From a virus, in IMG/VR virus record IMGVR_UViG_3300006086_000006, positions 62,001-126,000 of that record: a stretch of DNA of 64,000 nt; one strand, 5' to 3'. The notes below the pieces were generated by a model. That model did no database searches and was not told where the DNA came from. It saw only the letters and a list, made by a program, of their open reading frames with translations. The position numbers and the translations under genes are program-made. Positions 1-64,000 of the stretch are shown piece by piece. Position 1 is the first letter of the stretch. The number at the start of each line of letters is the position of its first letter.

Positions 1-1
1 T

Positions 2-130
2 AAACCCGCTGCGGCTAAGAAAGCTCCGGCAGCTAAACCTGCTGCAGCCAAAAAGCCAGTAGCACGTAAAGCACCAGCTAAGAAGGCTCCGGCCAAAAAA
101 GCCCCAGCTAAAGTAGCACGTCGCCGTTAA
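2..130 (+). CDS. Histone H1-like Lys/Ala/Pro-rich protein, C-terminal part
   Basis: The reading frame enters from the left edge and ends at TAA 128-130. The 42 visible residues are almost only Lys, Ala and Pro, in repeats of the AAKK/APAKK type, and end in RRR. This is the composition of bacterial and phage histone-H1-like tails that bind DNA without sequence specificity. The start and any folded domain lie outside the window, so the full size is unknown. A rho-independent terminator follows directly, so this is the last gene of its transcription unit. A DNA-condensing or virion DNA-associated role is inference. Confidence 0.75.
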   Translation, partial: KPAAAKKAPAAKPAAAKKPVARKAPAKKAPAKKAPAKVARRR

Positions 131-175
131 TAGTGTCTAGGTCGTTAATTTAATCATTAACTACCGAGCCTAATC

Positions 176-213
176 AAAAACGCACATAGGCTCAGTTCTA
201 TGTGCGTTTTTTC
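176..213 (+). terminator. Rho-independent terminator
   Basis: A stem of 13-14 bp (176-189 with 198-212) with an 8-nt loop is followed by a T run. It separates the histone-like gene from the next gene, and it argues against a start codon at 202 for that gene. Confidence 0.85.
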
Positions 214-228
214 GTATTGGAGAGCAAT

Positions 229-1239
229 ATGATTGATTTCAAGACTATAGACTCCTGCCGTACAATGGAGAGTTTCAAGTCTGCCAGATCCTATAACGAT
301 TTAGTTGTAGTTTTAAGTACCATTAATGGCAATACTGAGTCTATAGCCAATAGAGTACAAAAAGGAGCATCTGCACCTGTTTTACTACAAGGTGTAGAAT
401 CATTGGAAGAGTTCTCATATTCATTACAATTCTCGAAGACTCTTAGTGTTATAACAACAGATAACAAAACTGCGAAGTATAAGTTATTATGCTCTAAGGT
501 AGAGAACCTTGTAAACACTACTCTATCTAACGCTTACCATGCTTTAAATACATTAGGTATGCAAGTAGAGTCAGAGCAATTACAAGAATTGGCCTTTACT
601 GCTTTAAACTTCTTATCCAAATATGTTAAGGTGTACGCATCCATTATTATACCTATTAATGGAAATAATGTTACACATTATTTCATTTTAAACAACATAT
701 CTACACCATCTGGGTATATTATCAGTGAATTTATAATAGCATTAAACTCAACTAAGTTAAATAATACAGAGTCACTGACTATTAGTTTCCCATCTAAAAT
801 GTTTTTTCCAGCAGACGCTCAGCCTGTATCTAAAAAGACTGTGACGAAAGCAATAGAATCTTGTATAGGTAGTGATGTTTTGGCAATCCAAAGGTTGAAG
901 CCGGAATCGAAAAATGCTATCAACCGTATTGATAATGTGTCAGCTACTTATATAGATGATAACCATTTGGCTATAGAGTTATCGTCTGACGTATCACCTT
1001 CTGATATTAATAATGTACTTACGAAAATATTACCTATAGCGTATGTGGCACTTGGTATTACAGATCCTAGAAAGGATATCATACATCGTATGTCTGTAGC
1101 GCCTAATGGTAATAAGGTCATTAAAATCGCACTTATGGATCGTAATTTCTGTGATAGTAGCGCTATCCGCACACTCAAACGCCGATTGAATTTGGATAGC
1201 CAAACCTATAAAACTCTTTTAAGTATTACAGGACAATAA
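229..1239 (+). CDS. Hypothetical protein, probable virion or assembly protein
   Basis: 336 residues. The ATG at 229 is chosen because GGAGAG lies 5 nt upstream; an in-frame ATG at 202 would sit inside the terminator stem. I do not recognise a family. The C-terminal ~60 residues (alternating hydrophobic, an NN pair, a helix, then NGNKVIKIALM) resemble in pattern the C-terminus of the next gene, which suggests the two share a domain. It heads a string of closely spaced genes running to about 8.6 kb. Confidence 0.6.
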   Translation: MIDFKTIDSCRTMESFKSARSYNDLVVVLSTINGNTESIANRVQKGASAPVLLQGVESLEEFSYSLQFSKTLSVITTDNKTAKYKLLCSKVENLVNTTLSNAYHALNTLGMQVESEQLQELAFTALNFLSKYVKVYASIIIPINGNNVTHYFILNNISTPSGYIISEFIIALNSTKLNNTESLTISFPSKMFFPADAQPVSKKTVTKAIESCIGSDVLAIQRLKPESKNAINRIDNVSATYIDDNHLAIELSSDVSPSDINNVLTKILPIAYVALGITDPRKDIIHRMSVAPNGNKVIKIALMDRNFCDSSAIRTLKRRLNLDSQTYKTLLSITGQ

Positions 1240-1241
1240 AC

Positions 1242-2645
1242 ATGCCTCTACTAGATATTAAATCCATGATTAAACGCGCTAAAGAGTGGTTACGTTCAGC
1301 TACTATTCCTCAGCTATTGCGTTATCTTACTGGCAGAGAGGTGGAATATCAAAGTCTTATTGCGAAACTCGCGGACTTGAATACCTTAGTATCTACATCT
1401 GCCAGTGAAGATGATGACTATAAGGTTGATGTTAGTGGAGGTGGTCCAGAGTTTGGTACTAATGAGTCGCCTAAATTCAAACAACACCGCGATTTAATCT
1501 CTGGTAAAGAAACAATACAAACACATCATGGTAGAGTAGTACCTCTACAGGATTTTAAAGCTCCGAATCGTAATTCTGTGGCAAAATACGCACAGTTGAT
1601 TGATGAAGCTGAGGCTGCCATAGTTGAATTAGATATAGCGTTTGCACGTTTAAAATCATCTAAAGAAGCCTATATAAAAGATCGCATTAAATCATTGAAT
1701 GAAATTCGTGATAAGTTACAGGAAAATAAAGAACAAGCTATAGATACTATGACAGAGTTGTTTCATAAACACGCACCAGCACAAGTCATAGAATTAACTG
1801 ATAACTTGGTTATGGGTATTAATGGTGCCTTAGATAGCGATACATATTCAGGTGTAGAGCGTGGCGATTTTACTATAACTTCACATGAAACTTTTGCCGG
1901 TATTAAAAATGCAGCGATTGAGTTCACAGCGTACATTTATCTTGATGGTTTGGATAAAGATAGTTTCACAACAACTGAAATGGTATTGGCACTTACATTT
2001 GTAGTATATGAAACTGCTCAAACTAAATCTGTCATGAAGGAACGTGTGCTCACGGCTCCTGAGAAGCGCAAATTAAATGCAGTCAATAAAAGATTGGAAG
2101 CATTGAAAGGGGTTAAGACAAAAGCCGCAGCTACTGAACGCGCTGAATTGACTGACCAACTAACCGCACTTACTTCTCCAGAAGTTAAAGTTTCGGCTGA
2201 TCGTTCTTTATTTACCATGGCAATATTCTTAACAAGTTTGCCCAAATTCGCAGCACCCGGCCATTTCAATCCAGGTGTGCAGATTTCTGGTAATAGTAAT
2301 TCCAATATATCGCGCAACTTATTTAAAGAAGCTATGCAGTTGATAAGTGTTCATAGCATATTACCTCTGATTGGTCGTATCAAGATAGATAAAACTACTC
2401 AGCAATTGCGCCACAGCCCATTAACTAATGTTGGTGGTGTTGATGACGCTATCAATGACAATGGTGATATTGTATTAACGCTGGCTACAGATAACCCTAA
2501 AGTCATCCAAAACAATATCTGGCCGGATGTGTTAGTTGCTCTAAACTCTGTCATTGCTAGAACAAGGCGCGATGCTAAGTTTACGTACAAACTCGAACAG
2601 TCCGGCTCAAAACAGGTGATGCGTATATCTTACGTAAAAGGCTAA
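1242..2645 (+). CDS. Hypothetical protein with coiled-coil region
   Basis: 467 residues, 2 nt after the previous stop; AGGA at about 1230 serves as ribosome site. Residues ~110-180 and ~270-310 are rich in Lys, Glu, Leu and Ala with heptad-like spacing and are likely long helices or coiled coil. The C-terminal part has a pattern like that of the preceding protein. No catalytic motif is visible. Its position in an uninterrupted run of structural-looking genes suggests a virion or assembly role, but this is only context. Confidence 0.55.
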   Translation: MPLLDIKSMIKRAKEWLRSATIPQLLRYLTGREVEYQSLIAKLADLNTLVSTSASEDDDYKVDVSGGGPEFGTNESPKFKQHRDLISGKETIQTHHGRVVPLQDFKAPNRNSVAKYAQLIDEAEAAIVELDIAFARLKSSKEAYIKDRIKSLNEIRDKLQENKEQAIDTMTELFHKHAPAQVIELTDNLVMGINGALDSDTYSGVERGDFTITSHETFAGIKNAAIEFTAYIYLDGLDKDSFTTTEMVLALTFVVYETAQTKSVMKERVLTAPEKRKLNAVNKRLEALKGVKTKAAATERAELTDQLTALTSPEVKVSADRSLFTMAIFLTSLPKFAAPGHFNPGVQISGNSNSNISRNLFKEAMQLISVHSILPLIGRIKIDKTTQQLRHSPLTNVGGVDDAINDNGDIVLTLATDNPKVIQNNIWPDVLVALNSVIARTRRDAKFTYKLEQSGSKQVMRISYVKG

Positions 2646-2648
2646 TCT

Positions 2649-3575
2649 ATGATTTACCTTAATACATCGACAACATTTAGATTATCTGAGTGGCCCAAAT
2701 CTTGCGGTTCCACTCAGGTGTTTTTTAAACGAGACAAGTTACAGTATAACATGGTTCCACTTATTGATTACTTGTCTAAGACTTTGTATGATATAGGTAA
2801 AGCATTTGTATATCGCACCACATTTAGTTTGACAAACATAGTTAGTCCAGTATCTGGACTTAGTTATGGTTACAATGATATTCCAAGTTATCGTATGTTA
2901 CGACTTAGTCCTATAGTGTGTTCATTTGCGTTTCGTTACAACAATAAATACGTTGCTAAGAAAGAGCCTCGCTATTGTATTAACGCTTATCCTCACGTTA
3001 ATCTTTGGGGTAGTACATTGCGAACCTCTTCTGATTTTATGACTATCAGTATACCTAGAAGCGTAATAAAAGAGTGCGGTATCTGGGCACCTAACATGCG
3101 TGAAGTGCAATGGTTGTATTATCTGATTGGTGCTTTTTCTAAAGGATTTGTCAATCGTTGTAACTACTATGATCCTAATACTTATGATTTTAAATCACTA
3201 GTAAATAACAAGCAAGCCATTTTGTATGTAGGTTTACCCTCACTGTTTAGCAAGTATGAATATGCTGATTGGATTTATTCGGATCGTGCTTGGCAATCAA
3301 TGCCCAATGCATTACATCCAAGTGCTGCTGATGACATTTTTTGTGCCTTCTATTGTCGCTATCTTCGTAGACATTGGAAGAAATACTCTACTGCAAATGT
3401 TATTGAGATCGAGAAGCGCATTCGTACCTATGTACATAATCAAGTTCTGGACTGTTTATCATTAGGTCAAGATAAAGCTGGCGTTATTACACGAATGGTA
3501 GAGTTCAATTATAACTTACCTGCCATGACGCAGGTTGATGCGTATACTGATAAACTTCTGGAGTTTTATAAATGA
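2649..3575 (+). CDS. Hypothetical protein
   Basis: 308 residues, rich in Tyr, Arg and Asn, with no signal peptide, no membrane segment and no motif that I recognise. It starts 3 nt after the previous stop and ends in an ATGA overlap with the next gene, so translation is probably coupled. The aromatic content would fit a head-tail connector or tail component, but nothing specific supports this. Confidence 0.5.
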   Translation: MIYLNTSTTFRLSEWPKSCGSTQVFFKRDKLQYNMVPLIDYLSKTLYDIGKAFVYRTTFSLTNIVSPVSGLSYGYNDIPSYRMLRLSPIVCSFAFRYNNKYVAKKEPRYCINAYPHVNLWGSTLRTSSDFMTISIPRSVIKECGIWAPNMREVQWLYYLIGAFSKGFVNRCNYYDPNTYDFKSLVNNKQAILYVGLPSLFSKYEYADWIYSDRAWQSMPNALHPSAADDIFCAFYCRYLRRHWKKYSTANVIEIEKRIRTYVHNQVLDCLSLGQDKAGVITRMVEFNYNLPAMTQVDAYTDKLLEFYK

Positions 3576-4798
3576 GTATAGTAACAGAAGGTGAACGTAT
3601 TGTACTTGTTGAATCATTTGTGGATGATTTCGATGACCCGTTGGAATTAGCTAATACTGAACAGGGTCCTTATGTCACCATATTAGATGAGAATAAAGAC
3701 ACTGTATTAGAAGCAATTGCTATACCTGATATTAACGGAGCTCCTGGTGATTGGTCTGCGACAATAACAATTCCTATTATGGGGTTGGAACGCAGATCCG
3801 AATTTGTTGCTGTATTTAAGTTTAAGACAGCCGAAGGTGATGTACATAAAACAAAACAATCATTTCACGTTGATCCATCGCAAGAAACGCGAGAAACCGA
3901 TATTGTTATGGTTATAGGTAGAGATAAGCGCATAGAGTTCTCACTACCTGTTGAATACGTACCGCCCATAGCTGCTATTCCAGCAAATATAAGCACTTCC
4001 ACACCAGCCCAGCCTGCTATTCCCGGAGATAGCTTATTACTATCACTGTATATGAATAACACACCATTATATGGAGTGGATGGTTTATTAGCTTCTGATA
4101 CAACGTCTGGTGTAAACGTAACACCTCACATAGGTAAGACAACTATACAAGCCCCGGCTATCGTTGGTAGAAATCAGTTAGAACCAATGGCATTGCTTGT
4201 AGATTATAAAACACCCCAACAATCTTTACCGAAGACATTCACATTTAAAGTATGGGCAGTCACACCATCAATCTTAGTAGCTGCTAGCCAGTTAGAAGAT
4301 TTCATAAATAAAGCTCATGCAAAGAACGTAATTCCCGAGCTTGCTTACACGCAAGCTGATTTAATACAATATCTGCATCGTGGTTTAGCTTTGTTGAATT
4401 CATTCCCACCACAATTGAGTTCTTTTACTGGGATGAATATGCAAGGTATGATTCTTGACGGTTGGTTGATGTGTTCTAGTTACTACGCATTGGCTTCGCA
4501 ACTACAAGCAGAAGGTGCAATGGCATTTGATTTCAGTGGACAGTCAGTTTCATTGAATGTAGATAGAACACCAGCTATTGAAAGTGCTTTAGGTAGAGTA
4601 GAGAGTGCTCTATCAGATAGATTAAAACCAATGAAACAGCTATTAGCTAAAGCTGGTGCTACTAGTGGTGATGGTAGTATAGGTGGACAAGTTATTAATG
4701 GTTCTACAAACTTGGGTACATTGGGTGTTATCAATGCTCCTACAACTCGTGTGTTCTATGGCGGACAACGTGGTTCTTGGGCACAACAACTGGTTTAA
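3572..4798 (+). CDS. Probable virion structural protein with N-terminal beta-sandwich
   Basis: 408 residues. The first ~110 residues have the alternating strand pattern of an Ig-like domain. Residues ~215-290 are helical, and the C-terminal ~60 are Gly/Asn/Thr-rich with RGSWAQ near the end, typical of structural proteins. The start overlaps the previous stop by 4 nt. There are no catalytic motifs. A neck, head or tail component is inferred from composition and neighbours. Confidence 0.5.
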   Translation: MSIVTEGERIVLVESFVDDFDDPLELANTEQGPYVTILDENKDTVLEAIAIPDINGAPGDWSATITIPIMGLERRSEFVAVFKFKTAEGDVHKTKQSFHVDPSQETRETDIVMVIGRDKRIEFSLPVEYVPPIAAIPANISTSTPAQPAIPGDSLLLSLYMNNTPLYGVDGLLASDTTSGVNVTPHIGKTTIQAPAIVGRNQLEPMALLVDYKTPQQSLPKTFTFKVWAVTPSILVAASQLEDFINKAHAKNVIPELAYTQADLIQYLHRGLALLNSFPPQLSSFTGMNMQGMILDGWLMCSSYYALASQLQAEGAMAFDFSGQSVSLNVDRTPAIESALGRVESALSDRLKPMKQLLAKAGATSGDGSIGGQVINGSTNLGTLGVINAPTTRVFYGGQRGSWAQQLV

Positions 4799-4843
4799 AG
4801 TAATTTAATTCGCTATAGCAAGCATATCCTAGGAGATTTTCCA

Positions 4844-5713
4844 ATGAGTACATTGAATCAAAACCGTACGCACGTTAATGCCTTAATTGGTCAGCTACAT
4901 GCGAACAAAACCCCTGTTGTAAAAGTTGTTTCTGTCGATCCTACTACGAATCGTGGTTTTGCACGAGTTGTAGCTACCATAACAAAATCAACTGTTAAAG
5001 ATGGTGCTCATGCACTTTCTGCAATTGCGTCAAAACTCGGTAACAAAATGCGTATCGTTCCTGAATCGTTTTCAGTATTAGCTTCTGATGCGATTAACGT
5101 AACATTGACTGGTATTCTTTCGGCTAATCCTGAAAGTGTTGCATATTCAGAAGGCTTACCTGGCTTCCGTGCAGTTGCCGGTAATATGTTTCTTGACGAT
5201 AGTGACAACGCTTGGACATTACAGAAAACTGTTGCCGGTGATGTGTTAATCCGCGCACGTACTCGTGAAGATGATGACATTATTTCTGATGTTATGCAGT
5301 CTGTATCCAGTGCTGGTGTAGGTACTTCATCTGCTGCAGGACTTCAAAACTATCAAGCTATTGCAGGCAATCTAAACAAACTTTCTGGTGGTGACTTCGT
5401 TGTATACGTTGATCCTAATCGTGAAGAAGTTGTGTTCGGTGCAGTTGCTGCCGCTGTTGTTGAAGACGGTAAATCAGAGAAGTTGTGTGTAGTTGCCAAT
5501 GGTGATACTGAGCACACTATTATCGACCGTAAACTGGTTCTAGCTTTGGCTAGTGATGTTGAGTTCAATGATGAAGGTCTTATGCAAGAGAGTACCTCTG
5601 CGGCAGGACACTCAATCGAAGAAATCATATCTTATTACAGCCGTATGTTCCAACGCGATCCAAGTTACTTCGAGAAATTTATCTCTCGCTGGAAACAACA
5701 CTCGTTTCAATAA
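4844..5713 (+). CDS. Hypothetical protein, probable virion protein
   Basis: 289 residues, behind a strong ribosome site (AGGAG 8-9 nt upstream) and a 45-nt spacer. The protein is Ala/Val/Ser-rich with alternating strands. Its last ~40 residues are helical and aromatic (YYSRMFQRDPSYFEKF). A terminator follows, so it closes this transcription unit. The strong ribosome site and terminator fit an abundant product. No family recognised. Confidence 0.5.
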   Translation: MSTLNQNRTHVNALIGQLHANKTPVVKVVSVDPTTNRGFARVVATITKSTVKDGAHALSAIASKLGNKMRIVPESFSVLASDAINVTLTGILSANPESVAYSEGLPGFRAVAGNMFLDDSDNAWTLQKTVAGDVLIRARTREDDDIISDVMQSVSSAGVGTSSAAGLQNYQAIAGNLNKLSGGDFVVYVDPNREEVVFGAVAAAVVEDGKSEKLCVVANGDTEHTIIDRKLVLALASDVEFNDEGLMQESTSAAGHSIEEIISYYSRMFQRDPSYFEKFISRWKQHSFQ

Positions 5714-5722
5714 GATGTACTA

Positions 5723-5747
5723 AAAACGGGTCCTAGTGGCCCGTTTT
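5723..5747 (+). terminator. Rho-independent terminator
   Basis: An 8-bp stem (5723-5730 with 5740-5747, AAAACGGG/CCCGTTTT) with a 9-nt loop; the T run forms the 3' arm. It lies in the 52-nt gap between two genes. Confidence 0.75.
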
Positions 5748-5765
5748 ACGTTTGGAGTGTGAAAT

Positions 5766-6248
5766 ATGTTGATTAGTATATCGAAAAGCGTTTCACGTTT
5801 CTTGTATGGGTTGAAGTTAAAACCTTTACCTGAAACTAATCTACCTCCAGGTAAGATTGATTTTATTCCGCTCAAGAAAGCCCGTACAATGACTATAGAA
5901 GATGAGCGTGAGTACACATACGGTATTGTTGTGTACGATAGACCTCTAACGCATATAGAATTGGAACGTCACGGCTTAACCGATTTAAACAATGCTTCTG
6001 AAACAACTATTTGGAATGCATTTGTTACGTTTGTGCGCGAGATACGTCATGTATCACCTACGTACAGAATAGAAAACTTCATTGCAGATTATCTACGCAG
6101 TGATGGTCAAAGAGTAGCTGAGAATCCATTATATAAGTATGTGCAGCCCAACTCACCTCTTATTTATTCTTATTTACGTAAGTTTACAAAATATAAACCC
6201 GACTATGAAGGGTTAAAAGAGTTCTGGGCGTCTTTGGAGAAACGGTGA
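5766..6248 (+). CDS. Hypothetical protein
   Basis: 160 residues with a ribosome site TTGGAG 8 nt upstream. It has a basic N-terminus and a central helical region with many Tyr, Glu and Arg. No family is recognised. Its TGA overlaps the ATG of the next gene (TGATG), which indicates coupled translation, so the two products may act together. Confidence 0.5.
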   Translation: MLISISKSVSRFLYGLKLKPLPETNLPPGKIDFIPLKKARTMTIEDEREYTYGIVVYDRPLTHIELERHGLTDLNNASETTIWNAFVTFVREIRHVSPTYRIENFIADYLRSDGQRVAENPLYKYVQPNSPLIYSYLRKFTKYKPDYEGLKEFWASLEKR

Positions 6249-7144
6249 TGGTTAAGCGCAGTGATGACGAAGGTATTGACGTTAGTTTTGGTAAGGTTAT
6301 TAATCGTGATATAGACGAAGATGCACGTAGACGTAGAGGTACTTCCTCGAAAAGTAGCAAAGCAAAGCAACGCCTACGTGAAACAAAAACTGAAGCCGAA
6401 GAACGTATTACCAAACGAAAATCTACTGAGCGCGAAGAAGGTTATAAGAAGCGCGATAAAGAGCGCGATGCTAAAAAGAAAAAGACGAAAGAACCTGCTG
6501 TAAAAGAACGCGCTTCCACCAAATCTGTTTCTGAGAAAAAGAAAAAACCTAGAAAGACAACAGGGGAATTGTTGTCCGAAGGTAAACTAGATCGTGCTAA
6601 GAAACGATTAGATAAGTTTACTGGAAAAGCACTTGCAGTTATTGGTAAGATACAAGGCGGTGATAGTGAGTCGTTGCAAGGGCAATTAATGCCTCTTGGG
6701 GCTGTCACAAGTGAATCAGAATTCTTAAACGAATATGGTCGCATCTACGGTAATCTTCAAACGATTATGCGTAAGATGGAAACAAACATGCTCGATCCTG
6801 AAAAGGAATATGTTAGCAGTAAAGATGTATATGCCTTGTCCACACTATATAGCCAGATGCGTGAAACTATTGCAGATATGCGCTCGATTAAAGATATGCA
6901 AGCGCAAGCACATAGCTTGTCCGTAGAAGTTATTGATCCTGTTATGCGAGCTACTGGTGAAGGTATTTTGGACTTTTACTACAAGACAGGTCAAATCGTG
7001 CGACAGTATGTTTCAGATGCTCGCGTCATTGAAGTTATTGATGCGGCATTGAAATTGAACGCTGCCGAACAAGGTCAAAAGATCCAAGCTGAGTTTGAAC
7101 TAGCTAAATCTCGCATTATTGACGTATTGAATGGTACTAAATAA
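6248..7144 (+). CDS. Highly charged protein with basic N-terminal tail and helical C-terminal half
   Basis: 298 residues. Residues ~25-115 are extremely rich in Lys, Arg and Glu (RRRR, KKKK, EKKKK runs) and probably disordered or a charged coil able to bind nucleic acid. Residues ~115-298 look folded and all-helical. ATG at 6248 is taken because it overlaps the preceding stop; the GTG one codon earlier is less likely. A DNA-associated packaging or core protein is possible, but no terminase small-subunit motif can be seen. Confidence 0.5.
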   Translation: MVKRSDDEGIDVSFGKVINRDIDEDARRRRGTSSKSSKAKQRLRETKTEAEERITKRKSTEREEGYKKRDKERDAKKKKTKEPAVKERASTKSVSEKKKKPRKTTGELLSEGKLDRAKKRLDKFTGKALAVIGKIQGGDSESLQGQLMPLGAVTSESEFLNEYGRIYGNLQTIMRKMETNMLDPEKEYVSSKDVYALSTLYSQMRETIADMRSIKDMQAQAHSLSVEVIDPVMRATGEGILDFYYKTGQIVRQYVSDARVIEVIDAALKLNAAEQGQKIQAEFELAKSRIIDVLNGTK

Positions 7145-7467
7145 TGAAACGAATAGGTCCTCCGAAAATAGGTGTTGCTAAAGTTGCTAAGATACGCCGC
7201 ACATCTACACAGGCATACGGTACTCGCAGTGACTGGAGTATTATATCTGCTGCTGTCAAGAAACGCGACGGACATAAATGTAGACTGTGCCCAAGAGTAA
7301 CCTATTTGCAAGTAGATCACATAATACCTATATCTAAAGGCGGTCAAACGGTAATGACTAACTTATGGACCTTATGTGATATATGCCATTCAAAACGTCC
7401 TAGTAGTAAGTGTGCCAAGCACTTAATTCTACACCAGCGTAATAAAGATAAGGGGAAACGATTGTGA
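7144..7467 (+). CDS. HNH endonuclease
   Basis: 107 residues. The HNH core is visible: a zinc knuckle pair C46-x2-C49 and C78-x2-C81, the catalytic DH at 58-59, and Asn 73 in the pattern DHIIPISKGG..-TNL. It starts in a TAATG overlap. Proteins of this size and type are often found with phage packaging genes, where they nick DNA next to terminase, or as free-standing homing endonucleases; the sequence does not say which. There is no extra DNA-binding module. Confidence 0.85.
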   Translation: MKRIGPPKIGVAKVAKIRRTSTQAYGTRSDWSIISAAVKKRDGHKCRLCPRVTYLQVDHIIPISKGGQTVMTNLWTLCDICHSKRPSSKCAKHLILHQRNKDKGKRL

Positions 7468-8186
7468 AACTCAGCGTTTCTAGTAAACTACGTTCCGTAT
7501 TAAATATTTTAGGCGTTACAGGATTTTCATTGCGAGAAGCCTTTCCAACCGTGTTAGATGAACAATATCGTGTTGTCTGGAAAAAGTTTATTAAGACAAC
7601 CGCAGCTAAAGAATTAGCGAAGAATAAGCACTATGGAAAAGTTAGGGTGTGCTCTGCGTTTGTCTCCTATATATCAAGTATGGATGATAAATGCTGGCGC
7701 GATGTTAGTGTAAATATACAAGAGTTGAATATGTTGAACGTAACTAGCTACTACGCGCGTATTCGAGACCTGTTACACAGAAAAGGTTTTTCTTCATTAC
7801 GGAAGATACGGCAAACAAACGAAGTGGAATTCCATGATAACGATTTTATACGAGGAGTCACTGGAATTAAATATACAGGGTATGTTATCTTGACACCAAA
7901 TGGTCGTCAAACCCTACAACAGTTTCTGGAGACCTTAGTTCCCAGCACATTCAGATCATTTCCTGTCGAGTTTATGAAATCACCCAAACTTGACACAGTA
8001 TTAGCAAGCAAACAAAATTGGTATCAATTCTATACAGATAAGAATATCAATGTAGAAATTGCCAGAGCCAGCATGAATATGCTTGTTGTACGGTATGATA
8101 TACGTCCTGATGCGATTGCCTTTTATGGAAATAAATCAACTTCCGCAGCATATACGTATCTAAACAAATTTGTAGAATCTATATAG
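7464..8186 (+). CDS. Hypothetical protein
   Basis: 240 residues, overlapping the HNH gene by 4 nt (GTGA). Basic, with many Lys, Arg and Tyr. No recognised domain. It ends in TAG. The tight coupling to the HNH gene may mean joint expression, nothing more. Confidence 0.45.
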   Translation: MKLSVSSKLRSVLNILGVTGFSLREAFPTVLDEQYRVVWKKFIKTTAAKELAKNKHYGKVRVCSAFVSYISSMDDKCWRDVSVNIQELNMLNVTSYYARIRDLLHRKGFSSLRKIRQTNEVEFHDNDFIRGVTGIKYTGYVILTPNGRQTLQQFLETLVPSTFRSFPVEFMKSPKLDTVLASKQNWYQFYTDKNINVEIARASMNMLVVRYDIRPDAIAFYGNKSTSAAYTYLNKFVESI

Positions 8187-8197
8187 GAGTCCAGATA

Positions 8198-8644
8198 ATG
8201 TCAAAATCGTTGCAATCTGTTCTCGATAAGTTACGCGCGGCTTCTCCTGCGGCGCAATCGCTTATCGAACAACGTATGCCCGGCTTTTTAAGTCTTAGTG
8301 CTGATGAAGTGGAGACAGCAGCAACAGCCAATATAGATAAGTTGGTTGAAACCTTAGCCGCTACAGTCGAGTATCAAGATAAGCAAATAGCCGAACTTTC
8401 TGAACAGATAAAAGTTCCAGATACTGACTTATCGAAAGATTTAGAAAATTTCGCATCCAGACTTAAAGGTCTTAGTGTAGGTACTCTTGTGCTATTCTAC
8501 GATGAGAAATGTTTAGCTCCGTATAAGAAAGAAACTCGCCTAGGAGTATGTAGTGTATTGGTAGAATACGCACAATCTCAAAATGATAAACCTTCACCAG
8601 TATGGCTGAACGTGGTATCTAACCACGGTGCGCTAGGAGAATAA
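8198..8644 (+). CDS. Hypothetical small helical protein
   Basis: 148 residues with a ribosome site TAGGAG upstream. Residues 1-90 are helical and acidic, with a coiled-coil-like stretch around LAATVEYQDKQIAELSEQI. The C-terminal ~50 residues look like a small beta domain. It lies 1 nt before the giant helicase gene and may be its partner. No family recognised. Confidence 0.5.
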   Translation: MSKSLQSVLDKLRAASPAAQSLIEQRMPGFLSLSADEVETAATANIDKLVETLAATVEYQDKQIAELSEQIKVPDTDLSKDLENFASRLKGLSVGTLVLFYDEKCLAPYKKETRLGVCSVLVEYAQSQNDKPSPVWLNVVSNHGALGE

Positions 8645-8645
8645 T

Positions 8646-11600
8646 ATGTTTGATGATTTTATTTCAGAATCTGCTAAATCGCCTGAGAATACTGACTCTG
8701 GACGTTCCGTTATTAGCCAACAAATGATCCTTGTTGATATGGATCCTAAAGAAGAGGCTGTATTTAGAAAGAAATACATTCCTAACATTGGTACTTTTGT
8801 ACCTCTTGCCGACGATATTGCTGATGTATCCGCAAGACTTACAGCTTATTTGTGTTTTCTACGCTATTGTTTGGTACAGTCGTATCGTTTAGATTCTTTG
8901 GATAAAGATGCCAGACGCGCAGTGTTAAATGCAGAAGCGGACCGCATTCTCAATAATCTGACAAACGTGGCGGTAGTTAAAACAGGGGCTAAAGATTATT
9001 TAACTAATTTGGCTTCTGGCAGTAATCACGTAATATCACCTAGTACCAGATTCAAGGGTGGATATGATGTTTCATATCTTGGTAATATTACAGCCTCGGA
9101 TGCTTCTGACACATCGTTCCCTACATGTATTTTTTATTACAATGAAAATCAGATTACTACTTATTCTCCAATCGGTGTAGATATAGATAGTGATTACAAG
9201 ACAAAGAAGTTGGAGCAATATAGTACACCATTAAGTTTGGCAGCCATAGCGACAGGTGAAGCTATCATCACAGCATTGTTCGGTAGCGGTGAAGCTCTAT
9301 CCATGAGTTCCGCACATAAGCGCTTGAACAATAACTTGCTTCTTACGTTCAATTTTGAATCACTGAATGACATTTTCTTTGAGAAGTCTGGTATTATTTT
9401 AGATGTTGAGTTTATGAAAAACATAAACCCACAATCAATACGGTCATTCGGTGATAGTTTCTCTATTACACCTATCCGTACTCCAAATGCTCGTCTATTA
9501 AACTCAAATCGTCCTTCTGATGATGGAAGTTTTGACGCTAGTAAGAACTTGACTACTGAAGGTCTTGCGTTACAACAAGTATTATCCTTCTCGTTCACAC
9601 TATCTATTCCTGAAGATGATGTGCGCTTTATCACACAGAGTCCTAAAACAGAAAAAGTATCGCTACTTGCTTTACATAACTGGATCACTCTATGGAGTCG
9701 CCGATTTGTTCGACCCAAAGGTGGACGTATTAAAGGTGGACCAGTTAAACGTAATGAAATGCCTTCATTTATATTACCTATTTCTAAAACAACTCAGGTT
9801 ACAGAAACTAGAAAGAAGAATGGTTACGCAGTAGAACGCGGTAAAGGTGATGATAACAACATCTACATAGGTTCTAATGGTGGCTTGCACTATGGATTAC
9901 CCTCAGATCAACGTGCAGATATCGCAGATAACTTAAACGGTTACGACGCTACTATGGAATCGTATATCGACTTTTGTTTCTCGCACAATATACCACTGCA
10001 ATCGACAGTATCTCTACCTAATCAAACTTTATTAGCAATAGGTGAAGGTAATAATGCTAATGAGAAGTACGGAGAGATTCAAAAATCTGTACGTGGTTAT
10101 AGCGGTAAGATTCTGTCTTATGATTGGGATTACAACGTAGTTATTACAGCAAACATTGCCGATCCAAGTAATATGGTTGCTGATAGAATCATCGGTGCGG
10201 CAAAGCTTGATACAATGACATTGGCGGATTATCTAGGTTATAACTTCGCCGATTCTGGTAAGCCTGCTATCAAGAAAACATTTGCAGATAGCATGGCATT
10301 AATGTTGAATTTGCCTATCGACAATGATACAACTCCAGCTAAGGTTATTGGTCGTACAGATTATATCGACCAAGAAGGGGGTCCTGTTTCAAGATTGTTG
10401 AAGTTTCATACAGCATTATACCAAGCTAATATTGTTCGTTCTCCTGCAGAATTGTGTAAGGCAGCCGCATCTGAACTTGGCATTACAGCTATGGAATCTG
10501 CACCTTTCATGCAGAAAGATATTTATGCTTCATTGATTTCAAATGATTTGATTGTGCATGATACTTATCCTAATATTATGGCAGCTTTGTTAGCACAAGT
10601 TGCTCGTCATTGTATGGGTGGTAATACATTCATTCGTATGCTTGAATCGGAGCACGAAGGTACATCTTTCGCAGATTTGCGTGATATGGTACCCGAGCAT
10701 GAACACTACTTTAAACCTGATGTTAGTCCTATGGTTGATTTTGGTCACCTATATAACTACATCGGTGGTATGATGTTTAAGTTAGCATGTGAGGACATAC
10801 TTAAAGTTCCACATAAGACATTGTTTGGCAGTATACCAAATGATAAGTCGAGCTATGAAGCAGTATCTCGTTTCTTATTACCACAAGCTGTTATGTTTGC
10901 TAAGTATGTACCAACAGGCGAAAAGATTTTAGAAGCTGCTGAAATAGTTGCTGATACCAATAAGCCGGACACTTCTATAACTGAACAAGACATTAAAGTG
11001 TCTGGTAGTATCGCAGGTGCTCAGTTGTTTCCACACCAAGTAACTACTCACCAGAGTTTGCGTAAACGTCCTGCGTTTGCGGTTCTTGATATCGGCGCTG
11101 GTGGTGGTAAAACTACTCTTGGTGTTACTGACATTGCTGCAATGACTACAGAGCTTGCAGAGTTGGGTGAACGTGTCAAACCACTAATCATTTGTCCCGA
11201 CGGCTTAGTTCGTAACTGGGTAGATGATATGAAGATACACACTGGTACTAATTGGAACATGATTCCTATTACTACCAAGACTATAGACCGTTGGGGTTAC
11301 GACAAGTTAGAAGAACTTATTACAAATGCACCTGTGAATACAGTATGTGTAATTGGTTACAATATGTTGACTGCACGTTCTGAAAACATCGTGTTCGGCA
11401 GTACCCAAGTACGTGTATCGAATAATTTGGAGTTTATCAAGCGTTTTGGTTTCGATTACATCTGTATTGATGAATCTCATAAGTTGGCTAACAAGTCTTC
11501 ACAACGTCACCGTGCAGTTAAGCAACTTACTACTTGGAGTGGTATCAAGTATTTCCGATTAGCCACAGGTACGTTGATTCACGGACGTATTAATGACATT

Positions 11601-14399
11601 ATCGGTCAAGCTAGTCTGTATAACGGTCATATCTTCCGCGAAGATGATGTTTTGTCTGCGAAAGAGAATGAAGTAGTTGTTAACGGTGAAGCTATTCCTC
11701 TTTGGAAAGTTGACACACCATCACGCGCTCGTGCTAAGCTGTCTCGTTACGCAAGTGTTATTACGATGAAGAAAAAGAACTGGGCATTTATGTTGCCTCG
11801 CCCTATAGAAAACTTCTATCCAATTCCACTTGTCCCAGATATGCGTCCAGGTAATGGTGTTACTGAAGAAGAAGTTAAGTTGGGTGAATTACACCGACAA
11901 TTATACGATACTGTGTTGTATGACAGTATTGAAAAGTTGGAAGCGCTAGTCAAGTCAGCTAAGAAACGTAAAGAAGATGCTGACGAAGATGACGAAGACG
12001 AAAATGATGGTGAGACTGATGGTGAGAATGGAGATGATACCGGTGATCTTGATACGGAAGATGAGGACCTATCTGGATTAAGCTCTGCCGATTTAAAACC
12101 GTTCATCGCCCGCTTAGAGCGTTTGATTACAAATCCAATGGCAGACCCCTTAGCACCATCCATCTTCGGACTTGCTGGTATCAAGCACTATAACAGTTCT
12201 GTAGCTAGTTTTGTTGCGCGGCATATTAATAAACACTTTAATGTGCCTGATTGGTCACGAGATACAAACTACAAAGAGGATGCTTTAGTACAACATAAAG
12301 GTATCCAATTCTTGGCTAAGAAAGTGGATAAAGGTGTTGCTAAAGTTAATTTGCCTGAAAGCACTGTAGGTATTGAACCACAAAACAATCCAGATTATTG
12401 GAGAGAAGAGCCACAAGGTAAGATTATTATATTTTGTCGCTACACTAATAGTGTTGGTGGTATATATGATGCCTTGTCACCTGATCTGCAAAAGATTGCG
12501 GTAAAGTTCACGGGACAAGAAGACGATAAGTGGGCCAACTTAGATGCGTTTAAAGCTGACCCTAAAGTCCAAATTCTTATTGCGAATGAGATGGGTATTT
12601 CAGAAGGTCACAACTTGCAAATGGCAAGTCGTATTATTCGTGTAGAAAGCCCTTGGAACCCAGGTGATCTTGACCAATCCGCTTCTCGTATATTCCGCCC
12701 TGATCCAGCTGCTGCGAAAGCAATGGTTGAAAGCGGTAAAGCGGGTAGTTTGTATCGCGAGGTTATTTTCTTAGATTGGATACTGTGTGATGGTACTTTG
12801 CATATTCAGAAACAAGCGCGTTTGATTGCTAAGGTATTCAACAAAGCGCGTTTCGATGAAGCTGAGAATCCTCTGTATAAAGATGCTTTAGATCATTACC
12901 AGTTGGATGAAGTTCCAATGAGTTTGGAGATATTGCGCAGTCGCAGTACGTTAGAACAGTATAGCACTTACGTTAATGCTTATGGTGCATTAAATGGTGT
13001 GATGCACAAAGAGTTTAAGGAAATGCGTGATACGATGGAACCTAGAATGCGTGATATACCTGTAACACCTGCAGTTGCTGGCAGTGCTAAGGTGAACACA
13101 CCATTCGTTAGTAACCAAAAACCTGATGATTCAGAAGGTTTAGGTTTATTGTCATTGCGTCAATTATTGCGTCATGCTGATATTATTAAAGATCCTACTA
13201 CGTTGATTGGTTCGCCAATACTATCTGATTTAGGTAAAGGTCGCATAGCTAAGTTGAATTACCGTTATCGCTATAAAGCCAAGTTAGATGATGAAGGTCA
13301 GCCTATTAAAGACGCTAAAGGTAAAGTCGTAACAGAATTAGATTTAGATGCCTTTGGTAATAGGCAGTTAGATGATCGTAATCCAGTTTCAAGTGTTACT
13401 ATAAAACTTGTTGATGGTAACGTCATTAGTATTAATGATCCTGGTTTGTTATTTTCACCTCAAACATTAAATGCTAAAACTGCTAAGCAATTCCAAGTAG
13501 ATAGTCTAGCAGTTACAGAAGCACAGCAACGTAAGTTAGATCGTGAAGCTGAAAAAGAACGTAATGCAAAAGAAGCATTGGAAGAGAAAGAGTTGATCGA
13601 AGAAGCTAAGCGTCGCCGTAAGGAGCGCAAAGACTTAGATGAACGCCACTCTGCCTATGAAGATGGACAAAAGCGCAAGAAGAATATAGAAGCAGGTAAA
13701 CCGATTAATGATGGTGTTAAGCGTATGCCTAAACTTCCTAAGACAGTACCTGATACTTCAGCAATGTCTATTAGCATTCATCCTGCATATTTCCAAGGCT
13801 TCCTGACACTGGAAGTGTTATCTGATGATGAAGATGCTCCAGCATTAACAAAGTTTGGATTTAAACACACTGGTCCATACGTTTATGTTCGTGCAACCAA
13901 GTACGCCCAGTATGAGAAGATACTAGACTACATTGATGCTAATTTTAAGTATTCGGATGTAAGTGCTAAACGGTTAGAGTTGATTCAAGAGGCGTTTGAA
14001 ACCGGCGGTAAAGAAATCTACCGTTTGGAATTAGCACCACAGTCTTCTTTACCACACTTCTTCTCTGTACGTAAACAAAAAGTGACCGTGCGTAATGAGA
14101 TTCGTCCATATCCGATTATACTGCCCGATGAGTTGCAAATTGCTGTTGATTTAGCTACATGCCCAGTAATTAAAAAGCATATAGGTAAATCAATTCCAGG
14201 CGCAGCAACAAAGTGGACATTATCTGATGGACATGAGCTTTATTTTGCACACGATAAAACTGCAATGCGGGATAAGATAAAAGAATTAGAAGCTGCTGGA
14301 TTCACGATTGAAAACCGTGAAGATACTTTGGCTGAGATTACTGCTATCAAGTTCCGTGCACCTAAATCCACTAAACAACCTACTGCTACCAAGAAGTAG
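8646..14399 (+). CDS. Giant Snf2-like (SF2) DNA helicase / translocase
   Basis: 1917 residues. The ATPase core lies in the middle. Walker A GAGGGKT has its Lys at ~822. Motif II is DESH at ~942-945. The second RecA domain follows, with its GISEGHNLQ segment and motif VI QSASRIFRP, where the arginine is at ~1348. This order and the DESH box fit Snf2/Rad54-like helicases. About 800 N-terminal residues and 550 C-terminal residues have no recognised domain. An acidic run at ~1111-1143 (D/E-rich) lies inside the helicase core between the two lobes, and ~1630-1680 is a charged coil. Its role could be DNA remodelling in replication or, as with some large phage helicases, delivery with the genome. 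The gene ends in TAG. Confidence 0.85.
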   Translation: MFDDFISESAKSPENTDSGRSVISQQMILVDMDPKEEAVFRKKYIPNIGTFVPLADDIADVSARLTAYLCFLRYCLVQSYRLDSLDKDARRAVLNAEADRILNNLTNVAVVKTGAKDYLTNLASGSNHVISPSTRFKGGYDVSYLGNITASDASDTSFPTCIFYYNENQITTYSPIGVDIDSDYKTKKLEQYSTPLSLAAIATGEAIITALFGSGEALSMSSAHKRLNNNLLLTFNFESLNDIFFEKSGIILDVEFMKNINPQSIRSFGDSFSITPIRTPNARLLNSNRPSDDGSFDASKNLTTEGLALQQVLSFSFTLSIPEDDVRFITQSPKTEKVSLLALHNWITLWSRRFVRPKGGRIKGGPVKRNEMPSFILPISKTTQVTETRKKNGYAVERGKGDDNNIYIGSNGGLHYGLPSDQRADIADNLNGYDATMESYIDFCFSHNIPLQSTVSLPNQTLLAIGEGNNANEKYGEIQKSVRGYSGKILSYDWDYNVVITANIADPSNMVADRIIGAAKLDTMTLADYLGYNFADSGKPAIKKTFADSMALMLNLPIDNDTTPAKVIGRTDYIDQEGGPVSRLLKFHTALYQANIVRSPAELCKAAASELGITAMESAPFMQKDIYASLISNDLIVHDTYPNIMAALLAQVARHCMGGNTFIRMLESEHEGTSFADLRDMVPEHEHYFKPDVSPMVDFGHLYNYIGGMMFKLACEDILKVPHKTLFGSIPNDKSSYEAVSRFLLPQAVMFAKYVPTGEKILEAAEIVADTNKPDTSITEQDIKVSGSIAGAQLFPHQVTTHQSLRKRPAFAVLDIGAGGGKTTLGVTDIAAMTTELAELGERVKPLIICPDGLVRNWVDDMKIHTGTNWNMIPITTKTIDRWGYDKLEELITNAPVNTVCVIGYNMLTARSENIVFGSTQVRVSNNLEFIKRFGFDYICIDESHKLANKSSQRHRAVKQLTTWSGIKYFRLATGTLIHGRINDIIGQASLYNGHIFREDDVLSAKENEVVVNGEAIPLWKVDTPSRARAKLSRYASVITMKKKNWAFMLPRPIENFYPIPLVPDMRPGNGVTEEEVKLGELHRQLYDTVLYDSIEKLEALVKSAKKRKEDADEDDEDENDGETDGENGDDTGDLDTEDEDLSGLSSADLKPFIARLERLITNPMADPLAPSIFGLAGIKHYNSSVASFVARHINKHFNVPDWSRDTNYKEDALVQHKGIQFLAKKVDKGVAKVNLPESTVGIEPQNNPDYWREEPQGKIIIFCRYTNSVGGIYDALSPDLQKIAVKFTGQEDDKWANLDAFKADPKVQILIANEMGISEGHNLQMASRIIRVESPWNPGDLDQSASRIFRPDPAAAKAMVESGKAGSLYREVIFLDWILCDGTLHIQKQARLIAKVFNKARFDEAENPLYKDALDHYQLDEVPMSLEILRSRSTLEQYSTYVNAYGALNGVMHKEFKEMRDTMEPRMRDIPVTPAVAGSAKVNTPFVSNQKPDDSEGLGLLSLRQLLRHADIIKDPTTLIGSPILSDLGKGRIAKLNYRYRYKAKLDDEGQPIKDAKGKVVTELDLDAFGNRQLDDRNPVSSVTIKLVDGNVISINDPGLLFSPQTLNAKTAKQFQVDSLAVTEAQQRKLDREAEKERNAKEALEEKELIEEAKRRRKERKDLDERHSAYEDGQKRKKNIEAGKPINDGVKRMPKLPKTVPDTSAMSISIHPAYFQGFLTLEVLSDDEDAPALTKFGFKHTGPYVYVRATKYAQYEKILDYIDANFKYSDVSAKRLELIQEAFETGGKEIYRLELAPQSSLPHFFSVRKQKVTVRNEIRPYPIILPDELQIAVDLATCPVIKKHIGKSIPGAATKWTLSDGHELYFAHDKTAMRDKIKELEAAGFTIENREDTLAEITAIKFRAPKSTKQPTATKK

Positions 14400-14415
14400 T
14401 TGAGAGGTATATTAT

Positions 14416-15072
14416 ATGTTACTCGTCATAACTGGCGCCTCCTTCACAGGCAAGCGAACACTAGCAACTAAGATCGTGGAAAAGTTGCCAGATGTTGTGT
14501 TATTAGATATAGATACAACATGTGTTACGGAGCGCACTGGTTATCGTCAGGTAGATGGTGATGTATTCTCAGAAAATGCGGATGATTACATAATGTTCCC
14601 GTCTGATGATGGAAATAAATATGGAATATCAAAGAAGCATTTAGATATTGAGTGCCAAGACGCTACAAAGGTTGTTGTCATAGTGTGTCGGTATAATGAT
14701 GCACTTATATTATCCAGATACGCACCACGTTTAAATATATCGAGCGTGTGTGCGTATCTTCATTGCAGACAATCTGAGCTATTACAAAGATTGTGTGATT
14801 CCAATGCGCCTGCTTCTCAATGCTACATGCAAGTGCAGAGTATTTATAGAAATCACAATTTGGATTATCTTAAGCTAGAAAATCTTAGCATTAATTCAAA
14901 TGGATTTACCTCAGTATTGCGCATTAATTCCGGCGCTTCACCAATAGAATTTTATACTAGTATGATTATAGATCCTTTAATGGCTATAATCGAATCATTC
15001 TCTGTATACAAAAACATGCGCAAGCTATGCAATGTGCAACACACTTTAGGAGTCACAAACTATGCAAATTAA
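14416..15072 (+). CDS. P-loop kinase, guanylate-kinase-like
   Basis: 218 residues. The N-terminal strand is followed by a P-loop G7-ASFT-GKR (residues 7-14). A segment 'DDYIMFPSDDGNKYGISKKHLD' is spaced as in the GMP-binding region of guanylate kinases, and 'VVVIVCRYND' and 'VCAYLHC' look like core strands. Guanylate kinases have about 200 residues, so the size fits. It would make GDP or dGDP from GMP or dGMP for nucleotide supply. Another nucleoside-monophosphate kinase remains possible. It overlaps the next gene by 11 nt. Confidence 0.6.
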   Translation: MLLVITGASFTGKRTLATKIVEKLPDVVLLDIDTTCVTERTGYRQVDGDVFSENADDYIMFPSDDGNKYGISKKHLDIECQDATKVVVIVCRYNDALILSRYAPRLNISSVCAYLHCRQSELLQRLCDSNAPASQCYMQVQSIYRNHNLDYLKLENLSINSNGFTSVLRINSGASPIEFYTSMIIDPLMAIIESFSVYKNMRKLCNVQHTLGVTNYAN

Positions 15073-15520
15073 ATCAGAGCACCTGTTGCGTCAACAATTG
15101 GTCCTAAAGTTTTTGAATTACTATAAAGGTAAGTTGGATGGTATTTGGGGCCCTACCTCTATAGCTGCTAAAAAAGCATTTGAAAGCACCAGAGATTTTG
15201 CACCCGCATATCCAAATAATGGACTACCATTTGGTGATAAAGATGTATTGCCTAAAGGTATGAGTTACGAATTACCCTCACGTCTAATTACCTGTGTCAA
15301 TCTGTCTGAAACGGTTATCGCAGAGTTGTCTGGTATTAAACCTGTCGAGCCTGTTAAAGTTGCCGCAGTAGAATTACCTGTTATACAGGCACCAGTTGTT
15401 CCTAATGTGATTGAATCTCCTCCAACAGTAGAAACAGAAGCAGCTTCTTCACAAGAAGTTACGAATGTTCAACAAAACAATAACCCAAATCGTAATAATC
15501 CACAAAGACGCGATAGGTAA
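15062..15520 (+). CDS. Peptidoglycan-binding-domain-like protein
   Basis: 152 residues. Residues ~8-45 (LVLKFLNYYKGKLDGIWGPTSIAAKKAFE) match the PG_binding_1 pattern, a three-helix cell-wall-binding fold with the signature G-x-DGIWGPxT. No hydrolase domain follows. The second half is a Pro/Val/Glu-rich linker ending in an Asn/Arg tail. It could help an endolysin or virion protein attach to the cell wall, or be reused as a protein-protein module. It has no signal peptide. Confidence 0.65.
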   Translation: MQIKSEHLLRQQLVLKFLNYYKGKLDGIWGPTSIAAKKAFESTRDFAPAYPNNGLPFGDKDVLPKGMSYELPSRLITCVNLSETVIAELSGIKPVEPVKVAAVELPVIQAPVVPNVIESPPTVETEAASSQEVTNVQQNNNPNRNNPQRRDR

Positions 15521-15523
15521 TAT

Positions 15524-16303
15524 ATGCAAAACGTAGATATTTCATTCGCGTATTTTGACAGTGGTCCGTACGGTGCGGCTTATCTATTTGCATATCCTGA
15601 AAGCGATTTCCGTCCAGGTGAATCGACTACAGATATTCTAAGTGCTTTTGGATTCGGCAGTGGTGCATTCACTACAGACTTTGCTAGAAGTTATCCTATT
15701 TGGATTAAAGACATGAGTTTTTATGATCTTCCAAGTATTGATAACTTACTAACCAAATATGTGGATTTATCTCCACAAGATCGCAGCGCTAAGATAATAA
15801 AGGAATATGTTGACGAGCTTTATGCTATCATTCGTCCATACTATGAACACAAATATTGCCCAGAGCGCGCACAATTCAAACGAGCTATTCGCCAACTTTG
15901 TAAGATTATTAAATGCGATATAACAGAGGCAGTTGCGGATAACATTGTTCAAAATATTCTATATGAGGATGTTGATGGTAATAGAATTGTGCCTCAGTTT
16001 TCTAATGGTTATGCTCAGGCAGATACGTGCTGCGTTACTGGTGTAGATCGTTACGGTAAGTTTTATATTCAAATAGGTATGACCGACTTTAATGTGTTGA
16101 AGAAAGTTCCTGGTTATGTACATAGTAATGTATTCGCAGCTAATTCTCCTGCGTGGAAGTATGCTTGTCAATCCGGTTCGGCTGCTCATGTATTTAAGAC
16201 GTTATGGACCATGAACACTTTACAATATTCTGCTAACCATGACGATACTTATTTAAAAACATTATCTGATCGTGTTCGTGTTATATATCCTTATATTTAC
16301 TAA
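15524..16303 (+). CDS. Hypothetical protein
   Basis: 259 residues, 3 nt after the previous stop. The N-terminal ~60 residues are Gly/Phe/Tyr-rich and the middle is helical with many Tyr, Lys and Cys. I recognise no domain. It is the last gene before a structured spacer and terminator, so it ends a transcription unit with the preceding kinase and PG-binding genes. Confidence 0.5.
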   Translation: MQNVDISFAYFDSGPYGAAYLFAYPESDFRPGESTTDILSAFGFGSGAFTTDFARSYPIWIKDMSFYDLPSIDNLLTKYVDLSPQDRSAKIIKEYVDELYAIIRPYYEHKYCPERAQFKRAIRQLCKIIKCDITEAVADNIVQNILYEDVDGNRIVPQFSNGYAQADTCCVTGVDRYGKFYIQIGMTDFNVLKKVPGYVHSNVFAANSPAWKYACQSGSAAHVFKTLWTMNTLQYSANHDDTYLKTLSDRVRVIYPYIY

Positions 16304-16311
16304 TTTGAACT

Positions 16312-16380
16312 ATCAACGTAGAGGACTTTAGAGAGATACCCTACTTATCTCTCCTCTGTCCATTTAATTTCACCGTTGAT
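16312..16380 (+). ncRNA. Structured 5'/3' untranslated RNA, multi-stem
   Basis: An outer 7-bp stem (ATCAACG 16312-16318 with CGTTGAT 16374-16380) encloses an 8-bp hairpin (GAGAGATA ~16331-16338 with TATCTCTC ~16346-16353). It has no T run of its own and directly precedes a terminator. It could be an RNA-processing or stability element; the function is not known. Confidence 0.45.
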
Positions 16381-16388
16381 GGACACTT

Positions 16389-16424
16389 GACTCGCCGCAT
16401 TTCACCGTGCGGTGGGTCCTTTTT
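16389..16424 (+). terminator. Rho-independent terminator
   Basis: An 11-bp GC-rich stem with two wobble pairs (16389-16399 with 16408-16418), 8-nt loop, then CTTTTT. It ends the 8.2-16.3 kb unit. It stands only 14 nt before the ATG of the next gene, whose ribosome site lies in that gap. Confidence 0.75.
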
Positions 16425-16437
16425 CTTGGAGATTACT

Positions 16438-16710
16438 ATGGTAGAAATAACATCCGATAATTTTGAAAGTGAAGTATTGAACGGAACTAAGACTGTTGTT
16501 CTTTTCACTTTACCTACAAGTGGTCATGGTAAGATAATGTCAGAACGTGTTGCCACATTACCTGTTAGAAACTTTATTGTTAATGCTGCTGCATGTAAGG
16601 AAGTGTGTGCTAAATTCGGCATTAACAAGATTCCAACTACTGTTGTATTTGTAGACAATGCTCCTGCTTTAGTTCGATTTGGACTTGCGGTAGAATCAGA
16701 ATTAGTGTGA
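16438..16710 (+). CDS. Thioredoxin-fold protein lacking the CxxC active site
   Basis: 90 residues. The ATG at 16438 has TTGGAG just upstream and follows the terminator. The pattern is that of a short thioredoxin: strand TVVLFTLP at 19-26, then the active-site loop, then 'INKIPTTVVF' with the conserved cis-Pro at 66 and the following strand. Where thioredoxins have WCxxC it reads TSGHGK, so it cannot be a dithiol oxidoreductase through that site. The two Cys at 53 and 57 belong to a later helix. It is flanked by terminators on both sides. It may be a structural accessory such as the thioredoxin subunit of T7 polymerase, and it does sit just before the polymerase gene; this is inference. Confidence 0.65.
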   Translation: MVEITSDNFESEVLNGTKTVVLFTLPTSGHGKIMSERVATLPVRNFIVNAAACKEVCAKFGINKIPTTVVFVDNAPALVRFGLAVESELV

Positions 16711-16712
16711 CC

Positions 16713-16738
16713 AAAATGCTGCCTTGTGCAGCATTTTT
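16713..16738 (+). terminator. Rho-independent terminator
   Basis: 10-bp stem (16713-16722 with 16728-16737, AAAATGCTGC/GCAGCATTTT), 5-nt loop and T run, 2 nt after the TGA of the thioredoxin-like gene. Confidence 0.85.
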
Positions 16739-16798
16739 CGTTTACGAATACTGTAAATAGTTAGCCTATACTTATATAATTTTGTGGATAATTATATT

Positions 16799-19700
16799 AT
16801 GGCTAAAGTTATTTACGACACATACGAATACAATTTTGGCACTGCATTTAAAGGTACGCAAACCTATAATCATGTACAGTTAGCTAAGCATGTAAAGAAG
16901 GGTGCTGATAAGTTGTTGTTAGTATTGGATTACATGCCAACGGAAGATTTAAAATCCAGTCGCGTATTGTCTGGTGTTACTGGTGATCTACTGAAAAAGT
17001 TATTAGCTGTTACCAATAAGTACTATGGATACTCTCGTACTCTTGATGATTTCGATTGGTTAGCTGTAGCATTCAATGGATTTAAAACTGCTGGTGAGAC
17101 AGACATATTCAAACAATCTGCTAAAGATGCTTTCAAGAAACGTCTTGAGAGTATTATCACTTCGTACAAACCCAATACAGTTCTCACGTTTGGTCCTGAT
17201 GGTTATCGTGCATTGAATGGTGCCCGAATAGAACAGTATGGCGGTAAGATGCAACACTTATATGGTGTATCTACTCCTATTATTGTGAAGCGTGGTGATA
17301 AATCCCATAAGTGCAATCATGTACCTACTCTCAGTCTTAATACACTTATCAACGACCAAGGCTTAGGTAATGAAATGGCGTTGGCTGGTTATGTTGCTCG
17401 TAATATAGGTACGGCACTTAATGGTGAAATGCGCTATAAAATTCCTAAGTTAGAATACACTACGGTGCTTGTCGATAGTATCAAAAAATTTAAAAAGATG
17501 ATTGAGGCAATTATAGATGAACCCCGTCTGAGTATTGATACGGAGACTGAAAATCTCAATCGGCGCGTTAATCGTATGCTTACTGTGCAGTTTGCAACCA
17601 CCACCAAAACCGCGTATGTTTTGCCATTCCTACACAAGGATAGCCCCTTTACCTCGGAAGAATTGCAGTATATAAAGAAGGTGCTACGCGACTACTTTGA
17701 GCGTAAAAACAAGAATGATGTGCATATTTTTGCTAATGGTACCTTTGACCTAACTGTGTTGCGTAATAATCTTGACATTCGATTCTTTAAGACAGATATA
17801 TGGGATATTTTCGCAGGCGAATTCGCTTTAGACGAAAATTTAAAAAATCTGTCAGGTGTCACTGGTGCTTATTATTACAGCTTGTTAAATCTTTCTATGC
17901 AATATGGCTGCACAGCTTACTATGATGCTGAATTTGGTAAAGACAAACGTAAAACAATCGCACAAGTAGATTTGGATGAGGCACTGTTAGAATACTGCTC
18001 ATTAGATGTTATCATACCTCTTCATATTATGCGCCTTCAGTTACAACGTGCCAAAGACGAAGGTTATAAGAAGTACAAAGACATTGTTAGAAAGCAGATC
18101 AGTGATATGATTCACATGTTCTCCACATGGGAATTTAATGGTTGCCCTACAGATATTGAATATTTGTTTTATCTACAGACACGCGATAGTCCTATACGCC
18201 AAGAAATGGACAATATTAAGAAGAAGTTTTATGAAACAAAAGGTGTGCAGAAAGCTAATGCTAAGCTGTTAAAGAAAAGCGGTATGCCTACAATTGGTTT
18301 GTTTGGACGTTCAGATGTTAAAGTTTTCGACATTGCTAAACAAGACCACCAACAGTTGTTATTCTTTGATGTATTGAAATTAAAACCTACCGGCAAAGGT
18401 AAAGAGAATTCTAAAGGTAAAGCTAAGTTTAAAGTAGATAAAACATTCCAGAAAAAATATGAAGACGTTGAAGAAGTTAAGTTATTCCAAGCACTTGGTA
18501 AGGCTAAGAAGTTGTATACTTCGTATGTTAAAGCCTTCATTAAGCAGTGGGGTTCTGATGATGATATGCGTTTTGATAAGCGTATTCGTCCACACTTTGG
18601 CTTCTTGGACGTTGTTACAGGTCGTACAAGTGCGCAGAAACCTAGTCTGCACCAAATTCCATCGCGCCCTGAGTTAGGTAAACATATTAAGCGCTTGTTT
18701 ATCACAGAGAAGGGTAGAATACTAATAAAAGTGGACTACTCTGCCCACGAAGTGCGTTGCCTAAGCCTTGATAGTTATGTGTCTACTGAAATTGGTATGG
18801 TCAAGCTGCGTGACATTATAGAAATGCACGATAAGCCTTTAGTTCATTCTTTCAACCATGAAACTTGTGAAGTTGAACTCAAAGAAATCGGCACACAGTC
18901 TGTTCATCCGCCCGAAGAAGATATGTATGAGATTGGATATTATGGTGGCACTATAACTGTTACAGGTAATCATCAAATATGGTCTGTTACCCGTAATGAT
19001 TACATAAGAGCGGATGAAATTGTAGAAGGTGATGCCTTGCGTGTGCAGTATTCCGCTGTTAAAGTTACATCTATTAGAAAGGTCCCGCGGCCTGAACTTG
19101 TTTGTGACATAGGCATTGCTGATAACCACAATCTGTTTGTTTGCGATAAACCCGAAGATACACCGGTGTTAGTACACAACTGCTGGTCCTTGTTTACTGG
19201 CGATAAGACAGTAGCCGATTTGTTTGCAAATGGTCGGGCGTTACGTGAGCAATATAAGTTACACCCTGATCCAGAATTATTGAAGCGTGTTAAGTTAGAA
19301 GGTGACGTACACAAAATAAATGCAGCATACTTCTTCGGTATTCCTATTGAGAAAGTTGATAAGAAAATTCGTGACGCCGTTAAGGCTGTAATCTTTGGAT
19401 TGATCTATCAACAAGGTATGAACGGTCTATCTAAATCAACTGGGCAGACTGTTGAAGCTATCGAGAAATTGGTAGCACAGTTTAAGAAGAAGCATCCTGT
19501 TGGTGTTAAGTGGTTTGATGCTATTAAACAGTTTGCTCGTGACAATTTGTATGTTGAAAGTCCTATTGGTCGTAGACGCCATACTTGGGGTCATTTGATA
19601 CCAAAGAATGCTACCAAAAATGCGGATAGCGTGATTGCACGTAATGAACGCCAGAGCGTTAATAGTCCTATTCAAGGTATAGGTTCAGACTTCTTGATTA

Positions 19701-20176
19701 ATGGTGCACGAAGTGTTGAACGCTTGAAGTTTGAGCACTTTGAGAAAACTGGTCATTATCCAGACTTCTACCAAGCAAACTCTGTACACGATTCCATTAG
19801 CTTTAGTTGCGCGTATGAAGACGTTTGGTTAGCGTTAGATATGATTGAACGCGGTCTTACTGATGAAGTCGCCAAAGTATCACAAGAACGACATGGTATG
19901 GACTTTATTGTACCTCTTGAGATTGACTTCGAGATAGGTAACAACGAGCGTGATTGTGAAGGTTGGACTTTTAGTATCGAGCAGCTTGGTGATATTTTAA
20001 AGAGTTGTTTGAAAGAGCAGCAAAAACTATATCCAGATATGGATGCAAAAGCAGTGTACAACAATATTATGCGTGAACAGTATGAGTACATGCCTAGCTG
20101 GGCTAAGACGCAGGCATGGAATTGCAAACTGAAAATGTCTGGTATGGATAAATCTGTTAAGAAAAAGGCAGCATAG
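16799..20176 (+). CDS. Family A DNA polymerase with 3'-5' exonuclease, interrupted by a mini-intein
   Basis: 1125 residues as precursor, 984 after removal of the intein. Exonuclease motifs: Exo I DTE at ~247-249, Exo II N..FD with Asp ~317, Exo III YCSLD with Asp ~403. Polymerase motif A is DYSAHEVR with Asp ~646; motif B is K862...Y870 in 'KAVIFGLIYQQG'; motif C is VHD with Asp ~998. All catalytic carboxylates are present. The intein splits motif A right after HEVR. ATG 16799 is chosen; a GTG at 16784 is possible. The ribosome site is weak (GGAT). It is the replicative polymerase of the phage. It stops with TAG, and the next gene follows in the same frame after one codon. Confidence 0.95.
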   Translation: MAKVIYDTYEYNFGTAFKGTQTYNHVQLAKHVKKGADKLLLVLDYMPTEDLKSSRVLSGVTGDLLKKLLAVTNKYYGYSRTLDDFDWLAVAFNGFKTAGETDIFKQSAKDAFKKRLESIITSYKPNTVLTFGPDGYRALNGARIEQYGGKMQHLYGVSTPIIVKRGDKSHKCNHVPTLSLNTLINDQGLGNEMALAGYVARNIGTALNGEMRYKIPKLEYTTVLVDSIKKFKKMIEAIIDEPRLSIDTETENLNRRVNRMLTVQFATTTKTAYVLPFLHKDSPFTSEELQYIKKVLRDYFERKNKNDVHIFANGTFDLTVLRNNLDIRFFKTDIWDIFAGEFALDENLKNLSGVTGAYYYSLLNLSMQYGCTAYYDAEFGKDKRKTIAQVDLDEALLEYCSLDVIIPLHIMRLQLQRAKDEGYKKYKDIVRKQISDMIHMFSTWEFNGCPTDIEYLFYLQTRDSPIRQEMDNIKKKFYETKGVQKANAKLLKKSGMPTIGLFGRSDVKVFDIAKQDHQQLLFFDVLKLKPTGKGKENSKGKAKFKVDKTFQKKYEDVEEVKLFQALGKAKKLYTSYVKAFIKQWGSDDDMRFDKRIRPHFGFLDVVTGRTSAQKPSLHQIPSRPELGKHIKRLFITEKGRILIKVDYSAHEVRCLSLDSYVSTEIGMVKLRDIIEMHDKPLVHSFNHETCEVELKEIGTQSVHPPEEDMYEIGYYGGTITVTGNHQIWSVTRNDYIRADEIVEGDALRVQYSAVKVTSIRKVPRPELVCDIGIADNHNLFVCDKPEDTPVLVHNCWSLFTGDKTVADLFANGRALREQYKLHPDPELLKRVKLEGDVHKINAAYFFGIPIEKVDKKIRDAVKAVIFGLIYQQGMNGLSKSTGQTVEAIEKLVAQFKKKHPVGVKWFDAIKQFARDNLYVESPIGRRRHTWGHLIPKNATKNADSVIARNERQSVNSPIQGIGSDFLINGARSVERLKFEHFEKTGHYPDFYQANSVHDSISFSCAYEDVWLALDMIERGLTDEVAKVSQERHGMDFIVPLEIDFEIGNNERDCEGWTFSIEQLGDILKSCLKEQQKLYPDMDAKAVYNNIMREQYEYMPSWAKTQAWNCKLKMSGMDKSVKKKAA
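18758..19180 (+). other. Mini-intein (141 residues) in polymerase motif A
   Basis: The segment interrupts polymerase motif A between HEVR and CWSLFTGD. It begins with Cys (block A: CLSLDSYV.T..G...L.DI). Block B is TVTGNHQIW, with the T-x-x-H pair. Block F is 'VCDIGIADNHNLFV' and it ends in VLVHN followed by Cys as the +1 extein residue. These are the four splicing blocks of a class 1 intein. At 141 residues there is no room for a LAGLIDADG or HNH endonuclease domain, so it is a splicing-only mini-intein. Confidence 0.93.
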
Positions 20177-20179
20177 CGT

Positions 20180-20488
20180 ATGGAAGATTTAATTATACTT
20201 TTAAATAAAATCTTGGATATAGACAGAGAAGGTGTATCACGAGCGGTTTTTAGTGAACATCTAGTTGATATTACAATATCTCATACGCCTATAAACTTGG
20301 AGTATCGTAATAGTCCAACACATGCAGCGTTAAACATGTTAGGTCTTATCAACGGTATTGTTGCTATGCAGACAGCTGGTGAGTACCATGTTATTGCTAT
20401 CATGCGTAACACTGTGATGGTTGAGAAGTTTGAACTAGCTCTTATGCACGTTGAAGCCTTCCAACCAACACAGGACGAAGCAGAGTGA
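20180..20488 (+). CDS. Hypothetical protein
   Basis: 102 residues, starting 3 nt after the polymerase TAG in the same reading frame. A weak AAGG lies 12 nt upstream. It appears alpha/beta with an acidic tail. I recognise no family. Readthrough of the TAG would fuse it to the polymerase C-terminus. Confidence 0.5.
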   Translation: MEDLIILLNKILDIDREGVSRAVFSEHLVDITISHTPINLEYRNSPTHAALNMLGLINGIVAMQTAGEYHVIAIMRNTVMVEKFELALMHVEAFQPTQDEAE

Positions 20489-20868
20489 ACATAAATGTAA
20501 CCATTACTGTTACCGTGGCTGAGGATGTATATAGATTCATTTCTAATTTCGGAGCGGAACGCTTAAAGATTTCAGAAACTATGAATGCTATGTGCCAGTA
20601 TAGTGCTACGGTAGCTTCGCAGTATCCACACATTTTAGCGTATGATGCAATCTGTATAATCGCACGTACAATAGAATTTGAATTAAACTTTAAAGTGCAA
20701 AGCCACTTAGCTAGTTTAGGTTACGATCCTCTGCATTTCGGTATAGGTGCAACTGTAAATCATACAAATGAATCGCAAATAAGCATTTACTATTATATTA
20801 GGAGCCGAACAGACTCCTATAATTATATCAAATTTGATTCATTTAATAATGCAAAACAATTTAATTAG
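20485..20868 (+). CDS. Hypothetical protein
   Basis: 127 residues with a GTG start overlapping the preceding TGA (GTGA). The first strand NINVTITVTV is followed by mostly helical sequence. The family is unknown. It stops at TAG, four codons before the in-frame ATG of the clamp-like gene. It lies in the replication block. Confidence 0.5.
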   Translation: MNINVTITVTVAEDVYRFISNFGAERLKISETMNAMCQYSATVASQYPHILAYDAICIIARTIEFELNFKVQSHLASLGYDPLHFGIGATVNHTNESQISIYYYIRSRTDSYNYIKFDSFNNAKQFN

Positions 20869-20880
20869 TGGAGTAGTTTA

Positions 20881-22062
20881 ATGAAAACTTGTGTATTAAC
20901 AGAGTCAAAATCCTCATTTGAATTCACATGCGATAGTGCATTGTTATCTAAGGCAATTACAAAAATCGTTACTGTAGCGGATTTTTCAAAAGGCAGCGAA
21001 GATAAGTCTGTGTGTATACTAGCATCGTATAAAGGCGCTTTATTTGTAATTGGTTATTCTACAGAAACATTTTCAGCATTCCAAGTTTCTGATGTTAAAA
21101 CAAATACAGACGGTTCATTCCAGTTCACACCAAAAACATTACTTGGTCTTATAAAGAATCGTAGTGAATTGAAATTTAAGTACGACAAAGGTCGCCTACA
21201 TTTTAGTGCAGTTAAAGGTAAATACTCTGGAGATATTGCAACTTCTGCTACGCCTGCAGAGGGCATTCACGTTGTTAATAGTAAGTTGAAGAATGAAAAG
21301 CATAAGAGTACTACAGTTACCGGTGCTTTGTTAAACACACTACGTGACGCAATGAAGGCATGCAATCTGAGCAATTTCTATAATAGTGACCCTATTAATT
21401 GTTTGATTCGTGCCAAAGATGGTAAATTAGATGTTAGCTCATTCGATAACTTTCACATGAGTTATTATCGTGCAACTGTACCGTCAGAATCCCATTTTAA
21501 AATGGCTATTCCAATCAACATGTTTAACTTGATTGATAGGTTTACGGCTACTGAAGGTGAGGATGTTGAATTCGTAATTGGTCAGAAGCAATTCATAGCA
21601 TTCGGTAAGACGTATATCATTTCATTACCTCCTATTCAAATGGACGACAATTTATACAGTCAAGTTCCTGGTTATATCAAAAACTTAACTAAACCTGCTG
21701 CCACATTAATATTTAAAGAAGCTGGAATTAAAACTGTTGGTAATATGTTTACTATTTCTGATGAGAATAGTAAACTTATGATGAAGATAGGTAGCGGTCG
21801 TGTTGATATTTCCCTATCTAACGAAAATGGTACTGTTCAAGATGCGTTTAAAACAGAAGCAAAATTAGATACTAAGTCAGGATCACTGCTAGCCTTGATT
21901 GATCCTAGAGTATTTAGTGATTTGTTCAATAAGTGCAGTAGCTCAGAAGTTCCTATGAGTTTCTTTCAACGTACTAATAAAGGTAAGTCAAGTGCCTTTC
22001 TAGTTACTAACCATACAAAGACTGCAAAGTCATATCTTGTAGGTACTTATAGTGAAGAATAA
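20881..22062 (+). CDS. DNA polymerase sliding-clamp-like protein
   Basis: 393 residues, close to the size of bacterial beta clamps (about 370). The N-terminus 'FEFTCDSALLSKAITKIVTVAD' resembles the first strand and helix of a clamp subdomain. Strand-rich blocks at about 1-125, 125-250 and 260-390, each with a helix near its start, fit a three-subdomain clamp. It lies 0.7 kb after the polymerase. It is highly diverged from DnaN, so the call rests on architecture and neighbours. If correct, it encircles DNA and holds the polymerase. Confidence 0.55.
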   Translation: MKTCVLTESKSSFEFTCDSALLSKAITKIVTVADFSKGSEDKSVCILASYKGALFVIGYSTETFSAFQVSDVKTNTDGSFQFTPKTLLGLIKNRSELKFKYDKGRLHFSAVKGKYSGDIATSATPAEGIHVVNSKLKNEKHKSTTVTGALLNTLRDAMKACNLSNFYNSDPINCLIRAKDGKLDVSSFDNFHMSYYRATVPSESHFKMAIPINMFNLIDRFTATEGEDVEFVIGQKQFIAFGKTYIISLPPIQMDDNLYSQVPGYIKNLTKPAATLIFKEAGIKTVGNMFTISDENSKLMMKIGSGRVDISLSNENGTVQDAFKTEAKLDTKSGSLLALIDPRVFSDLFNKCSSSEVPMSFFQRTNKGKSSAFLVTNHTKTAKSYLVGTYSEE

Positions 22063-22492
22063 ATCCAGCCCATTGTATTCTTTAGCGGATTCGTTTGAGT
22101 ACCGTCCCAGCAAATTGAATTCGTTTGAAACATTGGGCTGTGCTCCGCTCGGCGATTACCACATCGCCGTTTTCTTTCGCAACATCGTGTCTTCTGCGTT
22201 GACAGTAGATCACACTACACCTATACGTGCAACTAAATACTGTACCATATACAATATCCAGAACAATAGAGGTAGTGTATATGGTATTTTATTCACTGTA
22301 CCTCAGGATAAGTTCCGTATTAATAATGGTATCCTTATAGTTGGTGGTAGTGAGTCTTGTGGTGCATTTGCAGTTTATCCGTTCGCAGATGCAAAACGAA
22401 ATCTAACTATATACATAGATGACAAAGACAATTTATTGGCAAACTTGGGTACTGTTGATTACAACCCATTGGTGGTGTTCGATGCAGTTTAA
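22052..22492 (+). CDS. Hypothetical protein
   Basis: 146 residues with a GTG start inside the end of the clamp-like gene (11-nt overlap) and an AGGT ribosome site. Mixed alpha/beta with many aromatic residues. No domain recognised. It sits in a tightly overlapping string of replication genes. Confidence 0.45.
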   Translation: MKNKSSPLYSLADSFEYRPSKLNSFETLGCAPLGDYHIAVFFRNIVSSALTVDHTTPIRATKYCTIYNIQNNRGSVYGILFTVPQDKFRINNGILIVGGSESCGAFAVYPFADAKRNLTIYIDDKDNLLANLGTVDYNPLVVFDAV

Positions 22493-22820
22493 AGTTGATG
22501 ATGAGGTTACGCTCAAGTATGCTTATAAAAAGTTGGAAGAGACTGCAAAACTACTAAATTTTAACTTTGGACTTTTTAAGTGCGAAGATAAATCTATTTC
22601 AAATTTATACTGCGACATGGTTTATGTTGATTGTTTCCAATTAAATGATAGAAATAGGCTAGACAACAACATTACGGCTATCATAAAATCAGCCAAAGAC
22701 ATTGGTGCCAATATTTTAGAAGAAGTCTCTATACGATACGTCCGTAAGTTATTTCTCTTTAAAGTAAAGGTACTGCGCATTCGTTTTATAAAAATTGAAG
22801 GAGTTGAGTACAGTGGATAA
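22482..22820 (+). CDS. Hypothetical protein
   Basis: 112 residues. The ATG at 22482 overlaps the previous gene by 11 nt and is preferred to upstream in-frame starts that would overlap by 70 nt. Lys-rich, alpha/beta. No family recognised. Confidence 0.45.
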   Translation: MQFKVDDEVTLKYAYKKLEETAKLLNFNFGLFKCEDKSISNLYCDMVYVDCFQLNDRNRLDNNITAIIKSAKDIGANILEEVSIRYVRKLFLFKVKVLRIRFIKIEGVEYSG

Positions 22821-23352
22821 ACCAGAACTAGTCTCGCTCAAACGTGCGTTATTGAAAGACAAACGTATGCTAAAATTGCACGATGCTTTCACCACACTTC
22901 CACAGTATCAGCTAAACATTGCTGAACTGTATGATGAAGTGAAAACAATCCATGCACTTAGAAAGACTCGCCAGCTTAACACTAAGAATAAAAACTTCAT
23001 TCGTGATTTAATTGATGGTATGATTGATGATGGTGCTAAGCGTTCCCGGCTTGTTGAGATACTTATGGTATGTGTAAAGACTATAAGAACACTCGAAGAT
23101 ACCTTAGAATCCTTGGAAGGTTATCTGTTGATGGAGTATAGTACCAAACTATACCAACTCAAAACAAAAGGTGAACGTGCTGATTTTATTAAGCATCATG
23201 TATTCCAACCTTATTTGAAGTATTCAAAGCGTCTATCTACTTTAAAAGACGCAGTTGAGTTGGTATGTGTTGATATTGATAAATTTGCCTATTCATATCG
23301 TAACCTAGTAGAGGCTGCTAAACTTAGCAGCACTAAAGTGGATCAATTGTAA
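22813..23352 (+). CDS. Hypothetical all-helical protein
   Basis: 179 residues. The GTG at 22813 is chosen because AAGGAG lies about 11 nt upstream. It overlaps the previous stop. Leu/Lys/Glu-rich with long predicted helices. It overlaps the helicase gene (TAATG), so it may be a helicase partner. No family recognised. Confidence 0.5.
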   Translation: MDKPELVSLKRALLKDKRMLKLHDAFTTLPQYQLNIAELYDEVKTIHALRKTRQLNTKNKNFIRDLIDGMIDDGAKRSRLVEILMVCVKTIRTLEDTLESLEGYLLMEYSTKLYQLKTKGERADFIKHHVFQPYLKYSKRLSTLKDAVELVCVDIDKFAYSYRNLVEAAKLSSTKVDQL

Positions 23353-25004
23353 TGGCCAAGTATGACGATGAAACAATTGTGCTTTACGACAAGATGTACA
23401 TACCTGCTACTCAGGTGCAAGAACATTTAGTTGATAAGCATTATACACATAGTATGTATGAGGAGCAGGCATGCCGACGCTGTCCAAACAAAGTAAATCG
23501 TCATAACTACGAATGTGATAATTGTGAAGCTTTCAAAGGTATTGTTCAAACGTATAAGTTTACTTCGAAGAAGGGTGTTGATTATTATGCGGTTCCACTT
23601 GGCGATAGAGAAAACGTCGAAAAGCGTTTGAAGATAGATTTCGATGACTTCAAATTCGTTGATTTGCGTGTTAAGCCTAAGTTTGATTACAACGTCAAAC
23701 TGATTGGCCTTACCATGCGTGATTACCAAGACGAAGCTGCTAATGCTTGGCGCAAAAAGAAGTTTGGAATGATAGTAGCACCTCCACGTAGCGGTAAGAC
23801 ACCTCTTGCACTTTATTTGTCAGTGAAGCAAGGCGTCCGCACCATGATGCTTGCTAATCAGCATGAATTTCTAACCCAATTCATTGACCATGTTGAACGC
23901 TATACAAATTTACCTAGACTACAAGATAAGTATGGGGTTAAGCTGTACGGCTTTGCTAAAACTTTGGATGATTATGACACATTGCAAATAGGTGTTAGTA
24001 CTTATCAGCAGTTCTTCGATACGGATCGTGGTAAAGAACGCTTTGCTAGAATGCGACCTAATTTTGGCAATCTGTTGATAGATGAAGCGGATAAAGGTGC
24101 GGCTAACGGCTTCGCCAAAGTAATAAATGGAATTCCTGCACGTTATCGCACAGGTTTCACCGGGACTGATAAGAGAAAGGACCAGAAGGACAAAATTACC
24201 GAACAAATTATTGGTAGTGTTATATGCCGTATTACTATTCCTCAATTAAAAGCTAAGATCATCATACACCGTTGTGACTATGTTAAGTCTCGAAGTGCCT
24301 ATACAGGCAAAGCCGGCTTTACCAATTGCTGCAAGATGCTTTCTAATCATAAGAAACGTATGGATGAGATAATCGAATACGTTGGTAAAGATTTAAAGAA
24401 CGGACACAGTATTGTTATTCCAGTTTATTTCAGAGACCATGTTAGCGAATTAGTTAAACGTATCAATACTGAATATGGTGCTAAGATAGCTGAAGGTTTT
24501 ACCGGCGGTGCTGGTAAGAAGCACAAAGACTTACGTGAAGAAATACTGCAACGCGCAAAAGACGGTAAGACCCGTGTAATTGTAGGTATTCGTAGTATCT
24601 TACAACGTGGTTTGAACGTACCTAGATGGAGTTGCTTGTATTACATTCAACCTATGAATAACGAACCGAATTGGAAACAAGAAAGTTCGCGTGTGCTTAC
24701 TCCACTAGATGGCAAGCGCGATCCTATCATTCGTATGTTTGTTGATCCAAACATTGGCCTATCATTAGGTTGTTTCGTATCTACTTACAAGCAGGCGCTT
24801 GGTTTCAATCACGAGCCAACAGATAAAGCCAGAGAATTGGCTAAAGAGTTGATGCGTGACCACGGTGCTAAACGTGGCAGCAAAGATATGGATTCAGATG
24901 AAGCTATTTATCTTGACAGTAAACCAAGACGCACACTTAAGAAAGAAAAAACCATGCCACAAGGTTTATTCGGCAGTTTGAAACGCTTGAAGCCAAAGAA
25001 GTAG
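23352..25004 (+). CDS. SF2 DNA/RNA helicase with N-terminal zinc finger
   Basis: 550 residues. The N-terminal CRRC..C-x2-C near residues 37-57 forms a likely zinc knuckle. Walker A APPRSGKT has its Lys at ~149; motif II is DEAD at ~244-247; motif III-like TGFTGT follows; motif VI is QESSRVLTP. This is a UvsW/ResIII-type SF2 helicase that could remodel replication or recombination intermediates. The C-terminus is basic (KKEK..KRLKPKK). It is in the replication block behind the clamp-like gene. It stops with TAG. Confidence 0.85.
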   Translation: MAKYDDETIVLYDKMYIPATQVQEHLVDKHYTHSMYEEQACRRCPNKVNRHNYECDNCEAFKGIVQTYKFTSKKGVDYYAVPLGDRENVEKRLKIDFDDFKFVDLRVKPKFDYNVKLIGLTMRDYQDEAANAWRKKKFGMIVAPPRSGKTPLALYLSVKQGVRTMMLANQHEFLTQFIDHVERYTNLPRLQDKYGVKLYGFAKTLDDYDTLQIGVSTYQQFFDTDRGKERFARMRPNFGNLLIDEADKGAANGFAKVINGIPARYRTGFTGTDKRKDQKDKITEQIIGSVICRITIPQLKAKIIIHRCDYVKSRSAYTGKAGFTNCCKMLSNHKKRMDEIIEYVGKDLKNGHSIVIPVYFRDHVSELVKRINTEYGAKIAEGFTGGAGKKHKDLREEILQRAKDGKTRVIVGIRSILQRGLNVPRWSCLYYIQPMNNEPNWKQESSRVLTPLDGKRDPIIRMFVDPNIGLSLGCFVSTYKQALGFNHEPTDKARELAKELMRDHGAKRGSKDMDSDEAIYLDSKPRRTLKKEKTMPQGLFGSLKRLKPKK

Positions 25005-25039
25005 TGTAAATAAGTTGTAATACTTTCAATGGATATGTT

Positions 25040-25705
25040 ATGAAATCTCTCAAAATAAAAACACCTAAGTTAAAGTTTAAATTCGATCCACAGCGACAAC
25101 GTGTAATGCGTTCTCGAGGTGTGGACGGTATGTGCTTTGCTGGTAGTAGAAACGCTTTTGAATTTGATGTTGCTGCTGTCCGTATGAAGCCTGATATTCC
25201 AAACATTGTAACTAAAAGCGTTAGTGTTAAACGCCAAATCGCTATGCTGCACAGTTTGTTTGAATCCCCACTACGGGGTAGCCCTATCATCAGTATAGGT
25301 AGTTTCCCAACAGATTTACGTGCTAAGATGTTAGCTGTTAATATCATGGACCATGCAATATCATTCCAAGATAAAGCCAGGTCTGTTCGTATTGCTAAGA
25401 AAGATTACCCACTTTGGCATAAAGTGTATGGTGGTTTCAAAGATACTATACGTGATGATGGTATGACTGATAATCCTAGCATGTTGATATTGTCAAATGT
25501 TGATGTACACAGTACCAATGCGAAGATAGAGAAGGTTAGAGATATTCTCGAAATGTACCCGAACATACCTAGAGTTGTCATTGTAAGTGGTTGTGATCCG
25601 CTTGAATTCTTTGCCACACGTCTGCATTTGCCCGTAGATATAGCTTTTTATATGGGCGCAGACAATCGTGAGAAAACCATTAATAATGTGTTGGATCATC
25701 TATGA
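25040..25705 (+). CDS. Hypothetical protein, possibly degenerate AAA+-like
   Basis: 221 residues. The basic N-terminus (KSLKIKTPKLKFKF) is followed by alpha/beta sequence. 'PSMLILSNVD' looks like a Walker B strand and 'PRVVIVSGCDP' like a sensor-1 strand, but there is no GxxGxGKT loop. A helicase-loader-like protein without nucleotide binding is one reading; position after the helicase fits. The evidence is only a strand pattern. Confidence 0.4.
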   Translation: MKSLKIKTPKLKFKFDPQRQRVMRSRGVDGMCFAGSRNAFEFDVAAVRMKPDIPNIVTKSVSVKRQIAMLHSLFESPLRGSPIISIGSFPTDLRAKMLAVNIMDHAISFQDKARSVRIAKKDYPLWHKVYGGFKDTIRDDGMTDNPSMLILSNVDVHSTNAKIEKVRDILEMYPNIPRVVIVSGCDPLEFFATRLHLPVDIAFYMGADNREKTINNVLDHL

Positions 25706-26070
25706 GATTATTTTCTAAACGCCATAAGAGCAATGAATGGCATAAAACATTTGTTATTTTTCCAAAAAGAGTGTTCACAGTATTGAATGACGGTAAAACG
25801 CGCTGGTTAGACGAATCGTATCACTGCTTATGTTTTATGGAACGTAGATTTTCTATTGTTAAGGGTGTATTTAGTGGTGTTGAGTATCGTGCTATAGCTG
25901 GTGTTAAGGTAGATCACACATTATGCGTTACCCACTGCGGAACAGATGGTTGTCCTGCCCCTTTAGGGGATCTTAGTATAGCTGCAATAAAGATTGGTAA
26001 TATACGCACAATTAAACCTGCTGTTTCCATATCCAGCAATACTGTAACTCTATCGGAATTAATGCAATGA
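25702..26070 (+). CDS. Hypothetical protein
   Basis: 122 residues, ATGA overlap with the previous gene. Basic N-terminus, strand-rich middle with four Cys (residues ~43-88) that could bind metal. No family recognised. Confidence 0.45.
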   Translation: MRLFSKRHKSNEWHKTFVIFPKRVFTVLNDGKTRWLDESYHCLCFMERRFSIVKGVFSGVEYRAIAGVKVDHTLCVTHCGTDGCPAPLGDLSIAAIKIGNIRTIKPAVSISSNTVTLSELMQ

Positions 26071-26744
26071 CTACATTGGTTCGTTTCGACCCGTTCGGTG
26101 TTGAAATACTAGAAGTAACTAATCACATTGCTGGGATGCGTAAAATAATACAGGATACAACTACTAGATATGATTATTTAGATAGCAAGTATCGTAGAAT
26201 GTGTCCAGAAATGGTGCAACAATATAACTCTGCTTTCGAGAAGCACCAACAAAAGCAGAATGCAGTTGATAAGAAACAAAAACGTAGCACGAAGAAAGAT
26301 ATTAAAGAGAAGTTCCGTAGATTGAGTGCGTTAACCCATCCAGATAAAACCGCGTCTTTCAGACCTGCTATCCGCAAGATACTAACGGACTACTTCATTG
26401 AAGGTAAGGCCGCGTATGCTATTGATGACTTAGGTGCGTTGGAATCTTTAATTGCTTTAGCTGCAATGGTTCGACTTAAAAACGAATCTAATGACTATGA
26501 TGCACCTAGTGCTAATTCCATATACGAGAAGTTCAAAGATACTGATGTGGATTTAGTTGCAGAAGCCGAACTTAAGTTAAAGAATCTTAGACAGACTGCA
26601 AAGCAGTTATCTGAAAATATAGAAGGCTTTAAATTCAGTGTGTTCAACGTAATAGAACAATTGGATGCAGATGGTCAAATAGATACTGCATTAGCAATAT
26701 ATCGTAAGCTAACTGGGTTTAATATAAACATGATGGAGAAATGA
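26067..26744 (+). CDS. J-domain (DnaJ-like) protein
   Basis: 225 residues. 'IKEKFRRLSALTHPDKT' at about 79-95, with HPD at 91-93, is the signature of a J domain, which stimulates Hsp70 ATPase. The usual N-terminal position is taken by ~75 residues of charged helix with a Lys/Gln-rich stretch, and the C-terminal ~90 residues are helical. There is no zinc-finger or client-binding domain of DnaJ. In the phage it may recruit host DnaK to the replication complex. ATGA overlap with the previous gene. Confidence 0.75.
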   Translation: MTTLVRFDPFGVEILEVTNHIAGMRKIIQDTTTRYDYLDSKYRRMCPEMVQQYNSAFEKHQQKQNAVDKKQKRSTKKDIKEKFRRLSALTHPDKTASFRPAIRKILTDYFIEGKAAYAIDDLGALESLIALAAMVRLKNESNDYDAPSANSIYEKFKDTDVDLVAEAELKLKNLRQTAKQLSENIEGFKFSVFNVIEQLDADGQIDTALAIYRKLTGFNINMMEK

Positions 26745-26745
26745 T

Positions 26746-26937
26746 ATGGCTGCCGCCACATTTTATTTAGGTGCTGTTTTAGTATTCTACACTGTAGGTA
26801 TTTCTCTAGCAATTCTTTGGTTAACATTCCTGTTCTTTTTCAGAAAACGTAAAGGTTTCCTAGAGTTCTTGAAGATAATAACTGCTATGTATGGTGTAGG
26901 TATACTTTCTTTTACGCTAAACTCTTGGAACCACTAG
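26746..26937 (+). CDS. Small membrane protein
   Basis: 63 residues with two hydrophobic segments (about 4-33 and 43-58) separated by a basic loop RKRKG. It starts 1 nt after the J-domain gene. Role unknown. Small phage membrane proteins include lysis and superinfection-exclusion factors, but nothing here decides it. Confidence 0.55.
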   Translation: MAAATFYLGAVLVFYTVGISLAILWLTFLFFFRKRKGFLEFLKIITAMYGVGILSFTLNSWNH

Positions 26938-26939
26938 AT

Positions 26940-27275
26940 ATGTCAATGGTCCGTATTCCAAATGACTTCATACCACAACTAAAAACTATCTGTAACGATG
27001 TTGCTAACGTAGTGTGTGAAGAAAATAAAAATGGGTTAATAGATATTAAACTGTATGATGCTGCTGCCAATTCTCTAGGTTTCAACGATTATAATGCGTT
27101 GTTGCAAGACTCTCAGCAATATGGTAATGGTCCAATGTACTTCTCTACCATGCAGTACATGTTAATTCAAAATCTATCAACATTACTCGGAACTGACCGC
27201 GCTTTAACGGAATCTATTTTACGAGATTCGATAACATTGGTAAAAGCATCATGGAAATCCTCAAGCTGTGTTTAA
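26940..27275 (+). CDS. Hypothetical protein
   Basis: 111 residues. ATG 26940 has GGAA 8 nt upstream and is preferred to a TTG at 26925 within the previous gene. All-helical, with no recognised family. Confidence 0.45.
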   Translation: MSMVRIPNDFIPQLKTICNDVANVVCEENKNGLIDIKLYDAAANSLGFNDYNALLQDSQQYGNGPMYFSTMQYMLIQNLSTLLGTDRALTESILRDSITLVKASWKSSSCV

Positions 27276-27439
27276 TACTTATATTTTCTTGCCCTGCTAT
27301 GTATTTTGAACGTAAGGCAGAAGAACTGAAAATAACACAAGACTTAGAATCTGCTATTTTTCACTATAAAATATCCCGCTTCTTCCTATATATGTCGATA
27401 GTAGCTATGCTATCCGTCGGAATTTCCTACCTACTATAA
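27251..27439 (+). CDS. Small membrane protein
   Basis: 62 residues, overlapping the previous gene by 25 nt. One hydrophobic segment at the N-terminus (LCLILIFSCPAMY) and one at the C-terminus (FFLYMSIVAMLSVGISYLL) flank a charged helix. The ribosome site is weak. It is the last gene before the tail block. Role unknown. Confidence 0.5.
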   Translation: MEILKLCLILIFSCPAMYFERKAEELKITQDLESAIFHYKISRFFLYMSIVAMLSVGISYLL

Positions 27440-27538
27440 AACGTATTCCAACATCCTATTCGCTAATTTACTGTGTGTTGAATTAGAACTTTGTGTTTCT
27501 ATACCAACTAAACCAGAAACGTGAATAGGACATTTTCT

Positions 27539-29167
27539 ATGAATACAGTTTTCCCCAGTGCTGGTGTTTACACCAACGAAATTGATCTTTCTCAGCGTGT
27601 TGCCTCAGTCGCGTCTTCGATTGGTGCCTTTGTTGGTGCAGCAGGACGTGGACCTGTAGGTGAACGTACTCTCATCACAGACACTACGGAACTTGATAAC
27701 ACATTTGGTAAACCTAACGCCGGTAAGTACGGATTTATGCTGCTTTGTGCTAAACAATTCAGTAAAGTCAGTTCCCGTATGTATATTACCCGTGTTGTTA
27801 ACGGAGCACTTACAGCAGGTGCTTATCTTACTGTAGATGATCCAACTGCACAAACTCCAAGACTGGCTTTAAATAACTTCGATAATGGTTCAAACGTACC
27901 ATTAGGTAAAGATGATCCGTTTACAAATTTAGGCTTTAATCCAGGTGATGCTGATATAAACAATGACTTAATGTTCATTTGCGCAGCGAATCCGGGTGCT
28001 TGGAATAACAACATTGCTATTGGTATACGTCCAAGTAATCCAAAAGGTCGTAATGTAGGTTCTGACCACAACGTAAACCATTTCTATATTGACGTATTCT
28101 ACAACTACACAGGGCCGAATAACGTACCTGTAGAATCATTCTTAGTATCACGTACCGTTGGTGAAGTTAATACTGATGGTAGTGGCTTGTTTGTAGAAGA
28201 CGTTATCAATACACGTTCTAAATATATTCGTGTACGTAATAACCCTTATTGCAAAATCGTGCCCGTACTCACAGCACCATTCCAATTCTTATCAGGTGCT
28301 ACAGATGGTTTGCCTGTAACTACAGATCAAATAGCTAATGCGTGGCAGTTATATGATGACGCAGAACACATCGACGTTAACCTATTAGTTAATGGTGGTT
28401 ATGCGAACCCTGTTGTACAACGTGTTATGGTTGATGTTGCTCGTAATCGTTTTGATGCCTTCGCTATCTTAGATATGCCTGATGCTGCGGCAGAAGTTTC
28501 AGATGCAGTAAACTACCGTAGAAACGATTTAAACATCAATGATAGTTACGGTGGTATTTATGGACCTTGGGTTCAAATTGATGACACAGACAATGACAAA
28601 AAAGTTTGGATGCCACCATCTGGTCTTGTTTCCGCAGCTTTCGCGCGTACAGATTCAGAGCGCGCTCTTTGGTTTGCACCAGCTGGTTTGAATCGCGGAC
28701 AATTACAAATTCGTGATATTCGTAAGAAGTATAATCAAGGTGCCCGTGATGCTTTGGATCAAGCACAGATCAACTGTATCAGATTTATTCCAGGTCGTGG
28801 TTATGTTATTTGGGGACAAGCTACTCTACAAACACAACCAAGTGCTACACAACATGTGAACGTGCGCCGTTTGTTTAACTATATCAAGAAATCTATTTCT
28901 ACTTCTGTAGCGTTTGGTGTGTTCGATCCTAATGATGAGTTCTTGCGCAAACAGCTTCGCGGTATCACTTCATCTTTCCTAGAACCTATTAAACAAGGTC
29001 GAGGTTTGAATGCGTATGATGTTGTGTGTGACGATAGAAACAACTTACCTGATACTATAGCTTCAGGTGACTTGATACTAGATGTGTACGCCGATCCTGT
29101 AATTGCAGTTAAACGCATCCACTTGACTGCGTTTATTCAACCAACTGGCACTAAATTCTCTGAATAA
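27539..29167 (+). CDS. Tail sheath protein (copy 1)
   Basis: 542 residues. The N-terminus 'FPSAGVYTNEIDLSQRV..V.SSIGAFVG.AGRGPVGE' is the conserved start of contractile tail sheaths. The central 'NAWQLYDDAEHIDVNLL', 'RNRFDAFAILDMP' and 'AAFARTDSERALWFAPAGLNRG' and the C-terminal 'GYVIWGQATL...NVRRLFNYI' are sheath-family landmarks. ATG 27539 is taken, with AGGA 8 nt upstream. The protein polymerises around the tail tube and contracts at infection. A second, diverged sheath gene starts at 62706. Confidence 0.93.
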   Translation: MNTVFPSAGVYTNEIDLSQRVASVASSIGAFVGAAGRGPVGERTLITDTTELDNTFGKPNAGKYGFMLLCAKQFSKVSSRMYITRVVNGALTAGAYLTVDDPTAQTPRLALNNFDNGSNVPLGKDDPFTNLGFNPGDADINNDLMFICAANPGAWNNNIAIGIRPSNPKGRNVGSDHNVNHFYIDVFYNYTGPNNVPVESFLVSRTVGEVNTDGSGLFVEDVINTRSKYIRVRNNPYCKIVPVLTAPFQFLSGATDGLPVTTDQIANAWQLYDDAEHIDVNLLVNGGYANPVVQRVMVDVARNRFDAFAILDMPDAAAEVSDAVNYRRNDLNINDSYGGIYGPWVQIDDTDNDKKVWMPPSGLVSAAFARTDSERALWFAPAGLNRGQLQIRDIRKKYNQGARDALDQAQINCIRFIPGRGYVIWGQATLQTQPSATQHVNVRRLFNYIKKSISTSVAFGVFDPNDEFLRKQLRGITSSFLEPIKQGRGLNAYDVVCDDRNNLPDTIASGDLILDVYADPVIAVKRIHLTAFIQPTGTKFSE

Positions 29168-29183
29168 TTGAAGGTATTTTATT

Positions 29184-29819
29184 ATGGAAAAACGTCTTGA
29201 AGATTTGATTGGTGATTTAGAGCAGATCAGTAATGTGCGCAACCTAGATGCCAACAACCCCATCGTATTACGCATTAGTAACCCAACGAATAGTACTGTA
29301 CACGCAATCGTATGCGCTATTAATGAACCTACAACCTTAGTATTACCAATTAACGTAACGTGGGTAGTTCTTGACCCACTTAGTACGTTCTACAGAATGG
29401 CATTACAACGTGTTAGTAAAGACACTACTGCACCTTGGCACCAGACATGGCAAGTATTAGATACGTTTGATTCTGTTTGGGTACCTCAAACGTATGATTC
29501 TGCTGATCAGGCTCAATTAGGTGTTAGTAATGCAGGGCCATCACCAGCGCAAGTAACTGTAGCAGGTATTGCTCGACTATCCACACCAGCTGCTGTAGCT
29601 TCTAATCCAGTTGTTGTTTCTGATACTGATCCAAGATTGACCGACGCACGTACTCCACTGCCTCATACGCATCCTGAGGTACCTGCAACACAACTACGTA
29701 CAAGTTCAGGGATTGTGACAATAAGTGGTTCAGATGCGCCTATTAATGGTGCTACACTTGTTGCGACTTCTGCAACAACGGCTGTTTGGCGCAAACTGCA
29801 AACTACTGATTTGGTTTAA
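29184..29819 (+). CDS. Tail/fibre adaptor protein, short paralogue of the next gene
   Basis: 211 residues. Residues ~1-130 are alpha/beta with a conserved 'LPINVTWVV.DP' segment, followed by 'VVVSDTDPRLTDARTPLPHTHPEVPATQL'. The same blocks occur in the N-terminal ~190 residues of the next protein ('LPLNVTWIVADP', 'VVVSNEDPRMSDARQPTPHSHPQYPAT'). This PHTHP motif is common in phage tail and fibre proteins near their attachment end. Probably a sheath- or baseplate-attached fibre base. Confidence 0.6.
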   Translation: MEKRLEDLIGDLEQISNVRNLDANNPIVLRISNPTNSTVHAIVCAINEPTTLVLPINVTWVVLDPLSTFYRMALQRVSKDTTAPWHQTWQVLDTFDSVWVPQTYDSADQAQLGVSNAGPSPAQVTVAGIARLSTPAAVASNPVVVSDTDPRLTDARTPLPHTHPEVPATQLRTSSGIVTISGSDAPINGATLVATSATTAVWRKLQTTDLV

Positions 29820-29830
29820 GAGGGTTACTT

Positions 29831-32800
29831 ATGTTAGCCGATACTATTCAACTGTGGTTGAGTGTTGCAGACAAGCGTAATATCGCGGTCGAAAACCCTA
29901 TCACATTAATAACGCAATACAATAATCAAGATTTCTTTATATGTATTGCTTACATGGAACCAAACCACGTTACGTTACCCCTTAACGTAACGTGGATTGT
30001 AGCCGATCCTGCATCACCTCGTTATGCTCAAGCACTACGCCGTGTGTCTGCTTTACCTAGTATGGGGTATCGCAACACATGGGCTCAGTTGATGTTTGAA
30101 GAAGATATTGCAGCAGAGCCCCAATTCTGGGATTTAACCAGTACATTCCAATTGGGTGAAATTGAACTCAGTGCACCAGCATTGGCAACTGTTGATGTTC
30201 GTGGATTGTTCGAGTTGAACTTGTTACCTACTACACCACTTGACCCTGTTGTGGTATCTAACGAAGATCCTAGAATGTCTGATGCGCGTCAACCTACACC
30301 ACATTCGCATCCGCAATATCCAGCAACTATGTTGGCTGGAAGTACAGGCATCAATGATTTCTTTGTACATATTGATGGTAATGTTTCACCAGTTGCGGGT
30401 CAGATTTTAAAGATCACCAGCATTAATAACACTACTGGTGCCGTTTATGGTTCTTGGGCAACACCTGCTAAATCGGAAGTCATTTATAATGGACCCGTGT
30501 ATCAAACTCTAACCATTAGTAGCAGTTCTGGTACGTCTGTCAATGAACAAGTGCCTGTTGTATTCAGCGCAGTAGCTTCATTCTCAGATGGTACACAACA
30601 AGGCAGCATCCCAGCATCTTGGAGCATTATTAGTGGACAGTCGGTTGGTACCATTAACTCTACAACTGGTGTACTTACTACAAACAACATAAGTGGTAAT
30701 CAAGTTGTTCGTGTACGTGCAGAGTGGACACATCCAGCTAGTGGTGTTACGCAGTTTAATACATTTGACCTGACTGTTGTTGATATTACTGTTACTGCTG
30801 TAGTAACAGGTATTCAAATTCAAGGTATAGGTAATATTAATGAAGGTAGCAATACTACTTCATTCGTTGTTGTCGCCAGTTATAATGACGGTACAACTAA
30901 GCCCGTAGTACCTGCAACATTCACATCTAGTAATGCAGGTGCTGGTACATTAAATGCAGCTACCGGTGTGTTTACGTCAGCGTTGAATGTGACCTCTAAC
31001 CAGTTGACTACATTAAGTGCATCGTACACAGAAGGTGGTGTTACTGTTTCCACAACTCACGATATTACAGTTGTTGATACCACTGTATATCCACAATCAG
31101 CTACTATAGTTGGTAGTGCGAATGTAAATGAAAATACAACATCTACTTACACTTTATCTGTTACTTATACAGATGGTAGTAGCACTACTGTTCCAGTAAC
31201 TAACTGGGCATTGGATAATGCTTCTGCAGGTGCGATTGATGCTGTATCTGGTGTATTGACTGCACCTGTGAATGTTAATAGTGCGGTTGCTGCAATTGTT
31301 AGTGCTTCTTATACTAATAATGGTCGTACCGTATCTGCTACCAAGAACATTACTATCGTAGATACAACCATATATCCATTGAGTGCTGTTGTACAAGGTG
31401 CGGCAACTGTTAATGAAGGTCTTACTTCTACTTACCAGTTATCTGTAACTTTCTCAGATGGAACAACTTCTGTAGTGCCTGTAACTAACTGGACAAGCAG
31501 TACCCCTACTTCAGGGGTTATAAATGCTACAACCGGTTTATTCACAGCGAATCAAGTAACATCTAATCAGACTACGGATATTTCAGCATCGTTCACGCAA
31601 TCTGGACTAACTGTAGGCAATACGTTGCATGTTACTGTTGTTGATACAACCAATTATCCATCTACACTTACCATTCTTGGTAATGCTACAATGGGTGAAA
31701 ATACTACGCAGACATTTACTGCTAGTGTGAAATATCAAAACAACGCTACCAACATTGTACCTATCACCAACTGGGCTAGCTCTAATGCGGCTGCAGGTGC
31801 GATTGATCCAGTGACCGGAGTGTTTACGGCTAACACCAATGTGCTCGCATCTACGCCAACTGTTATTAGCTGTAGTTATACTGAAAGTGGTGTTACAAAA
31901 AGTGCTACGTTGAATTTGACTGTGCAAGATACTACCGTTTATCCAGTAAGTGCTACTATTTTAGGTACTGCTGCATTAATGGAAAATGCTACACAGACTT
32001 ATCAACTACGTGTTACATTTGCAGATAATAGCAATGTGATTAAAACTGTTACGAACTGGGCAGTAGATAATGCTGCCGCTGGTAGTATCACGTCATTGGG
32101 TGTGTTTACTGCTAACTCCGTGACTGGTGTTCCGCTTACAGCTAATATCACAGCATCGTATACACTAGATGGTCACACTGTTAATGCAACATTACCAATC
32201 ACTGTGGCAGACTCTACTGTTTACCCCGTTAGTGCAACAATTGTTGGTCCTAACTCTGTGAATGAAAGTACGTCACAAGTGTATACGTTACATGTTACGT
32301 TCTCCGATGCCACCTCTAGTGATGTTGCAGTTTCTAACTGGGCAAGTGATACACCATCAGTTGGTACTATAGGTAGTAGTTCTGGTTCGTTCTCTGCTTT
32401 GCCTACTACAGGTAATGCCACTGCGACCATTTCTGCCTCGTATACCAATAATGGTCAAACTGCTAGTGCAACCAAATTGTTGACAGTCGTTGACACTACT
32501 GTTTACCCAGTAAGTGCTATAATTAATGGTCCATCTAACGTGAATGAAAACACAACAGGTCAATACTTGTTCCATGTTACTTTCACAGATGGTACTTCAA
32601 GTGATGTTACTATAGCAAACTGGGCAACGTCTAACGGTGCTGCAGGTGTTATAAATTCTGCAACAGGTTTATTCGCAGCAACTACTAACGTGTTGTCTGA
32701 TCAGCCTACTACATTGACTGGTAGTTATACAGCCAATGGTGTTACAGTTAACGGTACTAAAAACATCACAGTTAAAGACGTTACTAAGTATCCAGTAAGT

Positions 32801-34681
32801 GCTGTTATTGTTGGACCGTCTTCAATCAATGAGAACAGTTCTGGTACATATTCTTTGAGTGTTACATTCTCTGATGCCAGTACATCTACCATACCTGTTA
32901 CTAATTGGGCGAGTTCAAATTCATTAGCAGGCACGATTGATTCAACAGGTGCTTTTACTGCTGTATCTAACGTAACAGGTAATGCTTTGGTAACTAATAT
33001 CACAGCATCTTACACAGTAGATGGACAAACAGCTAATGGTACTAAAACTATCAGTGTTGTAGATACAACGGTATATCCAGCTACTGCTACGATTACAGGT
33101 AGCGCTACAATATCCGAAGGTGGTACTTCTAACTATACGTTCACGGTTCATTACACCGATAACAGCAACGTAGTTAAGAGTCCCACTAATTGGAGCAGTA
33201 CAAATCCAACAGCGGGTTCTATTAATGCGACAACTGGTGTATTCACAGCATCTGATACCATAATAGGTAATCAGAATACTGTTATTAGTGCTTCATGGAC
33301 AGAGAATGGTCAAACTGTTTCCAACACATTCAACGTGACTGTGAACGATACTAAAATACGTCCAGTAAGTGCGGTTATTGTTGGTGCGTCTACGTTACTT
33401 GAAACTGCTGCCAATACTTCTTATGTGTTGAGTGTAACATTCGATAACGGTAGTACAACTAGTGTTCCTGTTACCAACTGGGCAAGCTCTAATGCCTCTG
33501 CTGGTAGTATTGTTGCTAATACAGGTGTATTTACTCCAGCTAACGTGTTGGCAGATCAACCTACCAATATTACAGCATCTTACACCGCGTACGGTATTAC
33601 AGTTTCAGATACAAAAACACTGACAGTTACTTATGTACGTAAACCAGTAAGTGCAACAATCTCTGGTTTGTCTACAATGGGCGAAGGTTCTGCTGCGACT
33701 ACTTACCAATTGAATGTGACATTCGATGATGGTAGCGTTGTGAACAACGTAGCTACAAATACGTGGACAAACTCGAATGCTTCTGCTGGTAGTATAGTTG
33801 CAGCATCTGGTTTGTTTACTCCTGCTGTAAACGTGACCTCTGCGCAAACAACTAACATCGGTGCCGCGTACACAGAAGCTGGCGCAACAGTTAATGGCAT
33901 TAAAACTATTAACGTGACTAACACTGTGAACTTCTTGACTAGTGCGAGCGTTGTCGGTGTTTCTACATTAGCCGGCGGAAGTACAACTACGTTCCAATTC
34001 AGGGCTACTTATGAAGACGGAACAAATGCTATAGTGCCGATTACTAACTGGAGTAGTTCAATTGGTTCAGCGGGAAGTATTGTTGCAACTACTGGGGTGT
34101 TCACTGCAGCCACTGTAGCAAGTAACACTAACACAACCATTTCAGGTAGTTATACGGAGAATGGTGTGACTAAATCCGCATCCTTGATATTAAGTGTAAC
34201 GGCTTCTGCACATGTTAATGTGGCTAAAGCGTACTACGGTCTTGGTCAGTTCTCTGATACAGACTTCACCGGCGGTAAGACAAATCTTGTCAACGGTGTA
34301 CCAACTAACCAGGGTGGCACTCCATATCAACATTGGACAGGCCCTCAACAGTTTATAGATCAACAGTTAACTACGCACTTAACAGGTGCTGGCCCTTTCC
34401 CAACTGTTAATATGAACGTCACTTGGGGTACCAATGGTGATACGCCGCAATACGGTTACTTCGCACACCCTGCTTATATGGGCAGCGCAGTATTCACGGA
34501 TAACAGTACAGGGTTCCCAGGCAGTTGGGATGGTATGCAGTGGGCAGATGGTGATGTAGGAACTACTACAGGTCCATTGACTGTTACTTACGATGATGGT
34601 ACAGGTGCTTCTCTTTGGAAAGTATACCGTACTGACTTCTCAGGTATCGGTGTAATATCTTTCACTGTGACTATATCGTAA
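29831..34681 (+). CDS. Long tail fibre/adhesin with ~13 Ig-like (Big_2-type) repeats
   Basis: 1616 residues. Residues 1-210 are the adaptor domain shared with the previous gene. From about residue 215 to 1455 there are about 13 tandem beta-sandwich repeats of ~90 residues, each carrying YPVSATI.G...VNE, a strand pair, a TNWASSN..AG.I motif, FTA, and .ITASYT..G. The last ~160 residues are a unique Gly/Thr/Trp-rich domain, a good candidate for the receptor-binding tip. The repeats form a spaced stalk. The unequal repeats are diverged, so they are an old duplication. Confidence 0.85.
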   Translation: MLADTIQLWLSVADKRNIAVENPITLITQYNNQDFFICIAYMEPNHVTLPLNVTWIVADPASPRYAQALRRVSALPSMGYRNTWAQLMFEEDIAAEPQFWDLTSTFQLGEIELSAPALATVDVRGLFELNLLPTTPLDPVVVSNEDPRMSDARQPTPHSHPQYPATMLAGSTGINDFFVHIDGNVSPVAGQILKITSINNTTGAVYGSWATPAKSEVIYNGPVYQTLTISSSSGTSVNEQVPVVFSAVASFSDGTQQGSIPASWSIISGQSVGTINSTTGVLTTNNISGNQVVRVRAEWTHPASGVTQFNTFDLTVVDITVTAVVTGIQIQGIGNINEGSNTTSFVVVASYNDGTTKPVVPATFTSSNAGAGTLNAATGVFTSALNVTSNQLTTLSASYTEGGVTVSTTHDITVVDTTVYPQSATIVGSANVNENTTSTYTLSVTYTDGSSTTVPVTNWALDNASAGAIDAVSGVLTAPVNVNSAVAAIVSASYTNNGRTVSATKNITIVDTTIYPLSAVVQGAATVNEGLTSTYQLSVTFSDGTTSVVPVTNWTSSTPTSGVINATTGLFTANQVTSNQTTDISASFTQSGLTVGNTLHVTVVDTTNYPSTLTILGNATMGENTTQTFTASVKYQNNATNIVPITNWASSNAAAGAIDPVTGVFTANTNVLASTPTVISCSYTESGVTKSATLNLTVQDTTVYPVSATILGTAALMENATQTYQLRVTFADNSNVIKTVTNWAVDNAAAGSITSLGVFTANSVTGVPLTANITASYTLDGHTVNATLPITVADSTVYPVSATIVGPNSVNESTSQVYTLHVTFSDATSSDVAVSNWASDTPSVGTIGSSSGSFSALPTTGNATATISASYTNNGQTASATKLLTVVDTTVYPVSAIINGPSNVNENTTGQYLFHVTFTDGTSSDVTIANWATSNGAAGVINSATGLFAATTNVLSDQPTTLTGSYTANGVTVNGTKNITVKDVTKYPVSAVIVGPSSINENSSGTYSLSVTFSDASTSTIPVTNWASSNSLAGTIDSTGAFTAVSNVTGNALVTNITASYTVDGQTANGTKTISVVDTTVYPATATITGSATISEGGTSNYTFTVHYTDNSNVVKSPTNWSSTNPTAGSINATTGVFTASDTIIGNQNTVISASWTENGQTVSNTFNVTVNDTKIRPVSAVIVGASTLLETAANTSYVLSVTFDNGSTTSVPVTNWASSNASAGSIVANTGVFTPANVLADQPTNITASYTAYGITVSDTKTLTVTYVRKPVSATISGLSTMGEGSAATTYQLNVTFDDGSVVNNVATNTWTNSNASAGSIVAASGLFTPAVNVTSAQTTNIGAAYTEAGATVNGIKTINVTNTVNFLTSASVVGVSTLAGGSTTTFQFRATYEDGTNAIVPITNWSSSIGSAGSIVATTGVFTAATVASNTNTTISGSYTENGVTKSASLILSVTASAHVNVAKAYYGLGQFSDTDFTGGKTNLVNGVPTNQGGTPYQHWTGPQQFIDQQLTTHLTGAGPFPTVNMNVTWGTNGDTPQYGYFAHPAYMGSAVFTDNSTGFPGSWDGMQWADGDVGTTTGPLTVTYDDGTGASLWKVYRTDFSGIGVISFTVTIS

Positions 34682-34688
34682 CATCTTT

Positions 34689-34720
34689 GGGTCCGCTAGT
34701 ATAGGGACCCATTATCTTTT
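34689..34720 (+). terminator. Probable rho-independent terminator
   Basis: GGGTCC (34689-34694) pairs with GGACCC (34705-34710); the tail ATTATCTTTT is a poor T run. It lies in the 53-nt gap after the Ig-repeat fibre. Confidence 0.5.
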
Positions 34721-34734
34721 CTCGGAGACATTTT

Positions 34735-37700
34735 ATGTCTGTTAAGTTGACGAGTTATATTGAACCAACATCCACTGCCATTCCATTTATTTTGGAAGAT
34801 AAGTATGTTAAGGGTGGACATAGAACAGTTGCAGATTATGCTTCGCGTGATGCTATCTCAACAGGTTCTCGTAAAGTTGGTATGATGGTGTATGTTTCTA
34901 CTACTGACGAGTATTTTGCCTTACGTCCTACCATAACAACATGGGAACTTGTACCTAGAACGATTGTCCAGCAAACTGTTATAGACACGAATCAAAATGC
35001 TTCTATGGTTGTTGGTGCATTTGGCTTAGGTGCTACTGCTGTACCTATACAAGATGATCTGAATAACTATACACATTATACGGGTTTTCTACGAGGTTCT
35101 GGTCTACCTAATTCACCATTTCCAGGTTTAGTTTTAGTCCATGTCCTAGCCGGTGCCGAGCAAGTATATCAAACCGTGTATGATGCAACTACAGGTGTAG
35201 CGAAAGAACGATTCTACGCTAGTAATACTTGGTCATCTTGGTACACGAAATATAGTGAAGCCAATTTGCTAAACATAGGTGCTACTGCATCTACTGCAAA
35301 AACAGCATTACAGTTGACCTCAACTGATGTGGGTCTGGGTAATGTTAGTAATACTTCTGACGCTACTAAGCCTGTCAGTGTAGCCCAACAAACGGCATTG
35401 GATTTAAAAGCAGATAAGACCTACGTTGATACATCACTTACGGCAAAAGCAAACGTAAATGATATGAATACCGCCTTAGTGTTAAAGGCAGACAAGACTT
35501 ATGTGGACACTAGTATAGCTGGTAAAGCAGATACTTCTACTGTGGCAGCTAAAGCTGATACCACTTATGTTGATTCTCAATTGGCTACAAAAGCCAGTAC
35601 TGCATTTGTAACATCCAGTTTACTTTTAAAGGCTGACGTTACTTATGTAGATACACAATTAGGTAATAAAGTAGATTCGACTGCATATAACGCAGCATTA
35701 GCCACTAAATTGGATGCTTCAGTATATAACACTGGCATTGTACTAAAAGCAGATAAGACCTACGTTGATACAGCGCTCTCGAATAAAGTTGATACAACCA
35801 CTTACACAACTGGACTTGCATTAAAAGCGGATGCCTCATCTTTGTCAACAAAACTAGACAAAAGTGGAGGTACACTTACAGGTAAAGTGAATTTATCCGC
35901 GTCTTCCACTTCAAGTGCTGGATTGAATCTAGGTGTAGGTACTGCACCAACAGCACCCTCTGATGGTGATATGTGGGCAACATCTAGCGCTGCGTATGTT
36001 CAAATAAATGGTTCTACAGTACAGCTTGGTGGTAGTGGTAATATCACACTATCAGGTGATGTATTAGGTAGTGGTAGTGGAGCATTCGCTACAGCATTAT
36101 CTCCAACCGGTGTAACAGCGGGTACTTATAAATCGGTTACAGTTGATGTTAAAGGTCGTGTTACCTCAGGTACTAATCCAACTACGTTATCAGGCTACGG
36201 CATTACCGATGCTCAACCGTTATTATCTGGTACTGGTCTAGTTAAGAGCACTGCTGGTGCAATCACATACGACTCATCTAACTATCTTACTGCGAACCAA
36301 TCTATCACAGTATCTGGTGATGCTACAGGCTCTGGTACCAACGCTATAGCACTTACTCTTGCGAATAGTGGAGTATCAGCTGGTACGTACACAAAAACAA
36401 CAGTTGATGCTAAAGGTCGTGTTACCTCAGGTACAAATTTAGCGGCTACTGATATACCAAATTTAGATTGGTCTAAGATTACTACAGGTAAGCCTACAAC
36501 ATTATCCGGTTTCGGTATTGTGGATGCTCAATCACTTAATGCTAACTTAACTAGCGTATCTGGATTAAGTACAAGCACTACGGGTCTTGTGAAAATGACT
36601 AATGGTGTTGCTTCTATAGACACGTCAAGTTATTTAACTTCATTATCTAATAGTGCGGTTCTGACTGCAATAGGATTTACGCCAGTTAATAAAGCTGGTG
36701 ATACTATGTCTGGCGCACTAACTATCAACTCTGGAGCGGCTGGAACACCCCTCACACTTAACACAACTAACGCTTCAGGTACAGTACAAGGTCTTACTAA
36801 TGGTTCCAACTCAGGATTCATTAAGTGGGACGGCAGTTCTATGGGTCTAGTCTCTCCAGATGCAACTAAGTCATTGGCTGTAAGCAACACTGGTGTAACT
36901 GTTACAGGTAATATAAATGCTGGTGGTAATAACGTATCTGCTGCCAATTTATATGCAACTAATGCCGTATATTCAGGCATAGGTGGTACAACTTCATCAG
37001 TTGTGGATAACGGTGCAGTAGCTTATGATTTTCTTAGCACACCTTCATACACTGGAGCACTTGCTAGATTTTATGGAACAGCAGTAACTGGTAATTATTC
37101 TACTAATGTACCTAAAGCTGGACTTGGGCAATTTTTGTTTCAAAACGTAGTTAAAGGTAGTGTCAATAGTAATGGTGCACCTGTAATTATTGGTGCAAAT
37201 AATTCAGAAAGTTTGAACATAGCTACTACAGGTAAAGTAACTGTAGCGGCTTCTACAGTAACTAATGCGTATTTAAACTTAGCTCCTGGTAGTGCGCCTA
37301 CAACACCTGTAAATGGTGATATGTGGTCAACGTCTTCTGGTATATTCGCACAAGTAAATGGATCAACTGCACAGTTGAATGGTAGTGGATCAGTTACGCT
37401 AACAGGTGATGTTACCGGTAGTGGTAGTGGATCGTTCGCGACTACTCTTGCTAATTCTGGAGTTACGTCAGGCACGTATGGTAGTAACAACACCGTATTA
37501 ACATTAGCTATTGACGCTAAAGGAAGAGTCACCTCTGTTGGTCAGAATGCAGTTGCACCTGTCTGGAGCAATATCACAAGTAAGCCAACATCAATTGCTG
37601 GTTATGGTATTGTAGATGCTCAAACTCTAAACTCTAACTTAACTAGTATGTCTGCATTATCTACAGCAGCCACTGGACTCGTTAAGATGACCAATGGTGT

Positions 37701-38586
37701 AGCGTCATTAGATGTGACTAGTTATTTGTCTTCTGTGTCCAGCAGTAACGTGACTACAGCATTGGGTTACACACCTGCAAATAGAGATGGTGATACGTTT
37801 ACTGGGAAAGTTATCACACTTACACCTACAACGTCTGCAGCCAGTCTTAATTTGCCTCATGGTGTAGCCCCGACAACACCTGTGAATGGTGATGTATGGT
37901 CCACCACATCTGGTGTATTTGCTCAGATAAATGGAGCAACAACACAGTTGGCTGGATCTGGTGGTTCTTATTTACCACTATCAGGTGGTACGTTAACAGG
38001 TGCATTAACAGTACAAGGAAACGTAAATATAACAGCTACAGGTTTCTTAACAGCTACAGGTACATCAGTAAATCTTAAATCTGGTGCGACTGGTGCAGCT
38101 CGTATTGGAATGTATGATAGTTCCGGTGCGTTGCAAGGCGGTTTATACTCAGATAGTACATCTGTAGGCTTGTGGAACGCATCTAACCAAATACCTCTTC
38201 AGATAACTGGTATCAATACAGCGCTAACAGGCAACTTAACTGTAGCCGGCAATAGCCAATTTAATGCTGCAACTCGTGGTAATAAAACTACATTGACGTA
38301 TGCTACTACTATTACTCCAGACTTTAGTGTAGCTAACCACTTTACTGTAACTCTAACAGGCAACGCCACTTTAGCTACACCTACAAATATTGTAGTAGGT
38401 CAAAGTGGATGTATTACTATAGCACAAGACAGTACAGGTAGCCGTACTTTAGCGTACTCTACTGCTTGGAGATTTGCTGGTGGTACTGCACCTGCTTTAA
38501 CCACTACTGCGAGCGCTATTGATATGCTAGTGTATCAAGTTGATACTACTGGTCGTATTGTATGCAATTTGTTGAAAGGTACTTAA
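34735..38586 (+). CDS. Long tail fibre with repeated coiled and beta-helical segments
   Basis: 1283 residues. The N-terminus 'EPTSTAIPFILEDKYVKGGHRTVADYASRDAI' is shared in pattern with the protein at 39830, marking a common attachment domain. Residues ~220-385 are a run of 'LKADKTYVDT' repeats, typical of trimeric fibre stalks. Then come repeated blocks with 'GDMW.TSSG..AQ.NGST.QL.GSG..TLTGDV.GSGSG.FATTL', and several 'GYGI.DAQ' motifs. The C-terminus 'QSGCITIAQDSTGSRTLAYSTAW' resembles phage fibre tips. It is a probable host-recognition fibre. GGAG ribosome site 8 nt upstream. Confidence 0.9.
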   Translation: MSVKLTSYIEPTSTAIPFILEDKYVKGGHRTVADYASRDAISTGSRKVGMMVYVSTTDEYFALRPTITTWELVPRTIVQQTVIDTNQNASMVVGAFGLGATAVPIQDDLNNYTHYTGFLRGSGLPNSPFPGLVLVHVLAGAEQVYQTVYDATTGVAKERFYASNTWSSWYTKYSEANLLNIGATASTAKTALQLTSTDVGLGNVSNTSDATKPVSVAQQTALDLKADKTYVDTSLTAKANVNDMNTALVLKADKTYVDTSIAGKADTSTVAAKADTTYVDSQLATKASTAFVTSSLLLKADVTYVDTQLGNKVDSTAYNAALATKLDASVYNTGIVLKADKTYVDTALSNKVDTTTYTTGLALKADASSLSTKLDKSGGTLTGKVNLSASSTSSAGLNLGVGTAPTAPSDGDMWATSSAAYVQINGSTVQLGGSGNITLSGDVLGSGSGAFATALSPTGVTAGTYKSVTVDVKGRVTSGTNPTTLSGYGITDAQPLLSGTGLVKSTAGAITYDSSNYLTANQSITVSGDATGSGTNAIALTLANSGVSAGTYTKTTVDAKGRVTSGTNLAATDIPNLDWSKITTGKPTTLSGFGIVDAQSLNANLTSVSGLSTSTTGLVKMTNGVASIDTSSYLTSLSNSAVLTAIGFTPVNKAGDTMSGALTINSGAAGTPLTLNTTNASGTVQGLTNGSNSGFIKWDGSSMGLVSPDATKSLAVSNTGVTVTGNINAGGNNVSAANLYATNAVYSGIGGTTSSVVDNGAVAYDFLSTPSYTGALARFYGTAVTGNYSTNVPKAGLGQFLFQNVVKGSVNSNGAPVIIGANNSESLNIATTGKVTVAASTVTNAYLNLAPGSAPTTPVNGDMWSTSSGIFAQVNGSTAQLNGSGSVTLTGDVTGSGSGSFATTLANSGVTSGTYGSNNTVLTLAIDAKGRVTSVGQNAVAPVWSNITSKPTSIAGYGIVDAQTLNSNLTSMSALSTAATGLVKMTNGVASLDVTSYLSSVSSSNVTTALGYTPANRDGDTFTGKVITLTPTTSAASLNLPHGVAPTTPVNGDVWSTTSGVFAQINGATTQLAGSGGSYLPLSGGTLTGALTVQGNVNITATGFLTATGTSVNLKSGATGAARIGMYDSSGALQGGLYSDSTSVGLWNASNQIPLQITGINTALTGNLTVAGNSQFNAATRGNKTTLTYATTITPDFSVANHFTVTLTGNATLATPTNIVVGQSGCITIAQDSTGSRTLAYSTAWRFAGGTAPALTTTASAIDMLVYQVDTTGRIVCNLLKGT

Positions 38587-38587
38587 T

Positions 38588-39205
38588 ATGAATCCAGGTG
38601 GTGCAAACTCATTACTATTAGCCCCTCAACCTGTTGTAGCTAGTCTTGGTGCTTGGGATACAACATCGCAATTTGGAATGACTTACTCTAATGGGAATAG
38701 AACTATATCAGAAAACGCTACTGGTTCTTATGCCGGTGCATTTTCTGTAACAAAACATAGTACAGGTAAATGGTATTTCGAGATAACGATAAACTACTCT
38801 AATGGTAATGACATATTTTGGGGTGTAGCCATAACAACCTCTAATATGTCAACATCGTATTTGAATGTTGGGCAGTATCTAATGAGATCTGCTGGTGATT
38901 ATTACGGAGATGGTAGCTCTACACATTTTTCAATAGCTCACGCCTCTAATACACGTTATGGTGTAGCCGTTGACTTAGATAATAAGAAAATTTGGTTCAT
39001 GGATCCATTTAATGTGCCTAATTATATAAACAGCGGTAATCCTGCTACAGGTACCACACCTACCGGTGCAATGACCGCTGGTGGTTCTTACGGTATTTGC
39101 GCACGGTCTGATAGTGCAGTCCAATCTAACAATGTTTGGAATGCATTTTTCGATGTAAGTCAATTGTTATATACACCACCATCAGGTTTCTCTGCGTGGG
39201 GTTAA
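38588..39205 (+). CDS. SPRY-like beta-sandwich protein, probable fibre tip or receptor binding
   Basis: 205 residues. 'GKWYFEITI', 'WGVAITTSNM' and 'YGVAVDLDNKKIWF' follow in the order of B30.2/SPRY domains, which recognise ligands through loops on a beta-sandwich and are recurrent in phage fibres. Short N-terminal linker, no signal peptide. It starts 1 nt after the long fibre and could bind its tip or be a chaperone-like companion. Confidence 0.75.
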   Translation: MNPGGANSLLLAPQPVVASLGAWDTTSQFGMTYSNGNRTISENATGSYAGAFSVTKHSTGKWYFEITINYSNGNDIFWGVAITTSNMSTSYLNVGQYLMRSAGDYYGDGSSTHFSIAHASNTRYGVAVDLDNKKIWFMDPFNVPNYINSGNPATGTTPTGAMTAGGSYGICARSDSAVQSNNVWNAFFDVSQLLYTPPSGFSAWG

Positions 39206-39240
39206 ATATATCTTGCGATCCTATTTCTCATGGTGATTAT

Positions 39241-39804
39241 ATGTTTTTACGCAATGGTGAGTTGTTCGATATAAATGTTTCACATGTTTTCGATGATATT
39301 CAATTTCCAGCCAACTTCTTTTTAGATGCTGATTCTCGAACACAATACGGTATTACAGAAGTACCTGATCCTGTAATACCCGATCTAAACTTCTTTACAT
39401 ACACACAACGCATAGATGGTTCTCTCGAAATAACAAATAGAAGTGTACCTGATGTGCAAGCTATTTTAAAAAATACTGTAGCAAATCGCCGTTATGATAT
39501 AGAAGTCGGTGGAGTTACTTTCAACAATACTGTATTACCCTCTGATCGCACTACACGTAAATCAATTGCGGCTGAATTGAATGGTATGCAATCTTCTGGA
39601 GCAGCTACTTTAAATTGGAAATTTAATTCAAATTTGTGGGTGACCTTCACATTGACTGAATTGACTGCATTAAACGTACTCTACTCTACACATGTTCAAA
39701 AATGTTTCGACATGGAGTTTAATGCAAAAACTATAATTGATAATACAACTACCTTCACAGCGTTACAGCAACTGGACTTAGATGTGCTTTGCCAAATAAT
39801 TTAA
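39241..39804 (+). CDS. Fibre-associated protein with DUF4376-like domain
   Basis: 187 residues. The ATG at 39241 has GGTGA upstream; the upstream in-frame extension lies within the previous gene. Residues ~85-185 carry the pattern of the DUF4376 module: a YDIEVGG strand, then DRTTRKSI, NWKFNSNLWVTFT, HVQKCFDMEF and a C-terminal helix. This module is common at the C-terminus of tail-fibre proteins and assembly partners. It lies in the fibre cluster. Exact role unknown. Confidence 0.65.
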   Translation: MFLRNGELFDINVSHVFDDIQFPANFFLDADSRTQYGITEVPDPVIPDLNFFTYTQRIDGSLEITNRSVPDVQAILKNTVANRRYDIEVGGVTFNNTVLPSDRTTRKSIAAELNGMQSSGAATLNWKFNSNLWVTFTLTELTALNVLYSTHVQKCFDMEFNAKTIIDNTTTFTALQQLDLDVLCQII

Positions 39805-39829
39805 CATACATTCCTTCGGAGTCCTTAAA

Positions 39830-40435
39830 ATGCCTCTCATCTTTACTTCGTTTGTTGTACCGTCATCCTCAGCTATTCCATTTCTAATGGAAGATATTTA
39901 TTTACGTGGTGGTTATCGTTGTGTTGCTACAACCGCAGCGCGTGACGCTATTCCAGTATCTGCACGTAAAGCCGGCATGCTGGTGTATTGTCAAGATACA
40001 GGACTCACGTTCACTGTCAACGTAGGTGCTTTGACTACGTGGGTACCTGTTATAACAACTCCTGTGCGTAATAGCATTACATATACGGCTGCTTCTGCAA
40101 TTGCAGCTAATGGTACGTTAGATTTCACTATAGATACTGGCTTAACTAGCATTATTCAAACTTTAACTGTTAGTGATCCTAGTTTGAAGATCGAAGCATT
40201 TAGTACAGTTGCACGTAACGATGCGAATCCATACACCTTTATTTCCTACACTGGTCATTTGACTGATGATGGTAGCAGTAAGTTACAAGATAACTCAATT
40301 AGTTTTGGTAGACGTTATGGTATTCTGTGTAATCTGGAAGCTACACCTATCGTTACCACATATTGGCGTATAACAAATACTGGTGCTAGTTCTGTAACAC
40401 CTTCTGTTTCGGTATCGTGGTTACCATTAGAATAA
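39830..40435 (+). CDS. Short fibre protein sharing the fibre attachment domain
   Basis: 201 residues. The first ~65 residues (SSAIPFLMEDIYLRGGYRCV...ARDAIPVSARKAGMLVYCQDTG) match in pattern the N-terminus of the 1283-residue fibre. The rest is a beta-rich domain of about 110 residues. So two fibres of different length appear to use the same adaptor. Good ribosome site (CGGAG). Confidence 0.65.
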   Translation: MPLIFTSFVVPSSSAIPFLMEDIYLRGGYRCVATTAARDAIPVSARKAGMLVYCQDTGLTFTVNVGALTTWVPVITTPVRNSITYTAASAIAANGTLDFTIDTGLTSIIQTLTVSDPSLKIEAFSTVARNDANPYTFISYTGHLTDDGSSKLQDNSISFGRRYGILCNLEATPIVTTYWRITNTGASSVTPSVSVSWLPLE

Positions 40436-40445
40436 GGGATAACGT

Positions 40446-42104
40446 ATGAGCATTCCTCAAATACAGCCCAAATACAATGTGGCTAAAGGTACAGTAGTAA
40501 CGTCTGACGCCATTACGTTATTAAGCATACCTCCTAACACCGCAGTATCGTTTACAGGTACAGTTACATTATCCGGTGCAACCTTTTTAAAGAATGGTTC
40601 TACAGTAGGTACAACTACCACAGTTAGTAGTGGTGATACATTAGCTGTTACTGGTACTATGCCGAACGCATACAGTACGCCTGTGTTCGCACCTGTTCTA
40701 TTTGCAAATCTTGCGATGACTGTGTTTGGTGCTATAACTGTACAAGATCCTACACTAGCATTATACACAGCGGCAACTACAGATAATCCTTTTTCAAACT
40801 TTGCTGGGTATACAGAAGTGTCTCCCAACAATAGATTAAAAGCGACAACACTGTCTACCAATGGTACCGTGACTACAAATATTACACCAACTACAGGTGG
40901 ACCTACTAATGATGGTTTACCTTACTTGTTTTTAGCTGACTATGTTGATAATAAAGTGCATCGTATCAGTCCAGCTACTGGACTAGCTGTTGATTACTGG
41001 ACTATTAATCATCCATATTGCGTCAGCTATACACCAACAGCCTCTCCAGCAAACAATACATTTGCGAACACATTGGTATCATCACCTGTAGATAATGCTG
41101 TTTATGTTTATGATGGGGCTACTCACTCTTTACTAGCGACTGCACATACGGGTGCAGGTCCTTATGGTGTATGTGGTACTTCTACACCTACTGCTGGTGA
41201 CTATGGTTTCTGGGTAGCATGTCACGATGCTGACAGAGTTGAATATTGGAAGTACGTTAACGGTACAACTCTATCAAGACTATTCTATTTCGATTTGCCT
41301 GCAGGCACTAAGCCACACCAAATAGCTGTAGACAGTGGCAACAATGCTTGGGTAACTTGTTTAGGAACTAATCAAGTAGCTAAAGTGTTTTACGATAGTG
41401 TGACAGCTCCTGTGTACATAACTGTCGGTACTGATCCTTGGGCTATCTGCATGTCTAACACCAATGTGTACGTTGCCAATGCAGGTTCAGATAACGTAAG
41501 CATAATTGATTTGATTACTAACGCTGTCGTAAATCAAACAGTATTACAAAACCCTACACATGTGGTAGTCACACCTAGTTATTTGTGTGTTGGTAGTATT
41601 AACAACGGTACATTCGGTAAGTATGCTTTGACAAGTCCTACAGTTCTTGGTGCATATACAGCAAGTGATACTGCTAGACTTCTTGTTGGTATGACAAAAG
41701 ATAGTAGCAGTTCTATTGTATACACGAGCCGTTTTTATGAAGATGCTCCTAGTATGCTTAGCGTAAAAGATAATGCTCCAGATAACGTAACGTATAGTAG
41801 TTCTGTACCTGCAATAAACACGGTCACTACTACAACTTCTGTAACTGTTGCGGGTATTGCGGATGGTCCTGCTACTATCACAATACCAAATATATACAGT
41901 TCTACGTTGTTGAAAAATGGCAGTGTGTCTGCACAAACAGCATCATTAGTAAATGGTAATACACTAGCATTTAGATTTACTTCTCCGAGTACAAAATTGA
42001 ATATTTCAATTCCTATTCTTTGGGAAGGTGGCGGCTTTGTATACACAGCTAACATGCTTGGCGGTGCTAATCCGATTGTTGCTGGTTATATAAAAGGTGG
42101 TTAA
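40446..42104 (+). CDS. YVTN-type beta-propeller fibre/adhesin protein
   Basis: 552 residues. Residues ~150-430 contain repeated blades. Two show the YVTN/NHL signature clearly: 'LPYLFLADYVDNKVHRISPATG' and 'VYVANAGSDNVSIIDLITN'. The N-terminal ~120 and C-terminal ~110 residues are beta-rich and share an LKNGS..G.TTTV element. There is no signal peptide. Probably a decorated fibre tip or sugar-binding protein. AAGGGA ribosome site. Confidence 0.7.
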   Translation: MSIPQIQPKYNVAKGTVVTSDAITLLSIPPNTAVSFTGTVTLSGATFLKNGSTVGTTTTVSSGDTLAVTGTMPNAYSTPVFAPVLFANLAMTVFGAITVQDPTLALYTAATTDNPFSNFAGYTEVSPNNRLKATTLSTNGTVTTNITPTTGGPTNDGLPYLFLADYVDNKVHRISPATGLAVDYWTINHPYCVSYTPTASPANNTFANTLVSSPVDNAVYVYDGATHSLLATAHTGAGPYGVCGTSTPTAGDYGFWVACHDADRVEYWKYVNGTTLSRLFYFDLPAGTKPHQIAVDSGNNAWVTCLGTNQVAKVFYDSVTAPVYITVGTDPWAICMSNTNVYVANAGSDNVSIIDLITNAVVNQTVLQNPTHVVVTPSYLCVGSINNGTFGKYALTSPTVLGAYTASDTARLLVGMTKDSSSSIVYTSRFYEDAPSMLSVKDNAPDNVTYSSSVPAINTVTTTTSVTVAGIADGPATITIPNIYSSTLLKNGSVSAQTASLVNGNTLAFRFTSPSTKLNISIPILWEGGGFVYTANMLGGANPIVAGYIKGG

Positions 42105-42105
42105 T

Positions 42106-43494
42106 ATGTTTTTAGCAGAAGCTGGACTGCTCGATCTTGATACGTCTTCATTTTCGTGGCTCGTTTTTACACGCCAAGTCCCATTTAAACCCAACAATAT
42201 GTACAATGCTAAACACAAGCTGATTCTTAATAAGGGTGACTTGTTCGGCATTAAAGGTAATAGAAAAGGTTTTCAATTAATCAAAGCAGATGCACTTCAT
42301 ATCACGTTTCGATTTCCTGAAAAAGTACATAATGCTATCATGGAACACGCTAAACCCTATCGTGGTGCCATACCACAGGTGGAACTAGATGCTGGTTATG
42401 TTCGCGCGCGTAAAGTAGATACTGCTCCTAAACTAAAAGCCACAAGACTACGCACTGACGATTATTTTAAACCAGAACACAAAGTTATTGAAGCAAGTGA
42501 ATTGGATTATGAGAATTATCAGTGGCGTAAAGTAAATAAACCTACTATACACGTTGAATCTAAACGTGCAGGTAAGACGAAAACTGTTTTACATACTGGT
42601 GATATTGTAGGTTTACGTTACGTGAATCCATCCATAGGTGGTTATGTCATTCACGATGACGATAAGCGTGTAATGATTTCGCATGAAATGTACGACCACA
42701 TTAAAAATAATTCACGTTGCCTACCTCTAACCCAACAACGTAAAGGTATTGTAGATTTGCCTACAGGTAAAGTATTGAAAAAACAAGATCGTGCGAGTAA
42801 AAATAGTATCATTGTACGCAGACCTCGTGATACTAGTGCTACGCCTATAATACCACGAGCATTAGAAGATGTTATTGTACCTAAATACGACATTAAAGAG
42901 GTGTCCGATGTAGCTAAACTGCATGGAGATCGCCGACGTTTAAATACAGCGAACAGAATCAAAAATGTTGTAAATAACGTAATAACGAAGATTCCCGACT
43001 TGGAAGACTGGGATGAGAATATAGGCTATGATGATACAGAAAATCATAGTGACGGTAGACCCGCAGACATCCAAAAGGAAATGGATACACCTATTGACCT
43101 TGAACAAGATGCTAAGCAACATGAGAAACCTGTTAAGTTTAAACAGGACGATGACGAAGACGAAAATTTACCTAAACACGCTGTCGAAGATTTGGAGAAC
43201 GAAGTTGCAGATCAATTGCAGCCCGGTACCATATTTAAAGCAGGTAAGCGTGAATTCGTTGTAGTCGATGCGCACGAGTTTGAACGCAATGATAATCTCA
43301 TGGAGTATTTCTTATATGAAGTGGACTCAGAAGATGATGAGTTCTATCGTATACGTTTACCTGTTGCTTTCACTATGCGTGAGTTTGAAAAGGTTGCAGA
43401 AATAATGGATAAGACGTACCCTACCGATAAATTGGCGAAGCTGCAAACACAGGCAGAATTCGCTACATTCAAATCAATATCATTGGTGAAATAA
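42106..43494 (+). CDS. Hypothetical protein
   Basis: 462 residues. ATG 42106 follows the preceding stop by 1 nt. The N-terminal ~90 residues have alternating strands; residues ~250-400 are highly charged, with acidic runs (DDDEDENL) and helical stretches; the C-terminal ~90 are again folded. No recognised domain. It overlaps the ligase gene by 1 nt, which suggests a link with DNA metabolism rather than with the fibres before it, but this is weak. Confidence 0.45.
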   Translation: MFLAEAGLLDLDTSSFSWLVFTRQVPFKPNNMYNAKHKLILNKGDLFGIKGNRKGFQLIKADALHITFRFPEKVHNAIMEHAKPYRGAIPQVELDAGYVRARKVDTAPKLKATRLRTDDYFKPEHKVIEASELDYENYQWRKVNKPTIHVESKRAGKTKTVLHTGDIVGLRYVNPSIGGYVIHDDDKRVMISHEMYDHIKNNSRCLPLTQQRKGIVDLPTGKVLKKQDRASKNSIIVRRPRDTSATPIIPRALEDVIVPKYDIKEVSDVAKLHGDRRRLNTANRIKNVVNNVITKIPDLEDWDENIGYDDTENHSDGRPADIQKEMDTPIDLEQDAKQHEKPVKFKQDDDEDENLPKHAVEDLENEVADQLQPGTIFKAGKREFVVVDAHEFERNDNLMEYFLYEVDSEDDEFYRIRLPVAFTMREFEKVAEIMDKTYPTDKLAKLQTQAEFATFKSISLVK

Positions 43495-45512
43495 TGTTAC
43501 AGTTTATGGCTACAGCAAGCGTGGAAGAAGATGTTAAGATCATTTCACGGTATATCAAGAAATATGGTTCAAAGTTTATTGAACATTTGCACATTACAAA
43601 GCGGGATGCTATTGCTGTAGCCAAGAAACTGGATATTCAGTACCACACTAAAAATAAGTCACCTGTTTCTAATGATGTGTACGATATTTTCAAAGATTGG
43701 ATTCTTGAAACATTTCCTGATAGTGTTTATGCGAGTAAAATAGGTGCACCTGCTAGCAAGAAGCCTAGAAATGGTGTAGTAGAAGTTAAGTTACCTATTC
43801 CAATGGCAAGTCAAGATAAAATAAAGCCAGGTCAAGATATGTCAAAATTCTTGACAGCCGGTTCTTATGTAATCAGTGATAAGCTAGATGGTATATCCCT
43901 AGAAGTGGTGTATCAAAACGGTGTACCTAGTAAGTGCTATACTCGTGGTGATGGTACTAAAGGCAATGATGTGAGTGGTGTAATTCCAGCTTTAAACATT
44001 CCTAAAAACATACCTATAAATAATGAATTTATCTTACGCGCAGAATTTCTAATTAAAAAGAAATCGTTTCATGCAAAACACTCGAAGGCAAATGGAACTG
44101 GTAAGTACAAGACTGCTCGCAACATGGGTGGTGGATTGCTTACACGTAATGCTCCAAGTAAAGCTGTAGCAGACTTCGATGTTACCTGTTATGAGATTCT
44201 TCGGGGTAAGGGTGCTGGACAGAGTAAATCAAAACAACTGTCTATTCTAAAGCGATTGGGATTTACTGTTGTTCGTCACTCTATTGTGTCGAAAGTTAAT
44301 GAAGCCTCATTGCTTCAGTTGTTGGATAAGTACAAAGCCACTTCTTATTATGAGATTGATGGTATTATCGTAGAACATGACACCCCATATAAAGCAGCAG
44401 CATCTAATCCTAAACACTCCAGAGCATTCAAAGTCAATTCATTGGATGCTGCAAAAGATGTAGTTGTTAAAGCAATTGAGTGGAACGAATCTCGACACAA
44501 TCGTTTAATTCCACGTATCATAGTAGATCCAGTTGACTTAGGTGGTGTTGAAGTTAAACACTTTGCAGGTCACAATTATTTTTATATGCAACACGGATAC
44601 ACCACTAAAGATGAAGCAGCAGCCGCTAAAAGGAAAATCAAGTTGCCTGTACTACCTATTAATGTGGGTAGTGTTATACGTGTTGTTCGTAGCGGTGATG
44701 TAATACCATATATTCTGCAAGTAATTAAGCCTGCTAGAAAAGCATCTACACCTAGTGTTCCATTCGTAATAGGTGAAGGTGGTGTACATGCCATGGTATC
44801 TAAGGATTCAAAAGATATTAAAAAGAAACGTATTGTGCATTTCTTCAACGTATTAGACGTGGATGGTCTGCGTGAAGGTACTGTAGCTAAGTTATACGAT
44901 AATGGCTTCAATACTATCCGTAAAATACTGCGTGTAACAATGTCCGATCTTATAGCGTTAGATGGCTTTCAACAAACTAGTGCCAAGAACGTAGTCGATA
45001 ATCTTAAAGTAGTTAAGACCAATGCTAGGTTCGCTACGCTAGGCTATGCTAGTAATATATTTGGCGATAAAGTTGGCAGCAGTAAACTACAAGATGTTAT
45101 CACAGCAATACCCAACATTATGACTTTGGCTACAATTGAAGATGCACACTCATTGGAAGATCGTATTCGCAAAGTACACGGCATTGCAGATACAGCTAAA
45201 ACAATTGCAGAGCGTTTGCCTAAGTTTGTCGAGTTCGTTGCGCATTTAGGGATTGTTATAGTACCTGAACCTAAGAAAGAGAAACCCATCAGTACAAAAC
45301 TCAGCGGAGTTAAAATATTACTGACTGGGGTTCGTGACGCGCAGTTAGTAGAGGACGTTAAGAAAAATGGCGGTGCAGAAGCTAGTAGTGTTAAAACAGC
45401 TACGCACGTAATCACAAAACTTGGCAATAGTAACAACAAAACAGAAGCAGCTGAGGCTGCAAATATCCCTGTAATGACTATTGAGAGTTTCCGTAAGAAA
45501 TTCAAGATATAA
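43494..45512 (+). CDS. ligA: NAD-dependent DNA ligase (LigA-like)
   Basis: 672 residues, as usual for LigA. The adenylation motif K130-LDG is present, followed by 'YTRGDGTKGNDV' and 'RAEFLI'. An OB-fold segment 'VGSVIRVVRSGDVIPYI' comes after it, then helix-hairpin-helix sequence, and a BRCT domain occupies ~602-672 ('LSGVKILLTG'). It seals nicks with NAD as cofactor. The region between OB fold and HhH lacks the four cysteines of the usual zinc finger, although the following HFFN..DVDGL segment remains. It lies inside the fibre cluster, away from the replication block. Confidence 0.92.
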   Translation: MLQFMATASVEEDVKIISRYIKKYGSKFIEHLHITKRDAIAVAKKLDIQYHTKNKSPVSNDVYDIFKDWILETFPDSVYASKIGAPASKKPRNGVVEVKLPIPMASQDKIKPGQDMSKFLTAGSYVISDKLDGISLEVVYQNGVPSKCYTRGDGTKGNDVSGVIPALNIPKNIPINNEFILRAEFLIKKKSFHAKHSKANGTGKYKTARNMGGGLLTRNAPSKAVADFDVTCYEILRGKGAGQSKSKQLSILKRLGFTVVRHSIVSKVNEASLLQLLDKYKATSYYEIDGIIVEHDTPYKAAASNPKHSRAFKVNSLDAAKDVVVKAIEWNESRHNRLIPRIIVDPVDLGGVEVKHFAGHNYFYMQHGYTTKDEAAAAKRKIKLPVLPINVGSVIRVVRSGDVIPYILQVIKPARKASTPSVPFVIGEGGVHAMVSKDSKDIKKKRIVHFFNVLDVDGLREGTVAKLYDNGFNTIRKILRVTMSDLIALDGFQQTSAKNVVDNLKVVKTNARFATLGYASNIFGDKVGSSKLQDVITAIPNIMTLATIEDAHSLEDRIRKVHGIADTAKTIAERLPKFVEFVAHLGIVIVPEPKKEKPISTKLSGVKILLTGVRDAQLVEDVKKNGGAEASSVKTATHVITKLGNSNNKTEAAEAANIPVMTIESFRKKFKI

Positions 45513-45532
45513 AACTTTTCGGAGTATAGCGA

Positions 45533-46960
45533 ATGTTGTTATTTAAAACTGGATATTCTGGATTTATCCCACAGGGTGTCACATACGGTGTAGAATTTGC
45601 CTTACCTACTGATCCAACTCTATCTTCGTACGGGTTAAGTTCTCCAGGATCATTCGGTAGTGCGTATGCGATTTCAGAGCAACGTAACACCCTTGCAATA
45701 CAATCATATACTACAAATGGTAATGGTGCTATAGTTGTATACACCAATACAGATATGAATCCAGTGGGATTCACTACATTAAATGACAATAACGGTGTGC
45801 ATCATGTTATCAATGGTAATAACACGTGGACAGTTAGTCAAGTTATTTTACCTCCTGTAGAAGCAACACCGTACAGATTTATAAACTCTGCGGACGCTTC
45901 TGGATTTAATATGAATCCACTGTCTCTGTCTAGTGATGGTAACACTCTTACTATCTTAGCAGCAAGAACGGGTTCTAATAAATCTTATGTTCTTGTGTAT
46001 TTACGGGTAAATAACGTATTCACATTCAGTGTAGCTATAACCACATCTGCGGGCACTAGAAACAGTATTAATTTTTGCCGTCTAAACACTTATGGTAATA
46101 TAATTGTTTTCAACAATGCTTTCGATGAGAGTACAGGCACAGCATCAAACACCACATCTACTACAATGGGTGCCGTATATGTTTACATGCGAGGTGCTGG
46201 TGATGTTTGGAACTTAGCGCAAAAGATAGTACCTGTAGCAAATGGGGAATCTCCAGCTATTAATGGAGGTCGTGCAATATTTAACGTAGCAACTACTCCA
46301 GACTGTTACACGATTGCTATAACACTGCAATGGCAACAGGTACTACAATCCACTAACTGGAAATCACAGGTATCTATTTGGAAGTACAACGGTCTAGTTA
46401 ACTGGACGCAACAAACCTATTCAACCACATCTGGCAGTTTTACTGTTTCGGGCTCGTATGCGAACCCCACTAGAGTACATTCATTATCAGAAAATGGATT
46501 ACGTGTAGCAGCTACTATAGGCCAACCAGGTACCGGGTTGTATACGAAAATAAACTGGGATAGAACATCAAATGGAAGTTTAAACTTCCCATCGTTTCCA
46601 TCGTATGACGGTAGTCCTTATTTAGCATACATTGAAGCTGTTGGTTTAAACAAAGATGGTTCAAAAAGTTATAGAACATTATCTACTACAACATACACGG
46701 ATACTGGCGGTTATGCTTGGCCAGCAGCTTATTATTCTGGTGTGATTAAAGAATACGTGTGGGATACAACTGCGTCTCCTCCTAATTTCCCAATTACTGT
46801 AAATAAGATAATAGCGGCACCTACAATATTATCAGCAACGCACGGTACTTTCTATGCTAAATACTTTGGCTCTACTAACAGTATTTCGGCATCTGGTAAG
46901 ACCTTAATATCAGGTACTTCACAAGGTTCTGCAAACAAGGTGTTTTTAACCGCTTTATAA
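45533..46960 (+). CDS. Beta-propeller-like virion protein
   Basis: 475 residues, Ser/Thr/Asn/Tyr-rich and almost all-beta, with repeated blade-like units ending in '.LSSDGNTLTILA', 'HSLSENGLRVAAT' and 'ISASGKTLISGT'. These are the S.DG..L..... blade endings found in phage host-recognition propellers. GGAG ribosome site. It is the last fibre-cluster gene, followed by the tRNA-like gene. Confidence 0.55.
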   Translation: MLLFKTGYSGFIPQGVTYGVEFALPTDPTLSSYGLSSPGSFGSAYAISEQRNTLAIQSYTTNGNGAIVVYTNTDMNPVGFTTLNDNNGVHHVINGNNTWTVSQVILPPVEATPYRFINSADASGFNMNPLSLSSDGNTLTILAARTGSNKSYVLVYLRVNNVFTFSVAITTSAGTRNSINFCRLNTYGNIIVFNNAFDESTGTASNTTSTTMGAVYVYMRGAGDVWNLAQKIVPVANGESPAINGGRAIFNVATTPDCYTIAITLQWQQVLQSTNWKSQVSIWKYNGLVNWTQQTYSTTSGSFTVSGSYANPTRVHSLSENGLRVAATIGQPGTGLYTKINWDRTSNGSLNFPSFPSYDGSPYLAYIEAVGLNKDGSKSYRTLSTTTYTDTGGYAWPAAYYSGVIKEYVWDTTASPPNFPITVNKIIAAPTILSATHGTFYAKYFGSTNSISASGKTLISGTSQGSANKVFLTAL

Positions 46961-46964
46961 TTAT

Positions 46965-47034
46965 TCTATGCGCAGGTAGCCTGACCGGCCTCTAAAACCG
47001 ACTCAGCAGGGTTCGATTCCCTGGCGTAGAGCCA
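46965..47034 (+). tRNA. tRNA-like gene with CTA (amber suppressor) anticodon, compressed D arm
   Basis: Acceptor stem 46965-46971 with 47024-47030 (7 bp, one G-T), discriminator G47031 and encoded CCA 47032-47034. T arm 47007-47023 with 5-bp stem and loop TTCGATT; variable loop 5 nt. The anticodon loop is 46990-46996 (CTCTAAA) with anticodon CTA at 46992-46994. The D arm is a 4-bp stem (CAGG/CCTG) with only a 3-nt loop, so the gene is 67 nt without CCA, and the anticodon stem has only 3 of 5 pairs. U1-A72, G73, U35 and A37 agree with glutamine identity. It lies between two genes. Either a real suppressor tRNA with reduced D arm or a decaying copy. Confidence 0.6.
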
Positions 47035-47063
47035 AACTTATTAAAACAATTCGGTGAATAGTA

Positions 47064-47702
47064 ATGAGTGCAATTGTAGAACACAACCTAGACTTCGCGC
47101 TAGGTATTTTGTTGAAAGCTAAGAATATTAGATTCTGTCTTATGGAAGAAGGTGAAGAATTAGCAGAGCCTATCGAATATATTCCGTACATTCGCACTTG
47201 TAAAGATTTGGATAGTGCTGATCGTGTTCTATCCGCGATTGTTGATGACCTTGTACAGAAAGAAGTGCGCACCATAGCTGCTAAGAGCATTCAATTAGTT
47301 AAACGTGACGATGGTATGCTTGAGATTTCTTTTAATCCAGCTGTACTTAAAAAAGGTTATGCTGGTAATGGTACTTGGGATATTAGACATACTATAGAAC
47401 CTACTGTATCTGTTACTATGGAAGACAACGGTCCATCGTTGTCTGGCGATGTTGCTGATAAGCTAAAGTTTGCAAAACGTACCATATTGCATGTTATCGT
47501 AGGTGATGATACATATTTACCCACTAAAGCAGATATTGAACACTTACAAGAAGCCTTCTCCAACGTACACATTACGGGTGGTGTAGTTGTCACACAAACT
47601 GGTGTTACGTGCAAGTTAGTTGATTTACAAGAATCAGAGGGCGTAAAAGTCTTATCTGTTAAAACACACCAAGATGACGAGAACTGCCATGACATAGATT
47701 AA
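47064..47702 (+). CDS. Hypothetical protein
   Basis: 212 residues, first gene after the tRNA-like gene, with a GGTGA ribosome site. N-terminal half helical, C-terminal half strand-rich. It has no recognised domain. Confidence 0.5.
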   Translation: MSAIVEHNLDFALGILLKAKNIRFCLMEEGEELAEPIEYIPYIRTCKDLDSADRVLSAIVDDLVQKEVRTIAAKSIQLVKRDDGMLEISFNPAVLKKGYAGNGTWDIRHTIEPTVSVTMEDNGPSLSGDVADKLKFAKRTILHVIVGDDTYLPTKADIEHLQEAFSNVHITGGVVVTQTGVTCKLVDLQESEGVKVLSVKTHQDDENCHDID

Positions 47703-47712
47703 TAAACGCCGA

Positions 47713-48063
47713 TTGATTAAACCTACCCTAAAACTATTTAGATGGGGTAATGATGTTCACGATACTGGTTATCGTATATTCACACTAGCCTTTTCTAAAC
47801 GATTTGGATTCGACTGCTATTTGTTTTACTACAAAGAAGGTAGTTATATACCAAAGCATAAAGACCCTTCAAATGGTCAGGCTATGTATAGATTCAATAT
47901 CGAATTGTGGAAAGCCTATGTTGGCGGTAAGTTTGTGTGTCCTAAGATGCTTTGGCAATGGCGAGAGCGATTCTATTTCTTTCGCGCAGACACTAGTTAT
48001 CACCATGTTACACCTATCGAAAAAGGTTGTAGGATAGTATTAAGTTTCGGCAAATTAATTTGA
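47713..48063 (+). CDS. Small 2OG-Fe(II) dioxygenase-like protein
   Basis: 116 residues. The metal triad fits: H49-x-D51 in 'SYIPKHKDP', distal H97 in 'SYHHVTPIEKGCR', and Arg 107 ten residues later for 2-oxoglutarate. The spacing H....P...G.R matches prolyl-hydroxylase-type enzymes. At 116 residues it is shorter than most, so some of the N-terminal part of the fold may be missing. The start is TTG at 47713; no in-frame ATG gives a complete core. It could hydroxylate a protein or nucleic acid; substrate unknown. Confidence 0.65.
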   Translation: MIKPTLKLFRWGNDVHDTGYRIFTLAFSKRFGFDCYLFYYKEGSYIPKHKDPSNGQAMYRFNIELWKAYVGGKFVCPKMLWQWRERFYFFRADTSYHHVTPIEKGCRIVLSFGKLI

Positions 48064-48070
48064 GGTTATT

Positions 48071-48406
48071 ATGTTTTGGAAGCAATTTGATTTACAAGCA
48101 GAAACTGCCGTGGAATTGCTCCCAATCATTTCTGCATTGCGTAAGTTACACCGCACACAACAATTTGATGAATTACAACAGGCGTTGGTTGATATGCCCA
48201 TGTCAGAGTGTTCGATAACAGCTATAGCGTCTGTGTTGCGTACAACGTATCAAAGTTCTATGCACATGCCGCGCTATTTAGAATTAGTTGAGTTAGGTAA
48301 GACAGAAATATATTCTCGTGGTGAGGACGGCAGTCAAATATTACGTGGATTGTTTGTACCTTACCATAATCCATTCGCACATTTATTCCCACAAATCTTC
48401 AATTAG
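48071..48406 (+). CDS. Hypothetical protein
   Basis: 111 residues, GAGG ribosome site. All-helical. It ends in two consecutive TAG codons (48404-48409) and the frame then stays open into the HAD gene. No family recognised. Confidence 0.5.
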   Translation: MFWKQFDLQAETAVELLPIISALRKLHRTQQFDELQQALVDMPMSECSITAIASVLRTTYQSSMHMPRYLELVELGKTEIYSRGEDGSQILRGLFVPYHNPFAHLFPQIFN

Positions 48407-48475
48407 TAGATTATTATGGAAATACAAATTGATCTTTCATCTTCCAGTGTTGCTAGAGCACTAAGGGACATTTAT

Positions 48476-48856
48476 ATGTTGGTTGCAGTTGATTTCGATG
48501 GTACTATTGTCACTCACCGTTATCCGAATCTCGGTGAACCTGTACCCGGCGCTTTAGATAAACTTCGTAGTTTCATGTCAAAAGGCTACAAGATTATTCT
48601 TTGGACTATGCGCAGTGATGGTGGGCCAGATGGTGATATGCTTTCACAAGCTGTCAACTATTTACGAGATAATGGTATCGAGTTATATGGTATCAATCAG
48701 AACCCCACACAAGCTGGATGGACAGAATCACCTAAAGCGTATGCTCAAGTGTATATTGATGATGCCGCTTATGGTTGCCCTCTAATATACCCTGCAGGTA
48801 CTGCGTTAGAGCCTAAACCAAGACCGTATGTTGATTGGGATAAAGTGGTGCTATAA
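48476..48856 (+). CDS. HAD-superfamily phosphatase
   Basis: 126 residues. Motif I DFDGT (6-10) supplies the nucleophile Asp; motif II is 'ILWTMRS'; motif IV is 'VYIDDAAYG'. No large cap domain, so it belongs to the small capless HAD group found in many phages. ATG 48476 is chosen because AAGGGA lies ~9 nt upstream. An in-frame ATG at 48416, without ribosome site, would add 20 residues. The likely substrate is a phosphorylated small molecule or nucleotide. Confidence 0.85.
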   Translation: MLVAVDFDGTIVTHRYPNLGEPVPGALDKLRSFMSKGYKIILWTMRSDGGPDGDMLSQAVNYLRDNGIELYGINQNPTQAGWTESPKAYAQVYIDDAAYGCPLIYPAGTALEPKPRPYVDWDKVVL

Positions 48857-49092
48857 TGGACAAACACTATAACCGTAATTCTTTTGAGATACTACGGCAG
48901 TCATTACAAATCAACGAAGACTTTGCCTATGATTGGTATATTGCACATGCGCGATCTTGTTATGATGCAATGACTGTTAGCGGTTATATTGATTCTAATG
49001 GTAAACAAGTTGCTTCGGAGCGATCTGCGGCTACCTTTATGCTACAACACTTCAAAATAGATATAACTACTAATAAACATTTCGAACGGTGA
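48856..49092 (+). CDS. Hypothetical small protein
   Basis: 78 residues, starting in a TAATG overlap with the HAD gene. Helical, polar. No family recognised. Confidence 0.5.
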   Translation: MDKHYNRNSFEILRQSLQINEDFAYDWYIAHARSCYDAMTVSGYIDSNGKQVASERSAATFMLQHFKIDITTNKHFER

Positions 49093-49096
49093 TAAA

Positions 49097-49270
49097 ATGT
49101 GGTTTCACATATTCAGCTTCGCATTTCTAATATTCTTTTTCTTAAAAGTCTTATACACTGTGTTATGTTTATTGGCAGACTTGTTTCCTGTTAGTACAAG
49201 TTTAGATCAAGGTGTTAGGTACGTCAGTTACAAAAATGGTAAAATACGTGTAAGTAATCGTCCAAATTAA
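49097..49270 (+). CDS. Small membrane protein
   Basis: 57 residues. ATG 49097 lies 4 nt after the previous stop; the end is TAA 49268-49270. Residues 2-30 are a continuous hydrophobic, Phe/Leu-rich segment (FSFAFLIFFFLKVLYTVLCLLADLF), followed by a short polar tail with several Lys and Arg. It fills the only gap between its neighbours and continues the gene string. Role unknown. Confidence 0.6.
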   Translation: MWFHIFSFAFLIFFFLKVLYTVLCLLADLFPVSTSLDQGVRYVSYKNGKIRVSNRPN

Positions 49271-49286
49271 ATATTAGGAGAAAATC

Positions 49287-49676
49287 ATGCTATACAAACG
49301 TCTTAGAGAATTAAACCTTACAGAAGATCAAATTTCTGGTGTTATATCTGTATTGCTCGAAGGTACACCTATACAGGTAACGGCTACTGCATTTACGTTA
49401 GATTCTGAGGCAGTTAAGATCACACAAGTGCCTAATAGTCCAAGTGCATTATGTAACTTTGAAATAGATGTTGCTGGTTTGAATGCTATGCAGATAAAGT
49501 CAATTCAACTGCCAGCATTTGATTACAGTTCTACCGCAGTTCTTACAATGAAAGTAGAAATACTGCCATTGGCTGTAGCTCAAGATATGGTGGTGTCACA
49601 CAAACTAAGTTCTACGGAAGAACCGTGTGATAGTACTATTGATTTTAATTCATCATCTGAAACTGGTGAATCGTAA
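49287..49676 (+). CDS. Hypothetical protein
   Basis: 129 residues with a strong TTAGGAG ribosome site. A short helical N-terminus is followed by an all-beta middle and a Ser/Glu-rich tail. The fold pattern is of a small beta-sandwich such as a virion accessory protein. Its stop overlaps the next gene (TAATG). Confidence 0.45.
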   Translation: MLYKRLRELNLTEDQISGVISVLLEGTPIQVTATAFTLDSEAVKITQVPNSPSALCNFEIDVAGLNAMQIKSIQLPAFDYSSTAVLTMKVEILPLAVAQDMVVSHKLSSTEEPCDSTIDFNSSSETGES

Positions 49677-50755
49677 TGCCTAAGATAGTTGTTTATGCAA
49701 TTGCCAAGAATGAAGCCAAGCATGTATACCGTTGGTACAATTCTATTAAAGAGGCAGATGCAGTGTATGTTCTCGATACAGGTTCCGATGATAGTACGAT
49801 AGATAAATTGCTTTCATGTGAGCGTACATTAGTAGGTGAGGCATCCATTCAACCATTCAGATTCGATGTTGCTAGAAACATTGCATTCAAAAACGCTATG
49901 CAAGAAACCGCATGCGATTATGCCTTGTTTTTAGATTTAGATGAAGTAATGGAAGAAGGTTGGTACGATAAACTGCAAGCTGCTTTGCTGCGCAGACCAG
50001 ACGGTGTCAACATACGTATGATATTTGATACTGTTAACGGTGAGCCTAATATTACTTACGATAGACTTGCAGTACATAATCGTGTGTTTTCGTGGAAATA
50101 TCCTATACATGAAATATTAACTTCTGATGTGACTAATCCTTACATCATTAGCACAGATATTAAAGTGTACCACTTGCCAGATTTGGAGAAAGAACGCGAT
50201 TATCTGCCTATGCTGTATGCTGCTGTGTCTAACGAAGCTGATGGTAGAGCGCACCGCTATTTGGGTCGTGAACTATTGATAGTTGGTCGCCACTCCGAAG
50301 CTATTACCTACCTTACAAAGGCCACGGAACTGGAAGAGAGTAACTACCATGTGTCAGAAGCTTATCAGTTCATTGCACAGTGTTATGAGGCGTTAAACAA
50401 TTATCAAGATGCCTACATAGCTTATAAGTATGGTGCATGGTCTGCTCCAGATGTTCGTGAGAGTTGGGCACCATTTGCATCGTTCTTGTTTAGAAATCAA
50501 CAATACCATGATTGTATATCCTGTGTACGTCAAATGTTGATGATTACTACAAAGCCTACACACTCTGTTATTTGTAATGAAATGTACTACCGTGGTTGGT
50601 GCCAACACATGCTCGCAGTTTGTTATCAAGCTACTGGTCAGTATGATTTAGCAGTATTTTTTATTGATTCTGCGTTTCAAATAGAGCCCAGTAACCCTGC
50701 AATTGTTAATGATATGTTGATTATCCGCAAAATTCCTATCACCACAACTGCTTAG
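49676..50755 (+). CDS. Family-2 glycosyltransferase with C-terminal TPR-like repeats
   Basis: 359 residues. The N-terminal ~200 residues show the GT-A fold: 'AIAKNEAKHVYRWYNSIKEAD', 'DTGSDDST', then DLDE at 87-90 as metal-binding DxD. The C-terminal ~160 residues contain TPR-like repeats ('HRYLGRELLIVGRHSEAITYLTKA', 'AYQFIAQCYEALNNYQDAYIAY', 'AVCYQATGQYDLAVFFIDSAFQI'). It may glycosylate phage structural protein, DNA bases or a host surface component; TPRs may hold the substrate. It ends in TAG. Confidence 0.85.
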   Translation: MPKIVVYAIAKNEAKHVYRWYNSIKEADAVYVLDTGSDDSTIDKLLSCERTLVGEASIQPFRFDVARNIAFKNAMQETACDYALFLDLDEVMEEGWYDKLQAALLRRPDGVNIRMIFDTVNGEPNITYDRLAVHNRVFSWKYPIHEILTSDVTNPYIISTDIKVYHLPDLEKERDYLPMLYAAVSNEADGRAHRYLGRELLIVGRHSEAITYLTKATELEESNYHVSEAYQFIAQCYEALNNYQDAYIAYKYGAWSAPDVRESWAPFASFLFRNQQYHDCISCVRQMLMITTKPTHSVICNEMYYRGWCQHMLAVCYQATGQYDLAVFFIDSAFQIEPSNPAIVNDMLIIRKIPITTTA

Positions 50756-50795
50756 AAACAATAATTTATGCCAATATCATTATACGGTGATTGGC

Positions 50796-52415
50796 ATGCT
50801 TATTTCATTGAGTCTTAGCAAACCCTCTAATAAACGTCATGCAGAACCCATTCAAAAGAAGAAGTTACCTAGAATGGGTTCTGAGCGTTTTCTACAGCTC
50901 AGTCGAGCAAAACAAAAACTTTATATACAACAATACCCTAATTCCAGAAACCGCTTTCTTTTAAAACACAAGCGTCCAGTTTCTAAGGATTCGCACGTTC
51001 AAACTAAAGGACCTGTAAAGGTTAAACAGTCTGGACAGGCTAAAGCTCCTTCTGTTTTTACTCGCAAGATAAGTCGTCAGAGTTACGATAAGCTAGGTAA
51101 GCGTGACCAGAAGGTATACGATAAGCGTTATCCTGATGTGGATAGAAAATTTGTTGGCAAGAAGCATATTCTTGTTAAAAAGATAAACCCTATATTAGCT
51201 GCAAAGCGTGAAGCGTCTATCAATAGAGTTCCAACATCACCAAAGTTGGAGAAATTGAAAGCCGCAGAACTAGCAATTGTTAATAAAACTCGGGATGAAG
51301 CTCACCAAGATTTTAAACATGCCATTAATCCAGAATCTGTTAAAGCTTGCAAAGAGCTTACTACTAAAGACGTACAAGCCGCTTCTACAAATATGCAGAA
51401 GGAGAAAGCTGCTGTTCTTGCCTCATTTGAAGACAAGTTGGAGAATGATCGCCTAGATGCTAAAGATATTACTCCTGATGAGAAGCGTGAAGCTGTCAAC
51501 AAGAATGCTAAAAATGAAGACCCTGAAATAGAAGACATTGCTAAGAAATCCAAGCATACTCGGGCTGAAAAGAAGAAGGTTGAAGACCTTTTAGACGAAG
51601 ATGAAGAGGATGATACCGCGGCAGCAAAAGAAGATAAGAAGAAACCGAAGAACGGTAAAAAGAAAGACAAAAAGTCTAAGAAGCGTCCTAATTTCTTTGT
51701 TCGTGATATGGAAGCAGTTGGTAAGATATTCAACGGAGAGAAAGTAGAAAAAGGTGGTCGCAGTAATCTTATCGTTGCAATGAGTATTCTTGGAAGATAC
51801 GCCATGATTGCAGGTGGTGTTGCACTAGTGTCTATGGGTGCCGCACCACTAGCATTGCATATAGCTAAAGAAATTTACGACAATTGGGATACCTTCCAAG
51901 GTGCAGCTTCTAATGATGACGATGAAGATTTACATCCAGATGAAGCGTATCGTAAAAATGTGGATAGAGTATATGACGCTTACACAGACTACTTATTTCA
52001 CTTAGATGTTGATGAATTACATAACACTGTAGGTAAGACTAAGTTTGTATCTACAAGTAGTGAAACAAGGTCAAAGATTTCGTATCGTAGTGTTCCAGAA
52101 GAACGCGATGTTCCAATAGCTGCACGTACACGTTGGAATGTATTTTTAGGTAAGCAGCATGTTGGTGAGATATACGCAGATGAGGATGATTCTGATGCGA
52201 GACAAAGTGTCCGGATTTGGAGAGCCTACGTAATTACAGGCTTTAATCCAATGGAATTTCCACATGCAGATTCTATTGATCCTAAAATCAAAGAACCGTT
52301 TGTCTTAACTAACGATAAACCTGAGGTAGAACATAATCTTGAACTACACTCGCCAACATTAATGACTTTGCCTGAAGCGCGTTCTTGGGTATGCTCTATA
52401 ATTGAGAGGAATTAA
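50796..52415 (+). CDS. Large charged protein with central hydrophobic segment
   Basis: 539 residues. ATG 50796 has GGTGA 6 nt upstream; an earlier GTG at 50787 is possible. Residues 1-150 are basic with two copies of a short RF(L/V).K / YPx motif; 150-300 are alternately acidic and basic helices, ending in KKKKDKKSKK. Residues ~320-350 are hydrophobic (IVAMSILGRYAMIAGGVALVSMGAAPLALHI) and could be a membrane or core-penetrating segment. The C-terminal ~180 residues look folded. It precedes the prohead protease, so a head-core or portal-vertex protein is possible. Confidence 0.5.
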   Translation: MLISLSLSKPSNKRHAEPIQKKKLPRMGSERFLQLSRAKQKLYIQQYPNSRNRFLLKHKRPVSKDSHVQTKGPVKVKQSGQAKAPSVFTRKISRQSYDKLGKRDQKVYDKRYPDVDRKFVGKKHILVKKINPILAAKREASINRVPTSPKLEKLKAAELAIVNKTRDEAHQDFKHAINPESVKACKELTTKDVQAASTNMQKEKAAVLASFEDKLENDRLDAKDITPDEKREAVNKNAKNEDPEIEDIAKKSKHTRAEKKKVEDLLDEDEEDDTAAAKEDKKKPKNGKKKDKKSKKRPNFFVRDMEAVGKIFNGEKVEKGGRSNLIVAMSILGRYAMIAGGVALVSMGAAPLALHIAKEIYDNWDTFQGAASNDDDEDLHPDEAYRKNVDRVYDAYTDYLFHLDVDELHNTVGKTKFVSTSSETRSKISYRSVPEERDVPIAARTRWNVFLGKQHVGEIYADEDDSDARQSVRIWRAYVITGFNPMEFPHADSIDPKIKEPFVLTNDKPEVEHNLELHSPTLMTLPEARSWVCSIIERN

Positions 52416-52417
52416 CT

Positions 52418-53203
52418 ATGATGTTATCAATGAGTTTCAGTATAGGTAGCACCCCAACTGAATTGAACGGTGTAGGTAAAGGTAAAGATATTGCGTTATC
52501 AAATAAAGTTACGGGAAGTGGTTCGCACACTCTAAACGTAGCAGATTGGTTACCACATGCTGCTGAAGTGTACAAAATCAGCCCTAAATTGTCTGATTAC
52601 ATTCTCGTACCTGTACCTAGTATTATTTCAGATTTACCTAACACTAATGGTGATTCTGCGAGTGCTGCGGAATTGTTACGCTTTAATCCAGATGCTGGTG
52701 TTCAGGCATATCGCACTTGGGTAGGAAAACCTACGCATGTTGAACACGACAATAAAATTCTTGACCGTGCTAAAGGTGTTATCTTTGACGTTATGTTGAA
52801 ACCAATGCCTGGATTTGTAGGTAATCATTTTAAATGTGTCAAACTATTAGGTTTTGACCGCACTAAAGATCCTATTTTAGTATCAGGTATTTTGAATGGT
52901 TCTATCAATACATATTCTATGGGTATGTGGTTTAAAACATATACTTGTAGCGTATGCGGAAACAGAGTAGGTCCAGGTGGTGGTCGACAGTGTGACCATA
53001 CGCAGGTTCGCAGAAAGACTTACATGCGTCCAGATGGTCAGTTAGTTTTCCGTCGTTGTGAAGGCATTCTAGGCTTTGAGACAAGCGCTGTAGTCGATCC
53101 AGCCTATGTTGTTGCAAACAGCGATATTATTATGGATATCAATCAGTTTTCAAGAACAGGTCAACAATTCATTTCAAACAAAAACAATGTGAGGAGAAGA
53201 TAA
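52418..53203 (+). CDS. Prohead maturation protease with zinc-ribbon insertion
   Basis: 261 residues. 'GKPTHVEHDNKILDRAKGVIFDV' around 103-125 and 'ILNGSINTYSMGMW' around 158-171 match in order the His (H110) and Ser (S167) regions of phage head-maturation serine proteases. After the Ser strand comes a CxxC...CxH zinc-ribbon-like insert (C177, C180, C192, H194), before the last strand 'ILGFETSAVVDPAYV'. It would cleave scaffold and capsid proteins during maturation. It lies a few genes before the scaffold and capsid genes. Confidence 0.75.
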   Translation: MMLSMSFSIGSTPTELNGVGKGKDIALSNKVTGSGSHTLNVADWLPHAAEVYKISPKLSDYILVPVPSIISDLPNTNGDSASAAELLRFNPDAGVQAYRTWVGKPTHVEHDNKILDRAKGVIFDVMLKPMPGFVGNHFKCVKLLGFDRTKDPILVSGILNGSINTYSMGMWFKTYTCSVCGNRVGPGGGRQCDHTQVRRKTYMRPDGQLVFRRCEGILGFETSAVVDPAYVVANSDIIMDINQFSRTGQQFISNKNNVRRR

Positions 53204-53577
53204 TGGAAATTGAACTAACTTCTGATGGTGGTTATGCTCGTATTGATGCAATTGCACCTACTATATATCGTGATGAAAATGGTATTTGCGCTATCATGCA
53301 AGACGGACCCAAAACGTATGCTATATACGATGAAAAGAACCCTGGAGGCGTTAATACAATTTTAGCTTTCCAGAATGGTCCTGCACATGAAAGTGTTAAC
53401 GGTATTTCTAATGAAGCCGTAATTGCAGTACTAAGACATCGTATTGGTATGTTGAATACTATAGTCCCTAGCGAGTTCAACATAACTGCGATTACTCATT
53501 TAGGCCTTGCTTTGGAAGCATTAGAGCAACGTACTGCACAACGTAAACTTATAGGTATTGAGGGTACCATGCTATGA
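53203..53577 (+). CDS. Acb2/Tad1-type hairpin-domain protein, probable cyclic-nucleotide sponge
   Basis: 124 residues. Residues ~53-122 follow the pattern of the Acb2/Tad1 hairpin family: FQNGP, then 'VNGISNEAVIAVLRHRI', then 'ALEALEQRTAQRKLIGIEGT', the antiparallel helix pair ending in R..R.....GIEGT. Known family members sequester cyclic dinucleotides and trinucleotides of CBASS or gcADPR of Thoeris and so blunt host immunity. The N-terminal ~50 residues form an extra beta domain not needed by the family. It overlaps the next gene by 4 nt, and that gene looks like Acb1. Whether it binds CBASS or Thoeris signals cannot be read from sequence. Confidence 0.7.
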   Translation: MEIELTSDGGYARIDAIAPTIYRDENGICAIMQDGPKTYAIYDEKNPGGVNTILAFQNGPAHESVNGISNEAVIAVLRHRIGMLNTIVPSEFNITAITHLGLALEALEQRTAQRKLIGIEGTML

Positions 53578-54119
53578 TGATTACAATACCTATTAATGCG
53601 GATGTACGTGCTCCAGTATCTTACATAGTTAAGACAACGGTTACACCTATGTACACTGGGTCTAATGGTTTGTATGTTAAAGCTGATCTCGACATTATAT
53701 CTCCAAACACGTTAGAATATGTTACTGATATACTTGGAGTTGAACTTGATCGAGAAGATTTACACGTTACTGTTATGTACAGTGAAGTACCTATAGATAA
53801 ATCTGCCACGTACTATGGTAATAAGGTACTAAGTGCTACATGTATTGAAGTAACGCACTGGGTTGGACATAATGATAAAACGTATGTTGTAGCTAAACTT
53901 CAATCCGAAGACCTAATCGCTGCGCACTCTTATTATCGTGGTTTAGGTGCAGTTCCTACTTTCGTACCCTATCAACCACATATTACTTTGTTTAAAATCG
54001 AAGAATTACCTGAAGATTTCGAGGATAAGATTAAAGCTGCCAATAACTGGTTAGCTGACAATCCTATACACTTTGATTTATCTTTGCAGTGGCCTGAGGA
54101 TTTACGTGATGGAGATTAG
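53574..54119 (+). CDS. acb1: 2H phosphoesterase, probable Acb1 anti-CBASS nuclease
   Basis: 181 residues. The two catalytic HxT motifs of the 2H phosphoesterase fold are present: 'LHVTVMYS' (H64, T66) and 'QPHITLFK' (H136, T138), 72 residues apart, with 'GLYVKADL' before the first, as in the phage Acb1 group. Acb1 cleaves the cyclic oligonucleotide signals of CBASS. Alternatives are LigT-like 2'-5' RNA ligase/phosphodiesterase enzymes, which share the motifs. The overlap with the Acb2/Tad1-like gene supports the anti-immune reading. It ends in TAG. Confidence 0.7.
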   Translation: MMITIPINADVRAPVSYIVKTTVTPMYTGSNGLYVKADLDIISPNTLEYVTDILGVELDREDLHVTVMYSEVPIDKSATYYGNKVLSATCIEVTHWVGHNDKTYVVAKLQSEDLIAAHSYYRGLGAVPTFVPYQPHITLFKIEELPEDFEDKIKAANNWLADNPIHFDLSLQWPEDLRDGD

Positions 54120-54495
54120 TGTATCCGCCAACGTAGTTACATTGTTACCCAATGTTATGCGAAAGTTGATATACACTATTAAAGGTGATATAAAGAGTGG
54201 ATATTTCGGTAATCTTTCGCATTGTCATACAGCATCTGCCACTTATATTAGACAGCACCCCGATAGTTCAGCCTCTTTAGTTGTATGTGGTACTCCAAAT
54301 ACAGATGTTAATTATATAAATGTTTCACATTCATTTATAGCGGAAGGAAACTCTATAATTAATGATACATTCTCCAATAGCTTTATAGATAATTCAAATA
54401 TTTATCATTACACGGAACATGGGCAGCAATACTCGTATCCTGTTGTAGCTAGATTTTCGATTAAAAAGCTAATAGAGGCGGCAAATGACAGATAA
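54109..54495 (+). CDS. Hypothetical protein in the anti-immune string
   Basis: 128 residues. ATG 54109 has TGAGGA 8 nt upstream and overlaps the Acb1-like stop; the upstream extension is not needed. N-terminal strands, then 'SHCHTASATYIRQHPDSS' and a Ser/Asn-rich strand region. No recognised family. Its place in the overlapping string after two anti-CBASS-like genes makes an anti-defence role possible but unproven. Confidence 0.5.
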   Translation: MEISVSANVVTLLPNVMRKLIYTIKGDIKSGYFGNLSHCHTASATYIRQHPDSSASLVVCGTPNTDVNYINVSHSFIAEGNSIINDTFSNSFIDNSNIYHYTEHGQQYSYPVVARFSIKKLIEAANDR

Positions 54496-54793
54496 TGTGA
54501 TACCAATGTTTCACTACAGAAATAAAAACATTACACCTACTTTCACTTGTTTAGAGTGTTTGCATGAGTTTGAACTGGAAATCGAAGAAGGTAAGATACA
54601 GGATATACCATGTCCTACATGCAATACTATGCGAACCGTACCTTTTAAGATAGTACCTCCGCCAGATTCTGCTGATTTTGAAGTTTATGCGTGTGCGTGT
54701 GGATGTGAGTTTTTTCGTGCTTTAGACGAAGACTATACACAATGTATAAAATGCGGTGAAATAACTCAATCTTCTGATGAAGACGATTATTGA
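54485..54793 (+). CDS. Double zinc-ribbon protein
   Basis: 102 residues, overlapping the previous gene by 11 nt. C22-x2-C25 and C43-x2-C46 form one zinc ribbon. A second is suggested by C-x-C-x-C near 74-78 and C-x2-C near 93-96. The tail is acidic (SSDEDDY). Such small proteins act in nucleic-acid or protein binding; the role here is unknown. Confidence 0.6.
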   Translation: MTDNVIPMFHYRNKNITPTFTCLECLHEFELEIEEGKIQDIPCPTCNTMRTVPFKIVPPPDSADFEVYACACGCEFFRALDEDYTQCIKCGEITQSSDEDDY

Positions 54794-54867
54794 TTATTTT
54801 TGAATATTATTCTTGTTTTCTGTAATTTATTGTATACGCGATTTTGTTACATTATTGCGTTAGTCAC

Positions 54868-54879
54868 GTGGCATGCCAC
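54868..54879. promoter_or_regulatory. Perfect 12-bp palindrome in spacer before capsid genes
   Basis: GTGGCATGCCAC lies in the 111-nt AT-rich gap before the scaffold gene, 26 nt before its ATG. It could be an operator or a small RNA hairpin over the leader. The rest of the gap holds AT-rich promoter-like sequence, but no clear -35/-10 pair can be called. Confidence 0.35.
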
Positions 54880-54904
54880 ATAATTAACCAACATAGGAAA
54901 CGCT

Positions 54905-56971
54905 ATGAAACACGTTACTCTCCGGGGTATCGTAGTGACTGGTGATACTCGCGCAGAAGCCGAGCGTCGTTACCAATCAGTTGCTACTGGCGTATCTGTA
55001 TCTGCTATGCAAGACGAGGATGCTAGTTTTATGATCCTAAGCAGTTCAGATTCCGAGATTATTCCAATGAACCCTTTATCGGGTGTGAATAATCTTAAAC
55101 CAGCAGCAAAAGATGTGGTTGAAAAGCTGGAGTTTGTTTCTACAGCATCTGGTGAAGTTAAAGTTAACGCTTTCTACACTGTATGTACCAGCTGCGACTC
55201 TCACGTAATTGCGGATGATGCGGATTTAATGAAGCATTGTACTGCTTGCGCTTCTGAACTTACAAATATGAGCGAAGAACAAATCAACGCACATGTTGCA
55301 AGTAAAGCTGTTGCTCACCAAGATACTGCGAAAACCACAGAAATTGTTGCTGTTGCTGCCACTGCTGCTGATGCCGTAGCAGAGTATCGCAAACTACTAG
55401 AACAACAAACCGTTACAGCCGCATACGATTGCGGTGACCACGTAGTTGTTGCTAATACTGGTAGTACCTTCAAATTTTCTCCATATACCAGCGAATCTGC
55501 CACTGCTGTTGAAGTAGCGCCAGAATTCAAGGTAGAAGCAAGTGCTGAAGGCAAGTTTAAAGCTCACATGTATGTGTGTGCATCTAATGCTTGTGGTCAC
55601 CATGTTGTTTCTAGTTCAGATCGTCCAGTGTTCTGTCCTTCATGTTCTAGTGGTTTAATGGATCCTGAAGATGATGACGTTGAATACGACGAAGTTGATC
55701 TGAATGATGACGATTTAAGCGAAGACGATTTAAACGGTGATGAGAATGATACCGATATAAATGCGTCGGCTAAAGTTACAGCCTCTGATGATGACGATGA
55801 AGAATCCGAAGAAGACGAGGATGAAGATTCAGAAGACGATGAAGTAGATGACGAAGAATCGGATGACGAAGACGAGGATGAAGAATCTGAGGAAGATGAA
55901 GAATCCGAAGATGATGACGCCGAAGAAGAGTCGGAAGATGATGCAGAATTGGACGATGATAACTCATTATCAGTTTCAAGTGGAGCAGTTAAATTGAAAG
56001 CAGATAAGAAAGTTAAGAAGGCCAAAAAAGCAGTAGCGTCTTCAGTAGCAACTCCTGATGCCACTGCCGTTGACCCACTTACTGCGCCTGCTGCTGTTGC
56101 CTCTACCGAAGTTGCACCTGTCGTAGTAGAAAAAGTTGTTGAAGTCATTAAAGAAGTTGCCGCACCTCAAACTGCCGTAGCTACTGACCTATTAGCTTTT
56201 GCTGCCACTGCTGGTGAATTGAAACACACTGACCTATTTATGACATACGCAAGTAATGTTAATGGTCACGCTAAGTGGATTGCATTCCATGGTGATTTGC
56301 CAGTTGCAATTGCTAGTAGTGTTGATACTGCACACAAAGATATTTTCACTACACCAGCTTTTGGTAATGTAGTGTTAGCATCTGCGCAAACTGATGGTGT
56401 TTTAACTGCATTGTCACAGTTTGGCTTTAAAGGTATAGCCACATCTATTGATGTTGATACTTACGTTCAAACAAATATTGCAGACCAAGTGGAAGCACAA
56501 GTTGCCACAGCATCTGCTGATTTGAATAAACACCGTGAAGATTTGTCTGCGCGCTTTGAAGCTGCCTTAGCTACTGCTGCTCGCGGTATTAACAACGCAT
56601 TCTTCGCAGATGTTACAAACCCAGTTAAAGCTACATTGGTTACTACCATGGAGCAAATGGGTGTTAAAAATTCTGACAAGCTGGTTCTATCTGCATTTGC
56701 ATCTGGTAATGATGATTACATCCGTAACATGATTGCCAAAGCAAAAGACATTATGAGTTATGATGTTTCTGTGCAGAATCAATTGACAGAAGCCGTATCG
56801 AGCGCTTCAGGGCAATCAAGCGGTATTATGCCAATCGGCAAGGCAGTACAAACGGAACAAGCTAAACCTGCAATGCAGGCTGTTGCCAGTTCTACATTTG
56901 AACCCGTTCCAGTTGCAAAGACCGTCGATCTGACGGCCGTTCTGTCAACACTCGGAAAAAGAAATCGCTAA
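54905..56971 (+). CDS. Probable scaffold / prohead core protein with two zinc ribbons and acidic tract
   Basis: 688 residues. A zinc-ribbon-like pair of CxxC knuckles lies near 93-115 (CTSC..CTAC) and another near 225-248 (CASNAC..CPSC). Residues ~252-353 are almost wholly Asp and Glu with some Ser. After a basic KADKKVKKAKKA stretch come Ala/Val-rich linkers and a folded C-terminal region of ~270 residues. Position between protease and capsid genes, size and acidity match phage scaffolds that fill the prohead and are cleaved away. GGAAACG ribosome site. Not a confident family match. Confidence 0.6.
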   Translation: MKHVTLRGIVVTGDTRAEAERRYQSVATGVSVSAMQDEDASFMILSSSDSEIIPMNPLSGVNNLKPAAKDVVEKLEFVSTASGEVKVNAFYTVCTSCDSHVIADDADLMKHCTACASELTNMSEEQINAHVASKAVAHQDTAKTTEIVAVAATAADAVAEYRKLLEQQTVTAAYDCGDHVVVANTGSTFKFSPYTSESATAVEVAPEFKVEASAEGKFKAHMYVCASNACGHHVVSSSDRPVFCPSCSSGLMDPEDDDVEYDEVDLNDDDLSEDDLNGDENDTDINASAKVTASDDDDEESEEDEDEDSEDDEVDDEESDDEDEDEESEEDEESEDDDAEEESEDDAELDDDNSLSVSSGAVKLKADKKVKKAKKAVASSVATPDATAVDPLTAPAAVASTEVAPVVVEKVVEVIKEVAAPQTAVATDLLAFAATAGELKHTDLFMTYASNVNGHAKWIAFHGDLPVAIASSVDTAHKDIFTTPAFGNVVLASAQTDGVLTALSQFGFKGIATSIDVDTYVQTNIADQVEAQVATASADLNKHREDLSARFEAALATAARGINNAFFADVTNPVKATLVTTMEQMGVKNSDKLVLSAFASGNDDYIRNMIAKAKDIMSYDVSVQNQLTEAVSSASGQSSGIMPIGKAVQTEQAKPAMQAVASSTFEPVPVAKTVDLTAVLSTLGKRNR

Positions 56972-56990
56972 CCTTTATTGGAGCTAAGCT

Positions 56991-57677
56991 ATGATTGACC
57001 AAAAATATTCCCGCGTGTTCCGTACAGAACACCGTCCAGTTGAAACCGGTGCTATCTTCGTTGATGAAGGTATCTCTGCTGTATTTGTTAAAGAGGGTGA
57101 CACTACTGTTGTTGTTCCTTCTACAGGTGCAGATGGTGAAATCTTCGCCGGTTTGAGTTTGTCTCGTAATACTCCTCCACAGTTTGCAAATCTTGTGGTA
57201 GAAGATGTTGTACCAGTAACTGGTCCTTACGTTACTGTATTACCGCGTATTCCAGAAACAGGTCAAATCCTCGTTAAGGTTAACGGTGTTAAACTGAATG
57301 TTGTTGCGACTCCACCTAACGCGGGTGAAGTTCAACTTTCTGGATTTAACTTGACGTACCATTCTGACGTTGCTGGTGGTGCAGTTGTTGTTCAATTCCA
57401 ATACGCGCTGACAGTTGCTGAAGCAACTATGTTCCGTGGTAATGCTCCTGTAGGTGGTTTGTCTTCATCTGCTGAAGGTGTTATCGGTTTGGTAGTTGAA
57501 GGCGATGTTGCTACTTCTTACTATGATGCTTCTGCTGATTGGTCTGGTGTATTCAACCCAGTTCTTGGTCCAAATGGTGTTTTGACCACTTCAGGTCCAG
57601 GTACTGTTTTGAAGAACGTAATCGTAGAGTCTGCACCTTCTGCGGCTAACCCATCATTAGTAGTTACGTTGCGCTAA
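56991..57677 (+). CDS. Probable capsid decoration protein
   Basis: 228 residues, all-beta, Val/Gly/Pro-rich with 'TGAIFVDEGISAVFVKEGDTTVVVPSTGADGEIFAGLSLS' at the N-terminus, like head-decoration proteins that often precede the major capsid gene. Strong ribosome site (TTGGAG). TAA stop. Bias to common codons fits high expression. Confidence 0.6.
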   Translation: MIDQKYSRVFRTEHRPVETGAIFVDEGISAVFVKEGDTTVVVPSTGADGEIFAGLSLSRNTPPQFANLVVEDVVPVTGPYVTVLPRIPETGQILVKVNGVKLNVVATPPNAGEVQLSGFNLTYHSDVAGGAVVVQFQYALTVAEATMFRGNAPVGGLSSSAEGVIGLVVEGDVATSYYDASADWSGVFNPVLGPNGVLTTSGPGTVLKNVIVESAPSAANPSLVVTLR

Positions 57678-57715
57678 TACTATTTGACTAATAATCTTGA
57701 AGGAGATTACCTTTT

Positions 57716-58807
57716 ATGAACAATCAATATGCTAACGCACAGCTTGTATTAGCGTCCGGTGCACCGCTTGAAGATTTGCGTTTTGGTAAGGGTATGGCTC
57801 GTGCTCTTGACGGTCGTACCGGAGAGTTTAACGCGTCGGATAAAAACGATTTGATTAAACAAATCGGTAACTTGATGCAAGCCTATGCATCTGGTTCAAT
57901 CGTTGAAGCATCCGCTCAACAACAACCAGCTGATATACAAACTGCACGCCGTGAAGTATTGGCAGCAGCTTTGAACGACCCAATGCAATGGGAAGCTCTT
58001 GGTAGTGGCTTAGCTCGTCAAATCAACGAACAAGCAGACCGTGAAGGTTTCTTGCGTCGTATTTGTCAAGGTCAAACATTGAAGACTGGTGAGATGCCTC
58101 GTGTTCCGATGCCATCTTATGACACACAAGCAGTTGTTGCCACTTCTGCATCTAACGTGGGTTACCAAACTATTCGTCAGAAAGTATTTACTCCTGACGA
58201 GTTTGAATTGGTTGCTAACGTGCGTGTTGAGAACCTTGACCTGCAACAAGTTAACGGTGATTTGCTTGAAAATGCTTACAACCAAGGTTTGGAAAGCATC
58301 ATGGTTGCAGAAGACCGTTTGTGGAAGAAAGCCGCTGACCGTACTGTTGGTGTAGTAAACAACCTTGAATATATTTCTGGTGAATTGACTACTAAAAACT
58401 TGGGTAACTTGCGTCAAGCTGTTGCTCGTTGGAACATCCCAGTTACTACTGCGATTATCTCTAACGATTACTGGGCTGATATTATCGGCTCAAACGACTT
58501 CGCAACTTTCCTTGATCCAATTACCAAGTATGATTTGGTGTTGAGTGGTCAATTGGGTACTCTTGTTGGTATGAGCATTATCACTGATGCTTTCCGTCAA
58601 GCTAACCAGAAAGTTCTGAACGCTGGTGAGATTTATGTTGTTGCTTCTCCTGAGAACCATGCAGCATACTCAACTCGTGGTGGTATTAGTTCTACTCCTA
58701 CCACTGGTGCAAACCAAGGCAACAGCACTAAGGGCTGGTATATGACTTCACCGTTTTCGTTCGTCCTCGCAAACGCACGCTCAGTTGCGAAGGGAAAACG
58801 CCTATAA
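57716..58807 (+). CDS. Major capsid protein
   Basis: 363 residues. Position after scaffold and decoration genes, very strong ribosome site (GAAGGAG), and the pattern of an HK97-fold major capsid protein: N-terminal helix, 'IRQKVFTPDEFELVANVRVENLDLQQVNGDLLENAYNQGLESI' as the long spine helix region, 'EDRLWKK', 'LSGQLGTLVGMSIITD' P-domain and C-terminal 'SPFSFVLANARSVAKGKRL'. Mature form is probably trimmed at the N-terminus by the protease, near residues 60-80; the exact site is not visible. Confidence 0.85.
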   Translation: MNNQYANAQLVLASGAPLEDLRFGKGMARALDGRTGEFNASDKNDLIKQIGNLMQAYASGSIVEASAQQQPADIQTARREVLAAALNDPMQWEALGSGLARQINEQADREGFLRRICQGQTLKTGEMPRVPMPSYDTQAVVATSASNVGYQTIRQKVFTPDEFELVANVRVENLDLQQVNGDLLENAYNQGLESIMVAEDRLWKKAADRTVGVVNNLEYISGELTTKNLGNLRQAVARWNIPVTTAIISNDYWADIIGSNDFATFLDPITKYDLVLSGQLGTLVGMSIITDAFRQANQKVLNAGEIYVVASPENHAAYSTRGGISSTPTTGANQGNSTKGWYMTSPFSFVLANARSVAKGKRL

Positions 58808-58840
58808 CATCAGGCGAAGTAAAGTTCCATTGAAAAATTT

Positions 58841-58901
58841 AGAAACTCTGTGTGACAAGGCTGGCCCGCCGTGTTACCCTAGACACTAGCACAGAGTTTC
58901 T
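58841..58901 (+). ncRNA. Long hairpin RNA after the capsid gene
   Basis: AGAAACTCTGTG (58841-58852) pairs over 12 bp with CACAGAGTTTCT (58890-58901). The 37-nt loop has an inner GTGT/ACAC pairing and a GGCCCGCC GC-rich patch unusual for this AT-rich region. No T run follows, so a simple terminator is unlikely. It lies between the capsid gene and the GIY-YIG gene and could be a processing or stability element or part of the mobile element. Confidence 0.5.
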
Positions 58902-58918
58902 ATCTAATTGTTGTAGGG

Positions 58919-58949
58919 ACAATTAGTATGCGAAACGATTTCTATGTTT
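58919..58949 (+). repeat. Left arm of inverted repeat bounding the GIY-YIG gene
   Basis: 31 nt covering the ribosome-site end and start codon of the endonuclease gene. It pairs with 59940-59970 over 7 + 19 bases, with a 5-nt mismatch in between that includes the ATG (GTATG against ACACA). Confidence 0.85.
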
Positions 58950-59941
58950 ATGTTTTATTAGATACAAGAAAACCAGGTAAGTTTGTTTACGGTAAAAGCG
59001 GTAAGCTTAATTTTGACTATGAACCATTTTATGTTGGCAAAGGTCGTGGCAGTAGATGCTTCAATCATGATGCAACTAACACCTCCGCACGATACAATAA
59101 ATGGAAGTCTAACAAAATAAAGCGAATCTTAAAAGAGACAGGCGAAAGACATTTAATTGTTAAAGTAGCTGAAAATCTAACAGAAGATCGTGCATTCAAG
59201 TTAGAGTCTCAAGCTGTTCGTATCATAGGTAGAAAAGGTGAAGGTCCTCTTACTAATCTAACAGATGGTGGTGAAGGTACAGTAGGTAGAAAGGATTCAA
59301 AAGCAGTGGTCGATAAACGTGCTAAGGCTATTCGTAAAGCTATAGCAGAAATGCCAGAAGAAATAAAATCTGTATGGTATAAACGAATCTCTCAAGCTGC
59401 TGCCGCTAGAACCGACGAAGAACGTGAAGCCTTGCGTATAAAGTTTAGTGCTGCCCAAAAGAATGCTACTAAAGCTGAATTGCGTAGACGTTCCAAAAGA
59501 TTGTCGAAAGCTAAACTCAACCACCTCGCTACAATGACCGACAGTGACCGTAAACGAATTAGTAAGAAGTTATCCAAATCGAGTAAGGCTTATTGGGACT
59601 CCGCAAGTACAGAAGATCGTGCTGTTCGTGGAGAACTAATATCTAAAGCAATATGTTCTAATCCTAAAGCATTGAAAGCGCGTAATAGTAAGATATCGGA
59701 CAGTATTAAGAAACAACATGAGGCTTTATCGTTATATGATAAGCGCATTCGTAGTTTCATGGTAATGTGTGGTGTTATTATTCGTAACTATGTGGATAAT
59801 GGTGACCTCGATACTTATAATGTACCTAGTTTAAAAAGTAGACTTAGACAAAAGGCAGAGAGATTCTACGGTAAAGATAAAAACTTAATTGTAGAAGCTC
59901 GACAGTTACAGCCTAATGTTAAAAGTTTATTAGCTGCGTAA
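58928..59941 (+). CDS. GIY-YIG homing endonuclease
   Basis: 337 residues. The GIY-YIG core opens with 'FYVYVLLD' (5-12) and 'PFYVGKGRG' (33-41), then an R..H element and 'LESQAVRIIGR'. Residues ~120-335 are a basic, helix-rich DNA-binding region with 'SKAYWDS' and 'ISKKLSKSSKAYW' typical of NUMOD-like repeats. GGGAC 7 nt before ATG. It is a selfish endonuclease inserted between the capsid gene and a tail gene; there is no intron core that I can recognise. Start and stop codons lie in a 31-nt inverted repeat. Confidence 0.85.
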   Translation: MRNDFYVYVLLDTRKPGKFVYGKSGKLNFDYEPFYVGKGRGSRCFNHDATNTSARYNKWKSNKIKRILKETGERHLIVKVAENLTEDRAFKLESQAVRIIGRKGEGPLTNLTDGGEGTVGRKDSKAVVDKRAKAIRKAIAEMPEEIKSVWYKRISQAAAARTDEEREALRIKFSAAQKNATKAELRRRSKRLSKAKLNHLATMTDSDRKRISKKLSKSSKAYWDSASTEDRAVRGELISKAICSNPKALKARNSKISDSIKKQHEALSLYDKRIRSFMVMCGVIIRNYVDNGDLDTYNVPSLKSRLRQKAERFYGKDKNLIVEARQLQPNVKSLLAA

Positions 59942-59970
59942 ACATAGAAATCGTTTCGTGTGTTAATTGT
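59940..59970 (+). repeat. Right arm of inverted repeat bounding the GIY-YIG gene
   Basis: 31 nt starting inside the stop codon (TAA 59939-59941). Together with 58919-58949 it forms a stem of 26 pairs in 31 positions, with the whole gene as the loop. Confidence 0.85.
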
Positions 59971-60021
59971 CTTAAAAGATCAACGGTACGGTTAAGCCCG
60001 GTAACTGTATTGCATGATTAT

Positions 60022-60047
60022 AAAAATGGGGCTTCGGCCCCATTTTT
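60022..60047 (+). terminator. Rho-independent terminator with TTCG tetraloop
   Basis: 11-bp stem (60022-60032 with 60037-60047, AAAAATGGGGC/GCCCCATTTTT) and a TTCG loop, with T run in the 3' arm. It ends the capsid-to-endonuclease unit. Confidence 0.9.
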
Positions 60048-60064
60048 CATTTAAGGTACATTTT

Positions 60065-60508
60065 ATGAATGCTAAAGATTTAATACTCCTGTCTATCATG
60101 GCATATAAAGAAAAACAATTTGATGGTGCTGCTAAGTTGTTTACTACTGCTATGGAAACTGAAGGTCTGGATAGTCTAGTCGATTACGTTAATCGCATGC
60201 CTATTAAGAATGCTGCACATAAAAATGCAGGTGAAAGTGATAACACGTTAGCCCCATCTTTAGCCTCAGCCGATTACATTGAGAGTCTTTGCAGTAATGC
60301 TGAATTATCTGCTATTGTGGATGAAGTAGAAGCTGTATTTAGATCCGAGAGCAGTTTGCTCGATGATGGTGATGTTGTAGTTGAAGCATTGGCAGAAAAC
60401 GAAGAAGCATTTGGTGTACAAGAACCCTATGCACCTACACCTTCCTTTGACGAACAAGAAGATTCCCACTTGATAATCGCATCTGCAGGCCCTATACGAG
60501 TTAAATAA
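60065..60508 (+). CDS. Hypothetical protein
   Basis: 147 residues. ATG 60065 has TAAGG upstream and follows a terminator; an earlier in-frame start would lie in the terminator region. The N-terminus is a helical pair ('LILLSIMAYKEKQFDGAAKLFTTAME') as in a single TPR; the rest is acidic. It is flanked by terminators on both sides, so it forms its own unit. Confidence 0.5.
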   Translation: MNAKDLILLSIMAYKEKQFDGAAKLFTTAMETEGLDSLVDYVNRMPIKNAAHKNAGESDNTLAPSLASADYIESLCSNAELSAIVDEVEAVFRSESSLLDDGDVVVEALAENEEAFGVQEPYAPTPSFDEQEDSHLIIASAGPIRVK

Positions 60509-60511
60509 TAC

Positions 60512-60547
60512 AATCCCTCTTTGGTCAAACAAATGAGGGTTTTATTT
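60512..60547 (+). terminator. Rho-independent terminator
   Basis: CCCTC (60515-60519) with GAGGG (60535-60539) plus three inner A-T pairs and one bulged T, followed by TTTTATTTTT. Confidence 0.7.
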
Positions 60548-60559
60548 TTGGATGTCATT

Positions 60560-61213
60560 ATGACACTAGATACTACACACAAATTTGATATGCTTGGTAA
60601 AGTTCAAGATAAATCCTCAGCGTTATATTTAACGATTGAAGGATTCAAGCGTACCATGATGAAGCATTTGGGCTTATCTAACATGTATCTTGTGATGCAC
60701 GATGCTCCAGAAATCACAAGACGTAATGGGCAAGATGTTGAAAACTTCCCATATAGTTGGTTCAAGCTGAATAGTTTTCAAATAATTCCAGACCAGAGTA
60801 ACTTAAAGGCTATTGGTCGCCATAGCAGCAGCATGAGTATTGACGAATTCACTAATGCTTATCTTGCAAAGAATTATATGTTTCCTGTAAACCTATCAAT
60901 TGAATTCCATTACCTGACAAATGATATTCAAGATATGTTTGTACTGATACCGAAAATAGGTATCATAAGTGCATTGGGTAAGTTCTCATTTATGTGTTCT
61001 ACTGAGAACTGTGAACCTTGGCAAGTATTCGTATATCTCGATTCACCCGACATATCCTTCCCTACTGCGGCATTGGAAGCTACAGATAAACCTGCTGCTT
61101 ATGATATTACATTTACGTTTAAAATTCAAACTAAAGCAGGTGTTTCTAAAATGGTACCGAAGATTAATAATGCCGGTACTGTTACATCTTCCGTACAAAC
61201 GAAAACGGAGTAA
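60560..61213 (+). CDS. Hypothetical tail protein
   Basis: 217 residues. ATG 60560 is chosen; an earlier TTG at 60521 is inside the terminator stem. Mixed alpha/beta with a beta-rich C-terminal half. It lies 2 nt before a tail-like protein and 1.5 kb before the sheath, so a tail or baseplate completion protein is plausible; no specific family is recognised. Confidence 0.5.
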   Translation: MTLDTTHKFDMLGKVQDKSSALYLTIEGFKRTMMKHLGLSNMYLVMHDAPEITRRNGQDVENFPYSWFKLNSFQIIPDQSNLKAIGRHSSSMSIDEFTNAYLAKNYMFPVNLSIEFHYLTNDIQDMFVLIPKIGIISALGKFSFMCSTENCEPWQVFVYLDSPDISFPTAALEATDKPAAYDITFTFKIQTKAGVSKMVPKINNAGTVTSSVQTKTE

Positions 61214-61215
61214 GT

Positions 61216-62667
61216 ATGGGCACAACATTATTGAGTGAGATTCGCTCGTACCAAGTAGATGAAATAGGAAAACAAAGCGTTTTCAGGCAAACTTGTAGTG
61301 CGAAGCTGCAAGATTCTGATACGCTAGATAGCGGTGATTTCATCGTAACGTCAACTCAGAACAAAACAATTGACCTCGTTAATAAAGCATTTTGTTTACG
61401 TTCAATGTTTCCAGTTGAAGTGACATTAACACAAGTTGGTCCTGTCAATGCGACACCCCAACCTGTAGTTATACCTACTGATTACACTGGTGTATTAACT
61501 GTATTCAATATAACGGCTGGACACGGTCTTGTTATTGGATTAGAAGATAAAGATTTACCTTTGCTTACACCTACAGTGCGTGTAGTTATTTTCAACACAC
61601 GCACGGGTGAGACAGAACAGTTAGAATTAATTAAACAATTCGATGGTACGTTCAGTGCTACTTTGCCTACAGTTTACGACACAGCAAAGGGTACAGATTT
61701 TGATGGTACTATGAATTGTTCGCACCTGGATGTATTGCGCATCATATATCATGACAACGTAAACATATCAGGACAACAAGAAGATGTTAGTGTAGAAATA
61801 ACTACGTTTAGTCCTTTCGTTGATACTGATCTGCAGGTCAATCAGTTTATTTATGTAGGTAAACCAATTGCTATTTTAGCTAAAGATGTAGACCTTGCCG
61901 GTTCCGGTACGTATCCTTGTACCATAATTAATAACACTACAGGTGAAGTGGAAAGTGTTTCTCTAGTAGAAACGTCACCTGGCATATTTGCACTTTCTTT
62001 TCCAACTGCTGCTAACACTAGTACGTATGCGGATAATGATGGTGTTCTTAGTGTGTCAGTAGATGATATTATATCTGTTATAGTTACAGATACTAAAGCT
62101 GCGACTACACCTACTGTATCTGGTTCAATTACAGTGCGCAGTGACGCAAATACGAATGGTTTAATTACATTACCTTCTACTGTAGTTCCAGATACATCAA
62201 TACCTGTGATTCTTTTCGATTACGATTTAACTGGTAGTATTTATATTGATATTGCCGTATCGAATATGCGCACAGGTGAGTTTGAATATGTCCGCTGTAC
62301 CGAGAAAGTTATAGGTACAGGTGTATTCGAAGGTACCTTGGACCTAGTGTCAGCTGCCAGTGTAAGCGGAGATAACAAGTTAAATGTAGCGTATGCTGAT
62401 ACTATTCAAGCATCTTATCTTGATATAACAACAGATAGTGGTTCTAGTCTGCTTGTTAAGGGTGTAGCTACAGTTGTACCACCTACAGGCTCAAGTCCAT
62501 CTTCTCCACCTATAGTACCGCCTGTACCGCCCGCACCTGCATTTCAACAACAGACTATCACTATATTGTGTACTGGATTGTTTGTATTTCATGGTAGTTT
62601 TAATGGGTCTATTGTAATAAGTGGCCTGAGTTCGGAAGCTGTGCGTTGCAGTCTAACACACATTTAA
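61216..62667 (+). CDS. Virion protein with three tandem beta-sandwich repeats
   Basis: 483 residues. After ~90 N-terminal residues come three repeats of about 105 residues: each has a '(V)FN.RTGE.E...L' strand pair, a 'G.F..TL' turn, an A.....DG.L.V...D.I...Y.D end. The repeat copies begin near residues 92, 210 and 316. The C-terminal ~60 residues are Pro-rich, ending in a Gly/Phe strand region. It lies directly before the second tail sheath, so it may be a tail-attached fibre or sheath-capping protein. Confidence 0.6.
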   Translation: MGTTLLSEIRSYQVDEIGKQSVFRQTCSAKLQDSDTLDSGDFIVTSTQNKTIDLVNKAFCLRSMFPVEVTLTQVGPVNATPQPVVIPTDYTGVLTVFNITAGHGLVIGLEDKDLPLLTPTVRVVIFNTRTGETEQLELIKQFDGTFSATLPTVYDTAKGTDFDGTMNCSHLDVLRIIYHDNVNISGQQEDVSVEITTFSPFVDTDLQVNQFIYVGKPIAILAKDVDLAGSGTYPCTIINNTTGEVESVSLVETSPGIFALSFPTAANTSTYADNDGVLSVSVDDIISVIVTDTKAATTPTVSGSITVRSDANTNGLITLPSTVVPDTSIPVILFDYDLTGSIYIDIAVSNMRTGEFEYVRCTEKVIGTGVFEGTLDLVSAASVSGDNKLNVAYADTIQASYLDITTDSGSSLLVKGVATVVPPTGSSPSSPPIVPPVPPAPAFQQQTITILCTGLFVFHGSFNGSIVISGLSSEAVRCSLTHI

Positions 62668-62705
62668 TACGATAATTTAAACCAGTCACTAACAGGAGAC
62701 TTTAA

Positions 62706-64000
62706 ATGTCTATAAATTCAGGCTCCAGTACAAGCGCCGGCGTGTACACCGGAGAAGTCGATGATACGGTAAGAACTACAGCAGCTCCGACCAGTATTGG
62801 TGCTATCGTTGGACCTTCTCACAAGGGTCCCGTAGGTGTAGCGAGTTTAGTTGTAGATAAAACAGATTTGAACGCACAATATGGTGTATCAGATCCCACA
62901 CTCACTTACATGCACTATTGTGCCACTGCATTCTTAGAAGACAGTAGCCAATTGTATGTTGTACGGATTGCAAACAACGCTAAATTGGGTGGCATTAAAG
63001 TAGCTACTGTCAACAATTTCAGCACAACTGTTCCGTTCACAGTAGGACTTAATAGTGCCGCTGATATTGTTTTTGATACAAACGATATTATGTGGATTTA
63101 CGCAGATAATCCGGGCGATTGGAACAACAATTTGCGTGTACTTATTTATCCTGATACAAACGACGCAAGCAATCAAGGCTTTGTGTTGAACGTATTTGAA
63201 GGTAGTAGTTCCGTTGCAGTTGAAAGTTATCGTGCTACGCTATTTGATAAATTGGATGGATTCGGTAAGCAACTGAATATCGAAAATCTGACAGAAACGT
63301 CGAAGCGTATTCATGTCCTTGTTAATCGTCAACACCCAAGTTTCTTAGTAAATGAACAAGCGGTGTTAATAAATGCGTTGACAAGTGGTGGTATAACACA
63401 AGGTGATAACGGAACTGCGGTTACCACTTCGGATATTGCTAATGCGTGGGAAGTGTTCCGTGACGTTGAAGACCTTACAGTTAACCTGTTAATAAATGCC
63501 GGTTATACTGATGTTACCGTCCAACAACGTATGTTAGAAATTGCTGCGGAACGTGATGATTGTTTTGCAATCTTAGACGTACCTTCAGATCAACAAGATG
63601 CACAAGCCGCTGTTAATTGGCGTAGAGATACTTTGAATGTAAGCACTTCTTATGGTGCTTTATATGCTCCAGATATCCTTATACGTGATACTGATCGTGC
63701 AAACAATTTGTATATACCGTGTTCTGGTCATGTTGCTGGTGTGTTTGCCCGTACTGATCGTGTAGCCGCTGCTTGGTTCGCACCTGCCGGTATTACACGT
63801 AGTCAGTTGAGTGTCCAAGGTCTTCGTGTTGCATACAAACAAGGTCATCGTGATTTATTTGCAGACAATCAAATCAACCCATTGATTTCTATGCCTGGAC
63901 AAGGTTATGTTGTTTGGGGCGCTGATACGTTACAATCGTTCGCGTCAGCATTATCAAACATCAACGTCCGTCGCTTGATTTCTTTGTTGAAGACCAGCAT
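62706..64000 (+). CDS. Tail sheath protein (copy 2), C-terminal end outside the window
   Basis: 431 residues are visible; the frame is open at the right edge. ATG 62706 has AGGAGA 9 nt upstream. 'SAGVYTGEVDDTVRTTAAPTSIGAIVGPSHKGPVG' is the sheath N-terminus, followed by 'NAWEVFRDVEDLTVNLLINAGYTD', 'ERDDCFAILDVPSDQQDAQAAVNWR', 'VFARTDRVAAAWFAPAGITRSQL', and 'GQGYVVWGADTL...NVRRLISLL'. Same order of landmarks as the copy at 27539, but diverged throughout. It polymerises as the contractile sheath, either as main subunit or in a mixed sheath. Confidence 0.93.
   Translation, partial: MSINSGSSTSAGVYTGEVDDTVRTTAAPTSIGAIVGPSHKGPVGVASLVVDKTDLNAQYGVSDPTLTYMHYCATAFLEDSSQLYVVRIANNAKLGGIKVATVNNFSTTVPFTVGLNSAADIVFDTNDIMWIYADNPGDWNNNLRVLIYPDTNDASNQGFVLNVFEGSSSVAVESYRATLFDKLDGFGKQLNIENLTETSKRIHVLVNRQHPSFLVNEQAVLINALTSGGITQGDNGTAVTTSDIANAWEVFRDVEDLTVNLLINAGYTDVTVQQRMLEIAAERDDCFAILDVPSDQQDAQAAVNWRRDTLNVSTSYGALYAPDILIRDTDRANNLYIPCSGHVAGVFARTDRVAAAWFAPAGITRSQLSVQGLRVAYKQGHRDLFADNQINPLISMPGQGYVVWGADTLQSFASALSNINVRRLISLLKTS

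Follow-up and report, generated by a model that had tools for sequence, protein, structure and literature searches.

A contiguous class 1 mini-intein, predicted from sequence, directly after motif A of a jumbo-phage family A DNA polymerase

Conserved active-site motifs harbour many inteins, whose imprecise loss from such places is lethal, and in fractured phage genes a homing endonuclease gene lies beside a split intein. Among phage family A DNA polymerases (PolA), Lactococcus phage KSY1 gp096 (annotated ‘intein-containing DNA polymerase I’) carries an unsplit intein at motif B (AKA/CNFSLLYG, the slash marking the junction). Split or mini-inteins also occur in the family B polymerases of two jumbo phages, Salicola phage SCTP-2 and MIJ3, the intein of the latter being split and accompanied by an HNH endonuclease gene (PMC6892783). 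Phages of the crAss-like group are dense in inteins and introns (PMC7886860). Here, we analyse a 64,000-nt window (62001-126000 in a virus record of 146,824 bases, itself probably an incomplete fragment) from a giant (jumbo) PaBG/Lu11-like bacteriophage, in which a PolA gene is interrupted by a predicted intein. Like the KSY1 element, this intein is unsplit and resides in a phage PolA; in contrast to it, however, the window intein lies after motif A, so that the two do not share a site, and their sequences are not close. It shares with the MIJ3 and SCTP-2 elements its position in the replicative polymerase of a jumbo phage, but their polymerases belong to family B. The nearest relatives that we found are instead split inteins of phage replication genes, one of which fractures the PolA gene of a related phage.

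The polymerase gene and the borders of the insertion

The features of the locus, in window coordinates, are as follows.
16784-20176, + strand: family A DNA polymerase precursor (3′–5′ exonuclease and polymerase), 1130 codons including the intein.
16784-18757, + strand: N-extein, comprising the exonuclease domain and the part of the polymerase domain that ends with motif A, DYSAHEVR (from alignments to phages and 51 IMG/VR loci).
18758-19180, + strand: predicted class 1 mini-intein of 141 aa, without endonuclease (from catalytic residues, the gap against homologues, domains and fold).
19181-19183, + strand: Cys+1, the first C-extein residue, already Cys in the intein-free L010, L011, Lu11 and HRDY3.
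19181-20173, + strand: C-extein, the remaining polymerase domain, with motif B (R863, K867 and Y875) and motif C (VHDS, 1001-1004) (from domain matches, invariant columns and a Taq alignment).

The polymerase ORF matches the Pfam families DNA_pol_A (E = 2e-45) and DNA_pol_A_exo1 (E = 2e-9) and is 55% identical to the DNA polymerase I of Pseudomonas phage PaBG. Compared over the exteins, its nearest isolated relatives are those of the Pseudomonas jumbo phages PaBG, HRDY3 and Lu11 (about 53-58% identity), and the window shares with PaBG the gene order large helicase, polymerase, sliding clamp (a weak match in the window) and UvsW-like helicase. The ORF is listed from a GTG at 16784, although the ATG at 16799 is the likelier start, and it reads without a stop through 18758-19180, with the frame intact on both sides of the insert. 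Directly upstream lies a thioredoxin-like ORF (16387-16710; Pfam Thioredoxin, 5e-6); thioredoxin is the processivity factor of T7 polymerase, which makes a link between the two genes conceivable. Elsewhere in the window, a tRNA-Phe (46965-47034) has the predicted anticodon AAA, the usual one being GAA.

Aligning the precursor with six intein-free phage polymerases (PaBG, Lu11, HRDY3, JA33, NCTB and fHe-Yen9-02) leaves a clean, in-frame gap of 141 residues at precursor residues 659-799. In the intein-free phage homologues, motif A (...VDYSAHEVR) runs directly into (C/G)WS..., giving an empty site at exactly the HEVR/CWSL borders named in the original prediction, which had been made from the sequence alone. 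Mapped onto Taq polymerase, the site comes immediately behind the motif A arginine (DYSQIELR/V). Read directly, motif A is unbroken in 51 of 51 homologous IMG/VR loci and in 7 of 7 loci from isolated phages, none of which carries the segment as genuine polymerase sequence. The two closest intein-free homologues (L010 and L011, 65-66% identity) have the uninterrupted sequence HEVRCWSLFTGDK, which is exactly the predicted spliced product. Intein-free homologues already have Cys+1, so this nucleophile probably predates the intein at the site. The segment has a GC content of 40.7%, inside the range of the polymerase gene, and does not stand out as foreign by this measure. RNA folding of the region shows no excess structure (z = -0.22) and thus gives no reason to suppose a self-splicing intron, a candidate that we dropped.

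Insertions of another kind were seen in other PolA genes: six loci (L006:2339-3572, L032, L040, L048, L051 and L056) have frame-breaking insertions of about 0.3-1.2 kb upstream of motif A, near TSAxDPxLQQIPS. They look like self-splicing introns; one in L006 encodes an HNH-like protein, and no Rfam family matched insertions of this type at gathering score.

Residues, domains and fold of the inserted segment

The segment begins with Cys1 and contains a block B motif (T69-G-N-H72), block F residues D117 and H124 and a block G pair (H140-N141) followed by Cys+1, and these splicing residues are conserved in its intein relatives. As a single sequence, it matches Pfam Intein_splicing at E = 7e-7, with a score below the curated cut-off, scores 24.2 bits against NCBIfam intein_Nterm (cut-off, 24.5) and weakly matches intein_Cterm. 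A profile built from the segment and its viral relatives gave stronger matches to solved structures in the PDB, the top one being the bacterial intein-like domain 2lwy (3e-25), followed by the gp41-1, NrdJ-1, DnaX, DnaB and Mtu RecA inteins. An AlphaFold2 model based on a 21-row alignment has a pLDDT of 97 and a pTM of 0.90 and adopts a HINT fold; this quality rests on the alignment of viral inteins, as a single-sequence run reached a pLDDT of 41 and was unusable. Foldseek returned 64 PDB matches to the model at E ≤ 0.001, with the NrdJ-1 split-intein fusion 8ubs at the top (TMq 0.83, 2.1 Å); the others include HINT domains or inteins of DnaB, DnaX, gp41-1 and Npu DnaE.

No endonuclease domain was found in the segment with Pfam, NCBIfam or the AlphaFold2 model, and because the HINT fold occupies all 141 residues, there is no room for one. 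Across the whole record, LAGLIDADG_3 matches are confined to two other inteins, both outside the window.
G000:C1:40-2955, - strand, same record (L068): intein with a LAGLIDADG-type match in the P-loop of a RecA-like protein (GGEQSCK/STLAM).
G000:C1:5967-7652, - strand, same record (L068): intein with a LAGLIDADG-type match in a 562-aa protein of unknown function.

Taken together, the residue set (Cys1, T-x-x-H, D/H, H-N and Cys+1), the seamless in-frame insertion and the HINT fold without a homing endonuclease domain identify the segment as a class 1 mini-intein. That it is a contiguous one, located between R658 and C800 of the PolA precursor and splicing to leave the native polymerase, is in our judgement almost certain. 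The central claims of the original prediction are thereby borne out: a mini-intein interrupts PolA at motif A, every proposed splicing residue is present where it had been placed, it contains no endonuclease domain and the segment does align with Hint domains.

Predicted splicing and alternative readings

The arrangement of these residues suggests how the intein would splice. Cys1, aided by T69 and H72, would attack the R658-C1 peptide bond in an N–S shift; Cys+1 would then accept the N-extein by transthioesterification; Asn141 would cyclize with the help of His140, releasing the intein; and an S–N shift would produce the native ...DYSAHEVR-CWSLFTGD... polymerase. The unspliced precursor would be inactive because the 141 residues part motif A from motifs B and C, and since the whole 146.8-kb record contains no other PolA, splicing is very likely required for replication of the phage. 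The assertion that the phage must splice to replicate stands in this weaker form, as the record is probably incomplete and the count covers PolA among the polymerase families. A dependence of the intein on the place of its insertion for its persistence, also proposed, is plausible and would rest on the cost of imprecise loss from an essential active-site motif. With a defined junction and intein-free homologues that possess a ready-made Cys+1, the activity of the precursor is directly testable.

The intein might still be mobile in trans through an endonuclease encoded elsewhere, which would modify the reading as a mini-intein and is compatible with it. The UvsW split inteins of Salmonella phage S16 and Yersinia phage fHe-Yen9-02 have a gene between their halves, the one in S16 giving weak endonuclease-type matches, and the window itself has a free-standing 107-aa HNH ORF (7144-7467). 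This ORF, however, is about 9 kb upstream of the polymerase and unconnected with the site; among the genes on either side of the polymerase there is no endonuclease match, and the nearest relative of the intein (in L059, described below) also lacks an endonuclease gene between its halves. On balance, we think such mobility unlikely, at something like one chance in a handful.

A conditional switch, in which the polymerase would stay inactive until a redox, temperature or host-state signal triggered splicing, had also been put forward; it is speculative, and we consider it improbable. Some inteins are known to splice conditionally, the present one adjoins a catalytic motif, and besides Cys1 it contains C37, C116 and C130, with C116 adjoining the block F Asp117. 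Nevertheless, nothing in the sequence or its context points to regulation, a location at an active-site motif is shared by many inteins, and all the homologous loci that we read do without the intein. It is less probable still, to a degree that we regard as very slight, that the HINT domain cleaves without ligation, as a bacterial intein-like (BIL) or Hog domain, to yield a two-piece polymerase: the best PDB match of the profile is indeed a bacterial intein-like domain (2lwy), but Cys+1 is present, splicing would exactly restore the uninterrupted homologous sequence, and it is inteins rather than BIL domains that typically insert precisely into conserved enzyme motifs. Equally slight is the chance that an assembly artefact, or polymerase sequence of the ordinary sort in a clade-specific insertion domain, accounts for the segment. 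Although it is known from a single record, the empty homologous sites, the intein profile matches and the HINT model refute this in substance; the complete catalytic set, the intact frame on both sides, a GC content like that of the host gene and the two further inteins in the same genome also speak against it.

Returning to the mini-intein reading, we asked how widely its site is occupied, using viral contigs and GTDB species-representative genome contigs. Codon patterns were written for motif A with Cys and then a hydrophobic residue behind it. The PaBG-type pattern gave 0 matches, and the DYSQxE-type pattern matched 30 times in viral contigs and 5 times in genome contigs, each time in an ordinary uninterrupted polymerase; both are narrow, being built from exact codon sets with some serine codons and residue variants omitted, so that a rare second case could be missed. 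Searches with the polymerase or the intein in viral contigs, and with the intein in genome contigs, found no close relatives, and no second copy of the allele was found. No description of a PolA motif A intein appeared in the literature searched, intein registries and most subscription papers being beyond its reach. The kind of element is well known, and the insertion site directly after PolA motif A is apparently new and unreported.

Kinship with phage split inteins

The nearest relatives found for the window intein are split inteins of phage replication genes and not unsplit inteins. The closest fractures PolA of a related phage (L059:4001-7495, IMGVR_UViG_3300025288_000012) at exonuclease motif III (KY/CSYD). 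Its first ORF stops after 96 intein residues and its second runs from M-ASISKIRR... to ILVHN/C; its N half shows 38% and its C half 42% identity to the window intein, with E = 4e-18 and 1e-10, respectively, in pairwise comparison. The next relative, from the same phage, splits a DNA polymerase III gamma/tau-like (DnaX-like) clamp-loader gene (L108:1128-2857) at the Walker B motif (LLDE/CHQ), with identities of 33% and 38% for the N and C halves. Further relatives are the UvsW split inteins of Dickeya phage JA33, Yersinia phage fHe-Yen9-02 and Salmonella phage S16 and the NrdA inteins of Campylobacter phages; by profile and fold, the window intein belongs to the HINT subgroup of the UvsW, NrdA, NrdJ-1 and gp41-1 split inteins. 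The L059 phage genome has 18 intein-profile matches, several in terminase and one in a DnaB-like helicase. In another locus (L112:2357-5281), a terminase-like phage protein contains two inteins, the second being a 146-aa mini-intein related to that of the window (26% identity).

Both halves of the window intein are thus related to known split inteins, its residues 102-141 aligning with their free C halves with zero linker left over, but it is encoded as one polypeptide. Long branches distorted an initial N-half tree; rebuilt without them, the tree places the window intein as sister to that of L059 among the split inteins, the support being modest (88/86 and 84/90). When very divergent split halves were aligned, no stretch was conserved enough for scanning. 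By sequence, the window intein appears to belong with the split inteins by which phage replication genes are fractured, as the unsplit counterpart of the L059 PolA intein, and it may be a surviving unsplit ancestor or a re-fusion. A more specific scenario, in which a split intein became one chain again on entering the motif A site, and split and unsplit forms of the lineage move between sites of the same PolA gene in related jumbo phages, is one that we offer tentatively, judging it considerably less likely to hold than to fail.

The site after motif A of PolA is an apparently unreported addition to the active sites of replication enzymes that inteins occupy. Being small and contiguous yet akin to split inteins, the element may also serve as an engineering scaffold. 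The most interesting aspect is the kinship itself, as one of these phage split inteins interrupts the PolA gene of a related phage. Phage split inteins are made as two polypeptides, in some cases with a gene between the halves, whereas the window intein is a single chain. The L059 intein shares with it the PolA host gene and the same blocks, but is encoded by two ORFs about 0.2 kb apart at exonuclease motif III, in contrast to one chain at motif A, making the two a natural pair for studying how inteins split, fuse and move between sites.
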